DNA of 64,000 nucleotides from Marinilabiliaceae bacterium (GTDB lineage: Bacteria > Bacteroidota > Bacteroidia > Bacteroidales > Marinilabiliaceae), in contig JAFGBR010000050.1 of NCBI GenBank assembly GCA_016933045.1, positions 124,001-188,000 on the forward strand, read 5' to 3'. This document shows positions 1-64,000 of this stretch, in pieces (within the stretch, counting starts at the first letter, position 1; each line of letters begins with the position of its first letter). The notes under the pieces were generated by a model. That model did not search any database and was not told the DNA's origin. It worked only from the letters and a program-made list of their open reading frames with translations. The translations under genes and the position numbers were made by a program.

Positions 1-1067
1 GCGCCAATAAATGCATTAAACTGACGATGAAAACCACCAATTAATTTCGGCGACAAAAAAGTCACATAGGGCTCACTATCATTAGCAATAGAAGCATCGG
101 CCATAAAAGCTTCACCAAAATTTTGCCAGTAATAATCATAAGTAGAATTTGACAATATCCCATTGTAGTAAAAAGTACCTCTCCCTAAATAATTATGAAT
201 ATATTTTTGCCAATAAATAAAACCAACATCAAGTAATGCCCCCGAAAATACAGTGTGCTCATCAATATCCCTCAAATAACCAAAGTCAAAAGCAACTCCA
301 GGATTTTGCCCATTAAAAATCAAATCGTTAACTCCGGCATTATCATCTCTGAACTCTACAAATTCATTATTATCAAAAACAGCATACACAGGAGCACTTG
401 TTTTAATTTCAGCATAACCATTAAATTCAAGATTATAAGTTGGGTCTTCAGTTCTTAAACTTAAACCTTTTAATTTCGAAACAGCATTCATTTTTCCGAA
501 AAGCAACTTGGCTCGTACACCCAATTTTTCTGTTTCGTTCAAATCCTTTGAAACAGAAAGTGCAAACTCACGATAATGAGAAAAATTAATTCCGGTTCCA
601 CTAACATTAGCCTCACTCCCAACAAACTGGGCATTACCTTTTAACAATAAAAGACCCAAATCGCGCGAAACAGAAATGAAAAAATTATTTTTTTCATTAA
701 TTGAAAAATAAAACGACCATTCATTACTTTTATAACCAAGCCCTAACAGCTGAACATGAAACTCATTAACAACAAAATTCCTTCGTTTCAAATCAGACTC
801 AATTCCATAAGGATCAATCCTATAAATTCCATCACCCTCATCAAACATAACCTGGCGCAACGAAAAAAAATTATTCCCTAAATTATAATGTATCGATGAT
901 ATAACAGGCAATCCAATAACCCATCCACAAGGCATTGGCACTGCCGGATTCAACAAATTAGTTTGAGGCACCTCATACAAATGAAACATTGTTCTGTTCT
1001 GCTGCCCCTCCATAACCGACATTAACGGAACCAAACACAACAAACATACCCAAAATTTCATAATCAT
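1..1067 (-). CDS. DUF5723-like outer-membrane protein, 3' end outside the window
   Basis: An open frame of 355 codons without a stop runs off the left edge, so the C-terminus is missing. The start is the ATG at 1067, which overlaps the stop of the upstream lipoprotein gene (ATGA); a second in-frame ATG lies 6 bases further on. A hydrophobic N-terminus of about 20 residues looks like a signal peptide. It is followed by an NPA motif and a G-LP-(I/L)-SS segment typical of the DUF5723/PorV-like beta-barrel family of Bacteroidota. The rest alternates short aromatic-rich strands with loops, as in an outer-membrane barrel. The family has no established function. The tight overlap with the lipoprotein suggests joint expression with it. 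Confidence 0.72.
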   Translation of the reverse strand, partial: MIMKFWVCLLCLVPLMSVMEGQQNRTMFHLYEVPQTNLLNPAVPMPCGWVIGLPVISSIHYNLGNNFFSLRQVMFDEGDGIYRIDPYGIESDLKRRNFVVNEFHVQLLGLGYKSNEWSFYFSINEKNNFFISVSRDLGLLLLKGNAQFVGSEANVSGTGINFSHYREFALSVSKDLNETEKLGVRAKLLFGKMNAVSKLKGLSLRTEDPTYNLEFNGYAEIKTSAPVYAVFDNNEFVEFRDDNAGVNDLIFNGQNPGVAFDFGYLRDIDEHTVFSGALLDVGFIYWQKYIHNYLGRGTFYYNGILSNSTYDYYWQNFGEAFMADASIANDSEPYVTFLSPKLIGGFHRQFNAFIG

Positions 1068-1747
1068 AAATCTGTTTCAATATTCAATCCTATACGACAT
1101 CCAATCTGCATCCATAACAATGGATCTGATTTGTAAACAACACTGGATTCGCCTTGTTCAAACTGAAAATTAACAGATACTCCTATCTTGCTTAAATCTA
1201 AAAAACGATTAATCTTCTGATAATCAATAAACTCATCAATCCTGAAAAAATCCCTTTTCTGAACTGTCAAATCAATATTTTTCTTACCCTTTTCAATTTT
1301 TATAGGGCCAGACGAATACAACGAATCAAATGGAATAATATCGTATCGATTATAAAAATATAACTGAATTAATGCATCTGCATTAGAATAATTAGTGAAA
1401 TTTGAACGAATAACAATATATTCAATCCTATTCCAAAACTCACCATCGCGCTGAAGTTCAACAGAATACAAATATGAAGTATCAATCTGTTTTGGAAAAA
1501 TATAAGTAAATCCTTCATAATTAATTACGTTCAAATCGGACGAAATAGTATCAGGACTTACAGACTCAAGATTATATTGATCAATAATATTTTGAATGGA
1601 AACATTGAGTTCAACAAGAGGAACCGCAATTTCAGGCTTAGCCGGTACTGTTTCAATGGTTTCAACTTTAAATAAATCGCAAGAAAAAAAAACGCATAAA
1701 CAGCAATAAAAAAAGACAAATTTTATTTTTTCTCTACCATTATTCAC
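1064..1747 (-). CDS. Hypothetical lipoprotein
   Basis: This 227-residue protein has a Cys-rich hydrophobic N-terminus and a lipobox-like F-F-S-C ending at Cys23, so it is probably lipid-anchored. I do not recognise a domain in the mature part, which is rich in beta-strand-like segments and has no repeats. The start overlaps the end of gmhA by 8 bases and the stop overlaps the start of the DUF5723 gene by 4 bases, so the three genes are read as one translationally coupled unit. A role beside the DUF5723 barrel at the outer membrane is an inference from this arrangement only. Confidence 0.75.
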
Positions 1748-2318
1748 ATGTAAGCTTTTCTATTAGCTCTATTAATATATGAATAATTTTAATATGAACC
1801 TCCTGAATTCGATCGGAATATTTATAATGAGAAACGTTAATATTAATGTCGCTCATATTTTTTAATTTACCCCCATCTTTGCCGGTAAGAGATATCACTT
1901 TCATCCCTTTACCCGTTGCCGTTTCGGCTGCTTTTAAAACATTTAAGGAATTTCCACTGGTGCTTATACCCAAAAGTAAATCACCTTTTTTACCTACTCC
2001 TTCAATATAACGACTAAAAATTGAATCGAAACCATAATCATTCCCAACACATGTAATATGAGTAGGATCTGAAATTGAAAACACAGGCATTGCTTTACGA
2101 TCATTTCTAAATCGACCCGACAATTCTTCGGCAAAGTGCATGGCATCACTCATCGATCCTCCATTACCACACGAAATAATCTTACCACCATTTTGCATTG
2201 TTTCAACCATCAAAATAGCTGCCAATTGAATTCTCTCAATATTTTGGTCATCAGAAACAAATGCTTTTAAAACATCTTCGGCCTCACGCAAACTGTTTTT
2301 TATCAATTCTATACTCAT
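1740..2318 (-). CDS. gmhA: Phosphoheptose isomerase GmhA (sedoheptulose 7-phosphate isomerase)
   Basis: GmhA converts sedoheptulose 7-phosphate to D-glycero-D-manno-heptose 7-phosphate, the first step toward ADP-heptose or GDP-heptose. The 192-residue length is normal for the family. The SIS-domain signature GNGGS is at 51-55, and the zinc ligands of E. coli GmhA are conserved at identical positions: His61, Glu65, Gln172 and His180. The phosphate-binding STSGNS segment is at 119-124. The next enzyme of the pathway, a heptose-7-phosphate kinase, is encoded in this window at 9176-10171 but in a different operon. gmhA is first in a three-gene minus-strand unit with the lipoprotein and DUF5723 genes. 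Confidence 0.93.
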
Positions 2319-2386
2319 ATATAAAATTCAAAAAGTAATAATTTGTTTAAAACAAACGTTTATAAAACAACTCAAAAGTACAATCA

Positions 2387-2394
2387 CAAATTTA
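2387..2394 (-). promoter_or_regulatory. Candidate -7 box for the gmhA operon
   Basis: Read on the minus strand this is TAAATTTG, a full match to the Bacteroidota -7 consensus TAnnTTTG, 69 bases upstream of the gmhA start. No TTG is found at the usual 19-21 base distance, so only half of the promoter signature is present. Confidence 0.35.
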
Positions 2395-2513
2395 TCTCTA
2401 CAATACTATCGAATAAAAATATAAAATCAATTACCAATTTATTTTTAAACTCTTTAAATAATATCAATAAAGTCCAATAAGCAAAAACAAATTTAATTGT
2501 TAACAATACTTAT

Positions 2514-2521
2514 TATCTTTG
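2514..2521 (+). promoter_or_regulatory. Candidate -7 box for the mutL operon
   Basis: TATCTTTG fits the Bacteroidota -7 consensus exactly. A TTG lies only 14 bases upstream, which is too close for a standard -33 element. If used, the transcript would carry a leader of about 120 bases before the start at 2650. Confidence 0.35.
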
Positions 2522-2649
2522 CATAAATAAAATGTAATTCCGAAACGGGCATCTGCCTGATGCGGATATATACGGATAAATCGAAAATCGACATTGTCAG
2601 AATTCATCATGCGAATTGCATTCAACCTTATTAATTAAAATATTTTCGA

Positions 2650-2976
2650 ATGAAAATCAGCTTCTTTAAATTACCAAAGCATAGAGTTTTTCAACACGAC
2701 CCAATCTATTACGATGAAAAAAAAGAAAAACAAAAGCAAAGAGAACATGAAGCGAAAAAAGAACTTGGGCTATTATCACAGAACGAAAAAGAGATAGGGT
2801 TCGAAGATAGAATAAGAGGCAAAATGAGAAAACGAATCTCTCCCCCTTTTTCTATTGCTGTTCGCGAAAGACGAAAATCGAATATTCGCCTGCTCATTAT
2901 TATCATCATATTAATGTATCTGGCTTACAAGCTATGGACATCAAGCGGAGAATGGCTCGATTTAATAATAAAATAA
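2650..2976 (+). CDS. Small single-pass membrane protein upstream of mutL
   Basis: This 108-residue protein has a highly charged, Lys/Glu/Arg-rich first 80 residues, predicted helical at 22-50, then one strongly hydrophobic segment at about 80-95 and a short tail. The layout suggests an inner-membrane anchor with a cytoplasmic N-terminal domain. It lies 33 bases upstream of mutL and is probably cotranscribed with it. I do not recognise a named family; similar small proteins occur upstream of mutL in related Bacteroidales as far as I recall. No function is assigned. Confidence 0.75.
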   Translation: MKISFFKLPKHRVFQHDPIYYDEKKEKQKQREHEAKKELGLLSQNEKEIGFEDRIRGKMRKRISPPFSIAVRERRKSNIRLLIIIIILMYLAYKLWTSSGEWLDLIIK

Positions 2977-3009
2977 ATAATTTTCTGATCGATCAAAAGA
3001 ACCTTCAGA

Positions 3010-4872
3010 ATGTCTAATATTATAAAACTACTACCCGATTCTGTTGCCAATCAAATTGCAGCAGGTGAAGTTGTTCAACGGCCTGCTTCTGTTGTTAAAG
3101 AACTGGTTGAAAATGCTGTTGATGCTGGCAGCACCTGTATAAAAGTAATTATTAAAGATGCCGGTAAAGCACTCATACAGGTTATTGATAACGGCTGTGG
3201 AATGAGCGAAATGGACGCACGCATGTCGTTCGAAAGACACGCCACATCAAAAATAATTCAAGCCGATGATTTGTTTGCAATTCGCACAAAAGGTTTTAGA
3301 GGTGAAGCTCTTGCTTCCATTGCGGCAATAGCTCAAGTTGAATTACGCACTAAACAAACCAATTCGGAACTAGGAACTGCCATTACAATAGCAGGTTCGA
3401 AATTTGAAAACCAGGAAGTAGTATCATGTCCATGTGGTAGTAATTTTATTGTAAAAAACCTTTTTTATAATGTCCCAGCCCGTCGAAAATTCCTCAAATC
3501 GACCGGAACTGAAATGCGTCATATTGTTAATGAATTTGAACGAGTAGCACTTGCTCACCCCGAAATAGAGTTCCAACTAACACATAACGACACTAATATT
3601 TTCATTTTACCATCAGGGAATTTACGACAACGAATAATAGCCATATCGGGCAAACAACTAAACAATGCACTGGTTCCAATTAACACCGATACACCGCTTA
3701 TAAAACTAACCGGTTTTATTGGTAAACCTGAAGCTTCAAGAAAAACAATGGGCGACCAATTTTTTTTCGTAAACAACCGTTTTATAAGGCATCCATACCT
3801 ACATAAAGCAATCACCGAGGGATACGACAACCTAATATCTCACGATTCAATTCCAATTTATTTCATATATATGGATGTTGATCCGCAGATGATTGATATT
3901 AACATACATCCAACAAAAACAGAGATTAAATTTGAAGATGAACGCAGCATCTGGCACATTTTAAACGCGGCCATAAGAGAGAGTCTTGGAAAATTCAATT
4001 TTGTTCCTTCAATTGATTTTGACACCGCCGATATTATTAACATTCCATCGGGAAGCGATCCTGAAGAAGAATACCAGGAACCAGCAATTGAAATAAATCA
4101 GGAATACAACCCTTTTAATACTGAAAAGTCAGCAACCCCCTACGGATATAGTAAATCATCTGCACCAGCCGGTTGGGATCAATTATATAATGGATTCGAA
4201 AACGAAACATTTACTTCAAAAATGTTTGATCAGGAAAATAGTGAACCCATTAATGAAGACACACCGGTTCAGCAATCATTATTAACATCAACAAATAGTT
4301 TTGAAACAATAAATTCCAATCGATTTTTTCAGTTTAAAAACAAATATATCATTACTTCGGTAAAATCGGGGATGATGCTTATACACCAAAAAAGAGCGCA
4401 CGAACGAATTTTATTTGAACGATTTATTAATCAAATTAAGAACCATAAGATAGCTTCACAAAAACTTCTCTTCCCCGAGATTTTAACTTTCAAATCGGAA
4501 GATGCTATTTTGTTGAGCGAATTAATTGACGATTTGCAAGCTGTTGGCATTGATATTGATGAAAATGAAGATGGCGATTTTGTTATAGAAGCACTACCAT
4601 CCGACATTGAAAATATTGATGTACGCTCTATGCTCGAAACAATAATAAACAACCAAAAACAAAGTGAACAAAACATTAATACCGAAACCAAAGAACGCAT
4701 TGCCCAAACATTGGCTTCAAAAGCATCGATAAACATGGGCAAACAACTTAGCAATATAGAAATGCAAGAGCTATTCGATCAACTTTTTGCATGCTCAGCA
4801 CCAAACTATTCACCTACGGGCAAACCGGTTATTACCATACTAGAAAATACTGATATCGATTCACTATTTTAA
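3010..4872 (+). CDS. mutL: DNA mismatch repair protein MutL
   Basis: MutL couples mismatch recognition by MutS to strand removal. The 620-residue protein has the GHKL ATPase domain in residues 1-330 with all motifs: Asn35 in ELVENAVDAG, DNGCGM at 60-65, RHATSK at 76-81 and GFRGEAL at 95-101. A low-complexity acidic linker at about 345-430 leads to the C-terminal dimerisation domain. The endonuclease motif DQHA-x2-E-x4-E is eroded: the equivalent stretch at 459-470 reads HQKRAHE, without the metal-binding Asp and His. The CPHGRP motif is replaced by SPTGKP at 601-606. The protein is therefore probably a non-nicking MutL. It sits in a plus-strand run with the rhomboid genes. Confidence 0.95.
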   Translation: MSNIIKLLPDSVANQIAAGEVVQRPASVVKELVENAVDAGSTCIKVIIKDAGKALIQVIDNGCGMSEMDARMSFERHATSKIIQADDLFAIRTKGFRGEALASIAAIAQVELRTKQTNSELGTAITIAGSKFENQEVVSCPCGSNFIVKNLFYNVPARRKFLKSTGTEMRHIVNEFERVALAHPEIEFQLTHNDTNIFILPSGNLRQRIIAISGKQLNNALVPINTDTPLIKLTGFIGKPEASRKTMGDQFFFVNNRFIRHPYLHKAITEGYDNLISHDSIPIYFIYMDVDPQMIDINIHPTKTEIKFEDERSIWHILNAAIRESLGKFNFVPSIDFDTADIINIPSGSDPEEEYQEPAIEINQEYNPFNTEKSATPYGYSKSSAPAGWDQLYNGFENETFTSKMFDQENSEPINEDTPVQQSLLTSTNSFETINSNRFFQFKNKYIITSVKSGMMLIHQKRAHERILFERFINQIKNHKIASQKLLFPEILTFKSEDAILLSELIDDLQAVGIDIDENEDGDFVIEALPSDIENIDVRSMLETIINNQKQSEQNINTETKERIAQTLASKASINMGKQLSNIEMQELFDQLFACSAPNYSPTGKPVITILENTDIDSLF

Positions 4873-4950
4873 AAAACTGACACGATGACAGCCTTTTGAA
4901 AAACATTCTTGTGGCAAGATAGTTGTAATAATAAAAACTAAAATTTAAAC

Positions 4951-5682
4951 ATGTTCAGATCATCACCTTTTGCAAATATAACCCCGATTGTTAAAAACCT
5001 GTTAATAATAAATGTGCTAATATTTCTGGCACAAAAAGCATTTGCCAACACACTTAATATTACCGGATTATTTGCCCTGCATTACCCGGCATCAGAATCA
5101 TTTTTTTCATTTCAATTAATAACTTATATGTTTCTCCATGCCGATTTTGGCCACATATTTTTTAATATGTTTGCCGTTTTTATGTTTGGCACATTGCTTG
5201 AAAAGGTGTGGGGATCAAAACGTTTTCTTACATACTACCTTGTTACCGGTATTGGTGCCGGTCTCATTCAATACCTCGTGGCCTATCTTTCAATAAAAAA
5301 TCTGGAATCGCAACTTACCTTCGAAGAGATTCGCATTATTTACTCTCACAATTACTCAGCATTAAACAACCTAGCCAATGTAAACGTACCAATAGTAAAA
5401 GAATTAATAGCAACCATAAACACACCAACCATAGGGGCATCGGGTGCTGTATTTGGTATTTTACTAGCATTTGGAATGCTATTTCCTAACACACAATTAA
5501 TGCTTCTTTTTCCACCAATTCCCATACGTGCAAAATATTTTGTAATTATTTACGGTGTTATGGAACTTTTTATGGGAGTTGCAAGCAGGCCTGGCGATAA
5601 TGTGGCTCACTGGGCTCATTTAGGAGGTATGTTATTTGGATTTTTCATGATTCGTTACTGGAGAAAAAAAGGAATTTATTAA
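4951..5682 (+). CDS. Rhomboid family intramembrane serine protease (first of two)
   Basis: This 243-residue polytopic protein has six or seven hydrophobic segments. The catalytic Ser is in GASG at 162-165 (Ser164), and the partner His is His223 in AHLGG. The conserved His and Asn of the second transmembrane region are present as H63, H68 and N72, the usual oxyanion-site residues. The protein should therefore be an active intramembrane protease. Its substrates cannot be read from the sequence. A second rhomboid gene starts 14 bases downstream. Bacteroidota often have this pair between mutL and an EEP-family gene, which suggests a conserved membrane-related unit. Confidence 0.92.
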   Translation: MFRSSPFANITPIVKNLLIINVLIFLAQKAFANTLNITGLFALHYPASESFFSFQLITYMFLHADFGHIFFNMFAVFMFGTLLEKVWGSKRFLTYYLVTGIGAGLIQYLVAYLSIKNLESQLTFEEIRIIYSHNYSALNNLANVNVPIVKELIATINTPTIGASGAVFGILLAFGMLFPNTQLMLLFPPIPIRAKYFVIIYGVMELFMGVASRPGDNVAHWAHLGGMLFGFFMIRYWRKKGIY

Positions 5683-5696
5683 TACATTTGTTCATT

Positions 5697-6590
5697 ATGA
5701 GCATTTGGCAGGAAATTAAAAATTCATACCGCATTGGATCTGTTTTAACCAGATTGATATATATTAATCTGGCTGTATTTTTAGCACTACAACTAATTTA
5801 TATTATCGTAGCCTTAACTTCAGGACCCGGCAACGAAAATAATTTCACACTCCTCTATTGGATTTCTGTACCTTCTGATCCTGGTTTATTATTTTTTAAA
5901 CCGTGGACTTTAATAACATACATGTTTGTCCACTTCAAATTTCTACATACACTAATAAACATCTTATATTTATACTGGTTTGGAAAAATATTTACTGAAA
6001 TATTAGGACAAAACCGAATTTTGCCAGTTTACCTGCTTGGTGGCCTTGCGGGAGCATTCATGTACATTATTGGCATCAACTACATACCAGTTTTTTACCA
6101 TTACTTTCCATCAAATATTTTAATGGGGGCTTCGGCTTCGGTTATGGCTATATTACTGGCAGCTGCTGTCTATTCGCCAAACTTTAGACTAAATTTGATG
6201 TTCATTGGCGAAGTTCGTTTAAAATATATTGCACTGGTTTTTATTATAATTGATGTAATAAGCATAGGATCATTTGAAAATACAGGAGGAACACTTGCTC
6301 ATTTAGGAGGTGCTATGATGGGTTATATTTATGCAACTCTTTTAACAAAAGGAAAAGATATTGCAAAACCAATAGAATCGGCCATTCAATTTTCAAAAAC
6401 ATCTTTTAAACCAAAATCAAAACTTAAAGTAACATACAAACGCCCCATGACTGACATGGAGTATAATGCCCACAAAGTAAGACGACAAAAGGAGGTAGAT
6501 AGAATACTAGAAAAAATTAAACAGAGTGGTTATGATAGTTTATCGAAAGAAGAAAAAAAAATACTATTCGAAGCTAGTCAGGAAAAATAA
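5697..6590 (+). CDS. Rhomboid family intramembrane serine protease (second of two)
   Basis: This is a 297-residue protein from the ATG at 5697; a TTG 9 bases earlier is possible but less likely. It has about six transmembrane segments, then a charged cytoplasmic tail of about 75 residues at the C-terminus. The catalytic Ser is Ser146, but the motif reads GASAS instead of GASG; the His is His202 in AHLGG. The change after the Ser is unusual, so activity is likely but not certain. The protein is a diverged paralogue of the preceding rhomboid, with the C-terminal tail as its main difference. The stop is 5 bases before the EEP gene, indicating cotranscription. Confidence 0.9.
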   Translation: MSIWQEIKNSYRIGSVLTRLIYINLAVFLALQLIYIIVALTSGPGNENNFTLLYWISVPSDPGLLFFKPWTLITYMFVHFKFLHTLINILYLYWFGKIFTEILGQNRILPVYLLGGLAGAFMYIIGINYIPVFYHYFPSNILMGASASVMAILLAAAVYSPNFRLNLMFIGEVRLKYIALVFIIIDVISIGSFENTGGTLAHLGGAMMGYIYATLLTKGKDIAKPIESAIQFSKTSFKPKSKLKVTYKRPMTDMEYNAHKVRRQKEVDRILEKIKQSGYDSLSKEEKKILFEASQEK

Positions 6591-6595
6591 CTAAT

Positions 6596-7693
6596 ATGCT
6601 AAAAAAACTAATAAAAAATCTGGCTGCCATTATCACATTTTTTAGTGTAAGTGCATTGCTTATATCGGCATCAACTTCGTATATTAACCCAATATATTTA
6701 AATGTATTAGTTTTTACCGGTTTTATTTTTCCTGCATTTTGGGTTTTTAACTTAATAGTTCTCATTTTTAATGCCATACGCAAATACTGGAAATTATTTT
6801 CATTGGGGCTAATAACAGCAATTATTACATTTAGTCAACTTTCGCACGTTTACCAAATAAAAGGATTATTTGAAGAACCTCAAAAAAAGGATCAGACGAT
6901 TAAAGTAATGTCGTTTAACACTCGAATGTTCGATTATTATAAATGGACAGGAAATAGTAAAACAAATGAAAACGTATTCGATTTTATTAGAAAACAAAAC
7001 CCCGATATTGTATGTTTTCAGGAATTTTTTTCGTACGATAAAAAAGAACAATTTGCCGAACATCATGTAATTGCCAGGCTAAATCAGTTCCCATATCACC
7101 ATATCGAGTATAATATTATTGCAAAAACAGGACGACGTTTTGGGCAAGCAACCTTCTCAAAATACCCCATTATTGCAAAAAAACCTCTAAAATTTGAAGG
7201 ATCATCTAATTTTTCAATTCAAACCGATATTAAAGTAAAAGACAAAACCATTCGAATTTTCAACAATCATCTCGAATCGATAAGGCTAAAAACACAGCAT
7301 TATCATTTCCTCGACAGCATAAAGCTAAAAACAGATAATGAAACAAAAGCCGGATTAGTTGAAATATTCAGCAAAGTAAAAAATGCATTAAAACAACGCG
7401 CCAATCAATCAAAAACCATTGCTAACCATATTAAAAACTCACCATATCCAACAATTGTATGCGGAGACTTTAACGACACCCCGGTTTCATTTGTTTATCA
7501 TACCATGAAAGGCGATTTAAAAGACAGCTTTATCGAAGCTGGCGAAGGATTTCAGGGAACATATAATGGGAAACTACCTTCATTTCGAATTGATTTTATT
7601 TTTCACGATCAATCATTTCATACATATAAATTCAAAACATACAAAAAAAATTTCTCAGACCATTTCCCGATAATAGCTGATATTAAACTTTAA
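6596..7693 (+). CDS. Membrane-anchored endonuclease/exonuclease/phosphatase (EEP) family protein
   Basis: The 365-residue protein begins with three transmembrane segments (about 8-28, 35-60 and 66-84). An EEP hydrolase domain follows from about residue 102. Metal-site motifs are in order: the Asn in MSFNTR (Asn108), Glu143 in FQEFF, NNHLES near 223-228, GDFNDTP near 291-297, and the final SDHFPI near 354-359. The catalytic domain probably faces the periplasm. EEP proteins cleave phosphodiester or phosphate-ester bonds in DNA, lipids or inositol phosphates; the substrate here is unknown. It is the last gene of the mutL-rhomboid run. Confidence 0.88.
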   Translation: MLKKLIKNLAAIITFFSVSALLISASTSYINPIYLNVLVFTGFIFPAFWVFNLIVLIFNAIRKYWKLFSLGLITAIITFSQLSHVYQIKGLFEEPQKKDQTIKVMSFNTRMFDYYKWTGNSKTNENVFDFIRKQNPDIVCFQEFFSYDKKEQFAEHHVIARLNQFPYHHIEYNIIAKTGRRFGQATFSKYPIIAKKPLKFEGSSNFSIQTDIKVKDKTIRIFNNHLESIRLKTQHYHFLDSIKLKTDNETKAGLVEIFSKVKNALKQRANQSKTIANHIKNSPYPTIVCGDFNDTPVSFVYHTMKGDLKDSFIEAGEGFQGTYNGKLPSFRIDFIFHDQSFHTYKFKTYKKNFSDHFPIIADIKL

Positions 7694-7761
7694 TGCCCCA
7701 TAAAAACTACTCCTTAACTAAATAATAAAAAATTGAAGTAGGTCAATATTATAAATTTATC

Positions 7762-7769
7762 TATTTTTG
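7762..7769 (+). promoter_or_regulatory. Candidate -7 box for thyA
   Basis: TATTTTTG is a full match to TAnnTTTG, 67 bases upstream of the thyA start. The nearest TTG is 26 bases upstream, beyond the normal 19-21 base spacing, so this is a partial promoter match. Confidence 0.35.
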
Positions 7770-7836
7770 ATCATTCCTTTAACATGGATAATTGGCATCT
7801 TTTTCATAAAATGCCGAAACAGCAAAACACAACTGC

Positions 7837-8631
7837 ATGAAGCAATATCTTGACTTATGTGAGAAAGTCCTGGGCGAAGGCGTAAAAAAAGAGGATAGAA
7901 CAGGAACTGGAACTATTAGCTATTTTGGTCATCAAATGCGTTTTGACCTAAGCAAGTCGTTTCCACTTATAACAACAAAAAAACTACACCTCAAATCAAT
8001 TATTTACGAATTGCTATGGTTTTTGAAAGGTAGCACTAATGTTAAATACCTGCAAGACAATGGAGTACGCATTTGGAATGAATGGGCAAAAGAAGATGGA
8101 GAACTTGGCCCCATTTATGGATATCAGTGGCGTTCATGGCCCGATTACAAAGGTGGTAATATAGATCAGATTGAACAAGTAATTAATAGCATTAAAAACA
8201 ACCCCGATTCGCGCCGACACATAGTTAGCGCATGGAATGTAGGAGCCTTAGACGACATGCAATTACCCCCATGTCATATTCTTTTTCAGTTTTATGTTGC
8301 AAATGGGAAACTTAGCTGTCAATTATACCAGCGCAGTGCTGATTTATTTTTGGGAGTACCATTTAACATTGCATCATACGCATTATTAACCATGATGATG
8401 GCACAGAGCACAGGACTTCAACCAGGTGAATTCATACACACACTTGGCGACGTTCATATTTATACCAATCATGTTGAACAAGTTATTTTACAAATGACAC
8501 GAGAACCCCGAAAACTTCCTAAGATGATTTTAAACAAAAACATTAAAAACATCTTAGACTTCGATTATAACGATTTTACTCTTGAAAATTATGATCCGCA
8601 TCCTCACATAAAAGGAGAAATATCGGTTTAA
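7837..8631 (+). CDS. thyA: Thymidylate synthase
   Basis: ThyA methylates dUMP to dTMP using methylene-tetrahydrofolate. The 264-residue length matches E. coli ThyA. The catalytic Cys is Cys146 in LPPCH, at the same number as in E. coli. The phosphate-binding Arg21, the RRHIV segment at 126-130 and the QRSAD segment at 165-169 are intact. The folate reductase gene starts 1 base after its stop. The two are functionally linked, because ThyA yields dihydrofolate that DHFR must reduce. Confidence 0.97.
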
Positions 8632-8632
8632 C

Positions 8633-9127
8633 ATGAATATTTCAATAATCGCAGCAATTGCCAACGATAATGCCATAGGAAAAAACAACGATCTTTTGGT
8701 TTATATATCGGCCGACTTAAAAAGGTTTAAACAGCTAACCACCGGTCATCCAATAATAATGGGCAGGAAAACTTTCGAATCGCTTCCTAACGGAGCATTA
8801 CCAAACCGAAAAAACATAATATTAACCAAACAAAAAAACTATAAAGCCAATAACTGTGAAGTGGTTCATTCAATTGAAGATGCTATTTTGTCATGTAATG
8901 ATTCAAATGAAGCATTTATTATTGGCGGAGCCTCAGTTTATAATCTATTCATGCCAAAATCAAACAAATTATATATAACAAAAATTCATAAATCATTTGA
9001 AAAAGCCGATGCATTTTTCCCCCGGCTTAATTTAAACGAGTGGCACCTCGATAATGAAGAAGGTGTTTATACCGATAAAAAAACAAATATAAAGTATTCA
9101 TACATGGATTACACCCGAAAACAATAG
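8633..9127 (+). CDS. folA: Dihydrofolate reductase
   Basis: The enzyme reduces dihydrofolate to tetrahydrofolate with NADPH. The 164-residue protein has the N-terminal IAAIANDNAIGKNNDL loop, MGRKTFESLP for cofactor and substrate contacts, and IIGGASVY, the nucleotide-binding GG motif near residue 100. It follows thyA with a 1-base gap, the classic thyA-folA pair. Confidence 0.96.
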   Translation: MNISIIAAIANDNAIGKNNDLLVYISADLKRFKQLTTGHPIIMGRKTFESLPNGALPNRKNIILTKQKNYKANNCEVVHSIEDAILSCNDSNEAFIIGGASVYNLFMPKSNKLYITKIHKSFEKADAFFPRLNLNEWHLDNEEGVYTDKKTNIKYSYMDYTRKQ

Positions 9128-9175
9128 TATCTAAAAAGCTATTTTTTCATCAAACAAAAATATCCGAGAAGCAAC

Positions 9176-10171
9176 ATGAATATAAAAAATATTTTCGATC
9201 AGTTCAATAAGAAAAAAATTATCATAATTGGCGATGTTATGATTGATGCCTATTTATGGGGCGAAGTAAACAGAATATCGCCAGAAGCACCGGTGCCAAT
9301 AATTTCAAAAACAACGCACGAAAACAGGTTGGGAGGTGCTGCTAATGTTGCATTAAATATTAAATCGTTAAGTGCAACCCCGGTTTTATGTACTATAATA
9401 GGGAACGACTCTCAGGGCGATTTGTACCTTCAATTAATGAACGCATTAAACCTACCTGTAAATGGCATTTTAAAAGTAAATAACCGAATAACTACAACAA
9501 AAACACGAGTCATCAGCCAAAACCATCATCTTTTGCGCGTTGACGAAGAAGATGACACCTCTATTACATCTGAACAAGAAGATCTTTTGTTTAATAACAT
9601 AAAAGAAATAGTTACCAATGAACAAATTGATGCTATAATATTTGAAGATTACGACAAAGGAGTAATTACACCTAATTTAATTAAACAGGTAGTAAATCTG
9701 GCCAATTCAAAAAACATTCCAACTTTAGTTGATCCTAAAAAAAGAAATTTTAACCATTACAAAGGAGTATCATTTTTCAAACCCAACTTTAAAGAATTTA
9801 AAGAAGGTTTAAAACTCGACCTGTTAAAAGGTGATAATGAAAAACTTATTGAGGAATCGAAAAAATACTTACACTCAACACTCAACAAACAATTAATGAT
9901 TACCATGGCCGAGTTAGGCGTATTCATAGCCAATAAAAACGAACAACAATTTTTCCAGGCACAAGTACGAAAAATTGCAGACGTATCAGGAGCCGGTGAT
10001 ACTGTAATAAGTACCTGTGCCCTATGCCTTGCTTCTGGATTGGAACCCGGATTAATAGCCCAAATAGCAAACATGGCCGGAGGATTGGTTTGTGAAAAAC
10101 CAGGGGTTGTACCAATTGATAAAGAACTATTATTAACCGAATGCATTAAAAAAATACCCGAACTACAATAA
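9176..10171 (+). CDS. hldE1: D-glycero-beta-D-manno-heptose-7-phosphate kinase (HldE kinase domain / RfaE1)
   Basis: This PfkB/ribokinase-type enzyme of 331 residues phosphorylates heptose 7-phosphate at C1. Family marks are IIGDVMIDAYLWG near the N-terminus, RISPEAPVPI, the LGGAANVA signature, LLRVDEE, and the GAGDT motif near residue 272 with its catalytic Asp. It contains only the kinase half of E. coli HldE; the nucleotidyltransferase half is absent and must be encoded elsewhere. The preceding pathway enzyme GmhA is at 1740-2318. It lies 48 bases after folA and 145 bases before parA, so it may belong to the thyA-folA transcript. Confidence 0.9.
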   Translation: MNIKNIFDQFNKKKIIIIGDVMIDAYLWGEVNRISPEAPVPIISKTTHENRLGGAANVALNIKSLSATPVLCTIIGNDSQGDLYLQLMNALNLPVNGILKVNNRITTTKTRVISQNHHLLRVDEEDDTSITSEQEDLLFNNIKEIVTNEQIDAIIFEDYDKGVITPNLIKQVVNLANSKNIPTLVDPKKRNFNHYKGVSFFKPNFKEFKEGLKLDLLKGDNEKLIEESKKYLHSTLNKQLMITMAELGVFIANKNEQQFFQAQVRKIADVSGAGDTVISTCALCLASGLEPGLIAQIANMAGGLVCEKPGVVPIDKELLLTECIKKIPELQ

Positions 10172-10220
10172 ATTAAACCACAAACCATTAATAATTGAAA
10201 AGAGGAAAAAACAAATAACA

Positions 10221-10252
10221 TTGCAAAGATTTTTAATAAAAGATTAACTTTG
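10221..10252 (+). promoter_or_regulatory. Promoter of the parA-parB operon
   Basis: A TTG at 10221-10223 and a perfect -7 box TAACTTTG at 10245-10252 are 21 bases apart, the arrangement of the primary sigma factor promoter in Bacteroidota. The predicted leader to the parA start at 10317 is about 55-60 bases. It is one of the two best promoter matches in the window. Confidence 0.6.
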
Positions 10253-10316
10253 AATTTCGGATTAAAAACACAATCACGTTTTTAATTAGTATCATTAATC
10301 AATTTAATGTAATTGT

Positions 10317-11081
10317 ATGTCAAAAATCATAGCCCTGGCGAATCAAAAAGGTGGTGTAGGAAAAACCACAACTGCAATTAACCTGGCAGCTTCATTGGCC
10401 GTACTCGAAAAAAAGGTATTGGTTGTAGATGCAGACCCCCAGGCAAATGCGACATCCGGATTTGGATTTGATTTAAAAACCATAGAATCGTCAATTTATG
10501 AGTGTATAATAGATAAAACAGATCCACATGACGCACTGTTAAAAGGTGAATTTGACAATCTTCAGGTTCTACCTTCTCATATTGATTTAGTTGGTGCTGA
10601 AATTGAAATGCTAAATCTGCCCAACCGCGAAAAAGTATTAAAAGAAGTACTTGGAAAAATAAAAGATGAATACGATTATATTCTAATTGACTGTTCTCCA
10701 TCACTAGGTTTAATTACTGTTAACGCACTAACAGCTGCCGACTCGGTAATAATACCAGTACAATGCGAATATTTTGCACTTGAAGGATTAGGTAAATTAT
10801 TAAACACAATAAAAATAATACAAGGACGCCTTAACCCCGATTTAAAAATTGAAGGCTTCCTGTTAACTATGTACGATGCTCGCTTAAACCTGTCAAACCA
10901 GGTTGTTGAAGAAGTTCAGCGACATTTTCAGGACATGGTATTCGAAACCATAATTAGCAGAAACGTTAAATTAAGTGAAGCCCCCAGCTATGGGAAAGCA
11001 GTGGTAATGTACGATGCAGCATCGAAAGGAGCTACTAACTACTTAAACCTTGCAAAAGAATTGATTGAAAGGAATAAATAA
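10317..11081 (+). CDS. parA: ParA/Soj chromosome-partitioning ATPase
   Basis: The 254-residue P-loop ATPase has the deviant Walker A motif KGGVGKTTT from Lys11, with the signature lysine of the ParA/MinD class. Asp40 lies in VVDADPQ, and the Walker B-like DCSPSLG near residue 124-130 is intact. There is no N-terminal helix-turn-helix, so it belongs to the short chromosomal Soj type. It binds DNA nonspecifically as an ATP dimer and moves ParB-bound origins. parB follows after 26 bases. A chromosomal parAB locus often lies close to oriC, but I saw no dnaA box cluster or parS palindrome in this window. Confidence 0.95.
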   Translation: MSKIIALANQKGGVGKTTTAINLAASLAVLEKKVLVVDADPQANATSGFGFDLKTIESSIYECIIDKTDPHDALLKGEFDNLQVLPSHIDLVGAEIEMLNLPNREKVLKEVLGKIKDEYDYILIDCSPSLGLITVNALTAADSVIIPVQCEYFALEGLGKLLNTIKIIQGRLNPDLKIEGFLLTMYDARLNLSNQVVEEVQRHFQDMVFETIISRNVKLSEAPSYGKAVVMYDAASKGATNYLNLAKELIERNK

Positions 11082-11107
11082 ATCCGTAAAAACACCATAT
11101 CAGATAA

Positions 11108-11989
11108 ATGACGGCTAAAAAAAATGCACTAGGAAGAGGTCTGGGAGCACTCATTGAAAATGCCGATGAGTTAAAATCAAAACCATCTGCATCCATTAAT
11201 GAAATTGAAATAACCAATATTGAAGCCAACCCATGGCAACCCCGTTCTCATTTTGATGAAGAACGATTGCAGGAATTGGCACAATCAATTAAAGAAATTG
11301 GCATTATTCAACCACTTACCCTCAGAAAACTTGACGATAACAAATACCAGATTATTGCCGGAGAACGTAGATTCAGAGCTGCAAAGTTAGCCGGTTTGTC
11401 TCAAGTTCCTGCTTACGTTAGAACTGCCGATGATGATACCATGCTCGAAATGGCACTGGTTGAGAACATCCAAAGAGAAGACCTCGACCCTATTGAAGTT
11501 GCTATTAGCTACCAACGATTAATAGATGAATGCCAGCTAACGCAAGAAAGCATGTCGGAACGTGTTGGAAAAAAACGATCAACAATTTCTAACTATCTGC
11601 GATTACTTAAATTACCTGCTGATATTCAGCTAGCTCTTAGGGAAAAACAGATAAGTATGGGACATGCCCGGGCTCTTATTAATATTGAAGATGCCTCCAC
11701 ACAACTAATGATTTACGAACAAATCATAAAGTACGATTTCTCAGTCAGAAAAGTTGAAGAAGTTGTTAGAGAACTTAGTCAGGAAGAACCGAAAGAAAAC
11801 ACAAAAATAACCAAACAACCAATTCCTGAAGAATACAAAAAATTAAAAACACAGCTTTCTAATTTCTTTAAAACCAATATACAGTTCTCAAGAGGCAATG
11901 ATGGAAAAGGTAAAATTGTAATCCCTTTTCGATCTGACGAAGAACTAGAAAAAATCGTTAGTATATTAGATAAAGCAAATTCATTATAA
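11108..11989 (+). CDS. parB: ParB/Spo0J family partition protein
   Basis: This 293-residue CTPase and DNA-binding clamp pairs with ParA. The N-terminal domain contains NPWQPR near residue 41, where family proteins carry an arginine-bearing N-P-x-Q-P-R motif. The CTP-binding GERRFRA box is near residue 84, and VENIQREDL follows. The central helix-turn-helix reads as KKRSTISNYLRLLKLP. The C-terminal dimerisation segment is charged. Gene order and size are normal for a chromosomal parB. Confidence 0.95.
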   Translation: MTAKKNALGRGLGALIENADELKSKPSASINEIEITNIEANPWQPRSHFDEERLQELAQSIKEIGIIQPLTLRKLDDNKYQIIAGERRFRAAKLAGLSQVPAYVRTADDDTMLEMALVENIQREDLDPIEVAISYQRLIDECQLTQESMSERVGKKRSTISNYLRLLKLPADIQLALREKQISMGHARALINIEDASTQLMIYEQIIKYDFSVRKVEEVVRELSQEEPKENTKITKQPIPEEYKKLKTQLSNFFKTNIQFSRGNDGKGKIVIPFRSDEELEKIVSILDKANSL

Positions 11990-11993
11990 AAGT

Positions 11994-12653
11994 TTGAATA
12001 ATAGTATATTGAATAAGCAAACAATCTCTATTGTCAGGGTGTTCATTTTAACAATAATAATTTTGGGACTCCCTAACAATAGAGTTTACTCTCAAATCGA
12101 CACATTTACTATCAGCAATGTCGATACTATACACATTCCAACACCCGAAAAATATCACTCACCACACAAAGCTACATTCTATTCAGCTATTATTCCTGGC
12201 ATGGGACAAGCATACAACAAACAATACTGGAAAATACCCATTCTTTACGCAGGATTAGGAGGAATCATTTATGGCATATCATTTAATACAAAATATTACA
12301 ATAAATATAAAAATGCCTACCGCGATTATATCATTAAAGATCCGGCAAATAAAAGTTACCTCGAATTTGCATACAAAGCCGGTTTAACCGAAGATGACAT
12401 TAATAATGCCGACTGGTTTGAGCAAGCCTTAAAAAACAAAAAAGATTATTATAAAAGAAACCGCGATTTCAGTTACATCGGATTGTTAGCAATTTATGTT
12501 CTGAACCTCGTTGATGCCAGTGTGGATGCACACTTTTACAATTACGACATATCTGACGATTTAACCCTTAGGATAGAACCTACATTATTAAATTTTAACT
12601 CGCCTATAACCGAAACACAAGGGTTTGGGTTACAATTACGTTTACAGTTTTAA
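11994..12653 (+). CDS. DUF5683 domain-containing envelope protein
   Basis: This 219-residue protein has a signal peptide ending near VYSQ (about residue 34). A central block around the SAIIPGMGQAYN motif is the hallmark of DUF5683, a Bacteroidota family with two hydrophobic helices. No ATG exists between the upstream stop in this frame and the signal sequence, so the start must be a TTG, at 11994 or 12009. It begins 4 bases after parB and is followed by the transglycosylase gene. The function is unknown; its place between parB and a cell-wall enzyme is commonly seen in Bacteroidota. Confidence 0.85.
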   Translation: MNNSILNKQTISIVRVFILTIIILGLPNNRVYSQIDTFTISNVDTIHIPTPEKYHSPHKATFYSAIIPGMGQAYNKQYWKIPILYAGLGGIIYGISFNTKYYNKYKNAYRDYIIKDPANKSYLEFAYKAGLTEDDINNADWFEQALKNKKDYYKRNRDFSYIGLLAIYVLNLVDASVDAHFYNYDISDDLTLRIEPTLLNFNSPITETQGFGLQLRLQF

Positions 12654-12676
12654 TTCATTTTACTAATAAAATATTA

Positions 12677-14248
12677 ATGAAACCATATATTCATACAATT
12701 AATAAAATATTTACGGTTTGCACTCTAGCATTAACCCTCCAAAATCAGGTATTTGCCCAAGTAGTTGAACCCGACAGCATACTTATCGAAAACAATGCCG
12801 AAGATGAAGAAATTCAACAAAACCTCGACAGCCTGGTAAATATTTGGCATTCGAACACATTACGAATGTCAGACATGGTACTTGATACAATTCCCATCGA
12901 CAGCTCAACAATATTTTTATCCTCTGCAGATTCGGTATACATAAAACGATTATCTGAAATTGTTTCACCCATAAATTTCCCGTTTAACAAAACAGTACGA
13001 TCATACATTGAACTATACACACTGAAACGAAGAGATCAGGTAGAAACAATGCTTGGACTATCTGAATATTATTTTCCAATATTTGAGCAGGCACTCGATG
13101 CCAACGACATGCCTTTAGAATTAAAATATCTTCCTATAATTGAATCAGCATTAAACCCAAGAGCTCGCTCAAGAGTTGGTGCAGCCGGTTTATGGCAATT
13201 CATGTATGGCACCGGAAAAATGTATGGTTTAGAAGTAAACTCTTATATTGATGAAAGATACGACCCCATTAAATCAACCCAATCAGCAGTTCGTTACTTA
13301 AAAGATTTATACTCTATTTATAGCGACTGGCATTTAGTAATAGCAGCATATAACTGTGGCCCCGGAAACGTTAACCGAGCCATCAGAAGAACAGGTGGTA
13401 AAAAAGATTTTTGGAAGATATATTATTATCTACCTCGCGAAACAAGGAATTATGTACCTGCCTTTATCGCAGCTGCATATACTTTTAATTATAATACAGA
13501 GCATAGCCTATATTCAAAACCAACCATGTTACCTTTAGCTTCAGACACTGTAATGATAAACAAACCATTACACTTCGAACAAGTAGCTTTATGCCTTAAT
13601 TGCCCTATTGATGTAATTCGAAGCCTAAATCCACAATACAGCCGAGATGTAATACCTGCGGTAAAAAAACAATATCCCCTTAAATTGGCCTTTAGTTTAT
13701 CGACCGATTTTGCTGCCGTAGAAGATAGTATTTACGAATTTAAAAGAGATAAATACTTTTCTAATAATAGTTTAACCATTACCCCAACACATGAATACCA
13801 TTCGCCCGTAGCTCCTACCGGAAAAGAAAAAGTCTATTACACCGTTAAATCGGGTGATGCAGTTGGTTTAATAGCCGAATGGTTTGATGTTTATAGTTCA
13901 GACTTAAGATACTGGAATAACATTCGACGAAACATAATCAGAGCAGGTCAAAAATTAATCATTTACGTGCCAAAGAACAAAGTATCGCATTACAAAAAAA
14001 TAAATACAATGACTTATGCCCAAAAGCAGGCAATGAAAGGCAAAAGCATTTCGAACAACCAACCCACTGTCTCAAAAGAAGAAGATCCGGCATTCATTTA
14101 TTATACAGTTCGTAACGGCGATAACCTTTGGGATATTGCAAAGAAATATCCCGGCGTCAGCAATAAAGATATTATGGCATTAAATAACATAACTGATGCA
14201 CGTAAAATATCGATTGGTCAAAGATTGAAAATTAGAAAAAAGAGTTAA
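12677..14248 (+). CDS. mltD: Lytic transglycosylase with two LysM domains (MltD-like)
   Basis: The enzyme cleaves peptidoglycan glycan strands with formation of anhydro-MurNAc. The 523-residue protein has a signal peptide to about residue 27, a non-catalytic N-terminal region, and a GH23 SLT domain at about 140-270. Glu156 in IIESALNP is the likely catalytic acid, and GAAGLWQFM and AAYNCGPGNV complete the fold signature. Two LysM peptidoglycan-binding modules lie at about 385-432 and 473-519. The gene follows DUF5683 after 23 bases, and the YugP-type peptidase follows after 19 bases. An alternative name is membrane-bound murein transglycosylase D. Confidence 0.93.
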   Translation: MKPYIHTINKIFTVCTLALTLQNQVFAQVVEPDSILIENNAEDEEIQQNLDSLVNIWHSNTLRMSDMVLDTIPIDSSTIFLSSADSVYIKRLSEIVSPINFPFNKTVRSYIELYTLKRRDQVETMLGLSEYYFPIFEQALDANDMPLELKYLPIIESALNPRARSRVGAAGLWQFMYGTGKMYGLEVNSYIDERYDPIKSTQSAVRYLKDLYSIYSDWHLVIAAYNCGPGNVNRAIRRTGGKKDFWKIYYYLPRETRNYVPAFIAAAYTFNYNTEHSLYSKPTMLPLASDTVMINKPLHFEQVALCLNCPIDVIRSLNPQYSRDVIPAVKKQYPLKLAFSLSTDFAAVEDSIYEFKRDKYFSNNSLTITPTHEYHSPVAPTGKEKVYYTVKSGDAVGLIAEWFDVYSSDLRYWNNIRRNIIRAGQKLIIYVPKNKVSHYKKINTMTYAQKQAMKGKSISNNQPTVSKEEDPAFIYYTVRNGDNLWDIAKKYPGVSNKDIMALNNITDARKISIGQRLKIRKKS

Positions 14249-14267
14249 ATAACTTAAAAATAAGACT

Positions 14268-14975
14268 ATGATGTTTTCACCAGGCTTACTACTAATATTT
14301 GTAGTGTTTTTAATTTTAAGTACTGCTGTTAACTGGCAATTAAAAAGTCGTTTTAAAAAATATTCAAAAATAGCTTCGTCAGGATACAAAACAGGACGAG
14401 AAATTGCAGAAAAAATGCTATACGATAATGGCATTAGAAATGTCAGAGTTGTATCGGTTAATAGAACACTTAGTGACCATTATAATCCAACCACAAAAAC
14501 TGTTAACCTAAGTCCCGAAGTATATAACGGAAATAGCATTGCTGCCGCAGCTGTTGCTGCACACGAATGCGGTCACGCCATTCAGGATGCACAAAGCTAT
14601 TCAATGCTCAACTTAAGAACAGCATTAGTCCCACTTCAAAACGTCAGCAGTAAAATATTAAATGTCATTTTTATTGCAATGTTTTTTGGTGCATTCATGT
14701 TCCAGTCGATATTTTCATACGATCTGGCTTTGCAAATTATTATTGCCTGTTATGCGATTTTTACGCTATTCGCATTCATTACTTTACCAGTTGAAATTGA
14801 TGCAAGCAAAAGAGCATTAACATGGCTTAATAGCAGTGGCACAACAGTTTCAGATACTCATGGTTATGCAAAAGATGCATTAAAATGGGCTTCGTATACC
14901 TACCTTGTTGCAGCACTATCATCGTTAGCTACCTTACTATATTATTTAATGATTTTACTAAACAGACGAGATTAA
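14268..14975 (+). CDS. Membrane zinc metallopeptidase, YugP/Zn_peptidase_2 family
   Basis: The 235-residue membrane protein begins with a hydrophobic segment (about 3-22). It carries the zinc-binding HECGH motif at 99-103, followed by AIQDA, which is characteristic of the YugP family. Three more hydrophobic stretches lie in the C-terminal half, with PVEIDASKRA between them, a conserved block holding the third zinc ligand. YugP-type peptidases have no well-established substrate. The gene ends 8 bases before the convergent RDD gene and probably belongs to the parAB-mltD transcript. Confidence 0.9.
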   Translation: MMFSPGLLLIFVVFLILSTAVNWQLKSRFKKYSKIASSGYKTGREIAEKMLYDNGIRNVRVVSVNRTLSDHYNPTTKTVNLSPEVYNGNSIAAAAVAAHECGHAIQDAQSYSMLNLRTALVPLQNVSSKILNVIFIAMFFGAFMFQSIFSYDLALQIIIACYAIFTLFAFITLPVEIDASKRALTWLNSSGTTVSDTHGYAKDALKWASYTYLVAALSSLATLLYYLMILLNRRD

Positions 14976-14983
14976 TTATTTTT

Positions 14984-15706
14984 TTACTGATGAAAATAAT
15001 TGTAATCCTTAATAATTGTATCTAAAAATAATTTCGAAGACATTTTTGAAGTAACCTGCATCTTTTTTTCAACAATATTTTTTGTTTTCATCAGAATAGG
15101 ATGAGGAGCACCATTTGAATATGCTTTATCTTTCGAAGCCATTACAATAACTTCTTTTATAGTTTGAATATCGGCATCGTTCAACCTATCCACTTCAGGG
15201 AATGAAGGCTTATAATTTTCAGGTATTTGAACAAAAACGGTCTCATCAAGCTTTGAGCCTCCATCAGTTTTTAAAACAGTTGTTTGCGCTACCATATCGC
15301 CAATTCGTTGCCCCTTACCCCCAATTGCAATAGCTAAAATTGCAGCTACCCCCGACGACAATTGAAAATCGACCAACCGAAATATCCAACGGATAAAACA
15401 TGAACCAAATGATAATTCATCACCACTCTTATTCACCACCCTAATTTTCATAATAATTTTCCCAAAAGTTTGCCCGTTTAAAAAATATTCACACACCAGT
15501 GAATAAAACAGATAAGGAAGCAAAAAAACAAACATCCAAACCTGAGGGTCATTAATCACATCCGTCCAAACCAGTAAAAGAAACAAAATGAAGAAATAAA
15601 GAAATTTAATAACCGAATCAATCAAAAAAGCCAGAATACGATCACCCAAACTTGCTAATTGAAATTCAATATTTACATTTTGAGTAGTATTAATGTTATA
15701 ATTCAT
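14984..15706 (-). CDS. RDD family membrane protein
   Basis: The 240-residue protein contains the RDD domain in its first 150 residues: GDRILAFLIDS in the first helix, NGQTFGKIIMKIRVV in the loop, and GQRIGDMVAQT after the third helix. A soluble tail of about 80 residues follows and includes a charged helical stretch. The gene is divergent from the SpoIIM-MoxR-DUF58 run, and RDD proteins are frequent members of such clusters in Bacteroidota. RDD proteins have been linked to ion transport in some bacteria; no substrate can be assigned here. Confidence 0.88.
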   Translation of the reverse strand: MNYNINTTQNVNIEFQLASLGDRILAFLIDSVIKFLYFFILFLLLVWTDVINDPQVWMFVFLLPYLFYSLVCEYFLNGQTFGKIIMKIRVVNKSGDELSFGSCFIRWIFRLVDFQLSSGVAAILAIAIGGKGQRIGDMVAQTTVLKTDGGSKLDETVFVQIPENYKPSFPEVDRLNDADIQTIKEVIVMASKDKAYSNGAPHPILMKTKNIVEKKMQVTSKMSSKLFLDTIIKDYNYFHQ

Positions 15707-15842
15707 AATAATTAAAATAAATCATCCACGAAAAAAGCTAAAAATAACAATTAATATTTCTTTTTTTAATAATTTTTCCTTTATTCGCATAACACTTACT
15801 ACAAGCACATTTAATCTAAACCAACAGAAAAGTTATTCGCTA

Positions 15843-16889
15843 GTGAAAGAGGTTACATTCATTAACAGAAACCAGAAACGATGGCAGTCATTTGAAAAAA
15901 CTATACATCAGGATTGTGACCCCGATAAACTGGCAGATCAGTACATACAGGTTATAGACGATTTATCGTATGCCAGAACTTTTTATGCAAAATCAAGAAT
16001 TACTTCATACCTTAACCGTTTAGCATTAAAAATTCATCAGGAGATATATAAAAATAAAAAAGAAAAAAGCAGCAGACTTAAACAATTTTTCAAACTCGAA
16101 GTACCATTAATACTTAAAGAAACTCAACCCCAACTAATATTATCTTTTGCAGTATTTATTCTATCTGTTTTTTTAGGAGTCATATCAGCTCTTACCGACG
16201 ATTCATTCATAAGACTTATATTACCAGATAGTTATATTAACAAAACACTCAACAACATTCAACAAGGAAACCCAATGGGCATATATGGCGAAACATCGCA
16301 AATGCCAATGTTTATTGCAATTGCCTCAAATAACATTTTTGTTTCATTTTATGCATTTTTAATGGGTATACTCACCCATTTGGGCACCGGATATGTATTA
16401 GTGCAAAATGGCATAATGGTAGGTAGTTTTGTAACATTCTTTTACCAAAAAAATCTTTTAGGCACATCGCTTTATACTATTATGATACATGGTACACTTG
16501 AGTTATCGGCCATTACAATTGCCGGTGCAGCAGGATTTTTACTCGGTAACAGTTTTCTTTTTCCTGGTTCTTACTCAAGAATGGAATCGTTCAAAAAAGG
16601 AGCAAAAGATGCAACCAAAATAATGCTTGCCTTGGTACCGGTATTTTTAATAGCCGGCTTCTTTGAAAGTTTTGTAACACGATACTATCAAGATTTACCT
16701 GTTATCGTCTTTTTAATAATAATTGCACTATCACTCACTTTTATTATATGGTACTTTTTTATATATCCTCACAAAATATCAAAAAAACTAATATACACTT
16801 TACATGAAACTAACCATAATAATAATCAGATCGAAGAAATCAACACCCTACACATTCAAAAAAATCAGCATTTAACGAGTTCCAAATAA
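15843..16889 (+). CDS. SpoIIM-like (stage II sporulation protein M family) membrane protein
   Basis: The 348-residue protein has a soluble N-terminal helical region of about 100 residues, then about five or six transmembrane segments. It carries the SpoIIM-family HGTLELSAI motif near residue 218, preceded by a GILTHLGTGY-type segment. The start is GTG at 15843, chosen because the family normally begins with a (K/R)E-x-x-F-x-x-(R/Q)N motif exactly there. This organism does not need to sporulate: the family is widespread in non-spore-formers next to MoxR/DUF58 genes. It is the first plus-strand gene of that cluster. Confidence 0.88.
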   Translation: MKEVTFINRNQKRWQSFEKTIHQDCDPDKLADQYIQVIDDLSYARTFYAKSRITSYLNRLALKIHQEIYKNKKEKSSRLKQFFKLEVPLILKETQPQLILSFAVFILSVFLGVISALTDDSFIRLILPDSYINKTLNNIQQGNPMGIYGETSQMPMFIAIASNNIFVSFYAFLMGILTHLGTGYVLVQNGIMVGSFVTFFYQKNLLGTSLYTIMIHGTLELSAITIAGAAGFLLGNSFLFPGSYSRMESFKKGAKDATKIMLALVPVFLIAGFFESFVTRYYQDLPVIVFLIIIALSLTFIIWYFFIYPHKISKKLIYTLHETNHNNNQIEEINTLHIQKNQHLTSSK

Positions 16890-16905
16890 AACAAAAATTT
16901 AACAA

Positions 16906-17853
16906 ATGAATCAACCAATAATTAAACTTAACAGTGCAAAAAATTTTAGTGAAACCATTAACACTATTTTTAATTTTGCTGTAGGCAACATCAAACCTCT
17001 AAGTCTCATATTTCTTACTTATGCAATAATACCCACCCTTTTAAGTGGCATTGCAGGCGCTTCTATAAACAGCAATAACTGGAATACAATATTTCAAATG
17101 ATGAGCCGGGGAAACATTGCAGAAGTACCGCCAAATTTAGGACTAACATTTTTAACACTAATAGGATTTTTTATTGCTTACACTATGTTTTCAGGAATGG
17201 TATTTGAATATATTTATTTATACAATAAAAAAAACGGCGAAGAGGTTACAATATCTGAAACATGGAACAGGTTTAAAGAAGATGCAGCTGCCTTATTTGG
17301 TTATCAAATACTTTTAGGAATTATTATTGCATTTGCAGCTGTAGTAATGGCATTAATTTTTACGTCAATAGGAATGGCCTCACCCATAATAACCATTTTA
17401 GGTATTATATTACTATTTACTGCATTAATATACATAGGTATTCCTTTAAACCTTTTTTTAATGGTTAGAGTATCGGAACGAAAAGGATTTAGCGATACCA
17501 TATCAAGGTGTTTCAAACTGGTTAAAGATAACTGGTGGGTTACTTTCGGATTACTCCTAATAATAGTAATGATTCAGGCAATATTGGGATCAATATTTAA
17601 TATACCTCAATATATATACCTTGCAATTCAAGGCATATCGGCACTTACTGGGAAAAACCCGGGCGATATAAACATGGTAGCCATGATAATATTTAATACT
17701 ATCTCAGTTTTAGGCTCCATGTGGTTATATATTTTAAACTCAACATTTATTGGGGTGCATTATTTTAGTCTGGTCGAGAAAAAAGACAATCAATCATTAC
17801 TCAACCGAATTGAATCAATTGCCACAGAGGAAAATACCGAAGATAACAACTAA
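16906..17853 (+). CDS. Multi-pass membrane protein of the MoxR/DUF58 cluster
   Basis: The 315-residue protein has about six hydrophobic segments, with gaps that fit a glycerophosphodiesterase-membrane-domain or DUF4013-like fold. The conserved-looking segment RCFKLVKDNWWVTFG near residue 200 resembles the loop of that fold. I cannot assign a function. It starts 16 bases after the SpoIIM-like gene and ends 26 bases before the DUF4129 gene, so it is part of the same transcript and may form a membrane complex with these partners. Confidence 0.78.
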   Translation: MNQPIIKLNSAKNFSETINTIFNFAVGNIKPLSLIFLTYAIIPTLLSGIAGASINSNNWNTIFQMMSRGNIAEVPPNLGLTFLTLIGFFIAYTMFSGMVFEYIYLYNKKNGEEVTISETWNRFKEDAAALFGYQILLGIIIAFAAVVMALIFTSIGMASPIITILGIILLFTALIYIGIPLNLFLMVRVSERKGFSDTISRCFKLVKDNWWVTFGLLLIIVMIQAILGSIFNIPQYIYLAIQGISALTGKNPGDINMVAMIIFNTISVLGSMWLYILNSTFIGVHYFSLVEKKDNQSLLNRIESIATEENTEDNN

Positions 17854-17879
17854 CAAGGTTAATTCAGCAAATAATTGGC

Positions 17880-18626
17880 ATGCAAACATTATCTAACCGC
17901 ATAATATACTTGTATAAAATTGCGATATGCATCATTATATTCTGCATTCCAATTTATTCATTAGCTCAGAATGGCAACACACAAGAACCCTGGGACAACA
18001 GCATTGTTGATTACAGAAAGCCATCAGCCGATACCATTAAGTATTACCAGTCACTTAGTGAATACCAATATGAACCTGTGCCAAAAAGCAATTACTCATT
18101 ATGGGATAAGTTTTTAGATTGGCTAAGACAACACTTTCGAATACGAACAGACTCAAATATTGACTGGGTTAAACTAATGCTAATAATATTGGCTGCCATA
18201 ACATTTACAGTTATTATAATATATTTATTCGGCATAAAAATTAACGGTCTGCTACTATTCTCACGAAAAATTAACAAACAACAAATTGAAACAACAAGTC
18301 AAACGGACGATATTAATGATAACCGTTTAAACCAGTATCTCGAAAACCATATTCGCAATAATAATTATCGTGAAGCTACCCGTATTTTATACCTTATTTG
18401 CCTTAGAGAATTAGATTCTAATAACTTAATAAAGTGGGATATAAGCAAAACAAACCGCGATTATTTTTATGAAATAAGCCATGTAGGAATAAAAGAAAAA
18501 TTTCGAAACATAGTTCGATTTTACGAATATGTTTGGTACGGACAATTTATGATTGATGTAAATGGATTTAACGACATGCAAAACACAGTAAATTCAATCA
18601 TTACAAACTCAAAAAAAGCCTATTAA
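17880..18626 (+). CDS. DUF4129 domain-containing protein
   Basis: The 248-residue protein has an N-terminal signal or anchor segment (about 8-30), a short periplasmic part, a transmembrane helix at about 98-122, and a cytoplasmic C-terminal domain. The latter contains the DUF4129 pattern YREATRILYLICLRELD, with a C-terminal tyrosine-rich helix around RFYEYVWYGQF. DUF4129 proteins are standard partners of MoxR ATPases and DUF58 proteins. The next gene begins 3 bases after its stop. Confidence 0.85.
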   Translation: MQTLSNRIIYLYKIAICIIIFCIPIYSLAQNGNTQEPWDNSIVDYRKPSADTIKYYQSLSEYQYEPVPKSNYSLWDKFLDWLRQHFRIRTDSNIDWVKLMLIILAAITFTVIIIYLFGIKINGLLLFSRKINKQQIETTSQTDDINDNRLNQYLENHIRNNNYREATRILYLICLRELDSNNLIKWDISKTNRDYFYEISHVGIKEKFRNIVRFYEYVWYGQFMIDVNGFNDMQNTVNSIITNSKKAY

Positions 18627-18629
18627 GAA

Positions 18630-19808
18630 ATGCGCAAAAACAAAGCAATAATAAGTGCCGTTTCTGTTGGGATTTTGCTCTTTGCCCTATTGGTTATTAT
18701 CACGCCCAAACCCATTGACTGGTCACTAAGTTTTTCGAAAAAGGACAAAATTCCTTATGGAAATTCGATTCTTTACAATCTATTACCTGTGCTGTTTCCT
18801 AACAACAAAATTATTGACTGCCATACACCTCTTTCTGAGCTTGATAATAATATCGACATTGCAAACTACATTATCATTAACCAAACCTTTAATCCTGATT
18901 CTGTCGAAGTTGAAAACATTCTATCTCGCATTAATCAAGGAACAAATTTATTTATAGCAACCACAAATTTTGGCACCAGACTCGAAAACAAATTCAAATT
19001 AAAGTTCAATAATTTTCAATTCAATAATATTTTTATTGACGACTCAACTGTTTTAAATTTTGCAAACCGAAAATTAAAAACAGCACAAGGTTACTCATTC
19101 AAAAAATTACTCGAAAAGCGATACTTTTCGAGCTATGACTCAACAGTAACTTCTGTTCTGGGATATAATCAACAAGGGAAAACAAATTTTATTAAAATAA
19201 ACTACGGAAAAGGCAATATATATTTAAACACAACACCTTTAGCCTTTTGTAACTATTCTATGCTTAAAAACGATAATTACGAATACATATTTAAATGCTT
19301 ATCGTATCTGCCCCAAAAAAAAACCATTTGGGATGAATATTACAAACCGGGAAAAATGCTCAACAGATCAAAACTTGAATTCATATTAAAAAACGAATCG
19401 TTAAAATATGCCTGGTATGTACTTATTATTGGGATACTCATATATTTCATCTTCGAAACAAAAAGACGGCAAAGAATAATACCAATAATACAACCTTTAG
19501 AAAATACATCATTAAAATTTATCGAAACCATAGGCCGACTTTACTTTAACAGGAAAGATCATCTTGATCTGGCTCAAAAAAAATACATATATTTCAATGA
19601 TTTTGTTAGAACAACCTATCATATTCAAATAAAAGAACTCACTCAAGAAGGCTTAAATGAATTATCGGAAAAATCGGGAATGCCAGTAAAAATCATAAAG
19701 CAAATACTTGAATTTGGCGAATACCTTAACAAAATGGAGAATATTAGTGAAGAAGGGCTTATCGAATTCAACAAAAAAATTGAGCTCTTTTACAAACAAT
19801 GCAAATAA
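18630..19808 (+). CDS. DUF4350 domain-containing membrane protein
   Basis: The 392-residue protein has an N-terminal transmembrane helix (about 8-25), then a periplasmic domain of about 230 residues resembling the DUF4350/GATase-like fold. A second transmembrane helix lies at about 258-277 (WYVLIIGILIYFIFE) and a cytoplasmic helical tail follows. This layout is usual for the family. It sits between DUF4129 and MoxR with gaps of 3 and 6 bases. The biochemical role is unknown. Confidence 0.82.
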   Translation: MRKNKAIISAVSVGILLFALLVIITPKPIDWSLSFSKKDKIPYGNSILYNLLPVLFPNNKIIDCHTPLSELDNNIDIANYIIINQTFNPDSVEVENILSRINQGTNLFIATTNFGTRLENKFKLKFNNFQFNNIFIDDSTVLNFANRKLKTAQGYSFKKLLEKRYFSSYDSTVTSVLGYNQQGKTNFIKINYGKGNIYLNTTPLAFCNYSMLKNDNYEYIFKCLSYLPQKKTIWDEYYKPGKMLNRSKLEFILKNESLKYAWYVLIIGILIYFIFETKRRQRIIPIIQPLENTSLKFIETIGRLYFNRKDHLDLAQKKYIYFNDFVRTTYHIQIKELTQEGLNELSEKSGMPVKIIKQILEFGEYLNKMENISEEGLIEFNKKIELFYKQCK

Positions 19809-19814
19809 AAAAAT

Positions 19815-20795
19815 ATGGAAAACCAAGTGCCATTTGAAAACAGATTAAATTTAGAAGAACTAAACCATGTTGCTTCACAAATAAAAAACGAAATACAAAA
19901 AGTAATTGTTGGACAGGAAAAAATTATCGACCTGCTATTAACGGCCTTGCTTGCCAATGGTCATGTACTAATCGAAGGCGTTCCTGGAGTAGCCAAAACA
20001 ATGATTGCCAAATTACTTGCAAAAACCATTTCGACCGGTTTTTCACGCATCCAGTTTACACCCGATTTAATGCCATCTGATGTATTAGGAACTTCAATAT
20101 TTAATGTGGGAACTTCGAAATTTGAGTTCAAACAAGGTCCCATATTTTCAAATATGATACTAATAGACGAAGTAAACAGAGCCCCATCTAAAACACAAGC
20201 CGCACTTTTCGAGGTTATGGAAGAACGACAAGTTACCATAGATGGAACAACCCATAAAATGCAACCTCCTTTTATTGTAGTAGCTACACAAAACCCGGTT
20301 GAACACGAAGGAACATACCGACTGCCCGAAGCACAACTCGATCGTTTCATGTTTAAACTGAACATAGGTTACCCAACCCTTGAGCACGAAATAAAAATAC
20401 TATCCGATGCCCAACAACGCGAAACCAATAACCCTGTCGACTTTGTAAATGCTGTAGTAAACGCCGATGAAATTATAAAATATCAGCAATTAGTTACCAA
20501 AGTGGTAGTTGAAGAACATTTACTTTCGTACATAGCTCAAATTGTTGATAAAACACGAAAAGTAAACTCTCTGTTTTTAGGGGGTAGTCCGAGAGCTTCT
20601 TTAGCAATACTAATTGCAGCTAAAGCTTTTGCTGCATTACAGGGGCGCGATTTTGTAACACCCGAAGATATTAAAGAAGTTATCCCTTCGGTTCTATGTC
20701 ACCGCATTTTACTAACCCCCGAAAAAGAGATGGAAGGATTAAAACCCGAAACAATTATTAAAAGTATAGTTGACACCATTGAAGTTCCCCGTTAA
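19815..20795 (+). CDS. MoxR family AAA+ ATPase
   Basis: The 326-residue ATPase has Walker A GVPGVAKT at 55-62, Walker B ILIDEVNRA at 115-123, and sensor 1 in ATQNPVEHEG near 157-166. The arginine-containing LPEAQLDRFMFK motif and the C-terminal lid with GGSPRASLA are typical of the MRP subfamily. MoxR proteins act as chaperones that assemble or activate vWA-containing partners. Here the likely partner is the DUF58 protein encoded 11 bases downstream, with the four membrane proteins upstream as possible clients. Confidence 0.95.
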   Translation: MENQVPFENRLNLEELNHVASQIKNEIQKVIVGQEKIIDLLLTALLANGHVLIEGVPGVAKTMIAKLLAKTISTGFSRIQFTPDLMPSDVLGTSIFNVGTSKFEFKQGPIFSNMILIDEVNRAPSKTQAALFEVMEERQVTIDGTTHKMQPPFIVVATQNPVEHEGTYRLPEAQLDRFMFKLNIGYPTLEHEIKILSDAQQRETNNPVDFVNAVVNADEIIKYQQLVTKVVVEEHLLSYIAQIVDKTRKVNSLFLGGSPRASLAILIAAKAFAALQGRDFVTPEDIKEVIPSVLCHRILLTPEKEMEGLKPETIIKSIVDTIEVPR

Positions 20796-20806
20796 AAAAC
20801 AATAAC

Positions 20807-22147
20807 ATGCAAAATTTCTGGAAATCGTTTTTTGTTACTGCATGGTTCTACCGTACAATGGGCTTCATCATACTCATTTTCGTACTTGGCTATTTTTTTC
20901 AGATATTAATGTTAATCGGCCTAATCGCCTTAGTTATTGGTGTACTGATTACACTAATCGACATAATTCAGCTTTATTATTCGAAAAATAATAACCCAAT
21001 TGAAGCAACACGCAATTTACCCGAACGGTTTTCTAATGGCGACAATAATGACATAACAATAATAATAAAAAACAATTACACATTTAAAATATCATTACTA
21101 TTAACAGAAGAGTTACCTTTTCAATTTCAAATCCGTGATTTCAAATACAAAATAAACCTACTACCCAACGAACAAAGGGTTATTAAATATACCCTAAAAC
21201 CATCCGAACGTGGCGAATACCATTTTGGTCATCTTAATGCATTCGTACAAACCCCTTTTCATTTACTTTCGCGACGATTAAAACTTACCAATGAATCAAT
21301 AGTGAAAGTATACCCATCATTTTTGCAAATGCGCAAATTTGAGCTCTTGGCTATATCGAACCGACTAAATGAATATGGAATAAAAAAAATAAGAAAAATT
21401 GGCCATCATATCGAATTCGATCAAATACGCGACTACATTAAAGGCGATGATTACCGCACCATAAACTGGAAAGCAACTGCCCGCAAAAGTCATTTAATGG
21501 TAAACCAGTATCAGGACGAGAAATCGCAACAGGTTTACAGCTTAATAGATATGGGTAGAACAATGAAAATGCCTTTTGAACAAATGAGCTTGTTAGATTA
21601 CGCCATAAACACCTCACTTGTTATCTCGAACATTGCTATGTTAAAGCACGACAAAGCCGGGTTAATTACCTTTAACCACAAAGTATGTTCGCAAATACCT
21701 GCACAACGACATCAACAACATCTTCAAACCATATTAGAATGTTTGTATAATCAAAAAACAGGTTTCACCGAACATGATATGTCCAATGTATATGGAGCGA
21801 TTCGTCGCCAAATACATCAACGAAGTTTACTATTGCTATTTACCAATTTCGAAAGCCTCAACTCGGCAAAGCGTCAGATACCTGTTTTACAAAAATTAGC
21901 TAAAGATCATCTGGTTGTAGTCATTTTTTTCGAAAATACCGAAATTAAAAACATCACCGAAAAAGAGACAAAGACAACCGAAGATATTTACATTAAAACA
22001 ATTGCCGAAAAATTTATTTACGATAAGAAATTAATTGTAAGTGAACTTGAACGTTTTGGAATACATGCTGTTTTATCAGAGCCGGAAAACCTGACTGTAA
22101 ACACCATTAATAAATATTTAGAACTAAAAGCACGAGGTTACATTTAA
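20807..22147 (+). CDS. DUF58 domain-containing protein
   Basis: The 446-residue protein has two N-terminal transmembrane segments (about 13-33 and 35-50). A beta-rich domain of about 130 residues follows, then the DUF58 core with IRDYIKGDDYRTINWKA near 208-224 and a vWA-like C-terminal fold (VYSLIDMGRTM near 244). In this class the vWA metal site is often incomplete. It is the last gene of the cluster and is followed by a strong bidirectional hairpin at 22221-22260. Confidence 0.9.
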   Translation: MQNFWKSFFVTAWFYRTMGFIILIFVLGYFFQILMLIGLIALVIGVLITLIDIIQLYYSKNNNPIEATRNLPERFSNGDNNDITIIIKNNYTFKISLLLTEELPFQFQIRDFKYKINLLPNEQRVIKYTLKPSERGEYHFGHLNAFVQTPFHLLSRRLKLTNESIVKVYPSFLQMRKFELLAISNRLNEYGIKKIRKIGHHIEFDQIRDYIKGDDYRTINWKATARKSHLMVNQYQDEKSQQVYSLIDMGRTMKMPFEQMSLLDYAINTSLVISNIAMLKHDKAGLITFNHKVCSQIPAQRHQQHLQTILECLYNQKTGFTEHDMSNVYGAIRRQIHQRSLLLLFTNFESLNSAKRQIPVLQKLAKDHLVVVIFFENTEIKNITEKETKTTEDIYIKTIAEKFIYDKKLIVSELERFGIHAVLSEPENLTVNTINKYLELKARGYI

Positions 22148-22220
22148 CCAATAAAATCCGCATTGTTTTTAGTTAATTACGTCAGATGATTATTTAAAAC
22201 ACCTTTAAACAAATGAAAAT

Positions 22221-22260
22221 AAAAAAACAGTTACATCAAATATTGATATAACTGCTTTTT
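22221..22260. terminator. Bidirectional terminator between the DUF58 gene and the tRNA gene
   Basis: The inverted repeat AACAGTTA-x-ATCAA / TTGAT-x-TAACTG has arms of about 13 pairs with one mismatch and a short AT loop. It is bordered by seven A on the left and five T on the right, so it can work for the plus-strand cluster and for the minus-strand tRNA. Confidence 0.7.
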
Positions 22261-22265
22261 ACAGA

Positions 22266-22342
<77 letters not shown>

Positions 22343-22423
22343 GGCAATAATTGCTATATTTACAACTTGCGGATGCAAAAATAACAATGAAAATATAATA
22401 AACAAACGGTTTTGCAATTTTTT

Positions 22424-23035
22424 ATGAAAGAATTAACAGGGATTAAAAATTTAATCTTCGATTTTGGAAATGTTATTTTGGATATTGATTTTCAGAAAAC
22501 AGTGCAACAGTTTAAGAATATTGGATTTAAAGAGATCGAAACCTTTTTAAAAGACTTTAGATCGATGGGTTTCTTTTCCGATTACCAAGAGGGCAAAATA
22601 AGCGATTCCGAGTTTATTACTAATATACAAATACACTCCGATGTGAAGCTTACAAAAGACGATATTATTAAAGCATGGAATTCAATGTTACTTAATTATA
22701 ATACAACCCGTTTAAATTATTTAAGAAACCTGCGAAATAAATACCGCATTTTTTTATTGAGTAACACCAACAACCTACATTATGAAAATTTTGCGAATAG
22801 GGTGCCCGGCGAAAAAAGCATCGATAACTTGTTCGAAAAAACTTATTACTCACACATAATAAAAATGAGTAAACCATCGGTCGATATTTACCAATATGTT
22901 ATAACCGATGCCAATATAATTGCATCAGAAACATTATTTATTGACGATTTACAGGAAAACATTGATGGTGCAAAAAATGCAGGCTTGAAGGCCTGCATTG
23001 TAAAATATCCGAGTGAATGGACTGAATGGTTCTAA
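22424..23035 (+). CDS. HAD-family phosphatase, YihX-like
   Basis: This 203-residue HAD-IA hydrolase starts at the ATG at 22424, with a TTG 12 bases upstream less likely. Motif I is DFGNV with nucleophile Asp13; the Gly replaces the second Asp, as in the E. coli YihX subgroup that reads DLGNV. Motif II is LLSNTNN, the motif III Lys is in KMSKPS, and motif IV is FIDDLQEN. YihX dephosphorylates alpha-D-glucose 1-phosphate; the substrate here is not proven. The gene is monocistronic and converges on the SPOR lipoprotein gene, 4 bases away. Confidence 0.88.
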   Translation: MKELTGIKNLIFDFGNVILDIDFQKTVQQFKNIGFKEIETFLKDFRSMGFFSDYQEGKISDSEFITNIQIHSDVKLTKDDIIKAWNSMLLNYNTTRLNYLRNLRNKYRIFLLSNTNNLHYENFANRVPGEKSIDNLFEKTYYSHIIKMSKPSVDIYQYVITDANIIASETLFIDDLQENIDGAKNAGLKACIVKYPSEWTEWF

Positions 23036-23039
23036 AATA

Positions 23040-23462
23040 TTACTTAATTAAAAGCCAAACATCGGGGAATGATCCCTGACTCATTTCGTCGCGCAAAACT
23101 CGTAATGCTTGCGATTTATCGCTAAATCCTTTATACGACACTTTATAAAAATCGGGATTAATACCCGTTTGTCTTATGATTACTTCCGATTCGTAACCCT
23201 CGGCAATTAATCGGTCACGAAGTTTTTCGGCATTAACCTGATTACGAAAACTTGCTGCAATTAAAAAATATTTGTTTTCGGGTTTTGGTGGTTCCGGTAT
23301 TTCCTCTACCACATCTATAATGGTATCGGATTGAATGGTATCTTCAAAAACAGGTTGTTCTTCAATAGGCTGAGGTGCCTGCTTTACAGGTTTATCGTTG
23401 CATGAAACAGCAAACAAAATAATACCACCAAACAAAATGAAAGAAAAGATTTGTTTTGTCAT
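23040..23462 (-). CDS. SPOR-domain lipoprotein
   Basis: The 140-residue protein has a signal peptide with lipobox F-A-V-S-C at Cys21. A Pro/Glu-rich linker of about 40 residues follows, then a C-terminal SPOR domain (about 66-140) starting at KYFLIAASF. The conserved hydrophobic pattern and a YKVSY strand are visible. SPOR domains bind denuded glycan strands at division sites. The protein probably sits in the outer membrane facing the peptidoglycan. Confidence 0.88.
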   Translation of the reverse strand: MTKQIFSFILFGGIILFAVSCNDKPVKQAPQPIEEQPVFEDTIQSDTIIDVVEEIPEPPKPENKYFLIAASFRNQVNAEKLRDRLIAEGYESEVIIRQTGINPDFYKVSYKGFSDKSQALRVLRDEMSQGSFPDVWLLIK

Positions 23463-23626
23463 TGTTTATGTACTTTTCAATTTTAATTTGAAGATACACA
23501 AAAAGCAAAATGTTGATTCTCCTGTTATCTTGTTTATAATTAATCTATGCAACAGAATGGTATCAATTATTTTGTTAAGTTAAAGATTTTCAAATCGTTT
23601 AAGGTAAATTTTATTTTTAACAAGCC

Positions 23627-24328
23627 TTAATCAACAAACTTATATCCAACTCCTTTTATTGTTTTTATATAATCTTGTCCAATTTTTTCACGCAATTTTC
23701 GAATATGAACATCAATAGTTCTATCTCCTACAATAATATTATCACCCCACACCGATGTATAAATTTCATCGCGGGTAAAAACACGATCAGGTTTCGAAGC
23801 CAGCAACAATAATAATTCAAACTCTTTTTTAGGCAAATCAAGTTTTTCATCATTATGTATAACCACATAACGCTCCCTGTCTATGGTTAATGTACCGTGA
23901 GTAATAAGTTTCGAATCTTCAGATGTAGTAGAAATAATTTCGGAAGAACCCGAACGTTTTAAAAGTGCTTTAATACGGCTTATTAACACTTTAGGTTTAA
24001 CAGGTTTAGTAATATAATCATCGCCACCAGCCTCAAAACCGGCAATTTGAGAATAATCTTCACCACGAGCTGTTAAAAATGCAATTAAAGTATCTTTTAA
24101 CTCGGGATGAGCCTTTATCTCTTCACAAGTTTCAATACCATCCATTTCGGGCATCATAACATCGAGTAATATTAAATGGGGTTTAAAACGTAATGCAATT
24201 GCTACAGCTTCTTTACCGTTTTGTGCCGATTCAATATTAAAACCTTCCTTTTTTAAGTTATACCCAATAAACTCTAAAATATCGGGCTCATCATCTACCA
24301 ATAATATTCTATATTCCTGATTGCTCAT
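23627..24328 (-). CDS. PhoB/RprY-type response regulator
   Basis: The 233-residue OmpR-class regulator has a receiver domain with acidic Asp12/Asp13, phospho-acceptor Asp56 in LLDVMMP, and the conserved Lys in YITKPVKP near residue 111. The C-terminal winged-helix DNA-binding domain (about 138-232) ends with the HIRKLREKIG recognition segment. It is the second gene of a two-gene unit with the histidine kinase upstream (86-base gap). The divergent phosphate transporter suggests a PhoB role in phosphate-starvation control; an RprY-like stress role is the alternative. Confidence 0.88.
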   Translation of the reverse strand: MSNQEYRILLVDDEPDILEFIGYNLKKEGFNIESAQNGKEAVAIALRFKPHLILLDVMMPEMDGIETCEEIKAHPELKDTLIAFLTARGEDYSQIAGFEAGGDDYITKPVKPKVLISRIKALLKRSGSSEIISTTSEDSKLITHGTLTIDRERYVVIHNDEKLDLPKKEFELLLLLASKPDRVFTRDEIYTSVWGDNIIVGDRTIDVHIRKLREKIGQDYIKTIKGVGYKFVD

Positions 24329-24414
24329 AGTCCTGTTATTTATTTGGAGATAAAAATAGTGTTAATAAATAGTGTTATTGATTACGGTAATGTTAAGATA
24401 TTGTAAATGCAATT

Positions 24415-25443
24415 TTAGGTTATTTTTTCGAGTGTAAAGGTAAAAGCAGTTCCTTCACCGGGCTTACTATTTACATTTATTGTTTGGTTATGGGCTTCAA
24501 TAATATGTTTAACAATCGACAACCCCAACCCGGTACCGCCCTGATCACGACTTCGGCTTTTGTCAACCCGGTAAAAACGTTCGAATATTCGTGGTAAATC
24601 GTTTTCGCCAATACCTATTCCATTATCTTTTACTTCTATTAAAACAAGATTATCCATATCGTAAAACTGAATTTTCGTTTGCCCTCCTTTTTTACCGTAA
24701 TTAATTGAGTTAACTACTAAATTCATCAATACTTGATAAATACGTTGCTTATCAGCAAACACATATACATCTTTGGGTGATGATTTTTCAAATTTTAATT
24801 GAATATTTTTGTCTTTAGCCCGCATATCATTCGAATCAAAAATATCCATAACAAGTTGCGATATAGAAAAGGGTTCAGGTTGTATCTCAAGCTCACCAGA
24901 TTCAAGCTTCGATATAGCTTCAAGATCTTCGACAATAGAAATAATACGATCAATGCTTTTCTCGGTTCGTTTCAGGTATAACATATTAATATTTGGATCG
25001 TCCAATCCGCCATCGAGTAAGGTTAATATATATCCCTGAATGTTAAAAATAGGCGTTTTAAGTTCATGACTTACATTACCAAGATATTCTTTCCGGTATT
25101 TTTCAAGTTGTTTAAGTTTTTGTATCTCGTTAGTTCTGCTCTGAATCCAATCAACCACTTCCTGATTAACTTTTCCAAAAATATCTTTTACATCTTCCTT
25201 ATCGGCTACATTAGGCTTAAAACTGTGTATTGTTTTATAAATGGGTTTAATACGTTTATCAATAAACCTTTTTATAATGTAATTTATAACTGTAAATGAA
25301 AAGATAAAAAATAGGGGTAACCCCAACAACATTGTTACAAAAAGATTATTAATTAATTTGCTGAATAGCAAAAAAAGAATGATTAGTAAAGTAAAACTAA
25401 TGGCTGCAATACCAGCAATTCGCTGCGATTCGGTCGGCTTCAT
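24415..25443 (-). CDS. PhoR-like sensor histidine kinase
   Basis: The 342-residue kinase has two transmembrane segments (about 11-31 and 35-57) with almost no periplasmic loop between them, as in PhoR kinases that sense through membrane or cytoplasmic partners. A short coiled linker leads to the HisKA domain with His126 in NVSHELKTP. The ATPase domain has the N box NLVVNSINYG, G1 DNGIGIG and G2 GGTGLGLSI. No PAS domain is evident. Position, domain order and divergence from a Pit transporter with a PhoU-like domain favour a phosphate sensor. Confidence 0.88.
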   Translation of the reverse strand: MKPTESQRIAGIAAISFTLLIILFLLFSKLINNLFVTMLLGLPLFFIFSFTVINYIIKRFIDKRIKPIYKTIHSFKPNVADKEDVKDIFGKVNQEVVDWIQSRTNEIQKLKQLEKYRKEYLGNVSHELKTPIFNIQGYILTLLDGGLDDPNINMLYLKRTEKSIDRIISIVEDLEAISKLESGELEIQPEPFSISQLVMDIFDSNDMRAKDKNIQLKFEKSSPKDVYVFADKQRIYQVLMNLVVNSINYGKKGGQTKIQFYDMDNLVLIEVKDNGIGIGENDLPRIFERFYRVDKSRSRDQGGTGLGLSIVKHIIEAHNQTINVNSKPGEGTAFTFTLEKIT

Positions 25444-25465
25444 TATATATTATTATTTTAAGCCA

Positions 25466-25473
25466 CAAAAATA
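25466..25473 (-). promoter_or_regulatory. Candidate -7 box of the phoR-phoB-like unit
   Basis: On the minus strand this reads TATTTTTG, a full match to TAnnTTTG, 23 bases upstream of the kinase start. A TTAACA-N5-TTAAAT repeat (25486-25502) lies where the -33 element would be, which would suit activation by an OmpR-class regulator. Confidence 0.35.
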
Positions 25474-25485
25474 CATTTCTGAAAA

Positions 25486-25547
25486 TTAACAATTCTTTAA
25501 ATATACCTATGCTAAGTTAATTAATTGTTAAGTTAGCTTTTTGTTAA
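25486..25547. promoter_or_regulatory. Cluster of 11-bp-spaced TTAACA-type repeats, possible Pho boxes
   Basis: Three pairs of hexamers with 11-bp periodicity are present. On the plus strand, TTAACA (25486) and TTAAAT (25497) form one pair. On the minus strand, TTAACA/TTAACT (25531-25526 and 25520-25515) and TTAACA/CTAACT (25547-25542 and 25536-25531) form two more. An 11-bp direct repeat is the normal binding unit of PhoB-class regulators, and TTAACA-N5 is the hexamer spacing described for Bacillus PhoP. The region separates phoR-like and pit-like genes. The high AT content raises the chance of coincidence. Confidence 0.4.
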
Positions 25548-25625
25548 TTTTTATATTTCTCTTTTTTTCTTTTGCGAAAAAGAGAGACCTTTGTGCAGGT
25601 AATTGATATTTGTTACTTTTCATTT

Positions 25626-27836
25626 ATGGATATAAACTTTGGCCTTGTTATTCTTTTGATGTTATTGGGAATTATCGATTTAATTGTTGGAGTTTCCAAT
25701 GATTCGGTCAATTTTTTACATTCTGCTTTTGGATCGCGTATTAGCAGTCGTAAAACTATACTCTGGATAGCTTCTATTGGGTTAATTATTGGAAGTTTTT
25801 TTTCGTTCGACATGATTGATTTAACTCGAAAGGGTTTGGTATCGACCAGTTTATTCTCTCTAAACGATTTAGCAATAATATTATTTGCAGTAATGATTAC
25901 AGATATTATTATTATTGATATATGTAATACTTTTGGTATTCCAACATCTACTACAACTGCTCTAATTATTGAACTTGTTGGTGCAACTCTTGCTGTTATT
26001 GTGGCAAAAAACGGTGTAGTACTTGAGCAAGATATAAACCGTTATATAAATATAAACCATTTATTTTTAATCCTAGCCGGAATTTTAATATCAATATTTT
26101 TGGCCTTTATAGCCGGACTAATAGCTCAATTTGCAGCTCGTATAATTTTTTCTTTTAATTTTAATAAACAACAAAAATTTTTGCTCCCTCTTTCTGGTTC
26201 ACTTTCAACAACAATCATTTTTTATTTCATTGTTCGCAAAGCATTACACCTCGATTTTATTGATAATGAAAACTGGCTTTCGTTTTTAAACACATATTTA
26301 AACGAAGTGTTGATTTCAATTTTTGGCACCTCATTTTTTATTTTCCTGGTATTAACTAATCTTTTTAGCGGAAATGTTTTAAAGTACATTGTTTTGCTGG
26401 GAACATTTGCCCTTGCATTATCATTTGCAGCTAACGATTTAGTAAATTTTATTGGAATTCCTTTAATAGGTATTAGTAGTTTGTTAACCAATTTCAAAAC
26501 TATTTATAACACAGAAGCAAATGCTATCTTACCAATTATTCTTGGAAGTTCAGGCATAATTCTTTCTGCTACAATATTCATTTCAAAACGATCAAAAGCT
26601 GTTGTTGATACTGAATTATTTTTAGGACGTCAATTTTCAGGATACGAACGTTTTGAGCCTTCATATTTCTCTCGTAGCCTTGTGCGCCATGTGTCAAATC
26701 TATCTAACAGAGTAACAAAACACCTTCCCGGGTTCCTAACTAATTACATAAAATCGCGCTACAAAATCACTACACAACAACTTAAAGAAAAACAAACTGG
26801 TAATGTTATTTACTTCGATGCAATTCGGGCTACAGTAAACCTTGTAGTTTCAACAATATTAATACTGGCGGGTACGTGGTCGCACATACCTCTGTCAACC
26901 ACTTTTATCGTATTTTTAGTTGCCATGGGCACTTCGTTAGCCGATCAGGCCTGGACCCAGGAAAGTGCAGTATATCGGATTTCGGGTGTTTTAACAATAT
27001 TAAGTTCATGGTTTCTTGTTTCGTGCTTTGCATTTATTGGAGCATTTATTTTAAGCCTTACTATTTGGCACGGAGGATACATTGCCCTTATAATTATAAT
27101 AATATTAATGGGATTAATGTTATACAAATCGTCGAAATACTTTAGGTTTCAACAAAAAAAGAATGATGAATTTAGTGCAAAAATTAAAAAAGAAACCGAA
27201 ACAAGTGTTGAATGGATTTACGATAAAGGAGGCGACCAATTTAAAAAATACCTTTTAGAAGCCTCAAAAATATATTTCCTTGCTATTAACGGTTTAATAG
27301 AATATGACTTACTTCAATTAAAAGAAGCCAGTCAAAAATCGAGAGAGTTGTCAAAAAGGGCTAAATCTGGGAAACAGGATTTGTTTCAAAATTTGGTAAA
27401 AATGCCTGATAAATCAATTGAACCTGGTCACAACTTTATTCAGGGACTCGATTATGTTTCAGAACTATCAGGTAGTTTAAAGCTATTAGTTGAATCAATT
27501 CTGGAACACATTGATAACAATCATAAGGGTTTAAACGTGAATCAGGCAGATGAATTAAATCAATTAATGGATGATGTTACAGGATTTTTCAATTACCTTG
27601 TACATGTTGTTAAAGACGCTAGATATTACAACCTGTCGGAGTTGGTAACGAGACAACATATTTTAACACGCGATATTGATACCATTCAAAAATCTCAAAT
27701 CAAACGATTAAAAAGCGACGAAACAAAAACAAAAATCAGTCTTATATACATTGAAATTCTCTCCGAAACAAAAAATATTATTCTATACTCATTAAATATA
27801 GTTAAATCACATCGCGATTTTATTAATTCTTTTTAA
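25626..27836 (+). CDS. Pit-family inorganic phosphate transporter with C-terminal PhoU-like domain
   Basis: The 736-residue protein starts at the ATG at 25626; the TTG 54 bases upstream is less suitable because it adds a segment before the first helix. The first half holds the PHO4/Pit repeat, with GVSNDSVNFLHSAFGS and NTFGIPTSTTTALI, then FAANDLVNFIGIP for the second repeat. About 11-12 transmembrane helices end near residue 510. The remaining about 210 residues are soluble, helical and PhoU-like. Pit carriers move phosphate with a cation; a fused PhoU-like domain suggests gating or signalling to the adjacent PhoR/PhoB-like pair. Confidence 0.88.
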   Translation: MDINFGLVILLMLLGIIDLIVGVSNDSVNFLHSAFGSRISSRKTILWIASIGLIIGSFFSFDMIDLTRKGLVSTSLFSLNDLAIILFAVMITDIIIIDICNTFGIPTSTTTALIIELVGATLAVIVAKNGVVLEQDINRYININHLFLILAGILISIFLAFIAGLIAQFAARIIFSFNFNKQQKFLLPLSGSLSTTIIFYFIVRKALHLDFIDNENWLSFLNTYLNEVLISIFGTSFFIFLVLTNLFSGNVLKYIVLLGTFALALSFAANDLVNFIGIPLIGISSLLTNFKTIYNTEANAILPIILGSSGIILSATIFISKRSKAVVDTELFLGRQFSGYERFEPSYFSRSLVRHVSNLSNRVTKHLPGFLTNYIKSRYKITTQQLKEKQTGNVIYFDAIRATVNLVVSTILILAGTWSHIPLSTTFIVFLVAMGTSLADQAWTQESAVYRISGVLTILSSWFLVSCFAFIGAFILSLTIWHGGYIALIIIIILMGLMLYKSSKYFRFQQKKNDEFSAKIKKETETSVEWIYDKGGDQFKKYLLEASKIYFLAINGLIEYDLLQLKEASQKSRELSKRAKSGKQDLFQNLVKMPDKSIEPGHNFIQGLDYVSELSGSLKLLVESILEHIDNNHKGLNVNQADELNQLMDDVTGFFNYLVHVVKDARYYNLSELVTRQHILTRDIDTIQKSQIKRLKSDETKTKISLIYIEILSETKNIILYSLNIVKSHRDFINSF

Positions 27837-27991
27837 AACCCAAAGAATTAATAATAATAATTCTAATCATTTCTTAACACTGCCTCACTTTCGTGTTACC
27901 TTATTATTAAGCAGCCCAACACGTAAAACAATAATTAACAATCAAAACTCAATAAATCAGCTATTTAAAATATTTTTCGCATAAGTTAGGT

Positions 27992-28047
27992 TTAACCTTT
28001 ATTTAAAATCCACTTATCACTCTGCTCGAATTACCATTTTAATTTTG
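27992..28047 (+). promoter_or_regulatory. Candidate regulated promoter of the TonB receptor gene
   Basis: A -7 box TAATTTTG lies at 28040-28047, 51 bases before the start codon. A TTAACC-N5-TTAAAA pair at 27992-28008 sits about 31 bases upstream of it, where a PhoB-class activator would replace a missing -33 element. No TTG is found at the usual spacing. The 262-base gap before this gene has no other strong feature. Confidence 0.3.
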
Positions 28048-28098
28048 ACATGTGTAAAAACAGGACCATTTGGCAAATATTAAAAAGACTAATAGCAA

Positions 28099-30840
28099 GT
28101 GATGAAACGTTTATTTATTATTCTAACATTTTTTTATACCGTTTTAAATGCCTATTCGCAATACGGAATACTAACCGGCAAAATAACTGACGGAAAAACA
28201 GGAGAAGAATTAGTTGGAGCAACAGTAGTTATTGAAGGAACAACGACAGGTAGTGTAACAAATTTTATGGGTGAGTATTCTTTACCCGAATTAACTCCGG
28301 GTACATACACTATTATATGTCAATTTATCTCTTACGAACCTCAAACTAAAACAGGAGTTATTATAAGCAGTGGAAAAAATACTACTGTTGATTTTAAAAT
28401 GCTTCCTGCCGAGTTAAACCTCGAGGAGGTTCATGTAGTAGCAAAAGCAAATATGCAAAGTGAAAATATGCTGCTCATGGAAATGAAAGAATCGGTAATT
28501 TTTTCTGAATCGATAGGAGCCCAGCAACTATCGTCACAGGGAGTGTCTGATGCTGCTTCGGCAGCAACTAAAATGACAGGCATTAATAAACAGAGTAGTT
28601 CAAATGTATTATTTATAAGAGGATTGGGCGACAGATACAATTCCACAACACTAAATGGATTACCATTACCATCGAACGATGCCGAATTAAAAAATATCGA
28701 TTTAGAAATTTTTGCAACCGATGTAATTGAATTTGTTCAGGTCGAAAAGGTTTTTACTCCCAATTTATACGGCGATTTTGCAGGTGGTAACATAAATGTT
28801 GTATCACGAAAACTAACAGGTTCTCCATTTTTTGAGGTAGAAGCTAAAATAGGAAGTAATAGCAGCGTTATGAAGGTAAACAATTTTTATCTGGGCGATG
28901 GCGTTACAGTAACTGGCTTCGAAAGCTACAATCAACCAAAATCACTAAATGAATATAATTTCGAAAACAATTTAAACCCACAAAAATTTAAAGGATATCC
29001 CGAAGGTTCTATTTCGTTTGCCGGCGGACGTACTTTTAATTTGGGGCAAACAAAACTAAATTTGTTTTCTACAGCATCATATAACAACGAGTTTTGTTAT
29101 AGCGATATATTTAAAGGTAAATACAGAGGAGGAATAAGCGAAACAACACCCGATGTAGCTTTGAATGGCCAAAAGTTTAAGTATTCGACTCAAACAATTG
29201 GCATGATTAATCTTAATCTGGAGTTTAACAGCAAAAACAATATTTACATCAATACCATCTTTTCCAATACATCGGAACAAAATTTACAAAACTATTGGGG
29301 TCAAATAAAAGATATTGCAGAAGCCGGCGAAGGATTCAAACGTCGTATCGAATTCCAACGAACGCAAATATTTGTAAACCAATTATTAGGCGAGCATCAA
29401 CTAGCTAAAAAAACAGATTTAAACTGGGGCATTGCCTACAATAAAGTTAACAATATAATACCCGATCGCAGAGACAATATTCTTGAAGGATCTGATGATT
29501 TAAATAAACACCTATCAACGAACGACATTTCAAACAACAAACGCTATTTCCACGATTTACAGGAAGATGAGATAGCTGGAAACATTTCAGTTGATATAAA
29601 AATTGGGAATGAAAGCAGTGAAAATGGATCAAAAGGTAAAATTACATTAGGATACTCTGGCCGCGTAAAAAACCGATCATTTATTTCCACCCAGTTCAAT
29701 CACTACATTATTAATAATGAGGCAATTAATATTTTCGATCTGGATTCATACTTTAATAACACCCGCTTACAATCGGGCGATTTTAAAATGAGAACCTTTG
29801 GTACCGAATTTATTGTCCCTTCATCTTATAACGGGGAGCAAATTATTAATGCAGCATTTGGTATGCTTACCTATTCGTTAAATAAAAAACTAAGTTTTAT
29901 TATTGGCTTGAGAGGAGAACAGGTTTATCAAAAAATTGATTTTAACACCACTTTAAATAAAGGAATGGAGGACTTTATAGCTTTTAAAACACTCCCAAGT
30001 TTTTCGTTGAAATATTCAGCAAACGACAAAACAAATTATCGTTTTGCATATAGTACCACATATACATTACCACAATTCAAGGAAACAGCTCCCTTTTTAT
30101 TCGAAGGAATTACCGACGAAACAATAGGCAACCCGCATCTCTATCCTTCAACAGATCATAATATTGAGTTGAAATGGGAATTTTTCCCAACAGTTGGCGA
30201 ACTGATTTCAGTAGCAACATTTGGCAAATACATTGCTGATCCTATAAACAAATTTGTTAAAGCTTCAGCTACCCGAGAGTTTACATTTGCCAACACCGGC
30301 AACTGGGCTAAAATATTTGGCGCAGAACTCGAAACCCGAAAAAACATCTGGATAGGCATCAAAAAAAGTGGCGAACAAAAAATATCGATTAATACAAATG
30401 CAACTATAATGACAACTATACAAGATCTTAATCGTCAAAAAATTATTGATGAAACAGAAGGTGAAATATCAGTAACATTTAATGAATCAGAAGAAGTTCT
30501 AGAAGGAGCTGCATCGTTTATTGTTAATGCTGGAATAAATTACAGTAATAGCTGGAATGAGAATAAAAACACTATCACCTCATCGGTTATCTATGGCTAT
30601 GTATCTGATTACCTTTCGGCATTAGGTTATATGAACCGTGGAAATAACTACTCCCACTCAATTAACAACCTTGACTATGTGCTAAAATACGCAGTAAAAA
30701 ATTTAGGGTTAAAACTAACAATAAAAAATATACTTGACCCAACATTTAAAGAGTCTCAGGAGAATACCAATCACACATATCTGGTCGATTCATATTCGAA
30801 AGGAATAAAATTCAATATAGGATTAACATATAAATTTTAA
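28099..30840 (+). CDS. TonB-dependent receptor with CarboxypepD-reg-like domain
   Basis: The 913-residue outer-membrane receptor has a signal peptide (about 1-20) and a CarboxypepD-regulatory-like beta-sandwich at about 24-105 (GKITDGKTGEELVGATV). The plug carries GLGDRYNSTTLNGLPLPS and GDFAGGNINV. A 22-strand-type barrel ends in an aromatic residue (LTYKF), as the assembly machinery requires. There is no clear TonB-box assignment. The downstream gene (28-base gap) encodes a lipoprotein of a family that often accompanies this receptor subtype. Its position beside the phosphate transporter and PhoBR-like genes suggests uptake of a phosphorus compound; this is inference. Confidence 0.9.
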   Translation: MMKRLFIILTFFYTVLNAYSQYGILTGKITDGKTGEELVGATVVIEGTTTGSVTNFMGEYSLPELTPGTYTIICQFISYEPQTKTGVIISSGKNTTVDFKMLPAELNLEEVHVVAKANMQSENMLLMEMKESVIFSESIGAQQLSSQGVSDAASAATKMTGINKQSSSNVLFIRGLGDRYNSTTLNGLPLPSNDAELKNIDLEIFATDVIEFVQVEKVFTPNLYGDFAGGNINVVSRKLTGSPFFEVEAKIGSNSSVMKVNNFYLGDGVTVTGFESYNQPKSLNEYNFENNLNPQKFKGYPEGSISFAGGRTFNLGQTKLNLFSTASYNNEFCYSDIFKGKYRGGISETTPDVALNGQKFKYSTQTIGMINLNLEFNSKNNIYINTIFSNTSEQNLQNYWGQIKDIAEAGEGFKRRIEFQRTQIFVNQLLGEHQLAKKTDLNWGIAYNKVNNIIPDRRDNILEGSDDLNKHLSTNDISNNKRYFHDLQEDEIAGNISVDIKIGNESSENGSKGKITLGYSGRVKNRSFISTQFNHYIINNEAINIFDLDSYFNNTRLQSGDFKMRTFGTEFIVPSSYNGEQIINAAFGMLTYSLNKKLSFIIGLRGEQVYQKIDFNTTLNKGMEDFIAFKTLPSFSLKYSANDKTNYRFAYSTTYTLPQFKETAPFLFEGITDETIGNPHLYPSTDHNIELKWEFFPTVGELISVATFGKYIADPINKFVKASATREFTFANTGNWAKIFGAELETRKNIWIGIKKSGEQKISINTNATIMTTIQDLNRQKIIDETEGEISVTFNESEEVLEGAASFIVNAGINYSNSWNENKNTITSSVIYGYVSDYLSALGYMNRGNNYSHSINNLDYVLKYAVKNLGLKLTIKNILDPTFKESQENTNHTYLVDSYSKGIKFNIGLTYKF

Positions 30841-30868
30841 AACTAAAAACCAATTTAAATTATTTAAA

Positions 30869-32023
30869 ATGAAAAAATTATTATTATCCATTTTTGTAAT
30901 GTCTGTTGTATTATTTACAGGCTGTAAAGAGGAAGAAGATGAAAACAAGAACCAATTCGAAGTTGTTGTTAATGATTTTAAAGGTGAAATACCCAGTGGC
31001 GATGTCATAACACTTGACGCATCAAACGCATACAAGTTAACAGGAGCATTAGTTGTTAAAAGTGGAGCTACATTAACTATTCCTGCCGGAACTGTTATAG
31101 AAGCAACGTCAACAACGGCCTCCGACATTCAGGTTCGATACATAGCTGTTGAACGTGGAGGTAAGATTTATGTAAATGGCACATCAACAAAACCAGTTGT
31201 TATGACATCGGAAACAAAAGCTGCCAGTTCATGGGGTGGCCTAGTAATTTGTGGTGATGCTAAAACAAATGTAGGTACTGATGTTAGTGCCGAAGTATCT
31301 GGATTACTTTATGGCGGCAATAATAATGCTGATAATTCGGGTAGCCTCACTTACCTTCGTGTTGAATATTCAGGATATAAATACTCTGACACTAAAGAGT
31401 TTAACGGCGTATCATTATTTGGCGTTGGATCAGGAACCAAATTCGAATATATAGTATCGTACAAAGGTGGCGATGACGGTATCGAATTTTTTGGCGGAGC
31501 TGTAAATGGCAAATACCTTGTTTCTATCGATAGTGAAGATGATGGTATCGACTTTGCTGATGGATGGAGTGGAACTGGTGAATACTGGTATGTTAAAAAC
31601 GCTTCGAAATCGGCTATTGAGGGATCAAATAATGGCGATGATGGAGCTGCTACCCCAATGACTACCGCATCTGTTAAAAATGTAACTCTATATATTATGG
31701 GCGAAAAACCATGGTATTTTAAAGAAGGGGCTGGTAAACAAACAATTGATAATGTTGTGATAGGCGGGTTAACTAATACTGCTAAAGCCCCTTATTTCTA
31801 TACCGATAGCGATGATTCTGATGCAGCTGCCCGCATTTCGGCCAACGATATTAAAGTGACTAATGTATTGTTTTATAACATTGGAAACATTGATAAAGCT
31901 GTTAGCGAATTAACAGTTGGTGAAAATGCCAGTGCTACTGGAGCTGGTAATGGCATCAATAAACCGTCATGGGTATCGGATGCCTTAAATACAGTTGGTA
32001 ACGGAGTTTATGTTATCGACTAA
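30869..32023 (+). CDS. Beta-helix-type surface lipoprotein paired with the TonB receptor
   Basis: The 384-residue lipoprotein has a signal peptide with lipobox L-F-T-G-C at Cys19 and an acidic stretch (EEEDEN) after it that may direct surface export. The mature part has Gly/Asp-rich repeats: SGATLTIPAGTVIEA, the GGKIYVNGTSTKPVVMTSE strand pair, WGGLVICGDA, GGDDGIEFFGGAVN and SEDDGIDFADGWSG. This is the pattern of a family found next to TonB receptors in Bacteroidota and resembles a right-handed beta-helix. It lacks a recognisable catalytic motif, so a substrate-binding partner role is likely. A strong terminator follows. Confidence 0.8.
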   Translation: MKKLLLSIFVMSVVLFTGCKEEEDENKNQFEVVVNDFKGEIPSGDVITLDASNAYKLTGALVVKSGATLTIPAGTVIEATSTTASDIQVRYIAVERGGKIYVNGTSTKPVVMTSETKAASSWGGLVICGDAKTNVGTDVSAEVSGLLYGGNNNADNSGSLTYLRVEYSGYKYSDTKEFNGVSLFGVGSGTKFEYIVSYKGGDDGIEFFGGAVNGKYLVSIDSEDDGIDFADGWSGTGEYWYVKNASKSAIEGSNNGDDGAATPMTTASVKNVTLYIMGEKPWYFKEGAGKQTIDNVVIGGLTNTAKAPYFYTDSDDSDAAARISANDIKVTNVLFYNIGNIDKAVSELTVGENASATGAGNGINKPSWVSDALNTVGNGVYVID

Positions 32024-32040
32024 TTCCTTTGAACTTGCGA

Positions 32041-32069
32041 AGGGAAGTCGGTCTATTACCGACAACCCT
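32041..32069 (+). other. Hairpin with symmetric internal loop in the 3' untranslated region
   Basis: AGGG-AA-GTCGGT-CTATT-ACCGAC-AA-CCCT forms a 10-bp stem with an AA/AA internal loop, 18 bases after the lipoprotein stop and 24 bases before the terminator stem. It has no U tract, so it is not a terminator by itself. It may stabilise the mRNA end. Confidence 0.5.
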
Positions 32070-32092
32070 GATCTTGTTTGCTATAAGTCCTG

Positions 32093-32117
32093 AGGCGCCC
32101 ATTTTGGGCGCCTTTTT
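32093..32117 (+). terminator. Rho-independent terminator of the TonB-receptor/lipoprotein unit
   Basis: AGGCGCCC-ATTTT-GGGCGCCT is a perfect 8-bp GC-rich stem followed by five T on the plus strand. It is the strongest terminator in the window. The minus-strand ricin gene ends 7 bases downstream. Confidence 0.85.
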
Positions 32118-32123
32118 GCTATA

Positions 32124-33182
32124 TTAATACCCCGGATAAAGTCCATCCTGGCACATAGCGTAAACAATTTGTGCATGTCTATTTCCATTTGTAACCGACC
32201 ACTCACTATTATAGTTCAAACCATAAGGCCAAAAATGACCACCTCCAGTTGTTATAGTAGCTGAAGATCCATCAAACTGTTGAATTTTCGAAACTGTATT
32301 AGCACCAACAAATAATCCGTTTTGAATAAGTGGTGATGACCAATTCGACGAAGTTCCTACTCCATAAGTATGAGCAATTTCGTGCATTGCTGTACATTCG
32401 GTTTGATAAGCACTGTTCGAGCCAAACCTGATGTTTCCATTAATACTCCCATCGGCAGTAGCAACACCGGTGTTATACTCAACAGTAAGAGTTCGTGGCG
32501 ACCAGTTACCCCATGAATTATAACGAGCAACCGCAGCATTCATTGCAGCTGTAATTCGAGACTGAACATCCGATGGAACACCCGATGTGGTTAATGTCCA
32601 CGATAATTGCCCATTTGCGGTTCCACCACCGGTTAACGACTCCAATCGCCATTGTTGATTTGTTCCTCCCCAATAACTCCATTGGTCAACATTACCGCCA
32701 TTCTCAGTCGAAAACTGATATATTTCAAGTGCTTTACCACTACCCCTGTTGATGATGCTATAATAACCATTACCTAAATCATTAAATTGAAATTGCTGAT
32801 TGTATCCTCCCCAATACGAATAGGTTTGCAAGTTAGCACCATTACTGGTCGATTGACCTGCTATATCAAAAGCAATATCTAAATTTGAAAGAGGTGACAC
32901 TCTATAATAACCGCCTCCTGCACTTGTAATTCGCCATTGCTGATTAGTTCCTCCCCAATATGAATATTGAATAACATCGCCAGTTGATGTATTCAAATCG
33001 ACCGCTTTATTGCTATTACGGTTATATAAAATATAATCGCCTTCAACAATTGTTGATTTAAGCTTACTTTGAGACTCTATAGTCTCTTGAAAATCTTGGT
33101 CTTTTTCACAACCGTAAGAAAAGAATAGCACTAACGAAAGCACCAAATAAAAAGGAATTGATCTTAAAATGATTTTTTTCAT
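32124..33182 (-). CDS. Lipoprotein with ricin-type lectin domain and zinc-metalloprotease domain
   Basis: The 352-residue lipoprotein has lipobox F-S-Y-G-C at Cys25. A beta-trefoil RICIN domain lies at about 45-182, with three near-identical subdomain ends at 73-83, 121-131 and 168-178 (YSYWGGTNQQW type, the Q-x-W motif of carbohydrate-binding trefoils; the second has Phe for Trp). The C-terminal domain carries HEIAH at 267-271 with Gly274, a zincin motif; the usual third ligand of HExxHxxGxxH is Thr277, so another residue must complete the site. A Trp- and Gly-rich HFWPYG follows. It probably binds a glycan and cleaves protein at the cell surface. Confidence 0.85.
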   Translation of the reverse strand: MKKIILRSIPFYLVLSLVLFFSYGCEKDQDFQETIESQSKLKSTIVEGDYILYNRNSNKAVDLNTSTGDVIQYSYWGGTNQQWRITSAGGGYYRVSPLSNLDIAFDIAGQSTSNGANLQTYSYWGGYNQQFQFNDLGNGYYSIINRGSGKALEIYQFSTENGGNVDQWSYWGGTNQQWRLESLTGGGTANGQLSWTLTTSGVPSDVQSRITAAMNAAVARYNSWGNWSPRTLTVEYNTGVATADGSINGNIRFGSNSAYQTECTAMHEIAHTYGVGTSSNWSSPLIQNGLFVGANTVSKIQQFDGSSATITTGGGHFWPYGLNYNSEWSVTNGNRHAQIVYAMCQDGLYPGY

Positions 33183-33572
33183 AATAATGATGATTAAAGA
33201 TTAGTATTTAGATGTATAATACATCTTATCATTTTAAAGATAAGCGCTTTAATTAGATGATGCAGTTCAATAATTCGGCAAAATGTAATACAAATTCGAC
33301 ATCACTTTTATGTTCAAAATCAATAAAATAGCTTAAGTATATATATTCGAAATTATATAAACTAAAAAAAGGGGGGGGTATATAGATTTCATATCACTTC
33401 TTTTATTTTAATTATTTTAACAATAATTACTTCTCTTGTGATTTTCAAATTTTAGATATTAATTGTATATGAAACTCACCAATTTTTTAGCTTTTGTATG
33501 TCATTAGCAAAAGCCATATTATTAGTGAGTCTTGACATTATTGTCAACAAATATTTAAATACTTTTTTGTTA
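33183..33572. other. Long AT-rich intergenic region with dyads and a G8 tract
   Basis: Upstream of the ricin gene lie three DNA dyads in 40 bases: AGATGTAT-A-ATACATCT (33210-33226), CTTATC-N8-GATAAG (33225-33244) and AAGCGCTT (33242-33249). An uninterrupted run of eight G follows seven A at 33364-33378, striking in such AT-rich DNA. Further right are GCTTTTG-N11-CAAAAGC (33490-33514) and TTGACA-TTAT-TGTCAA (33532-33547). I see no coding frame here. The first dyads are plausible operators for the ricin gene. Confidence 0.5.
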
Positions 33573-33758
33573 ATGATTATTCGAAAACCAATTCCAGAGG
33601 ATTTGAAAAGTCCAGATCAACTATATACAGTAAACCAGGTAATAAAGTAAATAGGCATTTGCATCATCATTATTGAAATTGGTACAGCAGTTGTTGGCAT
33701 TTCAACATTCTTTATGGGGTTAGGATCTTCTTCCCGAAACTTTAACTTTAATTTTTAA
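33573..33758 (+). pseudogene. Small membrane-protein gene broken by an in-frame stop
   Basis: From the ATG at 33573 the frame reads 25 codons, meets TAA at 33648-33650, then continues open for 35 more codons to the TAA at 33756-33758. The second part is a typical hydrophobic segment (IIIIEIGTAVVGISTFFMG) followed by a short polar tail, while the first part is a charged head (KPIPEDLKSPDQLYTVNQVIK). The two halves together resemble one 60-residue single-pass membrane protein. A single base change could have made the stop. The orphan gene at 33777 follows directly. Confidence 0.5.
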
Positions 33759-33776
33759 AACTATAAATAGTATAAA

Positions 33777-34367
33777 ATGAATTATAGATATCTCTTTTTG
33801 ATTATTTTAATTGTTAGCATAATAACAAGGTGCGAAAATTATGAAGAAGAAACAACAATTAAAGCAAATGACTTTAGGTTAGTAACTGGTCTATTATGTC
33901 GACAATCAATTGAGGATGCTGGTTTTGTAGTCGGAAACCCAAATGATTGGTCTAATTTTACATTACCTGATCCAGTGCCTGATAATTCGGTTATATCAAT
34001 AGCTCCAGGTAATTCTTTTAACACTTATTCAAATCCTTTTCATTCAACGCTTATTATTATTAATGATTTTGATATAGAATCAATTTGGATTGTTAAGGGA
34101 GTTGTCTCATCTCAATATCAAAGTGAGAATTTTGATCAGTTATTCAAAACCACCCCAATTGATACAACAGGCATGAATAAAATAAGTTGCAAAAGGTATA
34201 ATTTTAATGATAGTTTGTACACCCATTTTGCTCTTGATTTGTCTGAATTGGAAAATGGTTTTTATAAAATAATTGTTAAAGATAAAAGTTCAAATATGCT
34301 TTGGCGTACTGTTTATAAAACAGATAATGAGTATATAGAGCCTGATGATTTTAGTTTCTGGAAATAA
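33777..34367 (+). CDS. Orphan secreted protein
   Basis: The 196-residue protein has a hydrophobic N-terminus (about 4-17) followed by Cys19, preceded by Arg, so the lipobox (I-T-R-C) is poor and lipid attachment is uncertain. The mature part has a Pro/Asp-rich loop near 60-80, then beta-strand-like segments with SLYTHFALDLSELENGFYKIIV near the end, which could be a small immunoglobulin-like fold. I do not recognise a family. It lies between the broken gene and the convergent SGNH gene and may be a recent or lineage-specific acquisition. Confidence 0.7.
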   Translation: MNYRYLFLIILIVSIITRCENYEEETTIKANDFRLVTGLLCRQSIEDAGFVVGNPNDWSNFTLPDPVPDNSVISIAPGNSFNTYSNPFHSTLIIINDFDIESIWIVKGVVSSQYQSENFDQLFKTTPIDTTGMNKISCKRYNFNDSLYTHFALDLSELENGFYKIIVKDKSSNMLWRTVYKTDNEYIEPDDFSFWK

Positions 34368-34482
34368 AGAAGGTAGCATATAGAATAGTTATCTTTAACT
34401 GATTCAAATTTGCAACTTGAACCTTTTTAATTATAACATCACAAATAACATAGCAGATGTCGCAACAGACACATATTATAAA

Positions 34483-35232
34483 CTAAAGCGCTTCAATTAT
34501 TCTTTTTTCAGCCTCAACCCAACGTACATAACCTTTTTCATTCAGGTGAACTCCATCTTTTGTTAGTTCCTTGTCCATTTCACTATTATCATTCGAAAAC
34601 AGTGGATAGAGGTCAATAACAGAAAAGTATCCCTTTTTCTCAAACTGTTTGATATAAGAATTCACAATAACTATATCAGCTTTAAGATATTCTCTGGTGG
34701 TAGGTAAAAGTGTACGAACAAAAATTTTAGTATCGGGACATTTACGATGAATCATCCGGCTTATCTTAAGTATATTCTGAGCCACATACTTTGGCGATGG
34801 AACAATTTTGTCGTATTTCAAATTATGTCTATTATCTTCATTATGATGCAAATTGAACAAATCATTAATTCCAATAAGAATAAATACAGCTTTGGGTTTA
34901 AAATAGATAATTTCATTCAATCTTTTTATAACGCCATCAGTCACATCACCTGCAATACCACGATTGCGAATATTTTTTATTCCAAATTTCACACTCCAAT
35001 CCCGACCTTGTTCTGTTATACTGTTACCTATAAATACAATATCACCAAAGTTCAATGTATCATTTTTAAAATCTTTAATTCGATTTTTATAATGTTTTTG
35101 AGTCCAGTCGTTATGATACCTGCTCACAACATCCAGCGATGGGTAGAGCATTGTGTATTGAACTTCTGTTAACTGACTATAACTACCAGTACTTATTGCA
35201 AATAAAGCAATTAATAAAAAAATATATTTCAT
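34483..35232 (-). CDS. SGNH/GDSL-type esterase, secreted
   Basis: The 249-residue protein has a signal peptide (about 1-20, ending SYSQ). The four SGNH blocks are visible: Ser71 in FIGNSITEQG, Gly in RGIAGD near 89-94, Asn121 in GINDLF, and Asp224/His227 in DGVHLNEKG. Ser71, Asp224 and His227 form the likely catalytic triad. Such enzymes remove acyl or acetyl groups from polysaccharides or lipids; the substrate is unknown. The start overlaps the end of rimM by 4 bases (ATGA), so it is translationally coupled to rimM. Confidence 0.88.
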   Translation of the reverse strand: MKYIFLLIALFAISTGSYSQLTEVQYTMLYPSLDVVSRYHNDWTQKHYKNRIKDFKNDTLNFGDIVFIGNSITEQGRDWSVKFGIKNIRNRGIAGDVTDGVIKRLNEIIYFKPKAVFILIGINDLFNLHHNEDNRHNLKYDKIVPSPKYVAQNILKISRMIHRKCPDTKIFVRTLLPTTREYLKADIVIVNSYIKQFEKKGYFSVIDLYPLFSNDNSEMDKELTKDGVHLNEKGYVRWVEAEKRIIEAL

Positions 35233-35753
35233 AGATATAAATCCAACAAACCTTCGGGAGTTGATAAACGAATCACTTTATTTTCTTCATCAATATGTCG
35301 AATAAACTCATCGGCAATGGGAATAAGTATTTCTCCATTGGTTCCTTCAATAACAAAAAGCGGATTCTTCTCAATATCGCGCATTTCGGTAATTATTCCA
35401 ACATCTCCGTGTTTTTCATCAATAACTTTAAAACCCACTAAAAGACCAATTACAGTTTCACCTTCTTCAATCAAAATATCATTCTTATCAATCCAAACCG
35501 AGCTGCCTACTAAAGGTTGTATCATTTTTTCACTTTTACAAAGATCAAACCGAACAAGAATAATATTATCGCTTTTATCGCGAATATTCTCAACCTCAAA
35601 AGGTACAAGGCCATCATCAATATCAATAAATAAAAACTGAGAATCAACCTGATCGCTAAAAAATCCATCTTTTAGCATAATAGCAGCTTCACCATTAATA
35701 CCATGCGATTTAATAAGCGTACCAATATTTATACAATCCGACTTGTCAATCAT
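35229..35753 (-). CDS. rimM: Ribosome maturation factor RimM
   Basis: The 174-residue protein assists 30S assembly near helix 31 of 16S rRNA. It has the N-terminal RimM beta-barrel with the KSHGINGE motif at about 14-21 and a C-terminal PRC-barrel with GLLVGFKVIDEKHGDVG near 103-119 and ILIPIADEFI near 147. It lies 8 bases downstream of pyrH; the usual rpsP and trmD partners are not beside it. Confidence 0.9.
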   Translation of the reverse strand: MIDKSDCINIGTLIKSHGINGEAAIMLKDGFFSDQVDSQFLFIDIDDGLVPFEVENIRDKSDNIILVRFDLCKSEKMIQPLVGSSVWIDKNDILIEEGETVIGLLVGFKVIDEKHGDVGIITEMRDIEKNPLFVIEGTNGEILIPIADEFIRHIDEENKVIRLSTPEGLLDLYL

Positions 35754-35761
35754 AACATCAA

Positions 35762-36478
35762 TTATATCGTAACTAAAGTGCCGATATTTTCACCACAAAC
35801 CACTTTTTTTAGATTTCCGGGAGTATCCATATCGAAAACAATTATAGGTAAATTATTCTCCTTGCACATAGTAGTTGCTGTTAAATCCATTATTTTAAGC
35901 CCTCTATTATATATTTCATCAAATGAAATCTCATCGAATTTAATAGCAGTAGGATCTTTCTCCGGATCTGCTGTATATATTCCATTAACACGGGTACCTT
36001 TTAACATCACATCGGCTTCTATTTCTATTCCGCGCAATGATGATCCGGTGTCGGTAGTGAAATACGGATTTCCTGTTCCTGCAGATAAAATTACCACCTC
36101 ACCTTTATTTAGTGCTTCCATTGCCTTTGGTTTTGAATAAAACTCACCAATAGGCTCCATTTGTATGGCAGTTAAAACTTTCGATTTTGTTCCTCTGTTT
36201 AACAATGCTGAACTTAATGCTAAACTGTTAATAACGGTTGCCAACATTCCCATCTGGTCGCCTTTATAACGATCAAATCCTTTTGACGATCCACTCAATC
36301 CACGAAAAATGTTGCCACCACCAATTACAATGCCAATTTGAACTCCTAAATCGGCTATCTCCTTTACCTGATCGGCATATTCATAAAGACGTTTTTCATC
36401 TATTCCATAGCCTTTCTCACCCATTAGTGATTCTCCACTTAGTTTTAATAAGATGCGTTTGTATTTTATTGCAGACAT
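35762..36478 (-). CDS. pyrH: UMP kinase PyrH
   Basis: PyrH phosphorylates UMP with ATP in pyrimidine nucleotide synthesis. The 238-residue protein is counted from the ATG at 36478, which gives the family start MSAIKYKRILLKLSGESLMG-type N-terminus; an ATG 42 bases upstream would add an uncharacteristic extension. Conserved marks are KLSGESL, GGGNIFRG, and the DTTATM-type segment as DLTATTM near residue 195. rimM and the SGNH gene follow downstream. Confidence 0.95.
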   Translation of the reverse strand: MSAIKYKRILLKLSGESLMGEKGYGIDEKRLYEYADQVKEIADLGVQIGIVIGGGNIFRGLSGSSKGFDRYKGDQMGMLATVINSLALSSALLNRGTKSKVLTAIQMEPIGEFYSKPKAMEALNKGEVVILSAGTGNPYFTTDTGSSLRGIEIEADVMLKGTRVNGIYTADPEKDPTAIKFDEISFDEIYNRGLKIMDLTATTMCKENNLPIIVFDMDTPGNLKKVVCGENIGTLVTI

Positions 36479-36517
36479 ATTTCTTTTATAACATTTATTA
36501 ATAGTGTGTAAAAGTAA

Positions 36518-36525
36518 CAAATTTA
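36518..36525 (-). promoter_or_regulatory. Candidate -7 box of pyrH
   Basis: The minus strand reads TAAATTTG, a full TAnnTTTG match 40 bases upstream of the chosen pyrH start. A TTG lies 24 bases further upstream, slightly outside the normal spacing. It supports the internal ATG at 36478, because the longer frame would begin inside this box. Confidence 0.4.
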
Positions 36526-36594
36526 GTTTTTAGCATATAACATATTAAACAAGGTTTGCATCAACCATATTAAACTGCACTATAACTATAAAAC

Positions 36595-37368
36595 TTAATT
36601 GTTTCGAATTGAGCTGATAAATTTTTTTATATCGTTTTCAAAATTTGAACTCTTGCTTAACATTTTAATAAATGCACTGCCAATAATTGCTCCCTTCGAA
36701 TATTTACATGCTTCGGTAAACGATTCATGATCGCCAATTCCAAACCCAATTAAAGTAGGATTTTTTAAATTAAGATTATTTACACGAGTAAAATAGGCCA
36801 ACTGAGCTTCAGACAACCCTTTTTTGGCACCTGTTACAGCAGCCGACGACACCATATAAATAAAACCTTTAGTATTGTCATCAATAAGTTTGATTCTTGC
36901 ATCGGGAGTTTGTGGCGTTATTAAAAAAATATTAGTTACACCTGCATTTTCAAATAGTTGCTGATGCTCTTCGTAATACTCATTAAAAGGAAGATCGGGT
37001 ATTATTACCCCATCAACACCAACTTCTGCACATTTATTAATAAATTTTTCAATACCAAATTTATGAACCGGATTTATATATCCCATTAAAATTATAGGAA
37101 TCGAAACAGTCTTCCGAACCTCTTTCAGTTGTTCAAACAATTTGGAAATAGACATTCCATTTTTTAATGCGGTTAAGCTACTGGCCTGTATTGTTGGGCC
37201 ATCGGCCAACGGATCGGAAAAAGGCATACCTATTTCAACCAGGTCAGTACCATTTTTTTCCAGTGATTGAATAATAGTGTTTGTATCATTCAGATTTGGA
37301 TAACCAGCCGTGAAATAAACAGATAATATATCTTTTTTGTTTTTAAATAATTGATTTATTCGATTCAT
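36595..37368 (-). CDS. trpA: Tryptophan synthase alpha subunit
   Basis: TrpA cleaves indole-3-glycerol phosphate to indole and glyceraldehyde 3-phosphate. The 257-residue TIM barrel has catalytic Glu45 and Asp56 in EIGMPFSDPLADGPT, corresponding to Glu49 and Asp60 of the Salmonella enzyme. GYINPV and the phosphate-binding GFGIGDHE follow. It is the last gene of the operon and its start overlaps the methyltransferase-like gene by 4 bases, so trpB and trpA are separated, although their products form one complex. Confidence 0.97.
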   Translation of the reverse strand: MNRINQLFKNKKDILSVYFTAGYPNLNDTNTIIQSLEKNGTDLVEIGMPFSDPLADGPTIQASSLTALKNGMSISKLFEQLKEVRKTVSIPIILMGYINPVHKFGIEKFINKCAEVGVDGVIIPDLPFNEYYEEHQQLFENAGVTNIFLITPQTPDARIKLIDDNTKGFIYMVSSAAVTGAKKGLSEAQLAYFTRVNNLNLKNPTLIGFGIGDHESFTEACKYSKGAIIGSAFIKMLSKSSNFENDIKKFISSIRNN

Positions 37369-38078
37369 ATTGATTTTACTTTTTTCCTAATTATTAAACA
37401 TTGATTAGCTCCTTTCTGAAACTCATAAGGAACATTACAAATGTGTGTTTGGTATTTTTCTTTACGTAAAATTTTCACAACATCTCGCAGGTATGGCGAT
37501 TCTTTTCCCGACAACCCATACAATGGGAAAATCCTACATTCTTTAGCAACTCGCATCATCTCCATTATTGATTTGATATGAAAATCGAGCGAATAATAAT
37601 CACTATACAAAAATAAAAAGTGAGAGCATAAAGCAATATCAAAACTATGATTTGCAAAATTCAAATGAGGTAAACTACCTGCAACATAACGGCCTTCATC
37701 TTTTCCATTTTCATAATCGCTTAAAAAATCATCCATTGCTTTTCGTCGTATTTCCGAAAGATGTTCAACCGACCGGTAAATATCCCATTTAAAAAGATGT
37801 TGCTTTTGTTTTATCTGATCTATTAAACTATCAAATGAAATTTTTATGTTTCTTTGAATTTCCTCCCTTTGCTTTTCATAAATTGGATCGATAGAAACCA
37901 CCTGAATATCTTTTGATGACATATAAGCATTAAAACTTGATGGCCCTGATGCACAATCTATGTATGACACTTTATCATCTAACCCAAATAGATTGAACAT
38001 GTGCAGATAATCTTTCCCGTTTCGACCCAAGGGAATAACCTCGTCCAGAATAATGGAGGAATATTCTGATGTCTCCAT
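37365..38078 (-). CDS. SAM-dependent methyltransferase-like protein inside the trp operon
   Basis: The 237-residue protein shows a class I methyltransferase pattern. Motif I reads YIDCASGPSSF (Asp41 to Phe49), with G-P-S replacing the glycine-rich turn. An acidic Asp64 ends the second strand (VVSIDPIY), and a motif IV-like stretch FDIALCSHFLFLYSD is near 145-160. A charged helical insertion fills about 68-130. It starts 6 bases after trpB and overlaps trpA by 4 bases. I know of no step in tryptophan synthesis that requires it. A small-molecule or protein methyltransferase is the most likely class; a loss of catalysis cannot be excluded. Confidence 0.65.
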   Translation of the reverse strand: METSEYSSIILDEVIPLGRNGKDYLHMFNLFGLDDKVSYIDCASGPSSFNAYMSSKDIQVVSIDPIYEKQREEIQRNIKISFDSLIDQIKQKQHLFKWDIYRSVEHLSEIRRKAMDDFLSDYENGKDEGRYVAGSLPHLNFANHSFDIALCSHFLFLYSDYYSLDFHIKSIMEMMRVAKECRIFPLYGLSGKESPYLRDVVKILRKEKYQTHICNVPYEFQKGANQCLIIRKKVKSI

Positions 38079-38084
38079 AGCATA

Positions 38085-39272
38085 TTATTTAAGATGAAAA
38101 CGATTCATATATGTTTCCAAATCCTTGTCTCCTCTACCCGATACTGTAATAACAACATTATCTTCTTTATTAAATTTCATCTTTTTTAAAGCAGCTAAGG
38201 CATGAGCCGATTCTAACGCCGGTATGATTCCTTCCAAAAGAGTTAACTCACGCACGGCTTCTAAAGCTTCATCATCGGTTGCAGATAAAAAAATGGCACG
38301 TCCAGTATCCTTTAGATGCGAATGCTGTGGCCCAATTCCCGGATAATCTAACCCGGCCGAAATAGAATATGGTTCAATTATTTGACCATCATCATCCTGC
38401 ATCAGATAGGTTTTACTACCATGAATAATTCCTATATCGCCCAATGCAATAGTTGCAGCTGTTTCACCAGAATCAATTCCCAAACCACTTGCTTCAACTG
38501 CAACAAGTATAACCGATTCTTCATCAAGAAAATGATAAAAAGACCCTGCTGCATTACTACCGCCTCCAACACATGCAATAACATAATCGGGATTTTCTTT
38601 TCCGGTTTTTTCTTTCATCTGCACCTTAATCTCCTCACTAATAACAGCCTGAAGACGAGCCACCATGTCGGGATAAGGATGTGGCCCAACCACCGAACCT
38701 ATTAAATAAAATGTATCTTCAGGATTACATATCCAATCGCGCAAAGCTTCATTTGTAGCATCTTTAAGTGTTTTGTTTCCCGAACGTGCAGGCACAACTT
38801 CAGCACCTAACATCTTCATGCGTACCACATTAGGAGCCTGACGCTCTATATCGGTTTCGCCCATATAAACTACACATTTTAAACCCATAAGAGCACATGC
38901 CGTTGCAGTGGCAACACCGTGCTGTCCGGCTCCCGTCTCAGCAATAATACGCTCTTTACCCATTTTTTTGGCTATTAATATTTGCCCAACGGTATTGTTA
39001 ATTTTATGTGCTCCGGTATGATTTAAATCTTCTCTTTTAAGAAAAATATTTGTATTATACTTTTCCGAAAGTCGTTTTGCATAATACAAGGGCGATGGAC
39101 GGCCAACATAATCCTTTAACAAACTCAAATACTCCTTCTGAAATTCTTCTGAATTTATTATATCAAGATATCTGGCACTCAAATCGTCAATATTTGGCTG
39201 AAGCATCTCAGGAATGTAAGCTCCTCCAAATCGGCCATAACGGCCTTTTTTATCAGCATGGTAATTTGCCAT
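38085..39272 (-). CDS. trpB: Tryptophan synthase beta subunit
   Basis: TrpB condenses indole with serine using pyridoxal phosphate. The 395-residue protein has the PLP lysine in [10 protein letters not shown] (near residue 86), the phosphate-binding GGGSNAAG loop near 231-238, and the typical [10 protein letters not shown] start. It is the TrpB1 type that pairs with TrpA. Confidence 0.97.
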
Positions 39273-39328
39273 TTTATATAAAAATTACTCTTAAATTAAT
39301 GATAATGAATTACTTTTTCAACCTGTAT

Positions 39329-39961
39329 TTATAGCCTTCCTAGTTTTTTAAAAAACTGCGTAAGCCATTCAATATTTTTTAATGACGGAGAAATCTCAAA
39401 TTTACTATTGATATCTAATGCATATAACGATGAAATATTTATTTCTTCAACAGCATATGCATCGTCAGGCCCAATTCCCCCACTCAAGATAAAAGGTTTT
39501 TCCGAATCATATTTTTTTAACAATGACCAATCGAATTTTTTTCCTGATCCTCCATATTTAACCGATTTCGTGTCAAACAAAAAGTAATTACTTACTGTTT
39601 CGTAACTTTCCAGTATTTTAAAATCAAATGACTCATCGGCCTGAAATGCTTTAATAACCTCAAAACCCTCATTTTGCAATGTTTTACATACCTCTGGTGT
39701 TTCATTACCATGCAATTGAGCAATATCAAGCCGATATTTTTTCATCTTTTCTAAAACTTCACTGGTCGATGAATTTACAAAAACACCTACCTTTTTTGCA
39801 TTCTTTACAAGATTTGGTATTTCAACCGAAAAATTGTCACCCACATATCTTAAAGAGGGAGAATAAAAAATGAATCCAACAAAATCAGGTTTTAATTCAA
39901 GCAGTTGCAATAAATTATCTTTATCGCGCATGCCACAAACTTTTATCTTCAAATCAATCAT
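39329..39961 (-). CDS. trpF: Phosphoribosylanthranilate isomerase
   Basis: TrpF converts phosphoribosylanthranilate to carboxyphenylamino-deoxyribulose phosphate. The 210-residue barrel has the catalytic Cys9 in KVCGMRD and the acid in FLFDTKS near 132. ILSGGIGPDDA near 155 binds phosphate. It ends 56 bases before trpB and starts 4 bases after trpC. Confidence 0.95.
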   Translation of the reverse strand: MIDLKIKVCGMRDKDNLLQLLELKPDFVGFIFYSPSLRYVGDNFSVEIPNLVKNAKKVGVFVNSSTSEVLEKMKKYRLDIAQLHGNETPEVCKTLQNEGFEVIKAFQADESFDFKILESYETVSNYFLFDTKSVKYGGSGKKFDWSLLKKYDSEKPFILSGGIGPDDAYAVEEINISSLYALDINSKFEISPSLKNIEWLTQFFKKLGRL

Positions 39962-39965
39962 TGAA

Positions 39966-40766
39966 TTAAATATTTAATAATGCCTTATTTAAGTCATTAC
40001 AAAACAACTTACAAGCTTCCCCGGGGTTTTCTTGTTTCATAAAGTTTTCTCCTATTAAAAAACCGGAAAACCCGTGTTTCTTTAAATAAACTATATCATC
40101 AACGGAATGAATACCACTTTCACTAATCTTAATTATATCAGACGGCATGTGTGATGCCAACTCAACACTACGTTCCAGATTAACTGTAAAAGTTTTAAGA
40201 TCGCGGTTATTGACCCCCACCACATCAACATATTCATTCACAAGGTCAAGCTCTTCGCGGTTATGAACTTCCATTAACACAGAAAGTCCCAGTTCATGAG
40301 CTTTTGCTCCAAGTTCTTTAGCTTCGTTATTGGTTAAAATGGCAGCTATTAACAATATTGCACTCGCTCCAATTGCCTTGGCTTCGTAAACCTGGTAAGT
40401 ATCAATCATGAAGTCTTTTCGTAAAACCGGAATATCAACTACACTCCGGCCAACCATCAAGTCATCGAAACTACCACCAAAAAAATGATTATCAGTTAAA
40501 ATTGACAAGGCCGAAACGCCAGCGTTCTGATATCCAACAACAACATCCTGAGGCTTAACACAATCATTAATAACACCTTTCGATGGCGATTGTCTCTTAA
40601 ACTCTGCAATAATACCGTTTTTTTTGCTATCAGTAAGAAACGCTTTTAATGACAAACACTCGGTTTCAAAATATTTTTCTTTCGATAGTTGCTCTATTGA
40701 TACTAGCAATTTAGCCGTGGCAACTTCTTCCCTTTTTCGTGCAACTATTTTATCCAGAATAGTCAT
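39966..40766 (-). CDS. trpC: Indole-3-glycerol phosphate synthase
   Basis: TrpC closes the indole ring. The 266-residue protein is not fused to TrpF. Catalytic Lys residues lie in IIAEFKRQSPSKG (near 55) and LRKDFMID (near 116); the Glu is in VLMEVH; GVNNRDLKTF and KISESGI complete the family pattern. It is separated from trpD by 1 base. Confidence 0.96.
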   Translation of the reverse strand: MTILDKIVARKREEVATAKLLVSIEQLSKEKYFETECLSLKAFLTDSKKNGIIAEFKRQSPSKGVINDCVKPQDVVVGYQNAGVSALSILTDNHFFGGSFDDLMVGRSVVDIPVLRKDFMIDTYQVYEAKAIGASAILLIAAILTNNEAKELGAKAHELGLSVLMEVHNREELDLVNEYVDVVGVNNRDLKTFTVNLERSVELASHMPSDIIKISESGIHSVDDIVYLKKHGFSGFLIGENFMKQENPGEACKLFCNDLNKALLNI

Positions 40767-40767
40767 C

Positions 40768-41760
40768 TTATATTTCTAATAAGGTTTTTAGTGATTTTTT
40801 TGCCTTTCCTTCTAACAATGAATCGGTTGCTTCTTCTAAACATGAATCAATTGTTTTTGATGAATCAATACATTGCAAAGCCAGTGCTGCATTAGCAATT
40901 ACTACATTGTTCTGAGCCTCTGTTCCTTTACCTTCAAGTATGCTTGTGAATATCTGAGCAGCTTCGGGAACTGAATTACCACCAAAAATATCTTCTTGTC
41001 TAATTTGTTTCATTTTTAAATCGGCTGCGATCATCATTTGTTCCCCATTTCGAAATATTGCTTTAAACGGACTGGTAAGAGATATTTCATCATATCCGTC
41101 TAAGCTGTGTAAAATTACATAATTCTTATCTCCATTTTGATAAATATAATTATACAAACGAGCCAATTCCAAATCAAAAACTCCAACAAGTTGATTTTGA
41201 GGCGATGATGGATTCACCATTGGCCCCAACATATTAAAAAAAGTTTTTAATCCTAATTCACGTCTTATAGGTGCAATGGCTTTCATGGCAGGATGAAACA
41301 TTGGAGCATGCAAAAAACATATTCCAGCTTTATCTAATTGTTTTTTTAATTTCGATTCATCATTAGTAAATTTATACCCAAAATGTTCCATTACATTTGA
41401 TGATCCACACGACGACGAAACTCCGTAATTTCCATGTTTCGATACTTTTTGTCCTGCACCTGCCACCACAAGAGATGCCAAAGTAGATATATTAAAAGTA
41501 TGTTTTCCATCGCCACCTGTACCACACATGTCAATCGTTATATAATCACTTAGATCAACAGGTATACGCAATTCTAAAAGGGCATCGCGAAAACCCGAAA
41601 GTTCGTCAACTGTAACTTTACGCATCATAAAAACAGTTACAAACGCAACAACTTCCGATTTATTATATACATCTTTTGTTATGTTTATAAGTATATCTTT
41701 GGCTTCATTTCTTGTTAATGTTTGAAAATCAAAAAGTCGTTTTAATATATCACGAAGCAT
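40768..41760 (-). CDS. trpD: Anthranilate phosphoribosyltransferase
   Basis: TrpD transfers phosphoribose from PRPP to anthranilate. The 330-residue protein has the PRPP-binding DMCGTGGDGKHTFNIST near 78-94, KHGNYGVSS near 110, and NMLGPMVNP near 180. It is not fused to the TrpG amidotransferase. It lies 58 bases after trpG. Confidence 0.96.
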   Translation of the reverse strand: MLRDILKRLFDFQTLTRNEAKDILINITKDVYNKSEVVAFVTVFMMRKVTVDELSGFRDALLELRIPVDLSDYITIDMCGTGGDGKHTFNISTLASLVVAGAGQKVSKHGNYGVSSSCGSSNVMEHFGYKFTNDESKLKKQLDKAGICFLHAPMFHPAMKAIAPIRRELGLKTFFNMLGPMVNPSSPQNQLVGVFDLELARLYNYIYQNGDKNYVILHSLDGYDEISLTSPFKAIFRNGEQMMIAADLKMKQIRQEDIFGGNSVPEAAQIFTSILEGKGTEAQNNVVIANAALALQCIDSSKTIDSCLEEATDSLLEGKAKKSLKTLLEI

Positions 41761-41818
41761 ATTTATATTTTTTTAAACAATGATTAATAAATAGTTATAG
41801 TTTACTGATTGCAAATAA

Positions 41819-42388
41819 TTATTTTTCAATCCAATTTCTTATCATCTGTTTTCCATGTTCTGTTAAAATACTTTCGGGATGAAATTGAACACCGCGTACA
41901 TCATAACTTTTATGTTTTATTCCCATAATTTGGCCTTCGGCATCACGACTAGTAATTATCAAATCAGTTGGTAAATCATTTTCATTTACAACCCACGAAT
42001 GATAACGACCTGCTAAAAAAGTATCAGGAACTTTATTAAACAATATTTCAGAACGATCAACTACTAAAATTGGTGTAGAAACACCATGAAAAACCTTGTT
42101 TAAATTTCGTATACTACCTCCATAAACCTCACCAATAGCCTGACATCCTAAACAAACGCCCAATATACATTTAGAGGCACCATAAGTTTTAATCACCGAT
42201 TTTAAAATACCTGCTTCATTTGGTACTCCGGGACCTGGCGATAAAATTATCTTATCATATTTCCCAACATCATCAAGTGATATTTCATCATTACGAAATA
42301 CATCAACTTTTTGATTGGTAATTTCTTCTACATAATGAACTAAATTATATGTAAATGAATCGTAATTATCTAAAACTAATACTTTCAT
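41819..42388 (-). CDS. trpG: Anthranilate synthase glutamine amidotransferase subunit
   Basis: TrpG supplies ammonia to TrpE. The 189-residue class I amidotransferase has the nucleophile Cys in LGVCLGCQ (near residue 79) and the His/Glu pair in FHPESIL (near 169). In species with a single PabA-type gene it may also serve p-aminobenzoate synthesis. It is separated from trpE by 129 bases with a marked structure (42415-42479). Confidence 0.94.
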   Translation of the reverse strand: MKVLVLDNYDSFTYNLVHYVEEITNQKVDVFRNDEISLDDVGKYDKIILSPGPGVPNEAGILKSVIKTYGASKCILGVCLGCQAIGEVYGGSIRNLNKVFHGVSTPILVVDRSEILFNKVPDTFLAGRYHSWVVNENDLPTDLIITSRDAEGQIMGIKHKSYDVRGVQFHPESILTEHGKQMIRNWIEK

Positions 42389-42414
42389 CCGTAAAAAATT
42401 TTAAAATTAAAGCC

Positions 42415-42479
42415 AAATGAAACTCGCATGTGAATTTTCATCCCTGTTTGTGTTTTTAACGAACATGCTCGTTTCACTT
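42415..42479 (-). other. Structured element between trpE and trpG with tandem G-A internal loop
   Basis: On the mRNA (minus) strand, TGAAAC-GA-GCATG and CATGC-GA-GTTTCA pair over 11 bp around a 33-base loop. The internal loop is GA opposite GA, forming CGAG/CGAG, a known stable tandem sheared G-A motif in RNA. A-T pairs extend the base past one mismatch. There is no U tract, so it is not a terminator. It occupies the only large gap in the front half of an otherwise compact operon. Possible roles are RNA processing, control of TrpG relative to TrpE, or a ligand-binding leader; the same palindrome could instead bind a protein as DNA. Confidence 0.5.
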
Positions 42480-42517
42480 ATTTATATTTTACTTTATAAC
42501 TACCCAATAAAAAAATA

Positions 42518-43933
42518 TTAAAATTCCGAAGCTAACTCTATTGCTTTTTTCAAAGCTCCAAGTTTGTTGTTCACTTCGTTTAATTCACTTTCTTCAACAG
42601 ATTCAGAAACTACACCAGCTCCTGCCTGGTAAAACAGGGTGTTATTTTTACTTAAAAATGTTCGTATAGATATAGCTTGATTAAAACTTCCATCGAAACC
42701 AATATATCCAATACATCCTCCATAATATCCACGGTTTTGATTTTCGTATTTATCTATTAATTCCATAGCTTTATATTTTGGGGCTCCCGATAATGTTCCG
42801 GCCGGAAAAGTATCGGCCATTATTCTACATGTGTTTGAACCTTCTTTCAACTGACCTTTTACATCCGACACTAAATGAAGCACATGCGAATAATATTGAA
42901 CTTCTTTAAATGTTTTTACTATTACATTATTGCAGTTACGGCTTAAATCATTTCTTGCTAAATCGACCAGCATAACATGCTCGGCATTTTCTTTGGGATC
43001 CTGGCTTAACTGAACCGCTAAATCCTTATCCTTTGCATCATTTCCGGTACGCTTAAATGTTCCTGCAATAGGATTAATGGTGGCAATTCCATTTTCAATA
43101 ACTAATTGAGATTCGGGCGATGATCCAAAAATTTTATAACTACCATAGTCGAAAAAGAAAAGGTAAGGCGATGGATTTATATTACGCAATGCTCTGTAAA
43201 CATTAAATTCATCGCCCGAAAACTGTCTACTATACTGTCGCGATAATACTATTTGAAAAACATCACCTTTAAAGCAGTGTTCCTTACCTTTTGTTACCAT
43301 CTTCATAAACTCCTCATCAGAAATATTCGATAATTCATCTGACGAAGGAGAAAATTGGAAAGTAGGAATAGACCTGTTTTGTAACATTGGTACTATTTTA
43401 TCAAAATTACTTTTCTCATTTTCGAACAAATTCTCGACAAAGTAAAGCTGGTTTGTAAAATGGTTAAATGCAATAATGTTTTTATAAAATGAATATCGCA
43501 AATCAGGAATATCATGAGTCGATTTCCGTGGTGTTTTAAATTGTATTGTTTCGAAATACTGAACAGCATCGTACGACGAATATCCGAATAACCCATTTAC
43601 TTTTACCGGGTTATTAATATCTGTCACCTTAAAGGTATTAATAAACTCATCAAGCATTAACGGAACTTCCTGATAATCATTCAACTGCACCACCTCAGCT
43701 TCCTTACCCGGATAGTTCTTTGTTAAAATTCCATTGTGAATCTGAAAATCTGCTTCTGTTTGAAAACAGATATACGACATAGAATTATTATTTCCATGAT
43801 AATCACTACTCTCAAGCAGCAATGTATTGGGATAAATGTCTCTTAATCGCAAATACAAACTTACCGGGGTAACAACATCAGCCAAACCTGCTGGTATTTT
43901 CGAACATTTTGGTTTAATTATAATTTTTTTCAT
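42518..43933 (-). CDS. trpE: Anthranilate synthase component I
   Basis: TrpE makes anthranilate from chorismate with ammonia. The protein has 471 residues from the ATG at 43933; a TTG 15 bases earlier is possible. The chorismate-binding domain has VFQIVLSRQYSR, FGSSPE, NPIAGTFKRTG, DLARNDLSR and FPAGTLSGAPK in order. The N-terminal domain carries an LLESSD segment at about 36-41, matching the tryptophan feedback site LLES of other TrpE proteins, so feedback inhibition is expected. It is the first structural gene after the leader peptide and attenuator. Confidence 0.95.
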   Translation of the reverse strand: MKKIIIKPKCSKIPAGLADVVTPVSLYLRLRDIYPNTLLLESSDYHGNNNSMSYICFQTEADFQIHNGILTKNYPGKEAEVVQLNDYQEVPLMLDEFINTFKVTDINNPVKVNGLFGYSSYDAVQYFETIQFKTPRKSTHDIPDLRYSFYKNIIAFNHFTNQLYFVENLFENEKSNFDKIVPMLQNRSIPTFQFSPSSDELSNISDEEFMKMVTKGKEHCFKGDVFQIVLSRQYSRQFSGDEFNVYRALRNINPSPYLFFFDYGSYKIFGSSPESQLVIENGIATINPIAGTFKRTGNDAKDKDLAVQLSQDPKENAEHVMLVDLARNDLSRNCNNVIVKTFKEVQYYSHVLHLVSDVKGQLKEGSNTCRIMADTFPAGTLSGAPKYKAMELIDKYENQNRGYYGGCIGYIGFDGSFNQAISIRTFLSKNNTLFYQAGAGVVSESVEESELNEVNNKLGALKKAIELASEF

Positions 43934-43961
43934 ATCTAATTTTTTCAATCTTCATAAAAAT

Positions 43962-43996
43962 AAAAAAGGCTTACCGGAGTTTCGGTAAGCCTTTTT
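43962..43996 (-). terminator. trp attenuator terminator
   Basis: On the minus strand, GGCTTACCG-AAACTC-CGGTAAGCC is a perfect 9-bp stem preceded by five A and followed by six T, ending 28 bases before the trpE ATG. It lies 31 bases after the stop codon of a leader peptide with three Trp codons. A CGGAG in the leader (44040-44036) is complementary to CTCCG at the loop and start of the 3' arm, and so could form a competing antiterminator. Confidence 0.8.
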
Positions 43997-44026
43997 ATGT
44001 CGTTTATATACATAATGATGACGCTC

Positions 44027-44089
44027 TCACCTTCTCCGTTGAAAGTCAGTTTTACGCCACCACCAAATATTACTAATAGTTTGTTTCAT
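44027..44089 (-). CDS. trpL: trp operon leader peptide (TrpL) with three consecutive Trp codons
   Basis: The 20-residue frame begins at the ATG at 44089 and ends with TGA at 44029-44027. It encodes MKQTISNIWWWRKTDFQRRR, with Trp codons 9-11 at 44065-44057. Three tandem TGG codons, a short frame and a U-tailed terminator before trpE are the classic design of ribosome-mediated attenuation: when charged tRNA-Trp is scarce, the ribosome stalls on the Trp codons and the terminator is prevented. It was too short to be found by a length-limited search. A plus-strand AT-rich gap of about 160 bases separates it from the divergent gene. Confidence 0.85.
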   Translation of the reverse strand: MKQTISNIWWWRKTDFQRRR

Positions 44090-44248
44090 TTTGCTTTTTA
44101 CAGAATGCAATTTTATAAAAATGTTTTTGATATTGCAAATTCATTTTTCTGTTTTTATTTAAAAATTCATTCAATAACTTAACTCTATTAATTAAAAAAC
44201 CAGGTTTAAAAAAAAGTGTTAACATTATAATGCAAAAACATTTAAACT

Positions 44249-45775
44249 ATGGAAGATATTAAAAAAATCGAACTTCGAAATTTAAATATAAATGATTATC
44301 AAGGATTAAAAACATCAATGATTGAAGCATATAGTAATTGGCCCGGTGCCTACTGGAGCGAGGACCATATTGAAAAACTGCTTGATATTTTTCCCCAGGG
44401 CCAAATTGCTGTATTAGTTAATGGTGAAGTTGCCGGCTGTGCACTTTCTCTAATTATTAATTACGATCACTTTGGCGATGAACATACCTATAAAGATATT
44501 ACAGGTAACTATACTTTTAACACTCACTTTCCTAAAGGAGATGTTTTATATGGCATTGATGTTTTTATCCGCCCCGATTACAGAGGTTTACGTTTGGGAC
44601 GACGGCTTTACGATGCCCGAAAAGAGCTATGCGAAAAACTAAATTTAAAATCGATAATTTTTGGCGGACGAATACCTAATTATCACAAATACTCAGAACA
44701 TCTAACACCAAAAGAGTTTATACAAAAAGTTAAGATGAAAGAGATTCATGATCCAACACTCAATTTTCAATTATCTAACGATTTTCATGTTAAAAAAATA
44801 TTAAAAGGATACTTACCGGGCGATAAAGAATCGAAAGATTATGCTGTATTACTTCAATGGGACAACATTTATTATACAAAAAAAGATCGTAAAATAAATC
44901 AGAATAAATCTGTTGTAAGATTAGGTTTAGTACAATGGCAAATGCGACCTTATCATCATCTTGATGAATTATTTGAAAGCGTTGTATTTTTTGTAGATGC
45001 TGTGTCGGGTTATAAAAGCGATTTTATTCTGTTTCCTGAATTCTTCAACGCACCTCTAATGTCGAAATTTAACGATTTAACCGAGGCTCAGGCTATCAGA
45101 CATTTAGCTTCGCACACCGAAGAGATCAGGAAAAAATTTATGGAACTTGCCATTAGCTACAATGTGAATATTATAACCGGCTCAATGCCATCTTTAAGAG
45201 GTGAAAATCTTTTTAATGTAGGATACTTATGCAGACGGAATGGCACTTATGAAGAGTATGAGAAACTTCACGTCACCCCTGATGAAACAAAATTCTGGGG
45301 TCTAACTGGAGGTGTTAAAATAAAAACTATGGAAACCGATTGTGGAAAAATAGGAGTGTTGATTTGTTACGACGTTGAATTTCCCGAGCTAAGCCGTATT
45401 ATGGCCGATCAGGGTATGAAAATATTATTTGTTCCTTTTCTAACTGATACGCAAAATGGTTATTCAAGAGTTCGTCATTGCTCACAGGCTCGTGCCATCG
45501 AAAATGAGTGCTATGTGGCTATTGCTGGTTCAGTTGGAAACTTGCCAAAAGTTGAAAATATGGATATTCAATACGCTCAAAGTGTAGTATTTACTCCCTG
45601 CGATTTTTCTTTTCCCTCAAATGGTGTTAAAGCTGAAGCAACACCAAATACTGAAATGATTTTAGTTGCCGATGTTGATTTAGATCTTCTTGCTGAATTA
45701 CATACCTATGGTAGTGTGCGAAACTTGAAAGATCGTCGGTTAGATCTTTTTGAAATAAAACTTAATAAGTTATAA
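44249..45775 (+). CDS. GNAT acetyltransferase fused to a carbon-nitrogen hydrolase (nitrilase superfamily)
   Basis: The 508-residue fusion has an N-terminal GNAT domain (about 1-200) with the acetyl-CoA loop RGLRLGRRLYDARKEL near 111-126. The C-terminal nitrilase-superfamily domain (about 225-500) has the catalytic triad Glu264 in LFPEFF, Lys339 in YEKLHV and Cys373 in LICYDVEFPE. The domain pair is known in bacteria, but its substrate is not established; an amide made or consumed by the two activities is possible. It is transcribed divergently from the trp operon and is followed by a bidirectional terminator. Confidence 0.92.
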   Translation: MEDIKKIELRNLNINDYQGLKTSMIEAYSNWPGAYWSEDHIEKLLDIFPQGQIAVLVNGEVAGCALSLIINYDHFGDEHTYKDITGNYTFNTHFPKGDVLYGIDVFIRPDYRGLRLGRRLYDARKELCEKLNLKSIIFGGRIPNYHKYSEHLTPKEFIQKVKMKEIHDPTLNFQLSNDFHVKKILKGYLPGDKESKDYAVLLQWDNIYYTKKDRKINQNKSVVRLGLVQWQMRPYHHLDELFESVVFFVDAVSGYKSDFILFPEFFNAPLMSKFNDLTEAQAIRHLASHTEEIRKKFMELAISYNVNIITGSMPSLRGENLFNVGYLCRRNGTYEEYEKLHVTPDETKFWGLTGGVKIKTMETDCGKIGVLICYDVEFPELSRIMADQGMKILFVPFLTDTQNGYSRVRHCSQARAIENECYVAIAGSVGNLPKVENMDIQYAQSVVFTPCDFSFPSNGVKAEATPNTEMILVADVDLDLLAELHTYGSVRNLKDRRLDLFEIKLNKL

Positions 45776-45805
45776 AAAAATCCCGTAAATAAACGGGATC
45801 TTTTT
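45774..45805. terminator. Bidirectional terminator between the GNAT-nitrilase gene and dnaJ
   Basis: ATCCCGT-AAATAA-ACGGGAT forms a 7-bp stem with a run of A on the left and five T on the right, so it can end both convergent transcripts. Confidence 0.8.
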
Positions 45806-45811
45806 ATATTA

Positions 45812-46969
45812 CTAGTCAAACATATTTCGCATTCGACTAAAAAAGTTTTGTTCCTGATCTTCAGCTTTTGGAGAAAAGGCATCAGACTCCTTTAACTTCT
45901 CAATTATTTTTCTATCTTCTTTCGTTACATCTTTTGGAATAAACACATTAATCCGAACCAATAAATCGCCACGTCCATAGCCATTTATTTCAGGTATTCC
46001 TTTACCTCTTAATCGTAATATCTTACCAGGCTGGGTTCCGGGATCAATTTTCACTTTTACTCTACCTTCAATAGTAGGAATTTCAACTGGAGCTCCCAAT
46101 ATTGCATCGGGTATACTCACATTCAAATGGTAAATTAAGTCGCTACCATCACGTATTAATTCGGGATGTTTTTCTTCTTCTATTACAATTAACAAATCAC
46201 CATTTACCCCTCCCCGTCGAGCAGCATTACCTTTTCCTGAAACTGACAATTGCATGCCTTCTTCAACTCCGGCAGGAATATTAATACTAATTACCTCATC
46301 AGCCTTTACAATACCTTCCCCTGCACAATGAGGACATTTATTAACAACAATTTTACCTTCACCTCCGCAAGTTGGACAAACCGATGATGTTTGCATCTGA
46401 CCCAGAATAGTATTTGAAATACGAGTTACCTGTCCTGTTCCCCTACATGTTGAACAGGTTGTATACCCCGAGCTACCCTGGGCTCCCGATCCGGAACAAT
46501 GGCTACATTCGACATATTTCTTAACCTTAATTTTCTTTTCAACACCATTAGCAATTTCGTTCAGGTTCAGTTTAACTTTAACCCGAAGGTTTGTTCCTTT
46601 ATTAACACGTCGTCCGCCCCGCGATGATCCAAAACCACCGAAGCCACCAAAACCGCCAAAGCCACCGCCAAAAATATCTCCAAAATGAGAGAAAATATCT
46701 TCCATAGACATACCACCACCGCCAAAGCCTCCACCGGCAGCACCGCCAACACCTGCATGTCCAAATTGATCGTAACGCTGTCTCTTTTCAGGATTACTTA
46801 GTACCTCATAAGCCTCAGCAGCTTCTTTAAACTTCTCTTCCGAAGCCTTGTCTCCCGGGTTTTTATCAGGATGATATTGAATAGCTTTCTTCCGATAAGC
46901 TTTTTTTATCTCATCGGCTGTGGCATTTTTTGACACCTCAAGTATTTCGTAATAATCTCTTTTTGACAT
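45812..46969 (-). CDS. dnaJ: Chaperone protein DnaJ
   Basis: DnaJ delivers substrates to DnaK and stimulates its ATPase. The 385-residue protein is of the full type I form: J domain (1-70) with HPD in YHPDKNPG, a Gly/Phe-rich linker (about 75-115), four zinc-finger repeats ([24 protein letters not shown] and CPHCAGEG), and the C-terminal substrate-binding domains. It follows grpE by 13 bases; dnaK is not in this window. Confidence 0.97.
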
Positions 46970-46982
46970 CTATTTTGTTTTC

Positions 46983-47579
46983 TTATTCTCCAACAACAAC
47001 TTTAGAAAAACGTATTACTTTCTCGTTTAATAAGTATCCTTTTTCAACACAATCTACCACTTTTCCTTTCATCTCGGGTGTTGGGGCAGGTATTTTTGTA
47101 ATTGCTTCATGCAAATCTGTATCGAAATCTTTTTCTTTTGCTTCAATCTCCTTTACACCTTGTTGTGACAAAAAGTCTTTAAATTTATTATAAATTAAAT
47201 TGATACCTTTTTTTATCGAATCTAAGTCTTTTGCATCATCTAAATGCGCCAAAGCCCTGTCAAAATCATCAACAACAGGCAATATTCCCTTTAATACACT
47301 TTCCCCAGCCGATTTTGTAAGGTCCATTTTTTCTTTCAGAGTTCTCTTTCTGTAATTGTCAAATTCGGCCGATAATCGAATATGTTTATCATTAATATCG
47401 GCTAATTTTTGATTCAATTCATTAACAAGATTTTCAAAATCAGATCTTTCTTCAGCTGACTCTTCTTCTATCTTTGCCTCTTCTATAATAACCTCTTCGG
47501 GTTGACTTTCTAAATCAAATTTTTCAGCTTTAGGTTCCTGCTTAACAGTCTCTTTTTCTTTTTTTTCTTTCTTGCTCAT
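46983..47579 (-). CDS. grpE: Nucleotide exchange factor GrpE
   Basis: GrpE releases ADP from DnaK. I chose the ATG at 47579 (198 residues); a TTG 33 bases upstream gives a longer, Lys/Asn-rich N-terminus. The first about 60 residues are charged and disordered; a long helix at about 60-110 includes RLSAEFDNYRKRT, and the C-terminal beta domain has the family segment HEAITKIP. The order grpE-dnaJ is typical of Bacteroidota. Confidence 0.94.
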   Translation of the reverse strand: MSKKEKKEKETVKQEPKAEKFDLESQPEEVIIEEAKIEEESAEERSDFENLVNELNQKLADINDKHIRLSAEFDNYRKRTLKEKMDLTKSAGESVLKGILPVVDDFDRALAHLDDAKDLDSIKKGINLIYNKFKDFLSQQGVKEIEAKEKDFDTDLHEAITKIPAPTPEMKGKVVDCVEKGYLLNEKVIRFSKVVVGE

Positions 47580-47695
47580 ATATTGATTCTTTTTATTTTT
47601 TTGAGTCGACAAAGTTAATCAATAATTTTGCCATTTAGAATAAATGGACAAAATGACACACTTTAGTCATCAATTTATTCAGTTAATGCCAAAAA

Positions 47696-47720
47696 AAAAC
47701 AGGACTAAAATCCTGTTTTA
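47696..47720 (-). terminator. Terminator of the redoxin-like gene
   Basis: AAAACAGGA-CTAAAA-TCCTGTTTT forms a 9-bp stem (four of the pairs A-T) 24 bases after the stop of the minus-strand redoxin gene. On the minus strand it is followed by a run of T (A tract at 47691-47699). Confidence 0.75.
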
Positions 47721-47743
47721 ATATAATATAAAATTTATTAAGA

Positions 47744-48274
47744 CTAAGGAGTCGATAATCGATTAAGCGCAGAAGCTATTACACTCATGTCGGATGATAC
47801 AGCAACAATTCGACCATCACCATCAACAAGTATTTTTTTCAAATCAAAAGCTTCAAACTTATTTACAATATCCGATTCCCGACCTTTAAAATCGCATATA
47901 TGAAAAGGATAATTCATTTGATCTGATTCAATGGATTTTATTAATGGATTTTTGAATCGATCTAAAGAGATACTTACTATTGTAAGACCTGTTCCTTTAA
48001 GAAATTCTTGATTTTGATATTTTTCAACCATTCCTGCTTTCAAATGGTTGTCGACCCGCGATGAAGCATCGTAAGAAGCCCAAAAATCAATAAGCAACAT
48101 TTGCCCTTTAAAGTCAGTCGATAAATAATCAACACCGCTGATTAACTTTGAATTGATTTCGGGAGCCCTATCTCCAATCTTCAGTCCAATTGCTGGTTTT
48201 GCAGTTTCATTAATGAATGACAAAAAACAAACCCCCACAATCGTCAGCACAGCTGTCAACTTAATTAATCTCAT
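47744..48274 (-). CDS. Redoxin-domain protein with substituted active-site cysteines
   Basis: The 176-residue protein is counted from the ATG at 48274; the longer frame starting at a TTG is less likely. It has a signal anchor at about 5-22 and a TlpA/redoxin domain. The loop that should read WAS-W-C-P-x-C-R instead reads WAS-Y68-D69-A70-S71-S72-R73, so both redox cysteines are gone. GDRAPEI and VSISLDRF are typical of the fold. The protein cannot be a normal thiol-disulfide enzyme. It stands alone, with its own promoter (48388-48419) and terminator. It is likely periplasmic and may be a binding or regulatory protein. Confidence 0.85.
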   Translation of the reverse strand: MRLIKLTAVLTIVGVCFLSFINETAKPAIGLKIGDRAPEINSKLISGVDYLSTDFKGQMLLIDFWASYDASSRVDNHLKAGMVEKYQNQEFLKGTGLTIVSISLDRFKNPLIKSIESDQMNYPFHICDFKGRESDIVNKFEAFDLKKILVDGDGRIVAVSSDMSVIASALNRLSTP

Positions 48275-48387
48275 GAAATTTGTGTTAGTGAAACAATAAC
48301 GCCACAAAGATTTATAAAATAATGGCGCTTAAAAGATATTTTAGATTAAGGTATCTGATAAAGTGATTAATGTTTTTATTTACGACA

Positions 48388-48419
48388 CAAAGATATGCTC
48401 TAAAACAGAAAAATTCCAA
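48388..48419 (-). promoter_or_regulatory. Promoter of the redoxin-like gene
   Basis: On the minus strand a TTG (48419-48417) and a perfect -7 box TATCTTTG (48395-48388) are separated by 21 bases, the standard Bacteroidota spacing. The leader to the ATG at 48274 would be about 107 bases. Confidence 0.55.
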
Positions 48420-48577
48420 CATTTTTCGCTTTGAATTTTCACAAAAAATGTTAATTTATTAGCAACATTTACATAATATATTGATAATGAACATTTTAGT
48501 TAGTGCAACGTAATAAAAAATTGATGTCAAGTATTATAATATACTGATGCATTGATAGTAGTTATCAGTTTCTTTTT

Positions 48578-49885
48578 TTAATAAATACGTTTAATTTTAG
48601 CTCCAATTTGGTTTAATCTTGTATCAATTTGTTCATAACCTCTATCAATTTGCTCAATATTATGAATTATACTTTTCCCCTGTGCAGATAGTGCTGCAAT
48701 AAGCAATGCAACACCTGCACGAATATCGGGCGAAGTCATAACCGATGCTCGTAATGGGGTTTCTTTATTTAGTCCAATAACCGTAGCTCTATGAGGATCG
48801 CACAAAATAATGCGGGCTCCCATATCAATTAACTTATCAACAAAAAACAATCTACTTTCAAACATTTTTTGATGAATAAGAACACTTCCTTTTGCCTGGG
48901 TAGCAATAACCAGAAAAATACTTAATAAATCGGGGGTAAGTCCGGGCCAAGGAGCATCGGCAATGGTCATTATTGAACCATCAATAAAAGTATCAATTTC
49001 GTAATTAACTTGCGAAGGAATATAAATATCATCGTTTCTAAATTCCATTTTTATACCAAACCGACTAAAAGCCATTGGAATCAACCCAAGTTGATCAATA
49101 CGACAATTCTTAAGTGTTATTTCAGAACCTGTCATAGCAGCCAACCCAATAAAACTGCCAACTTCAATCATATCAGGAAGAATAGTATGGTAGCAACCCG
49201 TAAGAGCCTCAACACCTTCAATGGAAAGCAGGTTAGATCCTATTCCCTTTATGTTTGCACCCATCAATTCAAGCATTCGACACAACTGCTGCACATATGG
49301 TTCACATGCAGCGTTATAAATAGTAGTTTTACCCCTGGTAAGCACTGCTGCCATAATAATATTGGCAGTACCTGTTACTGATGCTTCATCTAATAATATA
49401 TATGTACCTTTAAGGTTGGAAGCTTCAACGGTATAAAAAATCTCTTCGGAATCAAATACAAAGTGAGCTCCCAATTTTTCAAACCCAAAGAAATGTGTAT
49501 CTAACCGTCGGCGACCAATTTTATCGCCCCCCGGTTTTGGAAAATATGCTTTACCAAACCTTGCAAGCAATGGCCCCATAATCATTATTGAACCACGCAA
49601 TGATGATGCACGCTTTTTAAAATCGAGCGTTTGCAAATAGGTAATATCAATGTTGTCGGCAATAAAACTACAAGAATTAGATGAATGCCTGTCAATTTTT
49701 ACCCCCATTTTACTGAGTAATTCAATTAAATTATTAACATCTAAAATATTTGGGATGTTAGTAATTGTAACTTTATCGGAGGTTAAAAGCACAGCACTAA
49801 TAACTTGTAAAGCCTCGTTTTTTGCACCTTGAGGATGTATTTCACCAGATAAACAACACCCTCCTTCTATTTCAAAACTACCCAT
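48578..49885 (-). CDS. murA: UDP-N-acetylglucosamine 1-carboxyvinyltransferase MurA
   Basis: MurA transfers enolpyruvate to UDP-GlcNAc, the first committed step of peptidoglycan synthesis. The 435-residue protein has Lys22 in GAKNEAL, RASSLRGSI near 92-100, and the active-site loop FPKPGGDKIG. The residue that is Cys115 in E. coli, the target of fosfomycin, is Asp121 here, so the enzyme should be insensitive to the drug while remaining active. DMIEVGSFIG contains the catalytic Asp equivalent to Asp305. It follows DUF4290 after 33 bases. Confidence 0.95.
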   Translation of the reverse strand: MGSFEIEGGCCLSGEIHPQGAKNEALQVISAVLLTSDKVTITNIPNILDVNNLIELLSKMGVKIDRHSSNSCSFIADNIDITYLQTLDFKKRASSLRGSIMIMGPLLARFGKAYFPKPGGDKIGRRRLDTHFFGFEKLGAHFVFDSEEIFYTVEASNLKGTYILLDEASVTGTANIIMAAVLTRGKTTIYNAACEPYVQQLCRMLELMGANIKGIGSNLLSIEGVEALTGCYHTILPDMIEVGSFIGLAAMTGSEITLKNCRIDQLGLIPMAFSRFGIKMEFRNDDIYIPSQVNYEIDTFIDGSIMTIADAPWPGLTPDLLSIFLVIATQAKGSVLIHQKMFESRLFFVDKLIDMGARIILCDPHRATVIGLNKETPLRASVMTSPDIRAGVALLIAALSAQGKSIIHNIEQIDRGYEQIDTRLNQIGAKIKRIY

Positions 49886-49918
49886 AAAATAAGGAACAGT
49901 TAAGCAAAAAATTTATTG

Positions 49919-50539
49919 CTATTTTTTTACAATTCTTCTTTTTCTGTTGTTTCTATGAAACTGGGTTGAATTACTATTTACTACTCCTCCATTAACATCT
50001 TTAAACTCAGGAATTTTCATCCCTTCCTCTATTTGCAATTTACCACCAGACATCATTCTAATATCATCAAAAACCCTTTCATCAGTAGAAGAATCTTTGT
50101 TGTACATCATAAGCGATTTTTTCATGTGGTTCGCTATTAATTGTATCAACTGCTTTTTTTCTTCTTCATTTTCATGATCAATAGCTTTTTGAATGATTTC
50201 TTCAATCACTTTGCCATAATGCATAAACCTTATTCGGTTATTTTTATAAGGAATAGTTGCCGGTTTTGTATTAAAAGTAGCAGCTTCGGGCAAATCAAAC
50301 GGATAATCAATGTCGAGTTTAAAATTCGACATTATGGCTAAATGATCCCATAATTTATGTTTAAAATCACTCACATCACGTAAATGTGGGAACATGCTAC
50401 CCATTATTCCAATAATTGTTTTGGCGCATTTCATTCGCTCTTCGCGGTCCTCAATTGTCAATGCATGATCAACCATTTTCTGAACATGACGTCCATATTC
50501 AGGTAGCACCAGTTTCTTTCGGTTCGAATTATAATCCAT
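49919..50539 (-). CDS. DUF4290 domain-containing protein
   Basis: The 206-residue soluble protein belongs to a Bacteroidota-specific family of unknown function. It is mostly helical with MDYNSNRKKLVLPEYGRHVQ-type N-terminus and HLRDVSDFKHKLWDHL near 75-90, both recognisable family segments, and a basic C-terminus (NNRKRRIVKK) that could bind nucleic acid. It stands directly upstream of murA and downstream of the helicase gene, a neighbourhood common in the phylum. Confidence 0.85.
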   Translation of the reverse strand: MDYNSNRKKLVLPEYGRHVQKMVDHALTIEDREERMKCAKTIIGIMGSMFPHLRDVSDFKHKLWDHLAIMSNFKLDIDYPFDLPEAATFNTKPATIPYKNNRIRFMHYGKVIEEIIQKAIDHENEEEKKQLIQLIANHMKKSLMMYNKDSSTDERVFDDIRMMSGGKLQIEEGMKIPEFKDVNGGVVNSNSTQFHRNNRKRRIVKK

Positions 50540-50643
50540 CTAAAAAAAGTAATATTCCATTTATGGAATCTGTAAACTATAATAATTTGAAGTTTGTGTA
50601 CAGTTGTAAAGGAGTTTATTAACTGTAAAAATATTAAACAAAT

Positions 50644-52959
50644 CTATGTTAAAATTTTTAGTTTGGCAAATTTTAATAATAATTGTTTTTTTCCTGCATT
50701 ATCAAATTCAACTGTAATTTTGGTATTAGGCAATTGGCCTTCTATTCCTAAAACAATTCCTTTACCAAAACGTTCATGTTCAACTCTCATTCCCGGCTTT
50801 ATTTCAGTTTTACCTATTTCGTGATAATTGAAATTCACTTGTTGATTGGTTTGTCCAACATTAGTCGATTTAAATTTATTTACGGACATTAATGTATTAC
50901 TAAATCCCTTAGAAAATAAATCTGATGGTCGATTATTAAATGATGGCTTTGATTTTGACGCTAACATATCATCGACAGAAATATCGAGGTATTTCTGATC
51001 TATTTCACTTATAAAACGACTTGGATTAGAGAACTTCAATTCTCCGTATTTATATCGACTTTTAGCAAATGAAATAGAAGCATATTGTTCGGCACGTGTT
51101 ATTGCAACATAAAACAACCTTCGTTCTTCTTCAAGCCCTCGTTCATTATCGGTACTTTGCGACGATGGGAAAAGCCCCTCTTCGACACCTACGATATAAA
51201 CATTTTTAAACTCCAACCCTTTAGCGCTGTGAATTGTCATTAATGTTACCTTATCGTTGTCTTCAGCATTATCAGTATCCTGATCTGTCAATAAAGATAC
51301 CTCCTCAAGAAAATTAACAAGCATTGCCGGTTCGCCCGATTCAATTTTATTGGTAGTGAATTCCTTTATAGCATTCAAAAGCTCTTCAACGTTCTCTATT
51401 TTCGATTGATTCTCCATAGATCTATCCTGATGCAAATCTTTCAAAATTCCACTCTCCGACACAATATCTTTTGCAACATCATAAGCAGATGGTTCGGAAA
51501 GCTTCATCATAAAACGCAAAATCAATTCTACAAAATTTTTTAATTTTTGTTGAGTCCCTTTATTAATACCTAATTGAGTAAGATCGGAAGTGGTTAAAAT
51601 ACCCCAAATACTTTTCCCTGTATTACCTGCTGCATCTTCCAATTTAGCAATTGTTGTATTTCCAATTCCTCTTGCAGGATAATTTATTATTCGTTTAAGA
51701 GACTCCTGATCATTAGGATTAACAACTATTCTGAAATAGGCCAAAATATCCTTTATCTCTTTTCGCTGATAAAATGATAAACCTCCGTATATTTTATATG
51801 GATAATTCTTTTTTCGTAACGCTTCTTCAAAAATTCGCGATTGTGCATTAGTGCGATACAGAATAGCAAAATCTTTATATTTGTACTGGTGTCTTAATCT
51901 TCGTTCGGCAATATCGTTTGCAACAATAAATCCCTCTTCAACATCAGAATAAGCTTTTACCACTTTTATTTTATTACCATCTTCCTTTTCAGAGAAAACT
52001 GTTTTAAAAATCTGTCCTTTATTATTGGCAATAATACTATTTGCAGCATTCACAATATTTTTGGTCGATCGATAATTCTGTTCCAGCTTATATATATTGT
52101 ATTTGGGATAATCATTTCGAAAATTAAGTATGTTTTCTATTTTAGCTCCCCTGAAACTATAAATACTTTGGGCATCATCGCCAACAACACAAATATTTTC
52201 ATGCCCTTCGGCCAACTTTTTAATTATTCGATATTGCGATAAATTAGTATCTTGATACTCATCAACCAAAATGTAACTAAACCGCTGCTGATATGATTTT
52301 AACACATCAGGAAAATCGCGAAACAGTATGTTGGTATTTAATAACAAATCGTCAAAATCCATAACCCCCGATTGATAACAATGCTTCATATATCGGGTAT
52401 AAATTTCATAAACCATAGGCTTTTGAGCAGCTCTATCAGCCATCATTCTATTCGTGTCGCGAGTATAAGAAACCGGGGTCACCAGATCATTTTTAGCCGA
52501 TGATATTCTACTCAAAACATCACCGGGTTTATATATCTTATCAGTCAAACTCATTTGCTTAACGATAGATTTTATAACACTTTTAGAGTCGGATGTATCG
52601 TAAATGGTAAATGCCGATGAATAACCAAGTTTTTCAGCTTCGAATCTTAATATACGTGCAAAAATTGAATGAAAAGTTCCCATCCATAAGTATCGGGCAA
52701 CATTATCACCCACAATAGCAGCAATACGTTCTTTCATTTCACGTGCCGCTTTATTAGTAAAGGTAAGTGCCAATATTTTTCCGGGAGGCACTCCCTGCTG
52801 CAAAAGATGAGCAATACGATAAGTAAGCACACGCGTTTTACCCGATCCGGCTCCTGCAATAACAAGCGATGGGCCATCGGTATTTACAACAGCATCACGC
52901 TGAGCTTCATTCAATTCATTTAAATATTCCTGCACGTTTTTGTTAAATTGATATTGCAC
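50644..52959 (-). CDS. UvrD/PcrA-type ATP-dependent DNA helicase
   Basis: The 771-residue SF1A helicase has motif I AGAGSGKT at 35-42, motif Ia TFTNKAA near 66-72, motif II VDEYQDTN near 231, motif III VVGDDAQSIYSFRGA, motif IV EQNYRS, motif V TLMTIHSAKGLEF, and motif VI VAITRAEQYASIS. The C-terminal about 50 residues form a Tudor-like PcrA segment (MRVEHERFGKG). It unwinds DNA in excision and mismatch repair. The start is GTG; no ATG precedes it in the right position. Confidence 0.95.
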   Translation of the reverse strand: MQYQFNKNVQEYLNELNEAQRDAVVNTDGPSLVIAGAGSGKTRVLTYRIAHLLQQGVPPGKILALTFTNKAAREMKERIAAIVGDNVARYLWMGTFHSIFARILRFEAEKLGYSSAFTIYDTSDSKSVIKSIVKQMSLTDKIYKPGDVLSRISSAKNDLVTPVSYTRDTNRMMADRAAQKPMVYEIYTRYMKHCYQSGVMDFDDLLLNTNILFRDFPDVLKSYQQRFSYILVDEYQDTNLSQYRIIKKLAEGHENICVVGDDAQSIYSFRGAKIENILNFRNDYPKYNIYKLEQNYRSTKNIVNAANSIIANNKGQIFKTVFSEKEDGNKIKVVKAYSDVEEGFIVANDIAERRLRHQYKYKDFAILYRTNAQSRIFEEALRKKNYPYKIYGGLSFYQRKEIKDILAYFRIVVNPNDQESLKRIINYPARGIGNTTIAKLEDAAGNTGKSIWGILTTSDLTQLGINKGTQQKLKNFVELILRFMMKLSEPSAYDVAKDIVSESGILKDLHQDRSMENQSKIENVEELLNAIKEFTTNKIESGEPAMLVNFLEEVSLLTDQDTDNAEDNDKVTLMTIHSAKGLEFKNVYIVGVEEGLFPSSQSTDNERGLEEERRLFYVAITRAEQYASISFAKSRYKYGELKFSNPSRFISEIDQKYLDISVDDMLASKSKPSFNNRPSDLFSKGFSNTLMSVNKFKSTNVGQTNQQVNFNYHEIGKTEIKPGMRVEHERFGKGIVLGIEGQLPNTKITVEFDNAGKKQLLLKFAKLKILT

Positions 52960-53048
52960 AAAAATAATGATCTCATTTATGAAACAGATATTTTTTTACA
53001 TCGAAAAGCAATTTTATTATTTCATTCGTCGTTATTAAATAATTGTTA

Positions 53049-53056
53049 TAGTTTTG
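53049..53056 (+). promoter_or_regulatory. Candidate -7 box of the type B-sorted protein gene
   Basis: TAGTTTTG matches TAnnTTTG, 22 bases upstream of the ATG at 53079. No -33 TTG is present at the normal distance. Confidence 0.3.
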
Positions 53057-53078
53057 ATGCCAAAGAGTATTATTTTTT

Positions 53079-54365
53079 ATGAACAGATTTGCTTTATTAC
53101 TTACAATTATATTTGGGTATACATTATTTGCTAATGTTAACAGCCAAATTATAGCTCCATCGGCTAAATATATAGGACTAACCAACTATAGTAGTGGGAA
53201 ACAAGATTCGATATATTTCTTTTTATCAGAAACTGATATTGAACTAATATGCTCAAATTCAGTTATTGGCAACAATTTTTCGTGGTATAAATACGATTTG
53301 TCAACAGATAACTGGGGAACCTCATCAATTGGAAATACTTTTTCTCTTTCAAATATTTCGGATGGTGGATATAAAGTTGAAGTTACAAATAATGGCACAA
53401 CAAGTAAATATATTTGTTGGGTCTTTGTACCTAATGTAACAGGTACTGCCGAAATACATACAGAAAAACCTGATTGTGGTTTTTTAGCATCGTCAGTTAC
53501 TAATGCTACTCCTAAAATACTTACTTATGTCGATATTAATTCTTCAACAAAAACATCGAAAACAATCCCATATCAATATCGCTGGATTTCGGAAAAAAAC
53601 AAGATAGATACCATAGTAAATCAACCTACCTGTGATTTAGAGATATATTATAATGATAACCTATCAGCATCAATTGGCATAGGCAAAGAACAAAATGAAC
53701 TTGCCATATTATTAATGGACATAGGCACTATTTATGTTGATAGCGTTAAAGCTATTAAGGCATATTTTACTCAAAAGTTAACGGAAGAAGAAGATAATAC
53801 AACTGAAGTAGATCCTGAAACATCAGCAAAATTAGAATACATATTTAATGCCTTTCCTGAAACTGGGCAGACAACATTAACTGGGGATACTATTAATACA
53901 ATATTTACATGGGAATTTTTCAAAAAGGTTGGAGATGAAGATGAAAAGATTTCATCCGATCAACATTCATACGAAGCAAAATATTCCTTTACAGATGAAG
54001 GAACGTATTATGCTTCACTAACTGTTAGTAATGATTTTTGTGAAGACATATACGATCAGGCTGGCGAGATTATTGTATCTGATACATACCTGCTGGTACC
54101 AAATGTATTCACTCCAAATGGAGATGGTATTAATGAAACCTTCAAAGTATCATACACTTCAATAAAGAAATTTCAAATGGTCATTGTTAATCGCTGGGGA
54201 CGCATAATGTTTGAGACCACCAAAATAGACGATGGTTGGGATGGCAAATATGGTGGGAAAATGGCTCCTCCTGGAGTTTACTACTACGATGTTGTTGCCG
54301 AAGGATACGATGGTGTTAAGAAACACAAAAAGGGTTTCCTTCACTTAATTACCGATCATAAATAA
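53079..54365 (+). CDS. Secreted protein with gliding-motility-associated (type B) C-terminal sorting domain
   Basis: The 428-residue protein has a signal peptide (about 1-23), an N-terminal beta domain of about 120 residues resembling an Ig-like fold, and an acidic stretch near 240. A PKD-like segment with FTDEGTYYASLTVSN lies near 305-320. The type B sorting domain (about 341-428) starts with NVFTPNGDGINETFKV and contains YGGKMAPPGVYYYDV. This domain directs export through the type IX system, consistent with PorQ in the same window. The cargo function is unknown; the type A pathway domain is absent. Confidence 0.9.
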   Translation: MNRFALLLTIIFGYTLFANVNSQIIAPSAKYIGLTNYSSGKQDSIYFFLSETDIELICSNSVIGNNFSWYKYDLSTDNWGTSSIGNTFSLSNISDGGYKVEVTNNGTTSKYICWVFVPNVTGTAEIHTEKPDCGFLASSVTNATPKILTYVDINSSTKTSKTIPYQYRWISEKNKIDTIVNQPTCDLEIYYNDNLSASIGIGKEQNELAILLMDIGTIYVDSVKAIKAYFTQKLTEEEDNTTEVDPETSAKLEYIFNAFPETGQTTLTGDTINTIFTWEFFKKVGDEDEKISSDQHSYEAKYSFTDEGTYYASLTVSNDFCEDIYDQAGEIIVSDTYLLVPNVFTPNGDGINETFKVSYTSIKKFQMVIVNRWGRIMFETTKIDDGWDGKYGGKMAPPGVYYYDVVAEGYDGVKKHKKGFLHLITDHK

Positions 54366-54372
54366 TAAGCTT

Positions 54373-54903
54373 TTAATATGCTTTTAACTCATCGGATGAT
54401 TTAATTATTTGAATATAATCATCAACCGAAAGACGACCAGCATCTACAACCAATCCTGCTTTATTATAAAATGGTTCACGCTCTTTCAATTTATCAGCAA
54501 TAAATTCCAATAGTTCACTTTCGGTTTTGTTTGCCACTAATGGTCGTTGTTGCTTAGCATGAATCAACCGTTCGAACAAAATTTCGGGCGATAGTTTTAA
54601 ATAAATACTAAGCCCCGAATTATTCATCACATCCATATTGTTATAAAAACAAGGAGAACCGCCTCCTGTACCTATTATCACGTTCTCCATCTCACTTACG
54701 TTCACCAATATTTCATGTTCTGCCAATCGAAAACCATCTTCGCCAAACTTTTCGAAATAAGAACTAATAGTCATTGCATGACGATCTTCGAACAGATGAT
54801 CCATATCGATAAACGACCAATTAATTGACCGGGCTAAAGCATTTCCAAGTGTTGATTTTCCCGATCCCATAAAACCAAGAAGATATATTCGTTTTAATCG
54901 CAT
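54373..54903 (-). CDS. aroK: Shikimate kinase
   Basis: The enzyme phosphorylates shikimate in chorismate synthesis, so it feeds TrpE, encoded in this window. The 176-residue P-loop kinase has Walker A GFMGSGKS at 10-17, Asp34 in FIDMDHLFE, GGGSPC near 80, and the lid Arg in QQRPLV near 118. It starts 14 bases after parC and is probably cotranscribed with parE-parC. Confidence 0.93.
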   Translation of the reverse strand: MRLKRIYLLGFMGSGKSTLGNALARSINWSFIDMDHLFEDRHAMTISSYFEKFGEDGFRLAEHEILVNVSEMENVIIGTGGGSPCFYNNMDVMNNSGLSIYLKLSPEILFERLIHAKQQRPLVANKTESELLEFIADKLKEREPFYNKAGLVVDAGRLSVDDYIQIIKSSDELKAY

Positions 54904-54917
54904 TAAATTTTGTTTGT

Positions 54918-57569
54918 TTAAAATAACGACATTTGGTTTTCTTCTTCCGAAGTTCCTGTATCAACTCTATTACCAGGTTCAATATTCTCATTATCAATCA
55001 CTTCCGGCTCATCGGGAATAGTAGGTTCCAATTCACTTATCTTTCCAACCTGATACGTTGTTAATCTTTTACCTCTTGCTTTGAATCCCTTTACACCAAT
55101 AAATTCGGCTACATCAATCACCAAATCATCACGAAATTTATCATCGCCACCAAGTTTTACATTTATAATCGGATGACCAACTTTGGTTACCAACACTAGT
55201 TTTGAGTTTTTATGTTCTCCAATAATGTTTTGTGGTTTTACAGATACTTCGGCCTGAAAACGTTTTATATAGTAATATTTTTGTTCGCCATCGAAAAATA
55301 CAGCCGACCAAACTCTGTCGTTTCTAAATTTTTCAATGACCAAAATATTATCATCGTAATGATTGGCCAAATCGAAATTAGTTGTAAAAAATTCGCCATC
55401 TTTATTAATTACCAATATTTGGTCATCTTCCTGAAACTCACCCAGGTAAATACCTCGCCCATCAGCATTTAACCGTAACACCTCAAATTCGAAATAAATT
55501 TTTCTACCCCCAAGTGTCGATAATCCCTGTTGTTTCAATACTACTTTATGAAGGTCATTTTTAGTAAGTATATTACCCATCGAATTTCGACCTTTAATAG
55601 CAAGTGTGGCCATATCGAAATCGAAAACAATGTTTCGAATTCGGGGCTTCGGTTTTAACATTACCTTTAGTAATTCAGCTTCACCATTCGGATTAGCACT
55701 GAAATATACAATCTCAGATCCATCAGTACCTTGTGTAATATTATACTCCTTGTCGCGAGTAATACCAGTAATAGCAAATCGTTTTACATAAACATTACCC
55801 TTTTTCCCATCGCGATAAACTACATTATAAATAGTTCGTTTATCATTCTTTTTAAATATGGCTAAATGAATAATATTTTTACCAACAAAAGTCTTCTCCT
55901 GAACTTTTGATATAATGTACCGACCATCTTTATAAATAATTATAATATCGTCAATATCAGAACAATCACATATATATTCATCCTTTTTAAGTGATGTACC
56001 AACAAAACCATCTTCGCGATTGATGTATAGTTTTTCACTTTTAACAACCACTTTAGAAGCCTCAATGTTCTCAAAACTCCTAATTTCGGTCATTCGGATA
56101 AAATCTTTTCCATAATTCTTTTTAATACGCTTATAATAATCAATCGTATAATCAATAATATGCTCAATATTAAACTTCACCTGCTCCATCTCATCTTCAA
56201 TGGCTTTAATGTGTTCATCAGCCTTTTTTATATCGAACTTGGAAATTTTTCGAACTGGTTTTTCAGTAAGCTTAACAATATCATCGGGTACAATTTCTCT
56301 TCGAAGACGACTGCGAAACGGATCAAAACCCTTATCAATAGCATCTAAAACCTGTTCCCATGTATCGGTATCTTTTTCTAGTTCACGGTATATACGTTCT
56401 TCGAAAAAAATCTTTTCGAGCGATGAATAGTGCCAGTCATTTTCCAATTCATTCATGCGAATGTCTAACTCTCGCATTAACAAGTGTTTAGAATATTCGG
56501 TATTCGATTTTAGAACATCCGACACATACATAAAATGTGGCTTATTATCACTAATCACGCAACAGTTTGGAGAAATTGATATTTCACAATCGGTGAATGC
56601 ATAAAGCGCATCAATAGTTTTATCGGGAGATGAACCGGGAGGGAGATGAACCAAAATTTCAACACTCCCGGCCGTGTTATCATCAATTTTTTTTACCTTA
56701 ATTTTTTGCTTGTCGTTGGCCTTAATAATAGATTCAATTAACGAACCAGTATTTTTACCATAAGGAATATCAGAAATAACAAGTGTTTTACTATCAAGTT
56801 TTGAAATCTTCGCACGTACTCGTACTGATCCTCCCCTATGTCCGTCGTTATAACGTGTTACATCTACATAACCTCCTGTAGGAAAGTCGGGAAATAATTC
56901 AAAATCTTCGTCCTTTAAATGCGCAATACTAGCGTCAATTAACTCATTAAAATTGTGTGGTAATATTTTCGATGCTAACCCTACTGCAATACCTTCAACA
57001 CCTTGAGCCAACAATAAAGGAAATTTTACAGGTAAGGTAACAGGCTCCTGGTTACGACCATCGTACGATAATTTCCACTCTGTTGTTTTAGGATTAAATA
57101 CTACCTCCTGTGCAAATTTTGTTAATCGTGCCTCAATATATCGTGGGGCAGCAGCTCCATCACCAGTAAAAACGTTTCCCCAGTTTCCTTGTGGATCAAT
57201 AAGTAAGCCCTTTTGTCCCAATTGAACTAAAGCATCGCCAATAGATGCATCACCATGAGGGTGAAACATCATGGTGGAACCGATAATATTAGCAACTTTA
57301 TTATACCTACCATCATCCATTCGACGCATGGCATGCAAAATACGCCGCTGTACAGGTTTTAAACCATCATTAATATGAGGAACAGCACGTTCCAAAATCA
57401 CATACGAAGCATAATCGAGAAACCAACCACGATACATTCCTGGCAGATGAGTTATTCTTGTTTCGTCTACATCCCATACGGGTCTTATTCCATCTTCCCT
57501 AACAATACCATGTCCTTCATTTTCTAACTCTTCAGAGAGGTCTTGATCTAAATTATCTATATCGCTCAT
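54918..57569 (-). CDS. parC: DNA topoisomerase IV subunit A (ParC)
   Basis: The 883-residue type IIA topoisomerase A subunit has the breakage-reunion domain in about 40-480. The catalytic Tyr is Tyr144 in APRYIEAR, and HPHGDASIGDA at 103-113 is the quinolone-contact helix. The C-terminal beta-pinwheel (about 500-800) has no QRRG-x-x-G GyrA box, which favours topoisomerase IV over gyrase. The Ser of E. coli ParC Ser80 is Ala108, and Glu84 is Asp112. It decatenates chromosomes with ParE encoded upstream (21-base gap). The acidic C-terminal tail (EEENQMSLF) is poorly conserved. Confidence 0.93.
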   Translation of the reverse strand: MSDIDNLDQDLSEELENEGHGIVREDGIRPVWDVDETRITHLPGMYRGWFLDYASYVILERAVPHINDGLKPVQRRILHAMRRMDDGRYNKVANIIGSTMMFHPHGDASIGDALVQLGQKGLLIDPQGNWGNVFTGDGAAAPRYIEARLTKFAQEVVFNPKTTEWKLSYDGRNQEPVTLPVKFPLLLAQGVEGIAVGLASKILPHNFNELIDASIAHLKDEDFELFPDFPTGGYVDVTRYNDGHRGGSVRVRAKISKLDSKTLVISDIPYGKNTGSLIESIIKANDKQKIKVKKIDDNTAGSVEILVHLPPGSSPDKTIDALYAFTDCEISISPNCCVISDNKPHFMYVSDVLKSNTEYSKHLLMRELDIRMNELENDWHYSSLEKIFFEERIYRELEKDTDTWEQVLDAIDKGFDPFRSRLRREIVPDDIVKLTEKPVRKISKFDIKKADEHIKAIEDEMEQVKFNIEHIIDYTIDYYKRIKKNYGKDFIRMTEIRSFENIEASKVVVKSEKLYINREDGFVGTSLKKDEYICDCSDIDDIIIIYKDGRYIISKVQEKTFVGKNIIHLAIFKKNDKRTIYNVVYRDGKKGNVYVKRFAITGITRDKEYNITQGTDGSEIVYFSANPNGEAELLKVMLKPKPRIRNIVFDFDMATLAIKGRNSMGNILTKNDLHKVVLKQQGLSTLGGRKIYFEFEVLRLNADGRGIYLGEFQEDDQILVINKDGEFFTTNFDLANHYDDNILVIEKFRNDRVWSAVFFDGEQKYYYIKRFQAEVSVKPQNIIGEHKNSKLVLVTKVGHPIINVKLGGDDKFRDDLVIDVAEFIGVKGFKARGKRLTTYQVGKISELEPTIPDEPEVIDNENIEPGNRVDTGTSEEENQMSLF

Positions 57570-57590
57570 ATTGATTATATCTTTTCATAA

Positions 57591-59432
57591 TTATTCAACC
57601 AGATCTTCTTCAACAACCAGGTTATCAATAATAAAATTTTGACGATCGGGGGTGTTTTTACCCATATAAAAATCGAGCAGGTCACTTACTGCATCTGATT
57701 TTTTTAACATAACTGGCTCAATACGCATATCTTTACCAATGAAGTGCTTAAATTCATCGGGCGATATTTCACCCAAACCTTTAAATCGGGTTATTTCGGG
57801 TTTTGGACCTAACTTGTTTATTGCATCAATTTTTTCTTCATCGGAATAACAATAGACAGTTTTCTTTTTATTTCGAACCCTAAATAAAGGAGTTTGTAAA
57901 ATATACAGATGACCATTTTTAACCAGTTCGGGGAAAAACTGAAGAAAGAAACTAATTAACAGCAACCGAATATGCATTCCATCCACATCAGCATCAGTTG
58001 CAATAATTACATGATTATATCTTAAATTTTCAATACTTTCTTCAATATTCAACGCAGCCTGAAGAAGATTAAACTCTTCATTCTCGTAAACAATTTTACG
58101 TGTAAGACCATACGAATTCAATGGCTTTCCTTTTAAACTAAAAACTGCTTGCGTATTAACATTCCGGGCTTTGGTAATTGATCCGCTTGCCGAATCGCCC
58201 TCGGTAATAAACAACGATGACTCAAGTTTTTGTTCACTTGTGGTGTTATAATGAACACGACAATCGCGAAGCTTACGGTTGTGTAAACTAACTTTTTTAG
58301 CTCTCTCCCTGGCCAATTTTTGTATTCCCGAAATAGCTTTTCGTTCTTTCTCCGATTCTAATATTTTTTTATAAAGAATGTCGGCAGTTAATGGGTTCCG
58401 ATGCAAAAAGTTATCTAACGACTGGGTAACCATATCAAAAACATAATTACGCACTGAAACGCCATTTGGTGACATATCTTTTGACCCCAGCTTTGTTTTT
58501 GTTTGAGACTCAAAAACCGGCTCTTCAATTTTTATAGAAACGGCGGCAATAATTCCCGATCTAATGTCGGCAACATCAAAACTCTTATTATAAAAATCAC
58601 GAATTGTTTTAACAATTGCTTCGCGAAAGGCTATAAGATGAGTACCTCCCTGAGTGGTGTGCTGCCCATTAACAAAGGTATAATACTCTTCTCCATACTG
58701 GTTTCCGTGAGTTAAGGAAATTTCCAGATCATCAGATTTTAATTGAATAATAGGATATAATCCCGGAGAAGTCATATTTTCGTTAAGCAAGTCGATCAAT
58801 CCATTTTTCGATTGATAAACTGTTCCATTAAAATTAATAGCAAGCCCCGCATTTAAAAACGTGTAATTTTTAAGTAGTATTTCGATATACTCAAAATTGT
58901 ACTTGTAATGTTCAAATACCTCTTTATCAGGCACAAATTCTATATAAGTCCCATTTTTTTCAATAGTACTGGTTATTTCATAATCCTCAATAACTTCTCC
59001 CTTTGAAAACTCAACTTTTTTAGTTTCACCATCGCGAAATGCCTGAACAGTAAACTTCATTGAAAGTGCGTTAACAGCCTTAATACCAACGCCATTCAAT
59101 CCAACAGATTTCTTAAACACTTTTGAATCGTACTTTGCTCCGGTATTCATTTTAGATGCAACATCGATTACTTTTCCCAAAGGTATTCCACGCCCATAAT
59201 CGCGAATTGAAACGATACCATCGTTGACAGATACATCAATTCTTTTCCCAAAACCCATCATAAATTCATCAATGGAATTATCCATTACTTCTTTAAGCAA
59301 TACATAAATACCATCATCGGGATAAGTACCATCACCAAGTTTTCCAATATACATCCCCGGACGCTTTCGAATGTGTTCTTTCCAATCGAGCGTTCTAATG
59401 GCATCTTCCGAGTAGTTCTGAGTTGTTTCCAC
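57591..59432 (-). CDS. parE: DNA topoisomerase IV subunit B (ParE)
   Basis: The 613-residue ATPase subunit has GHKL motifs (VMDNSIDEF near 48, DYGRGIPLG near 78, and [13 protein letters not shown] near 110), a TOPRIM segment with [10 protein letters not shown], and the metal site [12 protein letters not shown]. The shorter length, absence of the GyrB insert, and pairing with ParC point to topoisomerase IV. The start is GTG at 59432. The preceding gap of 184 bases contains the terminator of the FabH-like gene. Confidence 0.93.
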
Positions 59433-59542
59433 ACAAATCTATTTAAGTTAACATAAGTAAGACTGCGAGAGCGGTCTACAATTTGAGTCTTCCCAAATAT
59501 AATTAAAAGGACAATTCTAACAGAATTAACTTATCAACAGGA

Positions 59543-59573
59543 TAAAAAAAATAGAATGCTTTCGGCATTCTAT
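59543..59573 (-). terminator. Terminator of the lpxH-KAS III unit
   Basis: On the minus strand ATAGAATGC-CGAAA-GCATTCTAT is a perfect 9-bp stem with a GNRA-like CGAAA loop, followed by a run of T (A tract at 59544-59550). It lies 44 bases after the stop of the KAS III-like gene. Confidence 0.85.
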
Positions 59574-59616
59574 TTATATTTTAGAGGTAAATATTTTTTT
59601 AACCACGAAATATTTA

Positions 59617-60708
59617 CTAAGGCATTTTATACATAAAAGCATTTATATTCATACCGGCACCAACTGATGTCATCATTACATAATCACCTTTCTTTAAGTG
59701 GTGACCCTCCATTTTTCCTTTCAAAATCAAATCGAAAAGAGTAGGTACTGTTGCAACGCTACTATTTCCTAAAGTTGCTATTGACATAGGCATAACGCTC
59801 ATATTGGCATCTTTCATATCGTAAAGCCGAAAAATTCGCTTTAAAATTGCCTCATCCATTTTTGCATTAGCTTGGTGTATTAATATTTTACTCACATCCG
59901 AAAGAGTCAAATTATTTAAATCGAGACATTCTTTTGCAATAATTGGCACATAAGTAAGAGCATAATTATACACACCTCGTCCATTCATTTTCAAAAACAA
60001 ATTACCCGATTCATTAAGCTTTTCATCGAGTGCTTTATCCATTCGGAGCAAATCGATATGTTCGATTGTATCGGTACGAGCCACATGTTTTAATACACCA
60101 ACCGGCTCACTGCAAACCCTTGGTTCGAACAAAGCAGCTCCTGCGCCATCGGCAAACAACATTGAATCGCGATCATTAGGATCTACATTTCTACTAAGTG
60201 TGTCAGCTCCAACAACTAAAACAGCCTTCGCATCGCCTGATTTAATATAGTAATTAGCTTGGATAACAGCCTGTGTCCAACCCGGACACCCAAAAGTTAT
60301 ATCGTATGCAATGGTTTTAGGGTTACGAATACCTAATTTTTGCTTAATACGCGATGCAATTGTAGGTAAAATATCGGGATACCTGCTTCCAGTTTTTACA
60401 TCACCTAAATTATGAGCCAGAATAATATAATCCAACCCTTCAGGATCAAAACCAGCCGACTCCAATGCCTCTTTTGCAGCAAAGGTAGCAATATCGGATG
60501 TTACATACTTACTCTCTGCAATACGACGCTCGCGTATATCAGTAATTTGTTGAAATTTATCTACAATTTCGATACCTGGTAAATCAATTTTAGTGCCGTC
60601 GTCATTTAAAAAAACCCGATTTGCAAAGTCACTATTTTTAACAACCACAGGAGGAATATAAGATCCTGTTCCGGTTGCAACAGCATAAATCTGTTCTTTT
60701 AACTCCAT
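59617..60708 (-). CDS. 3-oxoacyl-ACP synthase III-like enzyme
   Basis: The 363-residue thiolase-fold condensing enzyme has the FabH-type Cys-His-Asn triad: Cys141 in TFGCPGW, His278 in LIHQAN and Asn315 in LGNSSVAT. It is longer than FabH (about 317 residues) with an N-terminal insert near 30-55, so it may accept a special acyl group and not start normal fatty-acid synthesis. It begins 1 base after lpxH, which suggests a link to lipid A or another envelope lipid. Confidence 0.88.
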   Translation of the reverse strand: MELKEQIYAVATGTGSYIPPVVVKNSDFANRVFLNDDGTKIDLPGIEIVDKFQQITDIRERRIAESKYVTSDIATFAAKEALESAGFDPEGLDYIILAHNLGDVKTGSRYPDILPTIASRIKQKLGIRNPKTIAYDITFGCPGWTQAVIQANYYIKSGDAKAVLVVGADTLSRNVDPNDRDSMLFADGAGAALFEPRVCSEPVGVLKHVARTDTIEHIDLLRMDKALDEKLNESGNLFLKMNGRGVYNYALTYVPIIAKECLDLNNLTLSDVSKILIHQANAKMDEAILKRIFRLYDMKDANMSVMPMSIATLGNSSVATVPTLFDLILKGKMEGHHLKKGDYVMMTSVGAGMNINAFMYKMP

Positions 60709-60709
60709 T

Positions 60710-61531
60710 TTATTTATTATTTATTTCTTTATCAAATTTTGTATATCTCATTAATTGCATCTGTTTACCATCCCAAACCCCATAAGTAAAATTACTAATC
60801 CAATCGCCTAAATAAATAATGCTACTATTAGGGGCAATTTCTTTACTAAGTACAATATGCCTATGCCCAAACACGAAATAATCGAAATGGCTCTCTTTTA
60901 ATTTCTCTTTTGCAAATAATACAAGCCATTCATTATCGTCGCCCAAATAAACAGAACCATGGCTAACCATATTTTTTTCACGACTGTGTTTTGACCATAC
61001 AGTTGCAAAACCAATTCCAAAATTTGGATGGATATGGGCAAATAACCATTGAGCAATTTTGTTAGTGAATATCTTTTTTATGAAATTAAATTTCCGGTCA
61101 TAATTACCTAGTCCATCACCATGAGCAAGAAAAAAACGTTTCCCGTCAATAACTTTTTCAACAGGATTGCGATAAATTTTCACACCGGTTTCGTTGGGTA
61201 AATAATCAAATATCCAAATATCGTGATTACCGGTAAAAAAATAAACAGGAATACCTAAGTCGGTAATTTCGGCAAGTTTACCAAATAATCGGGTAAATCC
61301 ACGTGGTACAACTCTTTTATATTCGAACCAAAAATCGAATATGTCGCCCAATAAGTAAATCTCGGCAGCCGAATCTTTAATATCGTCAAGCCAACTTACA
61401 AAAATCTTCTCATGTTCCTTGGGGTTTTTAATTGTTGGAGCACCCAAATGCACATCAGAAGCGAAGTATATTTTCTTTTCGCTTTTCAAGCTAATAAAAT
61501 ACTGTGGTTGTTCTTTAAAAAAATAAGGCAC
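60710..61531 (-). CDS. lpxH: UDP-2,3-diacylglucosamine diphosphatase LpxH
   Basis: LpxH cleaves UDP-2,3-diacylglucosamine to lipid X and UMP in lipid A synthesis at the inner membrane. The 273-residue metallophosphoesterase has DVHLG with Asp26 and His28, GDIFDFWFE from Gly62 with Asp63, GNHD with Asn102/His103, AHGDG near 135, and GHRH near 222. The start codon is GTG at 61531, because no Met occurs before the first metal motif. Bacteroidota proteins of this size are the classical LpxH type. Confidence 0.9.
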   Translation of the reverse strand: MPYFFKEQPQYFISLKSEKKIYFASDVHLGAPTIKNPKEHEKIFVSWLDDIKDSAAEIYLLGDIFDFWFEYKRVVPRGFTRLFGKLAEITDLGIPVYFFTGNHDIWIFDYLPNETGVKIYRNPVEKVIDGKRFFLAHGDGLGNYDRKFNFIKKIFTNKIAQWLFAHIHPNFGIGFATVWSKHSREKNMVSHGSVYLGDDNEWLVLFAKEKLKESHFDYFVFGHRHIVLSKEIAPNSSIIYLGDWISNFTYGVWDGKQMQLMRYTKFDKEINNK

Positions 61532-61671
61532 AAATATATTGGTTTTTTTTTCCTGTTACTATAAATATGCAAATTGGATTAATCAAATTTTAACCTGATA
61601 AAATAAATTAACCATTAAACTATTTAATATTTTAGCTATTTTGCAACACAAAAACAACTAAAAAATAATAT

Positions 61672-61875
61672 ATGGCAGTAAGTGAAAGTGCTCACAAATT
61701 ACGTGAAATGATTGAAAAAGCAATTGAAGATCACATTATTACTCCCGAAGAGTACGATCAAATATTATTTATTGCAGAAGAAGATGGTCACATTGATGCC
61801 CAGGAAAAAGCCCTTTTAAAAACATTACAAAGTATGATAGAAGATAAATCGATTAAGTTTGCAAAAGCTAAATAG
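61672..61875 (+). CDS. Small acidic helical protein
   Basis: The 67-residue protein is a helical hairpin rich in Glu/Asp and Lys. Segments TPEEYDQILFIAEEDGHIDAQEKALL suggest a partial EF-hand or TerB-like fold, but a canonical 12-residue calcium loop is not present. It is a single gene, convergent with porQ and divergent from lpxH. Small proteins of this kind occur in many Bacteroidota; no function is known to me. Confidence 0.8.
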   Translation: MAVSESAHKLREMIEKAIEDHIITPEEYDQILFIAEEDGHIDAQEKALLKTLQSMIEDKSIKFAKAK

Positions 61876-61955
61876 TTTATAATGCCTTAATAATAATTCA
61901 ATTAACAACATTTCATTTAATAAAATCCCATAGGAACGTTTTTTCTCTAACCTTA

Positions 61956-62981
61956 TTAAAAACCAAATTTCGATAGGTTAGTTGTTAATGAAAAAAAGTT
62001 AGATGAACTTGCTAAATGGTATCTGCCCGATCCATAAGAGACATGAAATTTATACACTCGAAATCCAAAACCCCATGAATAGCCAACTGTCGAAGCCCGA
62101 TCTTCTAATTTTAATTCCTGACGAACCCTATGGTTATATCCGGCTGCAATATAAAAATTTTTAAATGGCAAAAACTCAACACCAAAAACAGCATGACGCA
62201 TCACATTATTAAAATGGCTTATACTGTTAGACTCATCGTGATTATTTGCTGATCCATTTTCTGATTTATCAACCTCGTACTCCAAATCCCAGTTAAGTAA
62301 ACCCTGTAAGGTTAAAGAAAAGCGAAACGGAGCATGAGCCAATTTATTCGATAATCCTATTTGTAAATCTGTAGGAACAGATTCGGGAGCTTCGTCAAAT
62401 GATGAAATTTGCGATCCAAAACTTTTAAGTACAACACCTGCTGAAAATAATCTATTATTATCATGATATGCAAAACCAATATCAGATAACAATGCAAATG
62501 AATTATAATGCCAAAATTGTGACAATACAGGCTTAAAAGTTATTCCACCAACAATATTTTTAGAAAGACGTTTTGTATAAGTTAACAAAAATGCATATTC
62601 AGCAGAATTTATTTGTCCAATTTCATTGTCAAATTCATCGTGTCCTATAATAGTTCCACCGTTAAAGTTATGAATTCCCAAAGCCAAAGTTCCAATATTT
62701 TTAATATTACGTGCATAACCAACATATCCATAACGAATATCTGCCGGCATTGGAACATAATTAATAACCAAATTATTGTGAACACTATCGCCAATCATTG
62801 CAGGGTTATGAAACTGCATATTCAAGTCATTACCAAAAATACCCACCTGGTTACCACCTAAACTTCCAAGACGAGCCGAATTTGGAATAGTTAAAAAATC
62901 ATAAACATTTTCGCCTCCAATTTGCGCTAACGAAACTGAAACACAAGAACATATAAAAAAAACTCCAAATACGAACTTCAT
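61956..62981 (-). CDS. porQ: Type IX secretion system protein PorQ
   Basis: The 341-residue outer-membrane protein has a signal peptide (about 1-20) and a PorV/PorQ-type beta-barrel with NSARLGSLGGN, MQFHNPAMI and NYVPMPADIRYGY at the N-terminus and a final aromatic-ended strand. PorQ works in the attachment complex of the type IX system, which exports proteins such as the type B-sorted one at 53079. It stands between the small acidic gene and the YkgJ gene. Confidence 0.9.
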   Translation of the reverse strand: MKFVFGVFFICSCVSVSLAQIGGENVYDFLTIPNSARLGSLGGNQVGIFGNDLNMQFHNPAMIGDSVHNNLVINYVPMPADIRYGYVGYARNIKNIGTLALGIHNFNGGTIIGHDEFDNEIGQINSAEYAFLLTYTKRLSKNIVGGITFKPVLSQFWHYNSFALLSDIGFAYHDNNRLFSAGVVLKSFGSQISSFDEAPESVPTDLQIGLSNKLAHAPFRFSLTLQGLLNWDLEYEVDKSENGSANNHDESNSISHFNNVMRHAVFGVEFLPFKNFYIAAGYNHRVRQELKLEDRASTVGYSWGFGFRVYKFHVSYGSGRYHLASSSNFFSLTTNLSKFGF

Positions 62982-63059
62982 CTATTATATTTAATAAAAT
63001 TATACTCAATAAAAAACTCAATATATAAACGAATAAATATTACTATTTATTATTAATCA

Positions 63060-63551
63060 TTAAAGATATAATTCTTTCAGATTTTGAACTACAATATTAA
63101 CAGCTGGGCAAACAAAAGTATTTTGATAAGTTATATTTAAAATTTGGTAGAAACGTTTTCTATCGGTATGCGGATATTCACGACAAGCCCGGGGACGAAC
63201 ATCATAAATCATACAATAATTATCGCTCATAAGAAATGGGCATGGCGACTCACGAAACACATAATCATTATCGTTATCTATTTTTAAATATTGTTCAATA
63301 AGAGTTGATGGTTTCATTCGCAAATGTTTCGAAATGCGATCTATGTCACGATCAATAACAATAGGGCTTATACTTTTACAACAATTAGCACACTCCAAAC
63401 AATTGATTTTTTCAAATGCATAATAATGCAATTCTTCAACTTTTATATCCAAATCTTTAGGTTTTCGTTTTCTTAATTTGTTAAAAAAGCTTTTATTTTC
63501 TTTTGCATTATTATTTGCCTGGTCAATATATATCTTTAAATCTATACTCAT
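63060..63551 (-). CDS. YkgJ-family cysteine-cluster protein
   Basis: The 163-residue protein carries the CxxCxxCC-type cluster NCLECANCC near 54-62, with further Cys in ESPCPFL, YCMIYDVRPRACREYP and FVCPAVN. Such proteins bind zinc or an iron-sulfur cluster; the exact role is unclear. The start is 78 bases from porQ. Confidence 0.88.
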   Translation of the reverse strand: MSIDLKIYIDQANNNAKENKSFFNKLRKRKPKDLDIKVEELHYYAFEKINCLECANCCKSISPIVIDRDIDRISKHLRMKPSTLIEQYLKIDNDNDYVFRESPCPFLMSDNYCMIYDVRPRACREYPHTDRKRFYQILNITYQNTFVCPAVNIVVQNLKELYL

Positions 63552-64000
63552 TTATAATTTTAAAAAAGTTTAAAACGAAAAATTCTATGGTTTATTAAAA
63601 AAATGCAAAAATAATTGATATAACTTATAATAAATATTTTTTCAGTTGATGGTTATATATACTTTTAATAGTCTGAAACGTTCAACATTACATCCACAAT
63701 GCAATTATTGGTGGTTATTTTACTTATTATCAATATATTAAGAAATAATTGCAAATTACAATACTATTAATATAAAAGCAAGATGTTAAATAGACATATT
63801 GTTTTATTAAAGCTTATAAACTGAAAAATAAACGTTTAAGATACTTATTATCCAATATTATTATACAAATAAAATATTTGTAAATCAATATTGAATAATA
63901 AAATATATTTACATAATTTCACAAATAATAAATTTTTGCTCTGAGGGACTTCAAGCGGAGCTAAAATAATCAGCATTAAAAAGGGAAATCAACTAGAGAG
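63552..64000. other. 449-bp AT-rich region at the right edge
   Basis: A minus-strand -7 match (TATTTTTG at 63613-63606) lies 55 bases upstream of the YkgJ start. The rest is very AT-rich with no reading frame, tRNA or clear hairpin. The last about 60 bases are less AT-rich and may belong to the leader of a gene outside the window. Confidence 0.4.

Follow-up and report, generated by a model that had tools for sequence, protein, structure and literature searches.

The 64,000-nucleotide stretch of DNA analysed here (the window) comes from a genome of the Bacteroidota whose best TrpE matches, among the matches listed, were found in a Marinilabiliaceae MAG, Carboxylicivirga, Plebeiobacterium and Labilibacter. 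It carries a trp operon on the minus strand in the order trpE, G, D, C, F, B, an ORF without a Pfam match, and trpA. The genes are trpE (43933-42518, ATG at 43933; PF04715, PF00425), trpG (42388-41819; PF00117), trpD (41760-40768; PF00591, PF02885), trpC (40766-39966; PF00218), trpF (39961-39329; PF00697), trpB (39272-38085; PF00291) and trpA (37368-36595; PF00290), with trpG, trpD and trpB being named by family and position. The 237-residue ORF between trpB and trpA (37365-38078, minus strand) overlaps the start of trpA by 4 nt, gave no Pfam match at E<=0.001 and by eye looks like a SAM methyltransferase. A divergent gene on the plus strand (44249-45775) joins a GNAT acetyltransferase to a carbon-nitrogen hydrolase, and the leader region studied here lies in the gap between this gene and trpE.

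The sequence-only reading of this DNA had proposed a 20-residue frame with three tandem TGG codons, and inspection of the ORF and the codon positions confirmed it. The leader peptide MKQTISNIWWWRKTDFQRRR is encoded at 44089-44027 on the minus strand, from the ATG at 44089 to the stop codon TGA at 44029-44027, and contains TGG TGG TGG at 44065-44057, the expected stall site. The frame is kept at the equivalent place in relatives, as are the tandem Trp codons. Bacteroidota promoters follow the consensus TTTG, 18-22 nt, TANNTTTG. We identified TTTG at 44139-44136 (-33 element) and TAAAATTG at 44115-44108 (-7 element), both on the minus strand, separated by 20 nt, agreeing with the consensus at 9/10 positions and ending 18 nt upstream of the leader ATG. 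Transcription is expected to start near 44103-44101, which is upstream of 44089. A promoter score of at least 9/10 was found in 53/83 leaders, compared with 2.8 in shuffles keeping base composition only.

Between the leader and trpE lies an intrinsic terminator (43996-43963, minus strand) of 14 bp including flanking A-U pairs, with the 9-bp GC-rich core GGCTTACCG / CGGTAAGCC (43991-43983 / 43976-43968), the loop AAACTC (43982-43977) and a U tract after the stem. A perfect 9-bp terminator with a U tract just before trpE had been claimed from the letters, and it holds beyond chance: the terminator search gave two sites, which are one hairpin read on both strands, compared with 0.1 in shuffles, and the fold of the region reached z -6.94 (0/200 shuffles). 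The spacer from leader to terminator, put at 31 bases before, is in fact 30 bases from the leader stop to the 14-bp stem or 35 bases to the 9-bp core. Folding and helix scoring also uncovered a long hairpin that the earlier account did not mention, in which TGGTGGTGGCGT (44065-44054), beginning at the Trp codons, pairs with GCGTCATCATTA (44024-44013, both on the minus strand) at -17.9 kcal/mol of stacking. The same hairpin is present in the MFE fold of the window region, and across 85 leaders the hairpin scored -11.71 kcal/mol with its own partner and -10.48 kcal/mol with swapped ones (z -6.4). It is perhaps a pause hairpin or a hairpin that forms without translation.

We then considered which strand might compete with this terminator. 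The pairing of CGGAG with CTCCG, proposed earlier as a weak antiterminator, does exist, with CGGAG at 44038-44034 instead of two bases away at 44040-44036. This putative antiterminator strand (minus strand; hereafter segment 2), assigned on the basis of the co-variation described below, starts 18 nt past the last Trp codon, with the stop lying 9 nt further on. Its target CTCCG (43979-43975, minus strand) takes in 3 loop nt and 2 nt of the 3′ arm. The helix has 5 bp and scores -10.0 kcal/mol, where helix energies are Turner 2004 stacking values without end or initiation terms. A rival strand, GGTGAG (44031-44026, minus strand), lies over the stop codon and can form 6 bp with CTTACC of the 5′ arm at -9.8 kcal/mol. 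The strongest helix over the whole hairpin is GAGAAGGT:GCCTTTTT at -11.9 kcal/mol, in which GAGAAGGT pairs with the foot of the 3′ arm. A genome search with TGGTGGTGG gave 53 matches, compared with 57 in the reversed control. Because the 5-bp helix of the window is ambiguous alone, the choice of pairing rests on relatives.

The trpE loci of relatives were the best 80 of 582 TrpE matches and the best 30 of a second list, which together with L001 made 111 loci; being drawn from best-match lists, they lean to near relatives and sample the phylum unevenly. After leaving out L001, which is the window copy, and L097 and L103, which lie at contig ends, 108 loci were searched by script. A W-rich leader followed by a terminator less than 400 nt from trpE was found in 90/108 of them, or 89/108 without the false L044, whose true leader sits before trpB. 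We re-examined 21 loci, namely the 18 misses, L044 and the two contig ends, and found the leader further upstream in 14 of them, three at 445-632 nt and 11 at 1.36-2.0 kb, with trpB between leader and trpE in 11/11 of the latter. L009 repeats L105, and L015, L035, L097 and L103 had at most 308 nt of upstream DNA. No leader was found in about 2.5 kb of upstream DNA of L049, L051 and L052. Relatives that keep a terminator and lack a Trp-rich frame, which had been named as evidence against attenuation, came to one locus (L051) of the 108 in the script search. The 90 leaders, minus four identical rows and the false L044, made the set of 85. Among these leaders the length and the residues after WWW vary, and the stop falls at +12 to +45 nt past the last Trp codon, although a histidine, arginine or glutamine directly after WWW is a recurring feature.

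To compare pairings across this set, ungapped helices were scored in which the sequence following the last Trp codon pairs with terminator parts of either the same locus or other loci (swaps). The comparison was made on 76 leaders, which are the 85 minus nine 5′-arm leaders grouped post hoc by their last peptide residues. We found that pairing with the loop plus 5 nt of the 3′ arm was far stronger with the own terminator than with swapped ones (-11.77 vs -7.23 kcal/mol, 0/5000 permutations), at a z of -15.0 that shared ancestry inflates, since swaps do not remove kinship. A WC helix of at least 5 bp with the loop and 3′ arm was present in 55/76 leaders, compared with 14.3 expected by swapping and a maximum of 26 in 5000. 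Dereplication, which only reduces kinship, left 35/48 such helices vs 9.3, and 18/30 vs 4.5. Within the window's own family (28 leaders, four of them assigned by name or similarity), 24/28 carried the helix vs 8.2. When all 85 leaders were taken ungrouped, the z was -13.8 for the loop with 6 nt of the 3′ arm and -6.3 for 6 nt of the 5′ arm with the loop. On the TrpE tree, the 85 leaders divided into 54 of the 3′-arm kind, 12 of the 5′-arm kind and 19 that are neither at 5 WC bp.

Similarly, 13 leaders that were found later, with the rule fixed beforehand, carried the helix in 13/13 cases at 16-23 nt past the last Trp codon, while 4.2/13 were expected when their segments were set against the other 76 terminators; this set leaves out L009, and its members are mutually related, most having CGTGAG:CTCACG. 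The pairing itself changes from leader to leader. A helix scoring -9 kcal/mol or stronger is present in 60 leaders, which carry 44 different segment-2 strings, some of them longer or shorter versions of others; example pairs are GGGAAAT:ATTTCCC, GTAAGATT:AATCTTAC, GAGGTA:TACCTC, GAGGTT:AACCTC, GTCGTGA:TCACGAC and CCGCTGTGTA:TACACAGCGG. In general the pairing takes a median of 4 loop nt and 3 arm nt and reaches up to 10 bp, so that the helix is short in the window genome but not across the group. Altogether, the covariation check suggested with the original proposal points strongly to co-variation of loop and segment 2 across relatives, and thereby supports CGGAG as a candidate antiterminator strand directed at the terminator loop and 3′ arm. 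Two other procedures were set aside: RNAduplex with bulges was too noisy, with both arms gaining over swaps (z -7.5 for loop and 3′ arm, z -6.3 for 5′ arm and loop), and in a MAFFT alignment of 29 leaders segment 2 of the window fell three columns out of register, so column pairs were not counted.

An attenuator of the classical E. coli type, in which GGTGAG would pair with CTTACC of the 5′ arm and CGGAG/CTCCG would be incidental, draws on a window helix nearly as strong as that of segment 2 (-9.8 vs -10.0) and on the use of the 5′ arm elsewhere in these bacteria. However, the 5′ arm gave no co-variation in the 76 trp leaders (own -7.22, swapped -7.10 kcal/mol, z -0.7), WC helices of at least 5 bp with it being found in 5/76 compared with 6.7 expected. 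This bears out the earlier remark that the design differs from that of E. coli. In the window's family such helices occurred in 1/28 leaders vs 1.5, against the 24/28 vs 8.2 for loop and 3′ arm. We therefore consider a classical arrangement at this locus improbable.

The use of the 5′ arm is seen in two groups of leaders. The nine trp leaders left out of the 76 belong to one clade (SH-aLRT 99) that adjoins Chitinophaga, and have 5′-arm helices in 9/9; since these leaders resemble each other, swapping shows little (6.9/9). Two of the nine also carry a loop/3′-arm helix (0.3 swapped). The leaders of Chitinophaga itself are of the 3′-arm kind in L041, L042, L043 and L048 and unclear in L054 and L077. 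The second group consists of His-rich leaders with terminators before hisG, which we identified in 27 of 30 loci fetched from relatives of the window, including that of the window genome (L135). In these 27, the 5′ arm with loop scored -14.40 kcal/mol with the own terminator vs -12.12 swapped (z -5.0), compared with z -2.2 for the loop and 3′ arm, and the stronger helix lay on the 5′-arm side in 24/27 and on the loop/3′-arm side in L113, L115 and L125. The window genome's his leader MNSKRHHHHHFLLLVG (L135, G000 contig 46) has the 5′-arm-side helix GGGTAGGC:GCTTACCT. It shares with the trp element a leader and a similar terminator, GGCTTACC being present in both, but the his attenuator would pair with the 5′ arm (and loop) and the trp attenuator with the loop and 3′ arm. 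Thus, terminators of similar sequence appear to work with opposite geometries within a single genome. Two His leaders stand in tandem before hisG in L113 and L138. At homoserine dehydrogenase loci no convincing leader was found, a result that carries no weight, since many of these loci sit within long fused genes and the DNA ahead of such genes fell outside the part covered.

Another possibility is that segment 2 binds the loop of a terminator that remains closed, forming a pseudoknot or kissing pair that would tune termination or make it stronger. When the whole hairpin was offered as partner, the best helix straddled the loop and 3′ arm in 56/76 leaders (22.6 swapped), and was found on the 5′ arm with loop in 10/76 (8.6), in the loop only in 3/76 (1.7), on the 5′ arm only in 5/76 (22.8) and on the 3′ arm only in 2/76 (20.3). 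In 59 leaders the best helix includes loop bases but none of the 5′ arm; 3/59 keep it wholly in the loop, where stem and helix could coexist. In 51/59, however, the helix takes at least 2 nt of the 3′ arm that the closed stem needs, and the spacing to the Trp codons described next fits release by a stalled ribosome, so that binding to a closed terminator is in our view quite unlikely.

The position of segment 2 is kept relative to the Trp codons. In 59 of the 60 leaders whose helix reaches -9 kcal/mol it starts 14-22 nt past the last Trp codon (median 19, sd 2.7; the remaining one at 35). Measured from the stop codon, the same 60 leaders gave an sd of 6.4, since that codon itself shifts between +12 and +45 nt. 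A fixed spacing from the Trp codons is what would be required if a stalled ribosome must stand just clear of segment 2. The same observation bears on the proposal that the peptide itself arrests the ribosome, in the manner of TnaC, or acts as a trans-acting small protein, with the Trp codons being secondary. The recurrence of histidine, arginine or glutamine after WWW would suit such a role, but the residues after WWW, the leader length and the stop position vary while the segment-2 spacing, and not the peptide, is kept, which makes a role of this sort very unlikely.

A ribosome terminating at the stop codon has a footprint that reaches from -15 to +13. With this footprint, a ribosome at the stop would cover segment 2 wholly in 56/60 leaders and partly in L030 and L016, and would leave it uncovered in L098 and L059, where segment 2 lies behind the ribosome. 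In L098, L105, L106, L009 and L059 the leader extends about 17-22 nt beyond segment 2 before the stop, so that a ribosome at the stop would not be expected to hide it, which counts against the off state proposed for the switch in these leaders.

We further studied how the alternative structures would compete. RNA folding of the whole region, the check recommended with the original proposal, gave the terminator in every state, winning at equilibrium even when everything before 44046 was hidden as by a stalled ribosome. Since such folding cannot show a switch, folding of the growing transcript was used instead. In the stalled state of the window, the predicted probability of the antiterminator was 1.00 with 1-6 nt of the 3′ arm exposed and 0.94 with 7, and at 8 nt it fell to 0.08, with the terminator at 0.92. 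Across 59 leaders, those in which the antiterminator outweighed the terminator numbered 58 with 2 nt of the 3′ arm exposed, 55 with 6, 37 with 8 and 14 with 9; as these leaders were chosen for a helix of -9 kcal/mol or stronger, the numbers test timing and not the existence of the helix. The weaker helix thus forms first and holds to about 8 nt of the 3′ arm, which means that the switch would have to be kinetic. A polymerase at the U tract still hides about 14 nt of RNA, so only the upper 3′ arm would be out at that point. The helix would then block just the part from which the terminator must nucleate.

The element is also related to a catalogued RNA. Rfam RF01692 'Bacteroid-trp' (Bacteroidete tryptophan peptide leader RNA) matched 44111-43984 over its full length with 33.5 bits (E 0.036), which falls short of its gathering score of 49 bits, and no Rfam family reached its gathering cut-off in the leader region. 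A full-length match below the cut-off indicates that the window element is a divergent relative of RF01692 and not a formal member. The two have in common the phylum, the position before trp genes, the Trp codons and the leader hairpin. In the window, a Trp-codon leader lies upstream of a trp gene, and the Trp-codon region can form a hairpin with the bases ahead of the terminator, with the cmscan alignment marking some inner pairs as broken. In a genome of the window's own taxonomic family (G036), an RF01692 match above the cut-off (611598-611461) lies directly before trpE (611381-609984). A search of 61 relatives' genomes, whose filters lose weak matches, found RF01692 in 6/61 at E<=0.001 and in 3/61 over the cut-off, the window genome itself being unmatched. 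At the cut-off, the model catches 3/20 chosen trp loci (L060 of Flavobacterium, L065 and L073 of Aquimarina). The difference lies at the 3′ end: the model stops in the 5′ arm of the terminator, which leaves no room in it for pairing with the loop and 3′ arm, the parts that the window's switch would involve. Weinberg et al. 2010 (PMC2864571) give the RF01692 motif a row in their Table 1 and rate it a likely cis-regulatory RNA; the main text of that paper does not contain the word tryptophan. The kinship with RF01692 means that Trp-leader attenuation in Bacteroidota is not new.

That a plain terminator stands here beside a chance ORF, or that another switch such as a T-box, TRAP or a ligand riboswitch is at work, is hardly credible: terminators before genes are common and L051 has one without a leader found, but the leader is conserved in relatives and no other switch family reached its cut-off. 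Among 18 Rfam matches at E up to 10, only RF01692 was Trp-related. T-box gave no covariance-model match at cut-off in the window. TRAP gave 0 family matches in the genome, which is 95% complete, and the B. subtilis control rang; TrpR families likewise had no match in this genome.

The leader has codons for the product of its operon, and an intrinsic terminator stands between it and the first gene. Read together with the kept spacing and the co-varying segment 2 and loop/3′ arm, this makes the window element, in our judgement, a likely ribosome-mediated transcription attenuator in which segment 2 and the loop/3′ arm form the antiterminator. Attenuation of this kind had been proposed from the letters alone and still appears to be the best reading, given the leader, the terminator and an alternative pairing identified by comparison; that a stall on the Trp codons releases this pairing is suggested by comparative evidence. 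In cells, the element may act as follows. When Trp-tRNA is scarce, the leading ribosome would stall on the three Trp codons with its front edge short of CGGAG, and segment 2 would be single-stranded when the terminator emerges. It would then pair with the right-hand half of the terminator loop and with the uppermost part of the 3′ arm as both come out of RNA polymerase. The hairpin would thereby be kept from nucleating for as long as the polymerase is on the U tract, and transcription would go on into trpE. When Trp-tRNA is plentiful, the ribosome would reach the stop and cover segment 2, and the terminator would form. The leader hairpin, which joins the Trp codons to 44024-44013, may pause the polymerase until the ribosome arrives, and may keep the operon off without translation.

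Tandem leaders were observed at several trpE loci. In Prolixibacteraceae and relatives, an assignment that we presume partly from genus names, a second Trp-rich leader (..NTIWLPWWGLLT or a variant) with its own terminator lies upstream of the WWW leader (L011, L012, L018, L021, L022, L026, L027, L029, L033 and L172, with variants in L017, L019 and L025). About 36 nt of it are near-identical in most, even at third codon positions; they form part of a long hairpin AATACAATATGGCT/AGCCATATTGGTATT, and no Rfam match at cut-off was found for it in L018 and L022. When 295 genomes of the order were searched for the pattern, three matches came up, of which only L172 lies before trpE. L028, L034 and L040 keep the upstream leader hairpin, followed by a U-rich stretch, with the separate terminator being absent. 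An Ichthyobacteriaceae MAG (L059) has two tandem WWW leaders before trpE, each with a terminator.

In the usual textbook account, attenuation is a competition for the 5′ arm of the terminator. E. coli trpL has, like the window element as proposed here, tandem Trp codons in a short leader, a terminator with a U tract, a segment that a stalled ribosome leaves free and a ribosome at the stop codon covers, and a hairpin that includes the Trp codons. Its antiterminator takes the 5′ arm, whereas the co-varying partner here is the loop and 3′ arm. We take the E. coli trpL type to be Rfam RF00513; Trp_leader gave no match to the window element at E up to 10. Bacterial attenuators were reportedly surveyed by Lopatovskaya et al. 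in 2010 (cited in PMC4833913), a work that may cover Bacteroidota. In open-access literature, as covered by titles, abstracts and selected passages, we did not find an antiterminator of the loop/3′-arm design described. The parts consulted of two further papers deal with classical trp attenuators in Actinobacteria (PMC1262725) and with leader-like small ORFs in B. thetaiotaomicron (PMC7366714).

On balance we favour the wider view that trp attenuators of Bacteroidota are as a rule inverted, capturing the loop and the top of the 3′ arm and so keeping the hairpin from nucleating during the few critical steps of the polymerase, and that, with his attenuators mostly using the 5′ arm in the relatives and one trp clade doing likewise, the circuits of trp and his are interchangeable in evolution; as the loci are the nearest of the TrpE matches listed, the words 'as a rule' extrapolate to the phylum. 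If this is true, the decision would be set by the order in which RNA leaves the polymerase, despite a helix that is weaker at equilibrium. The trp and his attenuators, with similar terminators and opposite geometries in one cell, would offer a clean test. The finding would also let RF01692 be extended beyond the 3/20 trp loci that it catches at its cut-off, and it bears on the coupling of transcription and translation in Bacteroidota.
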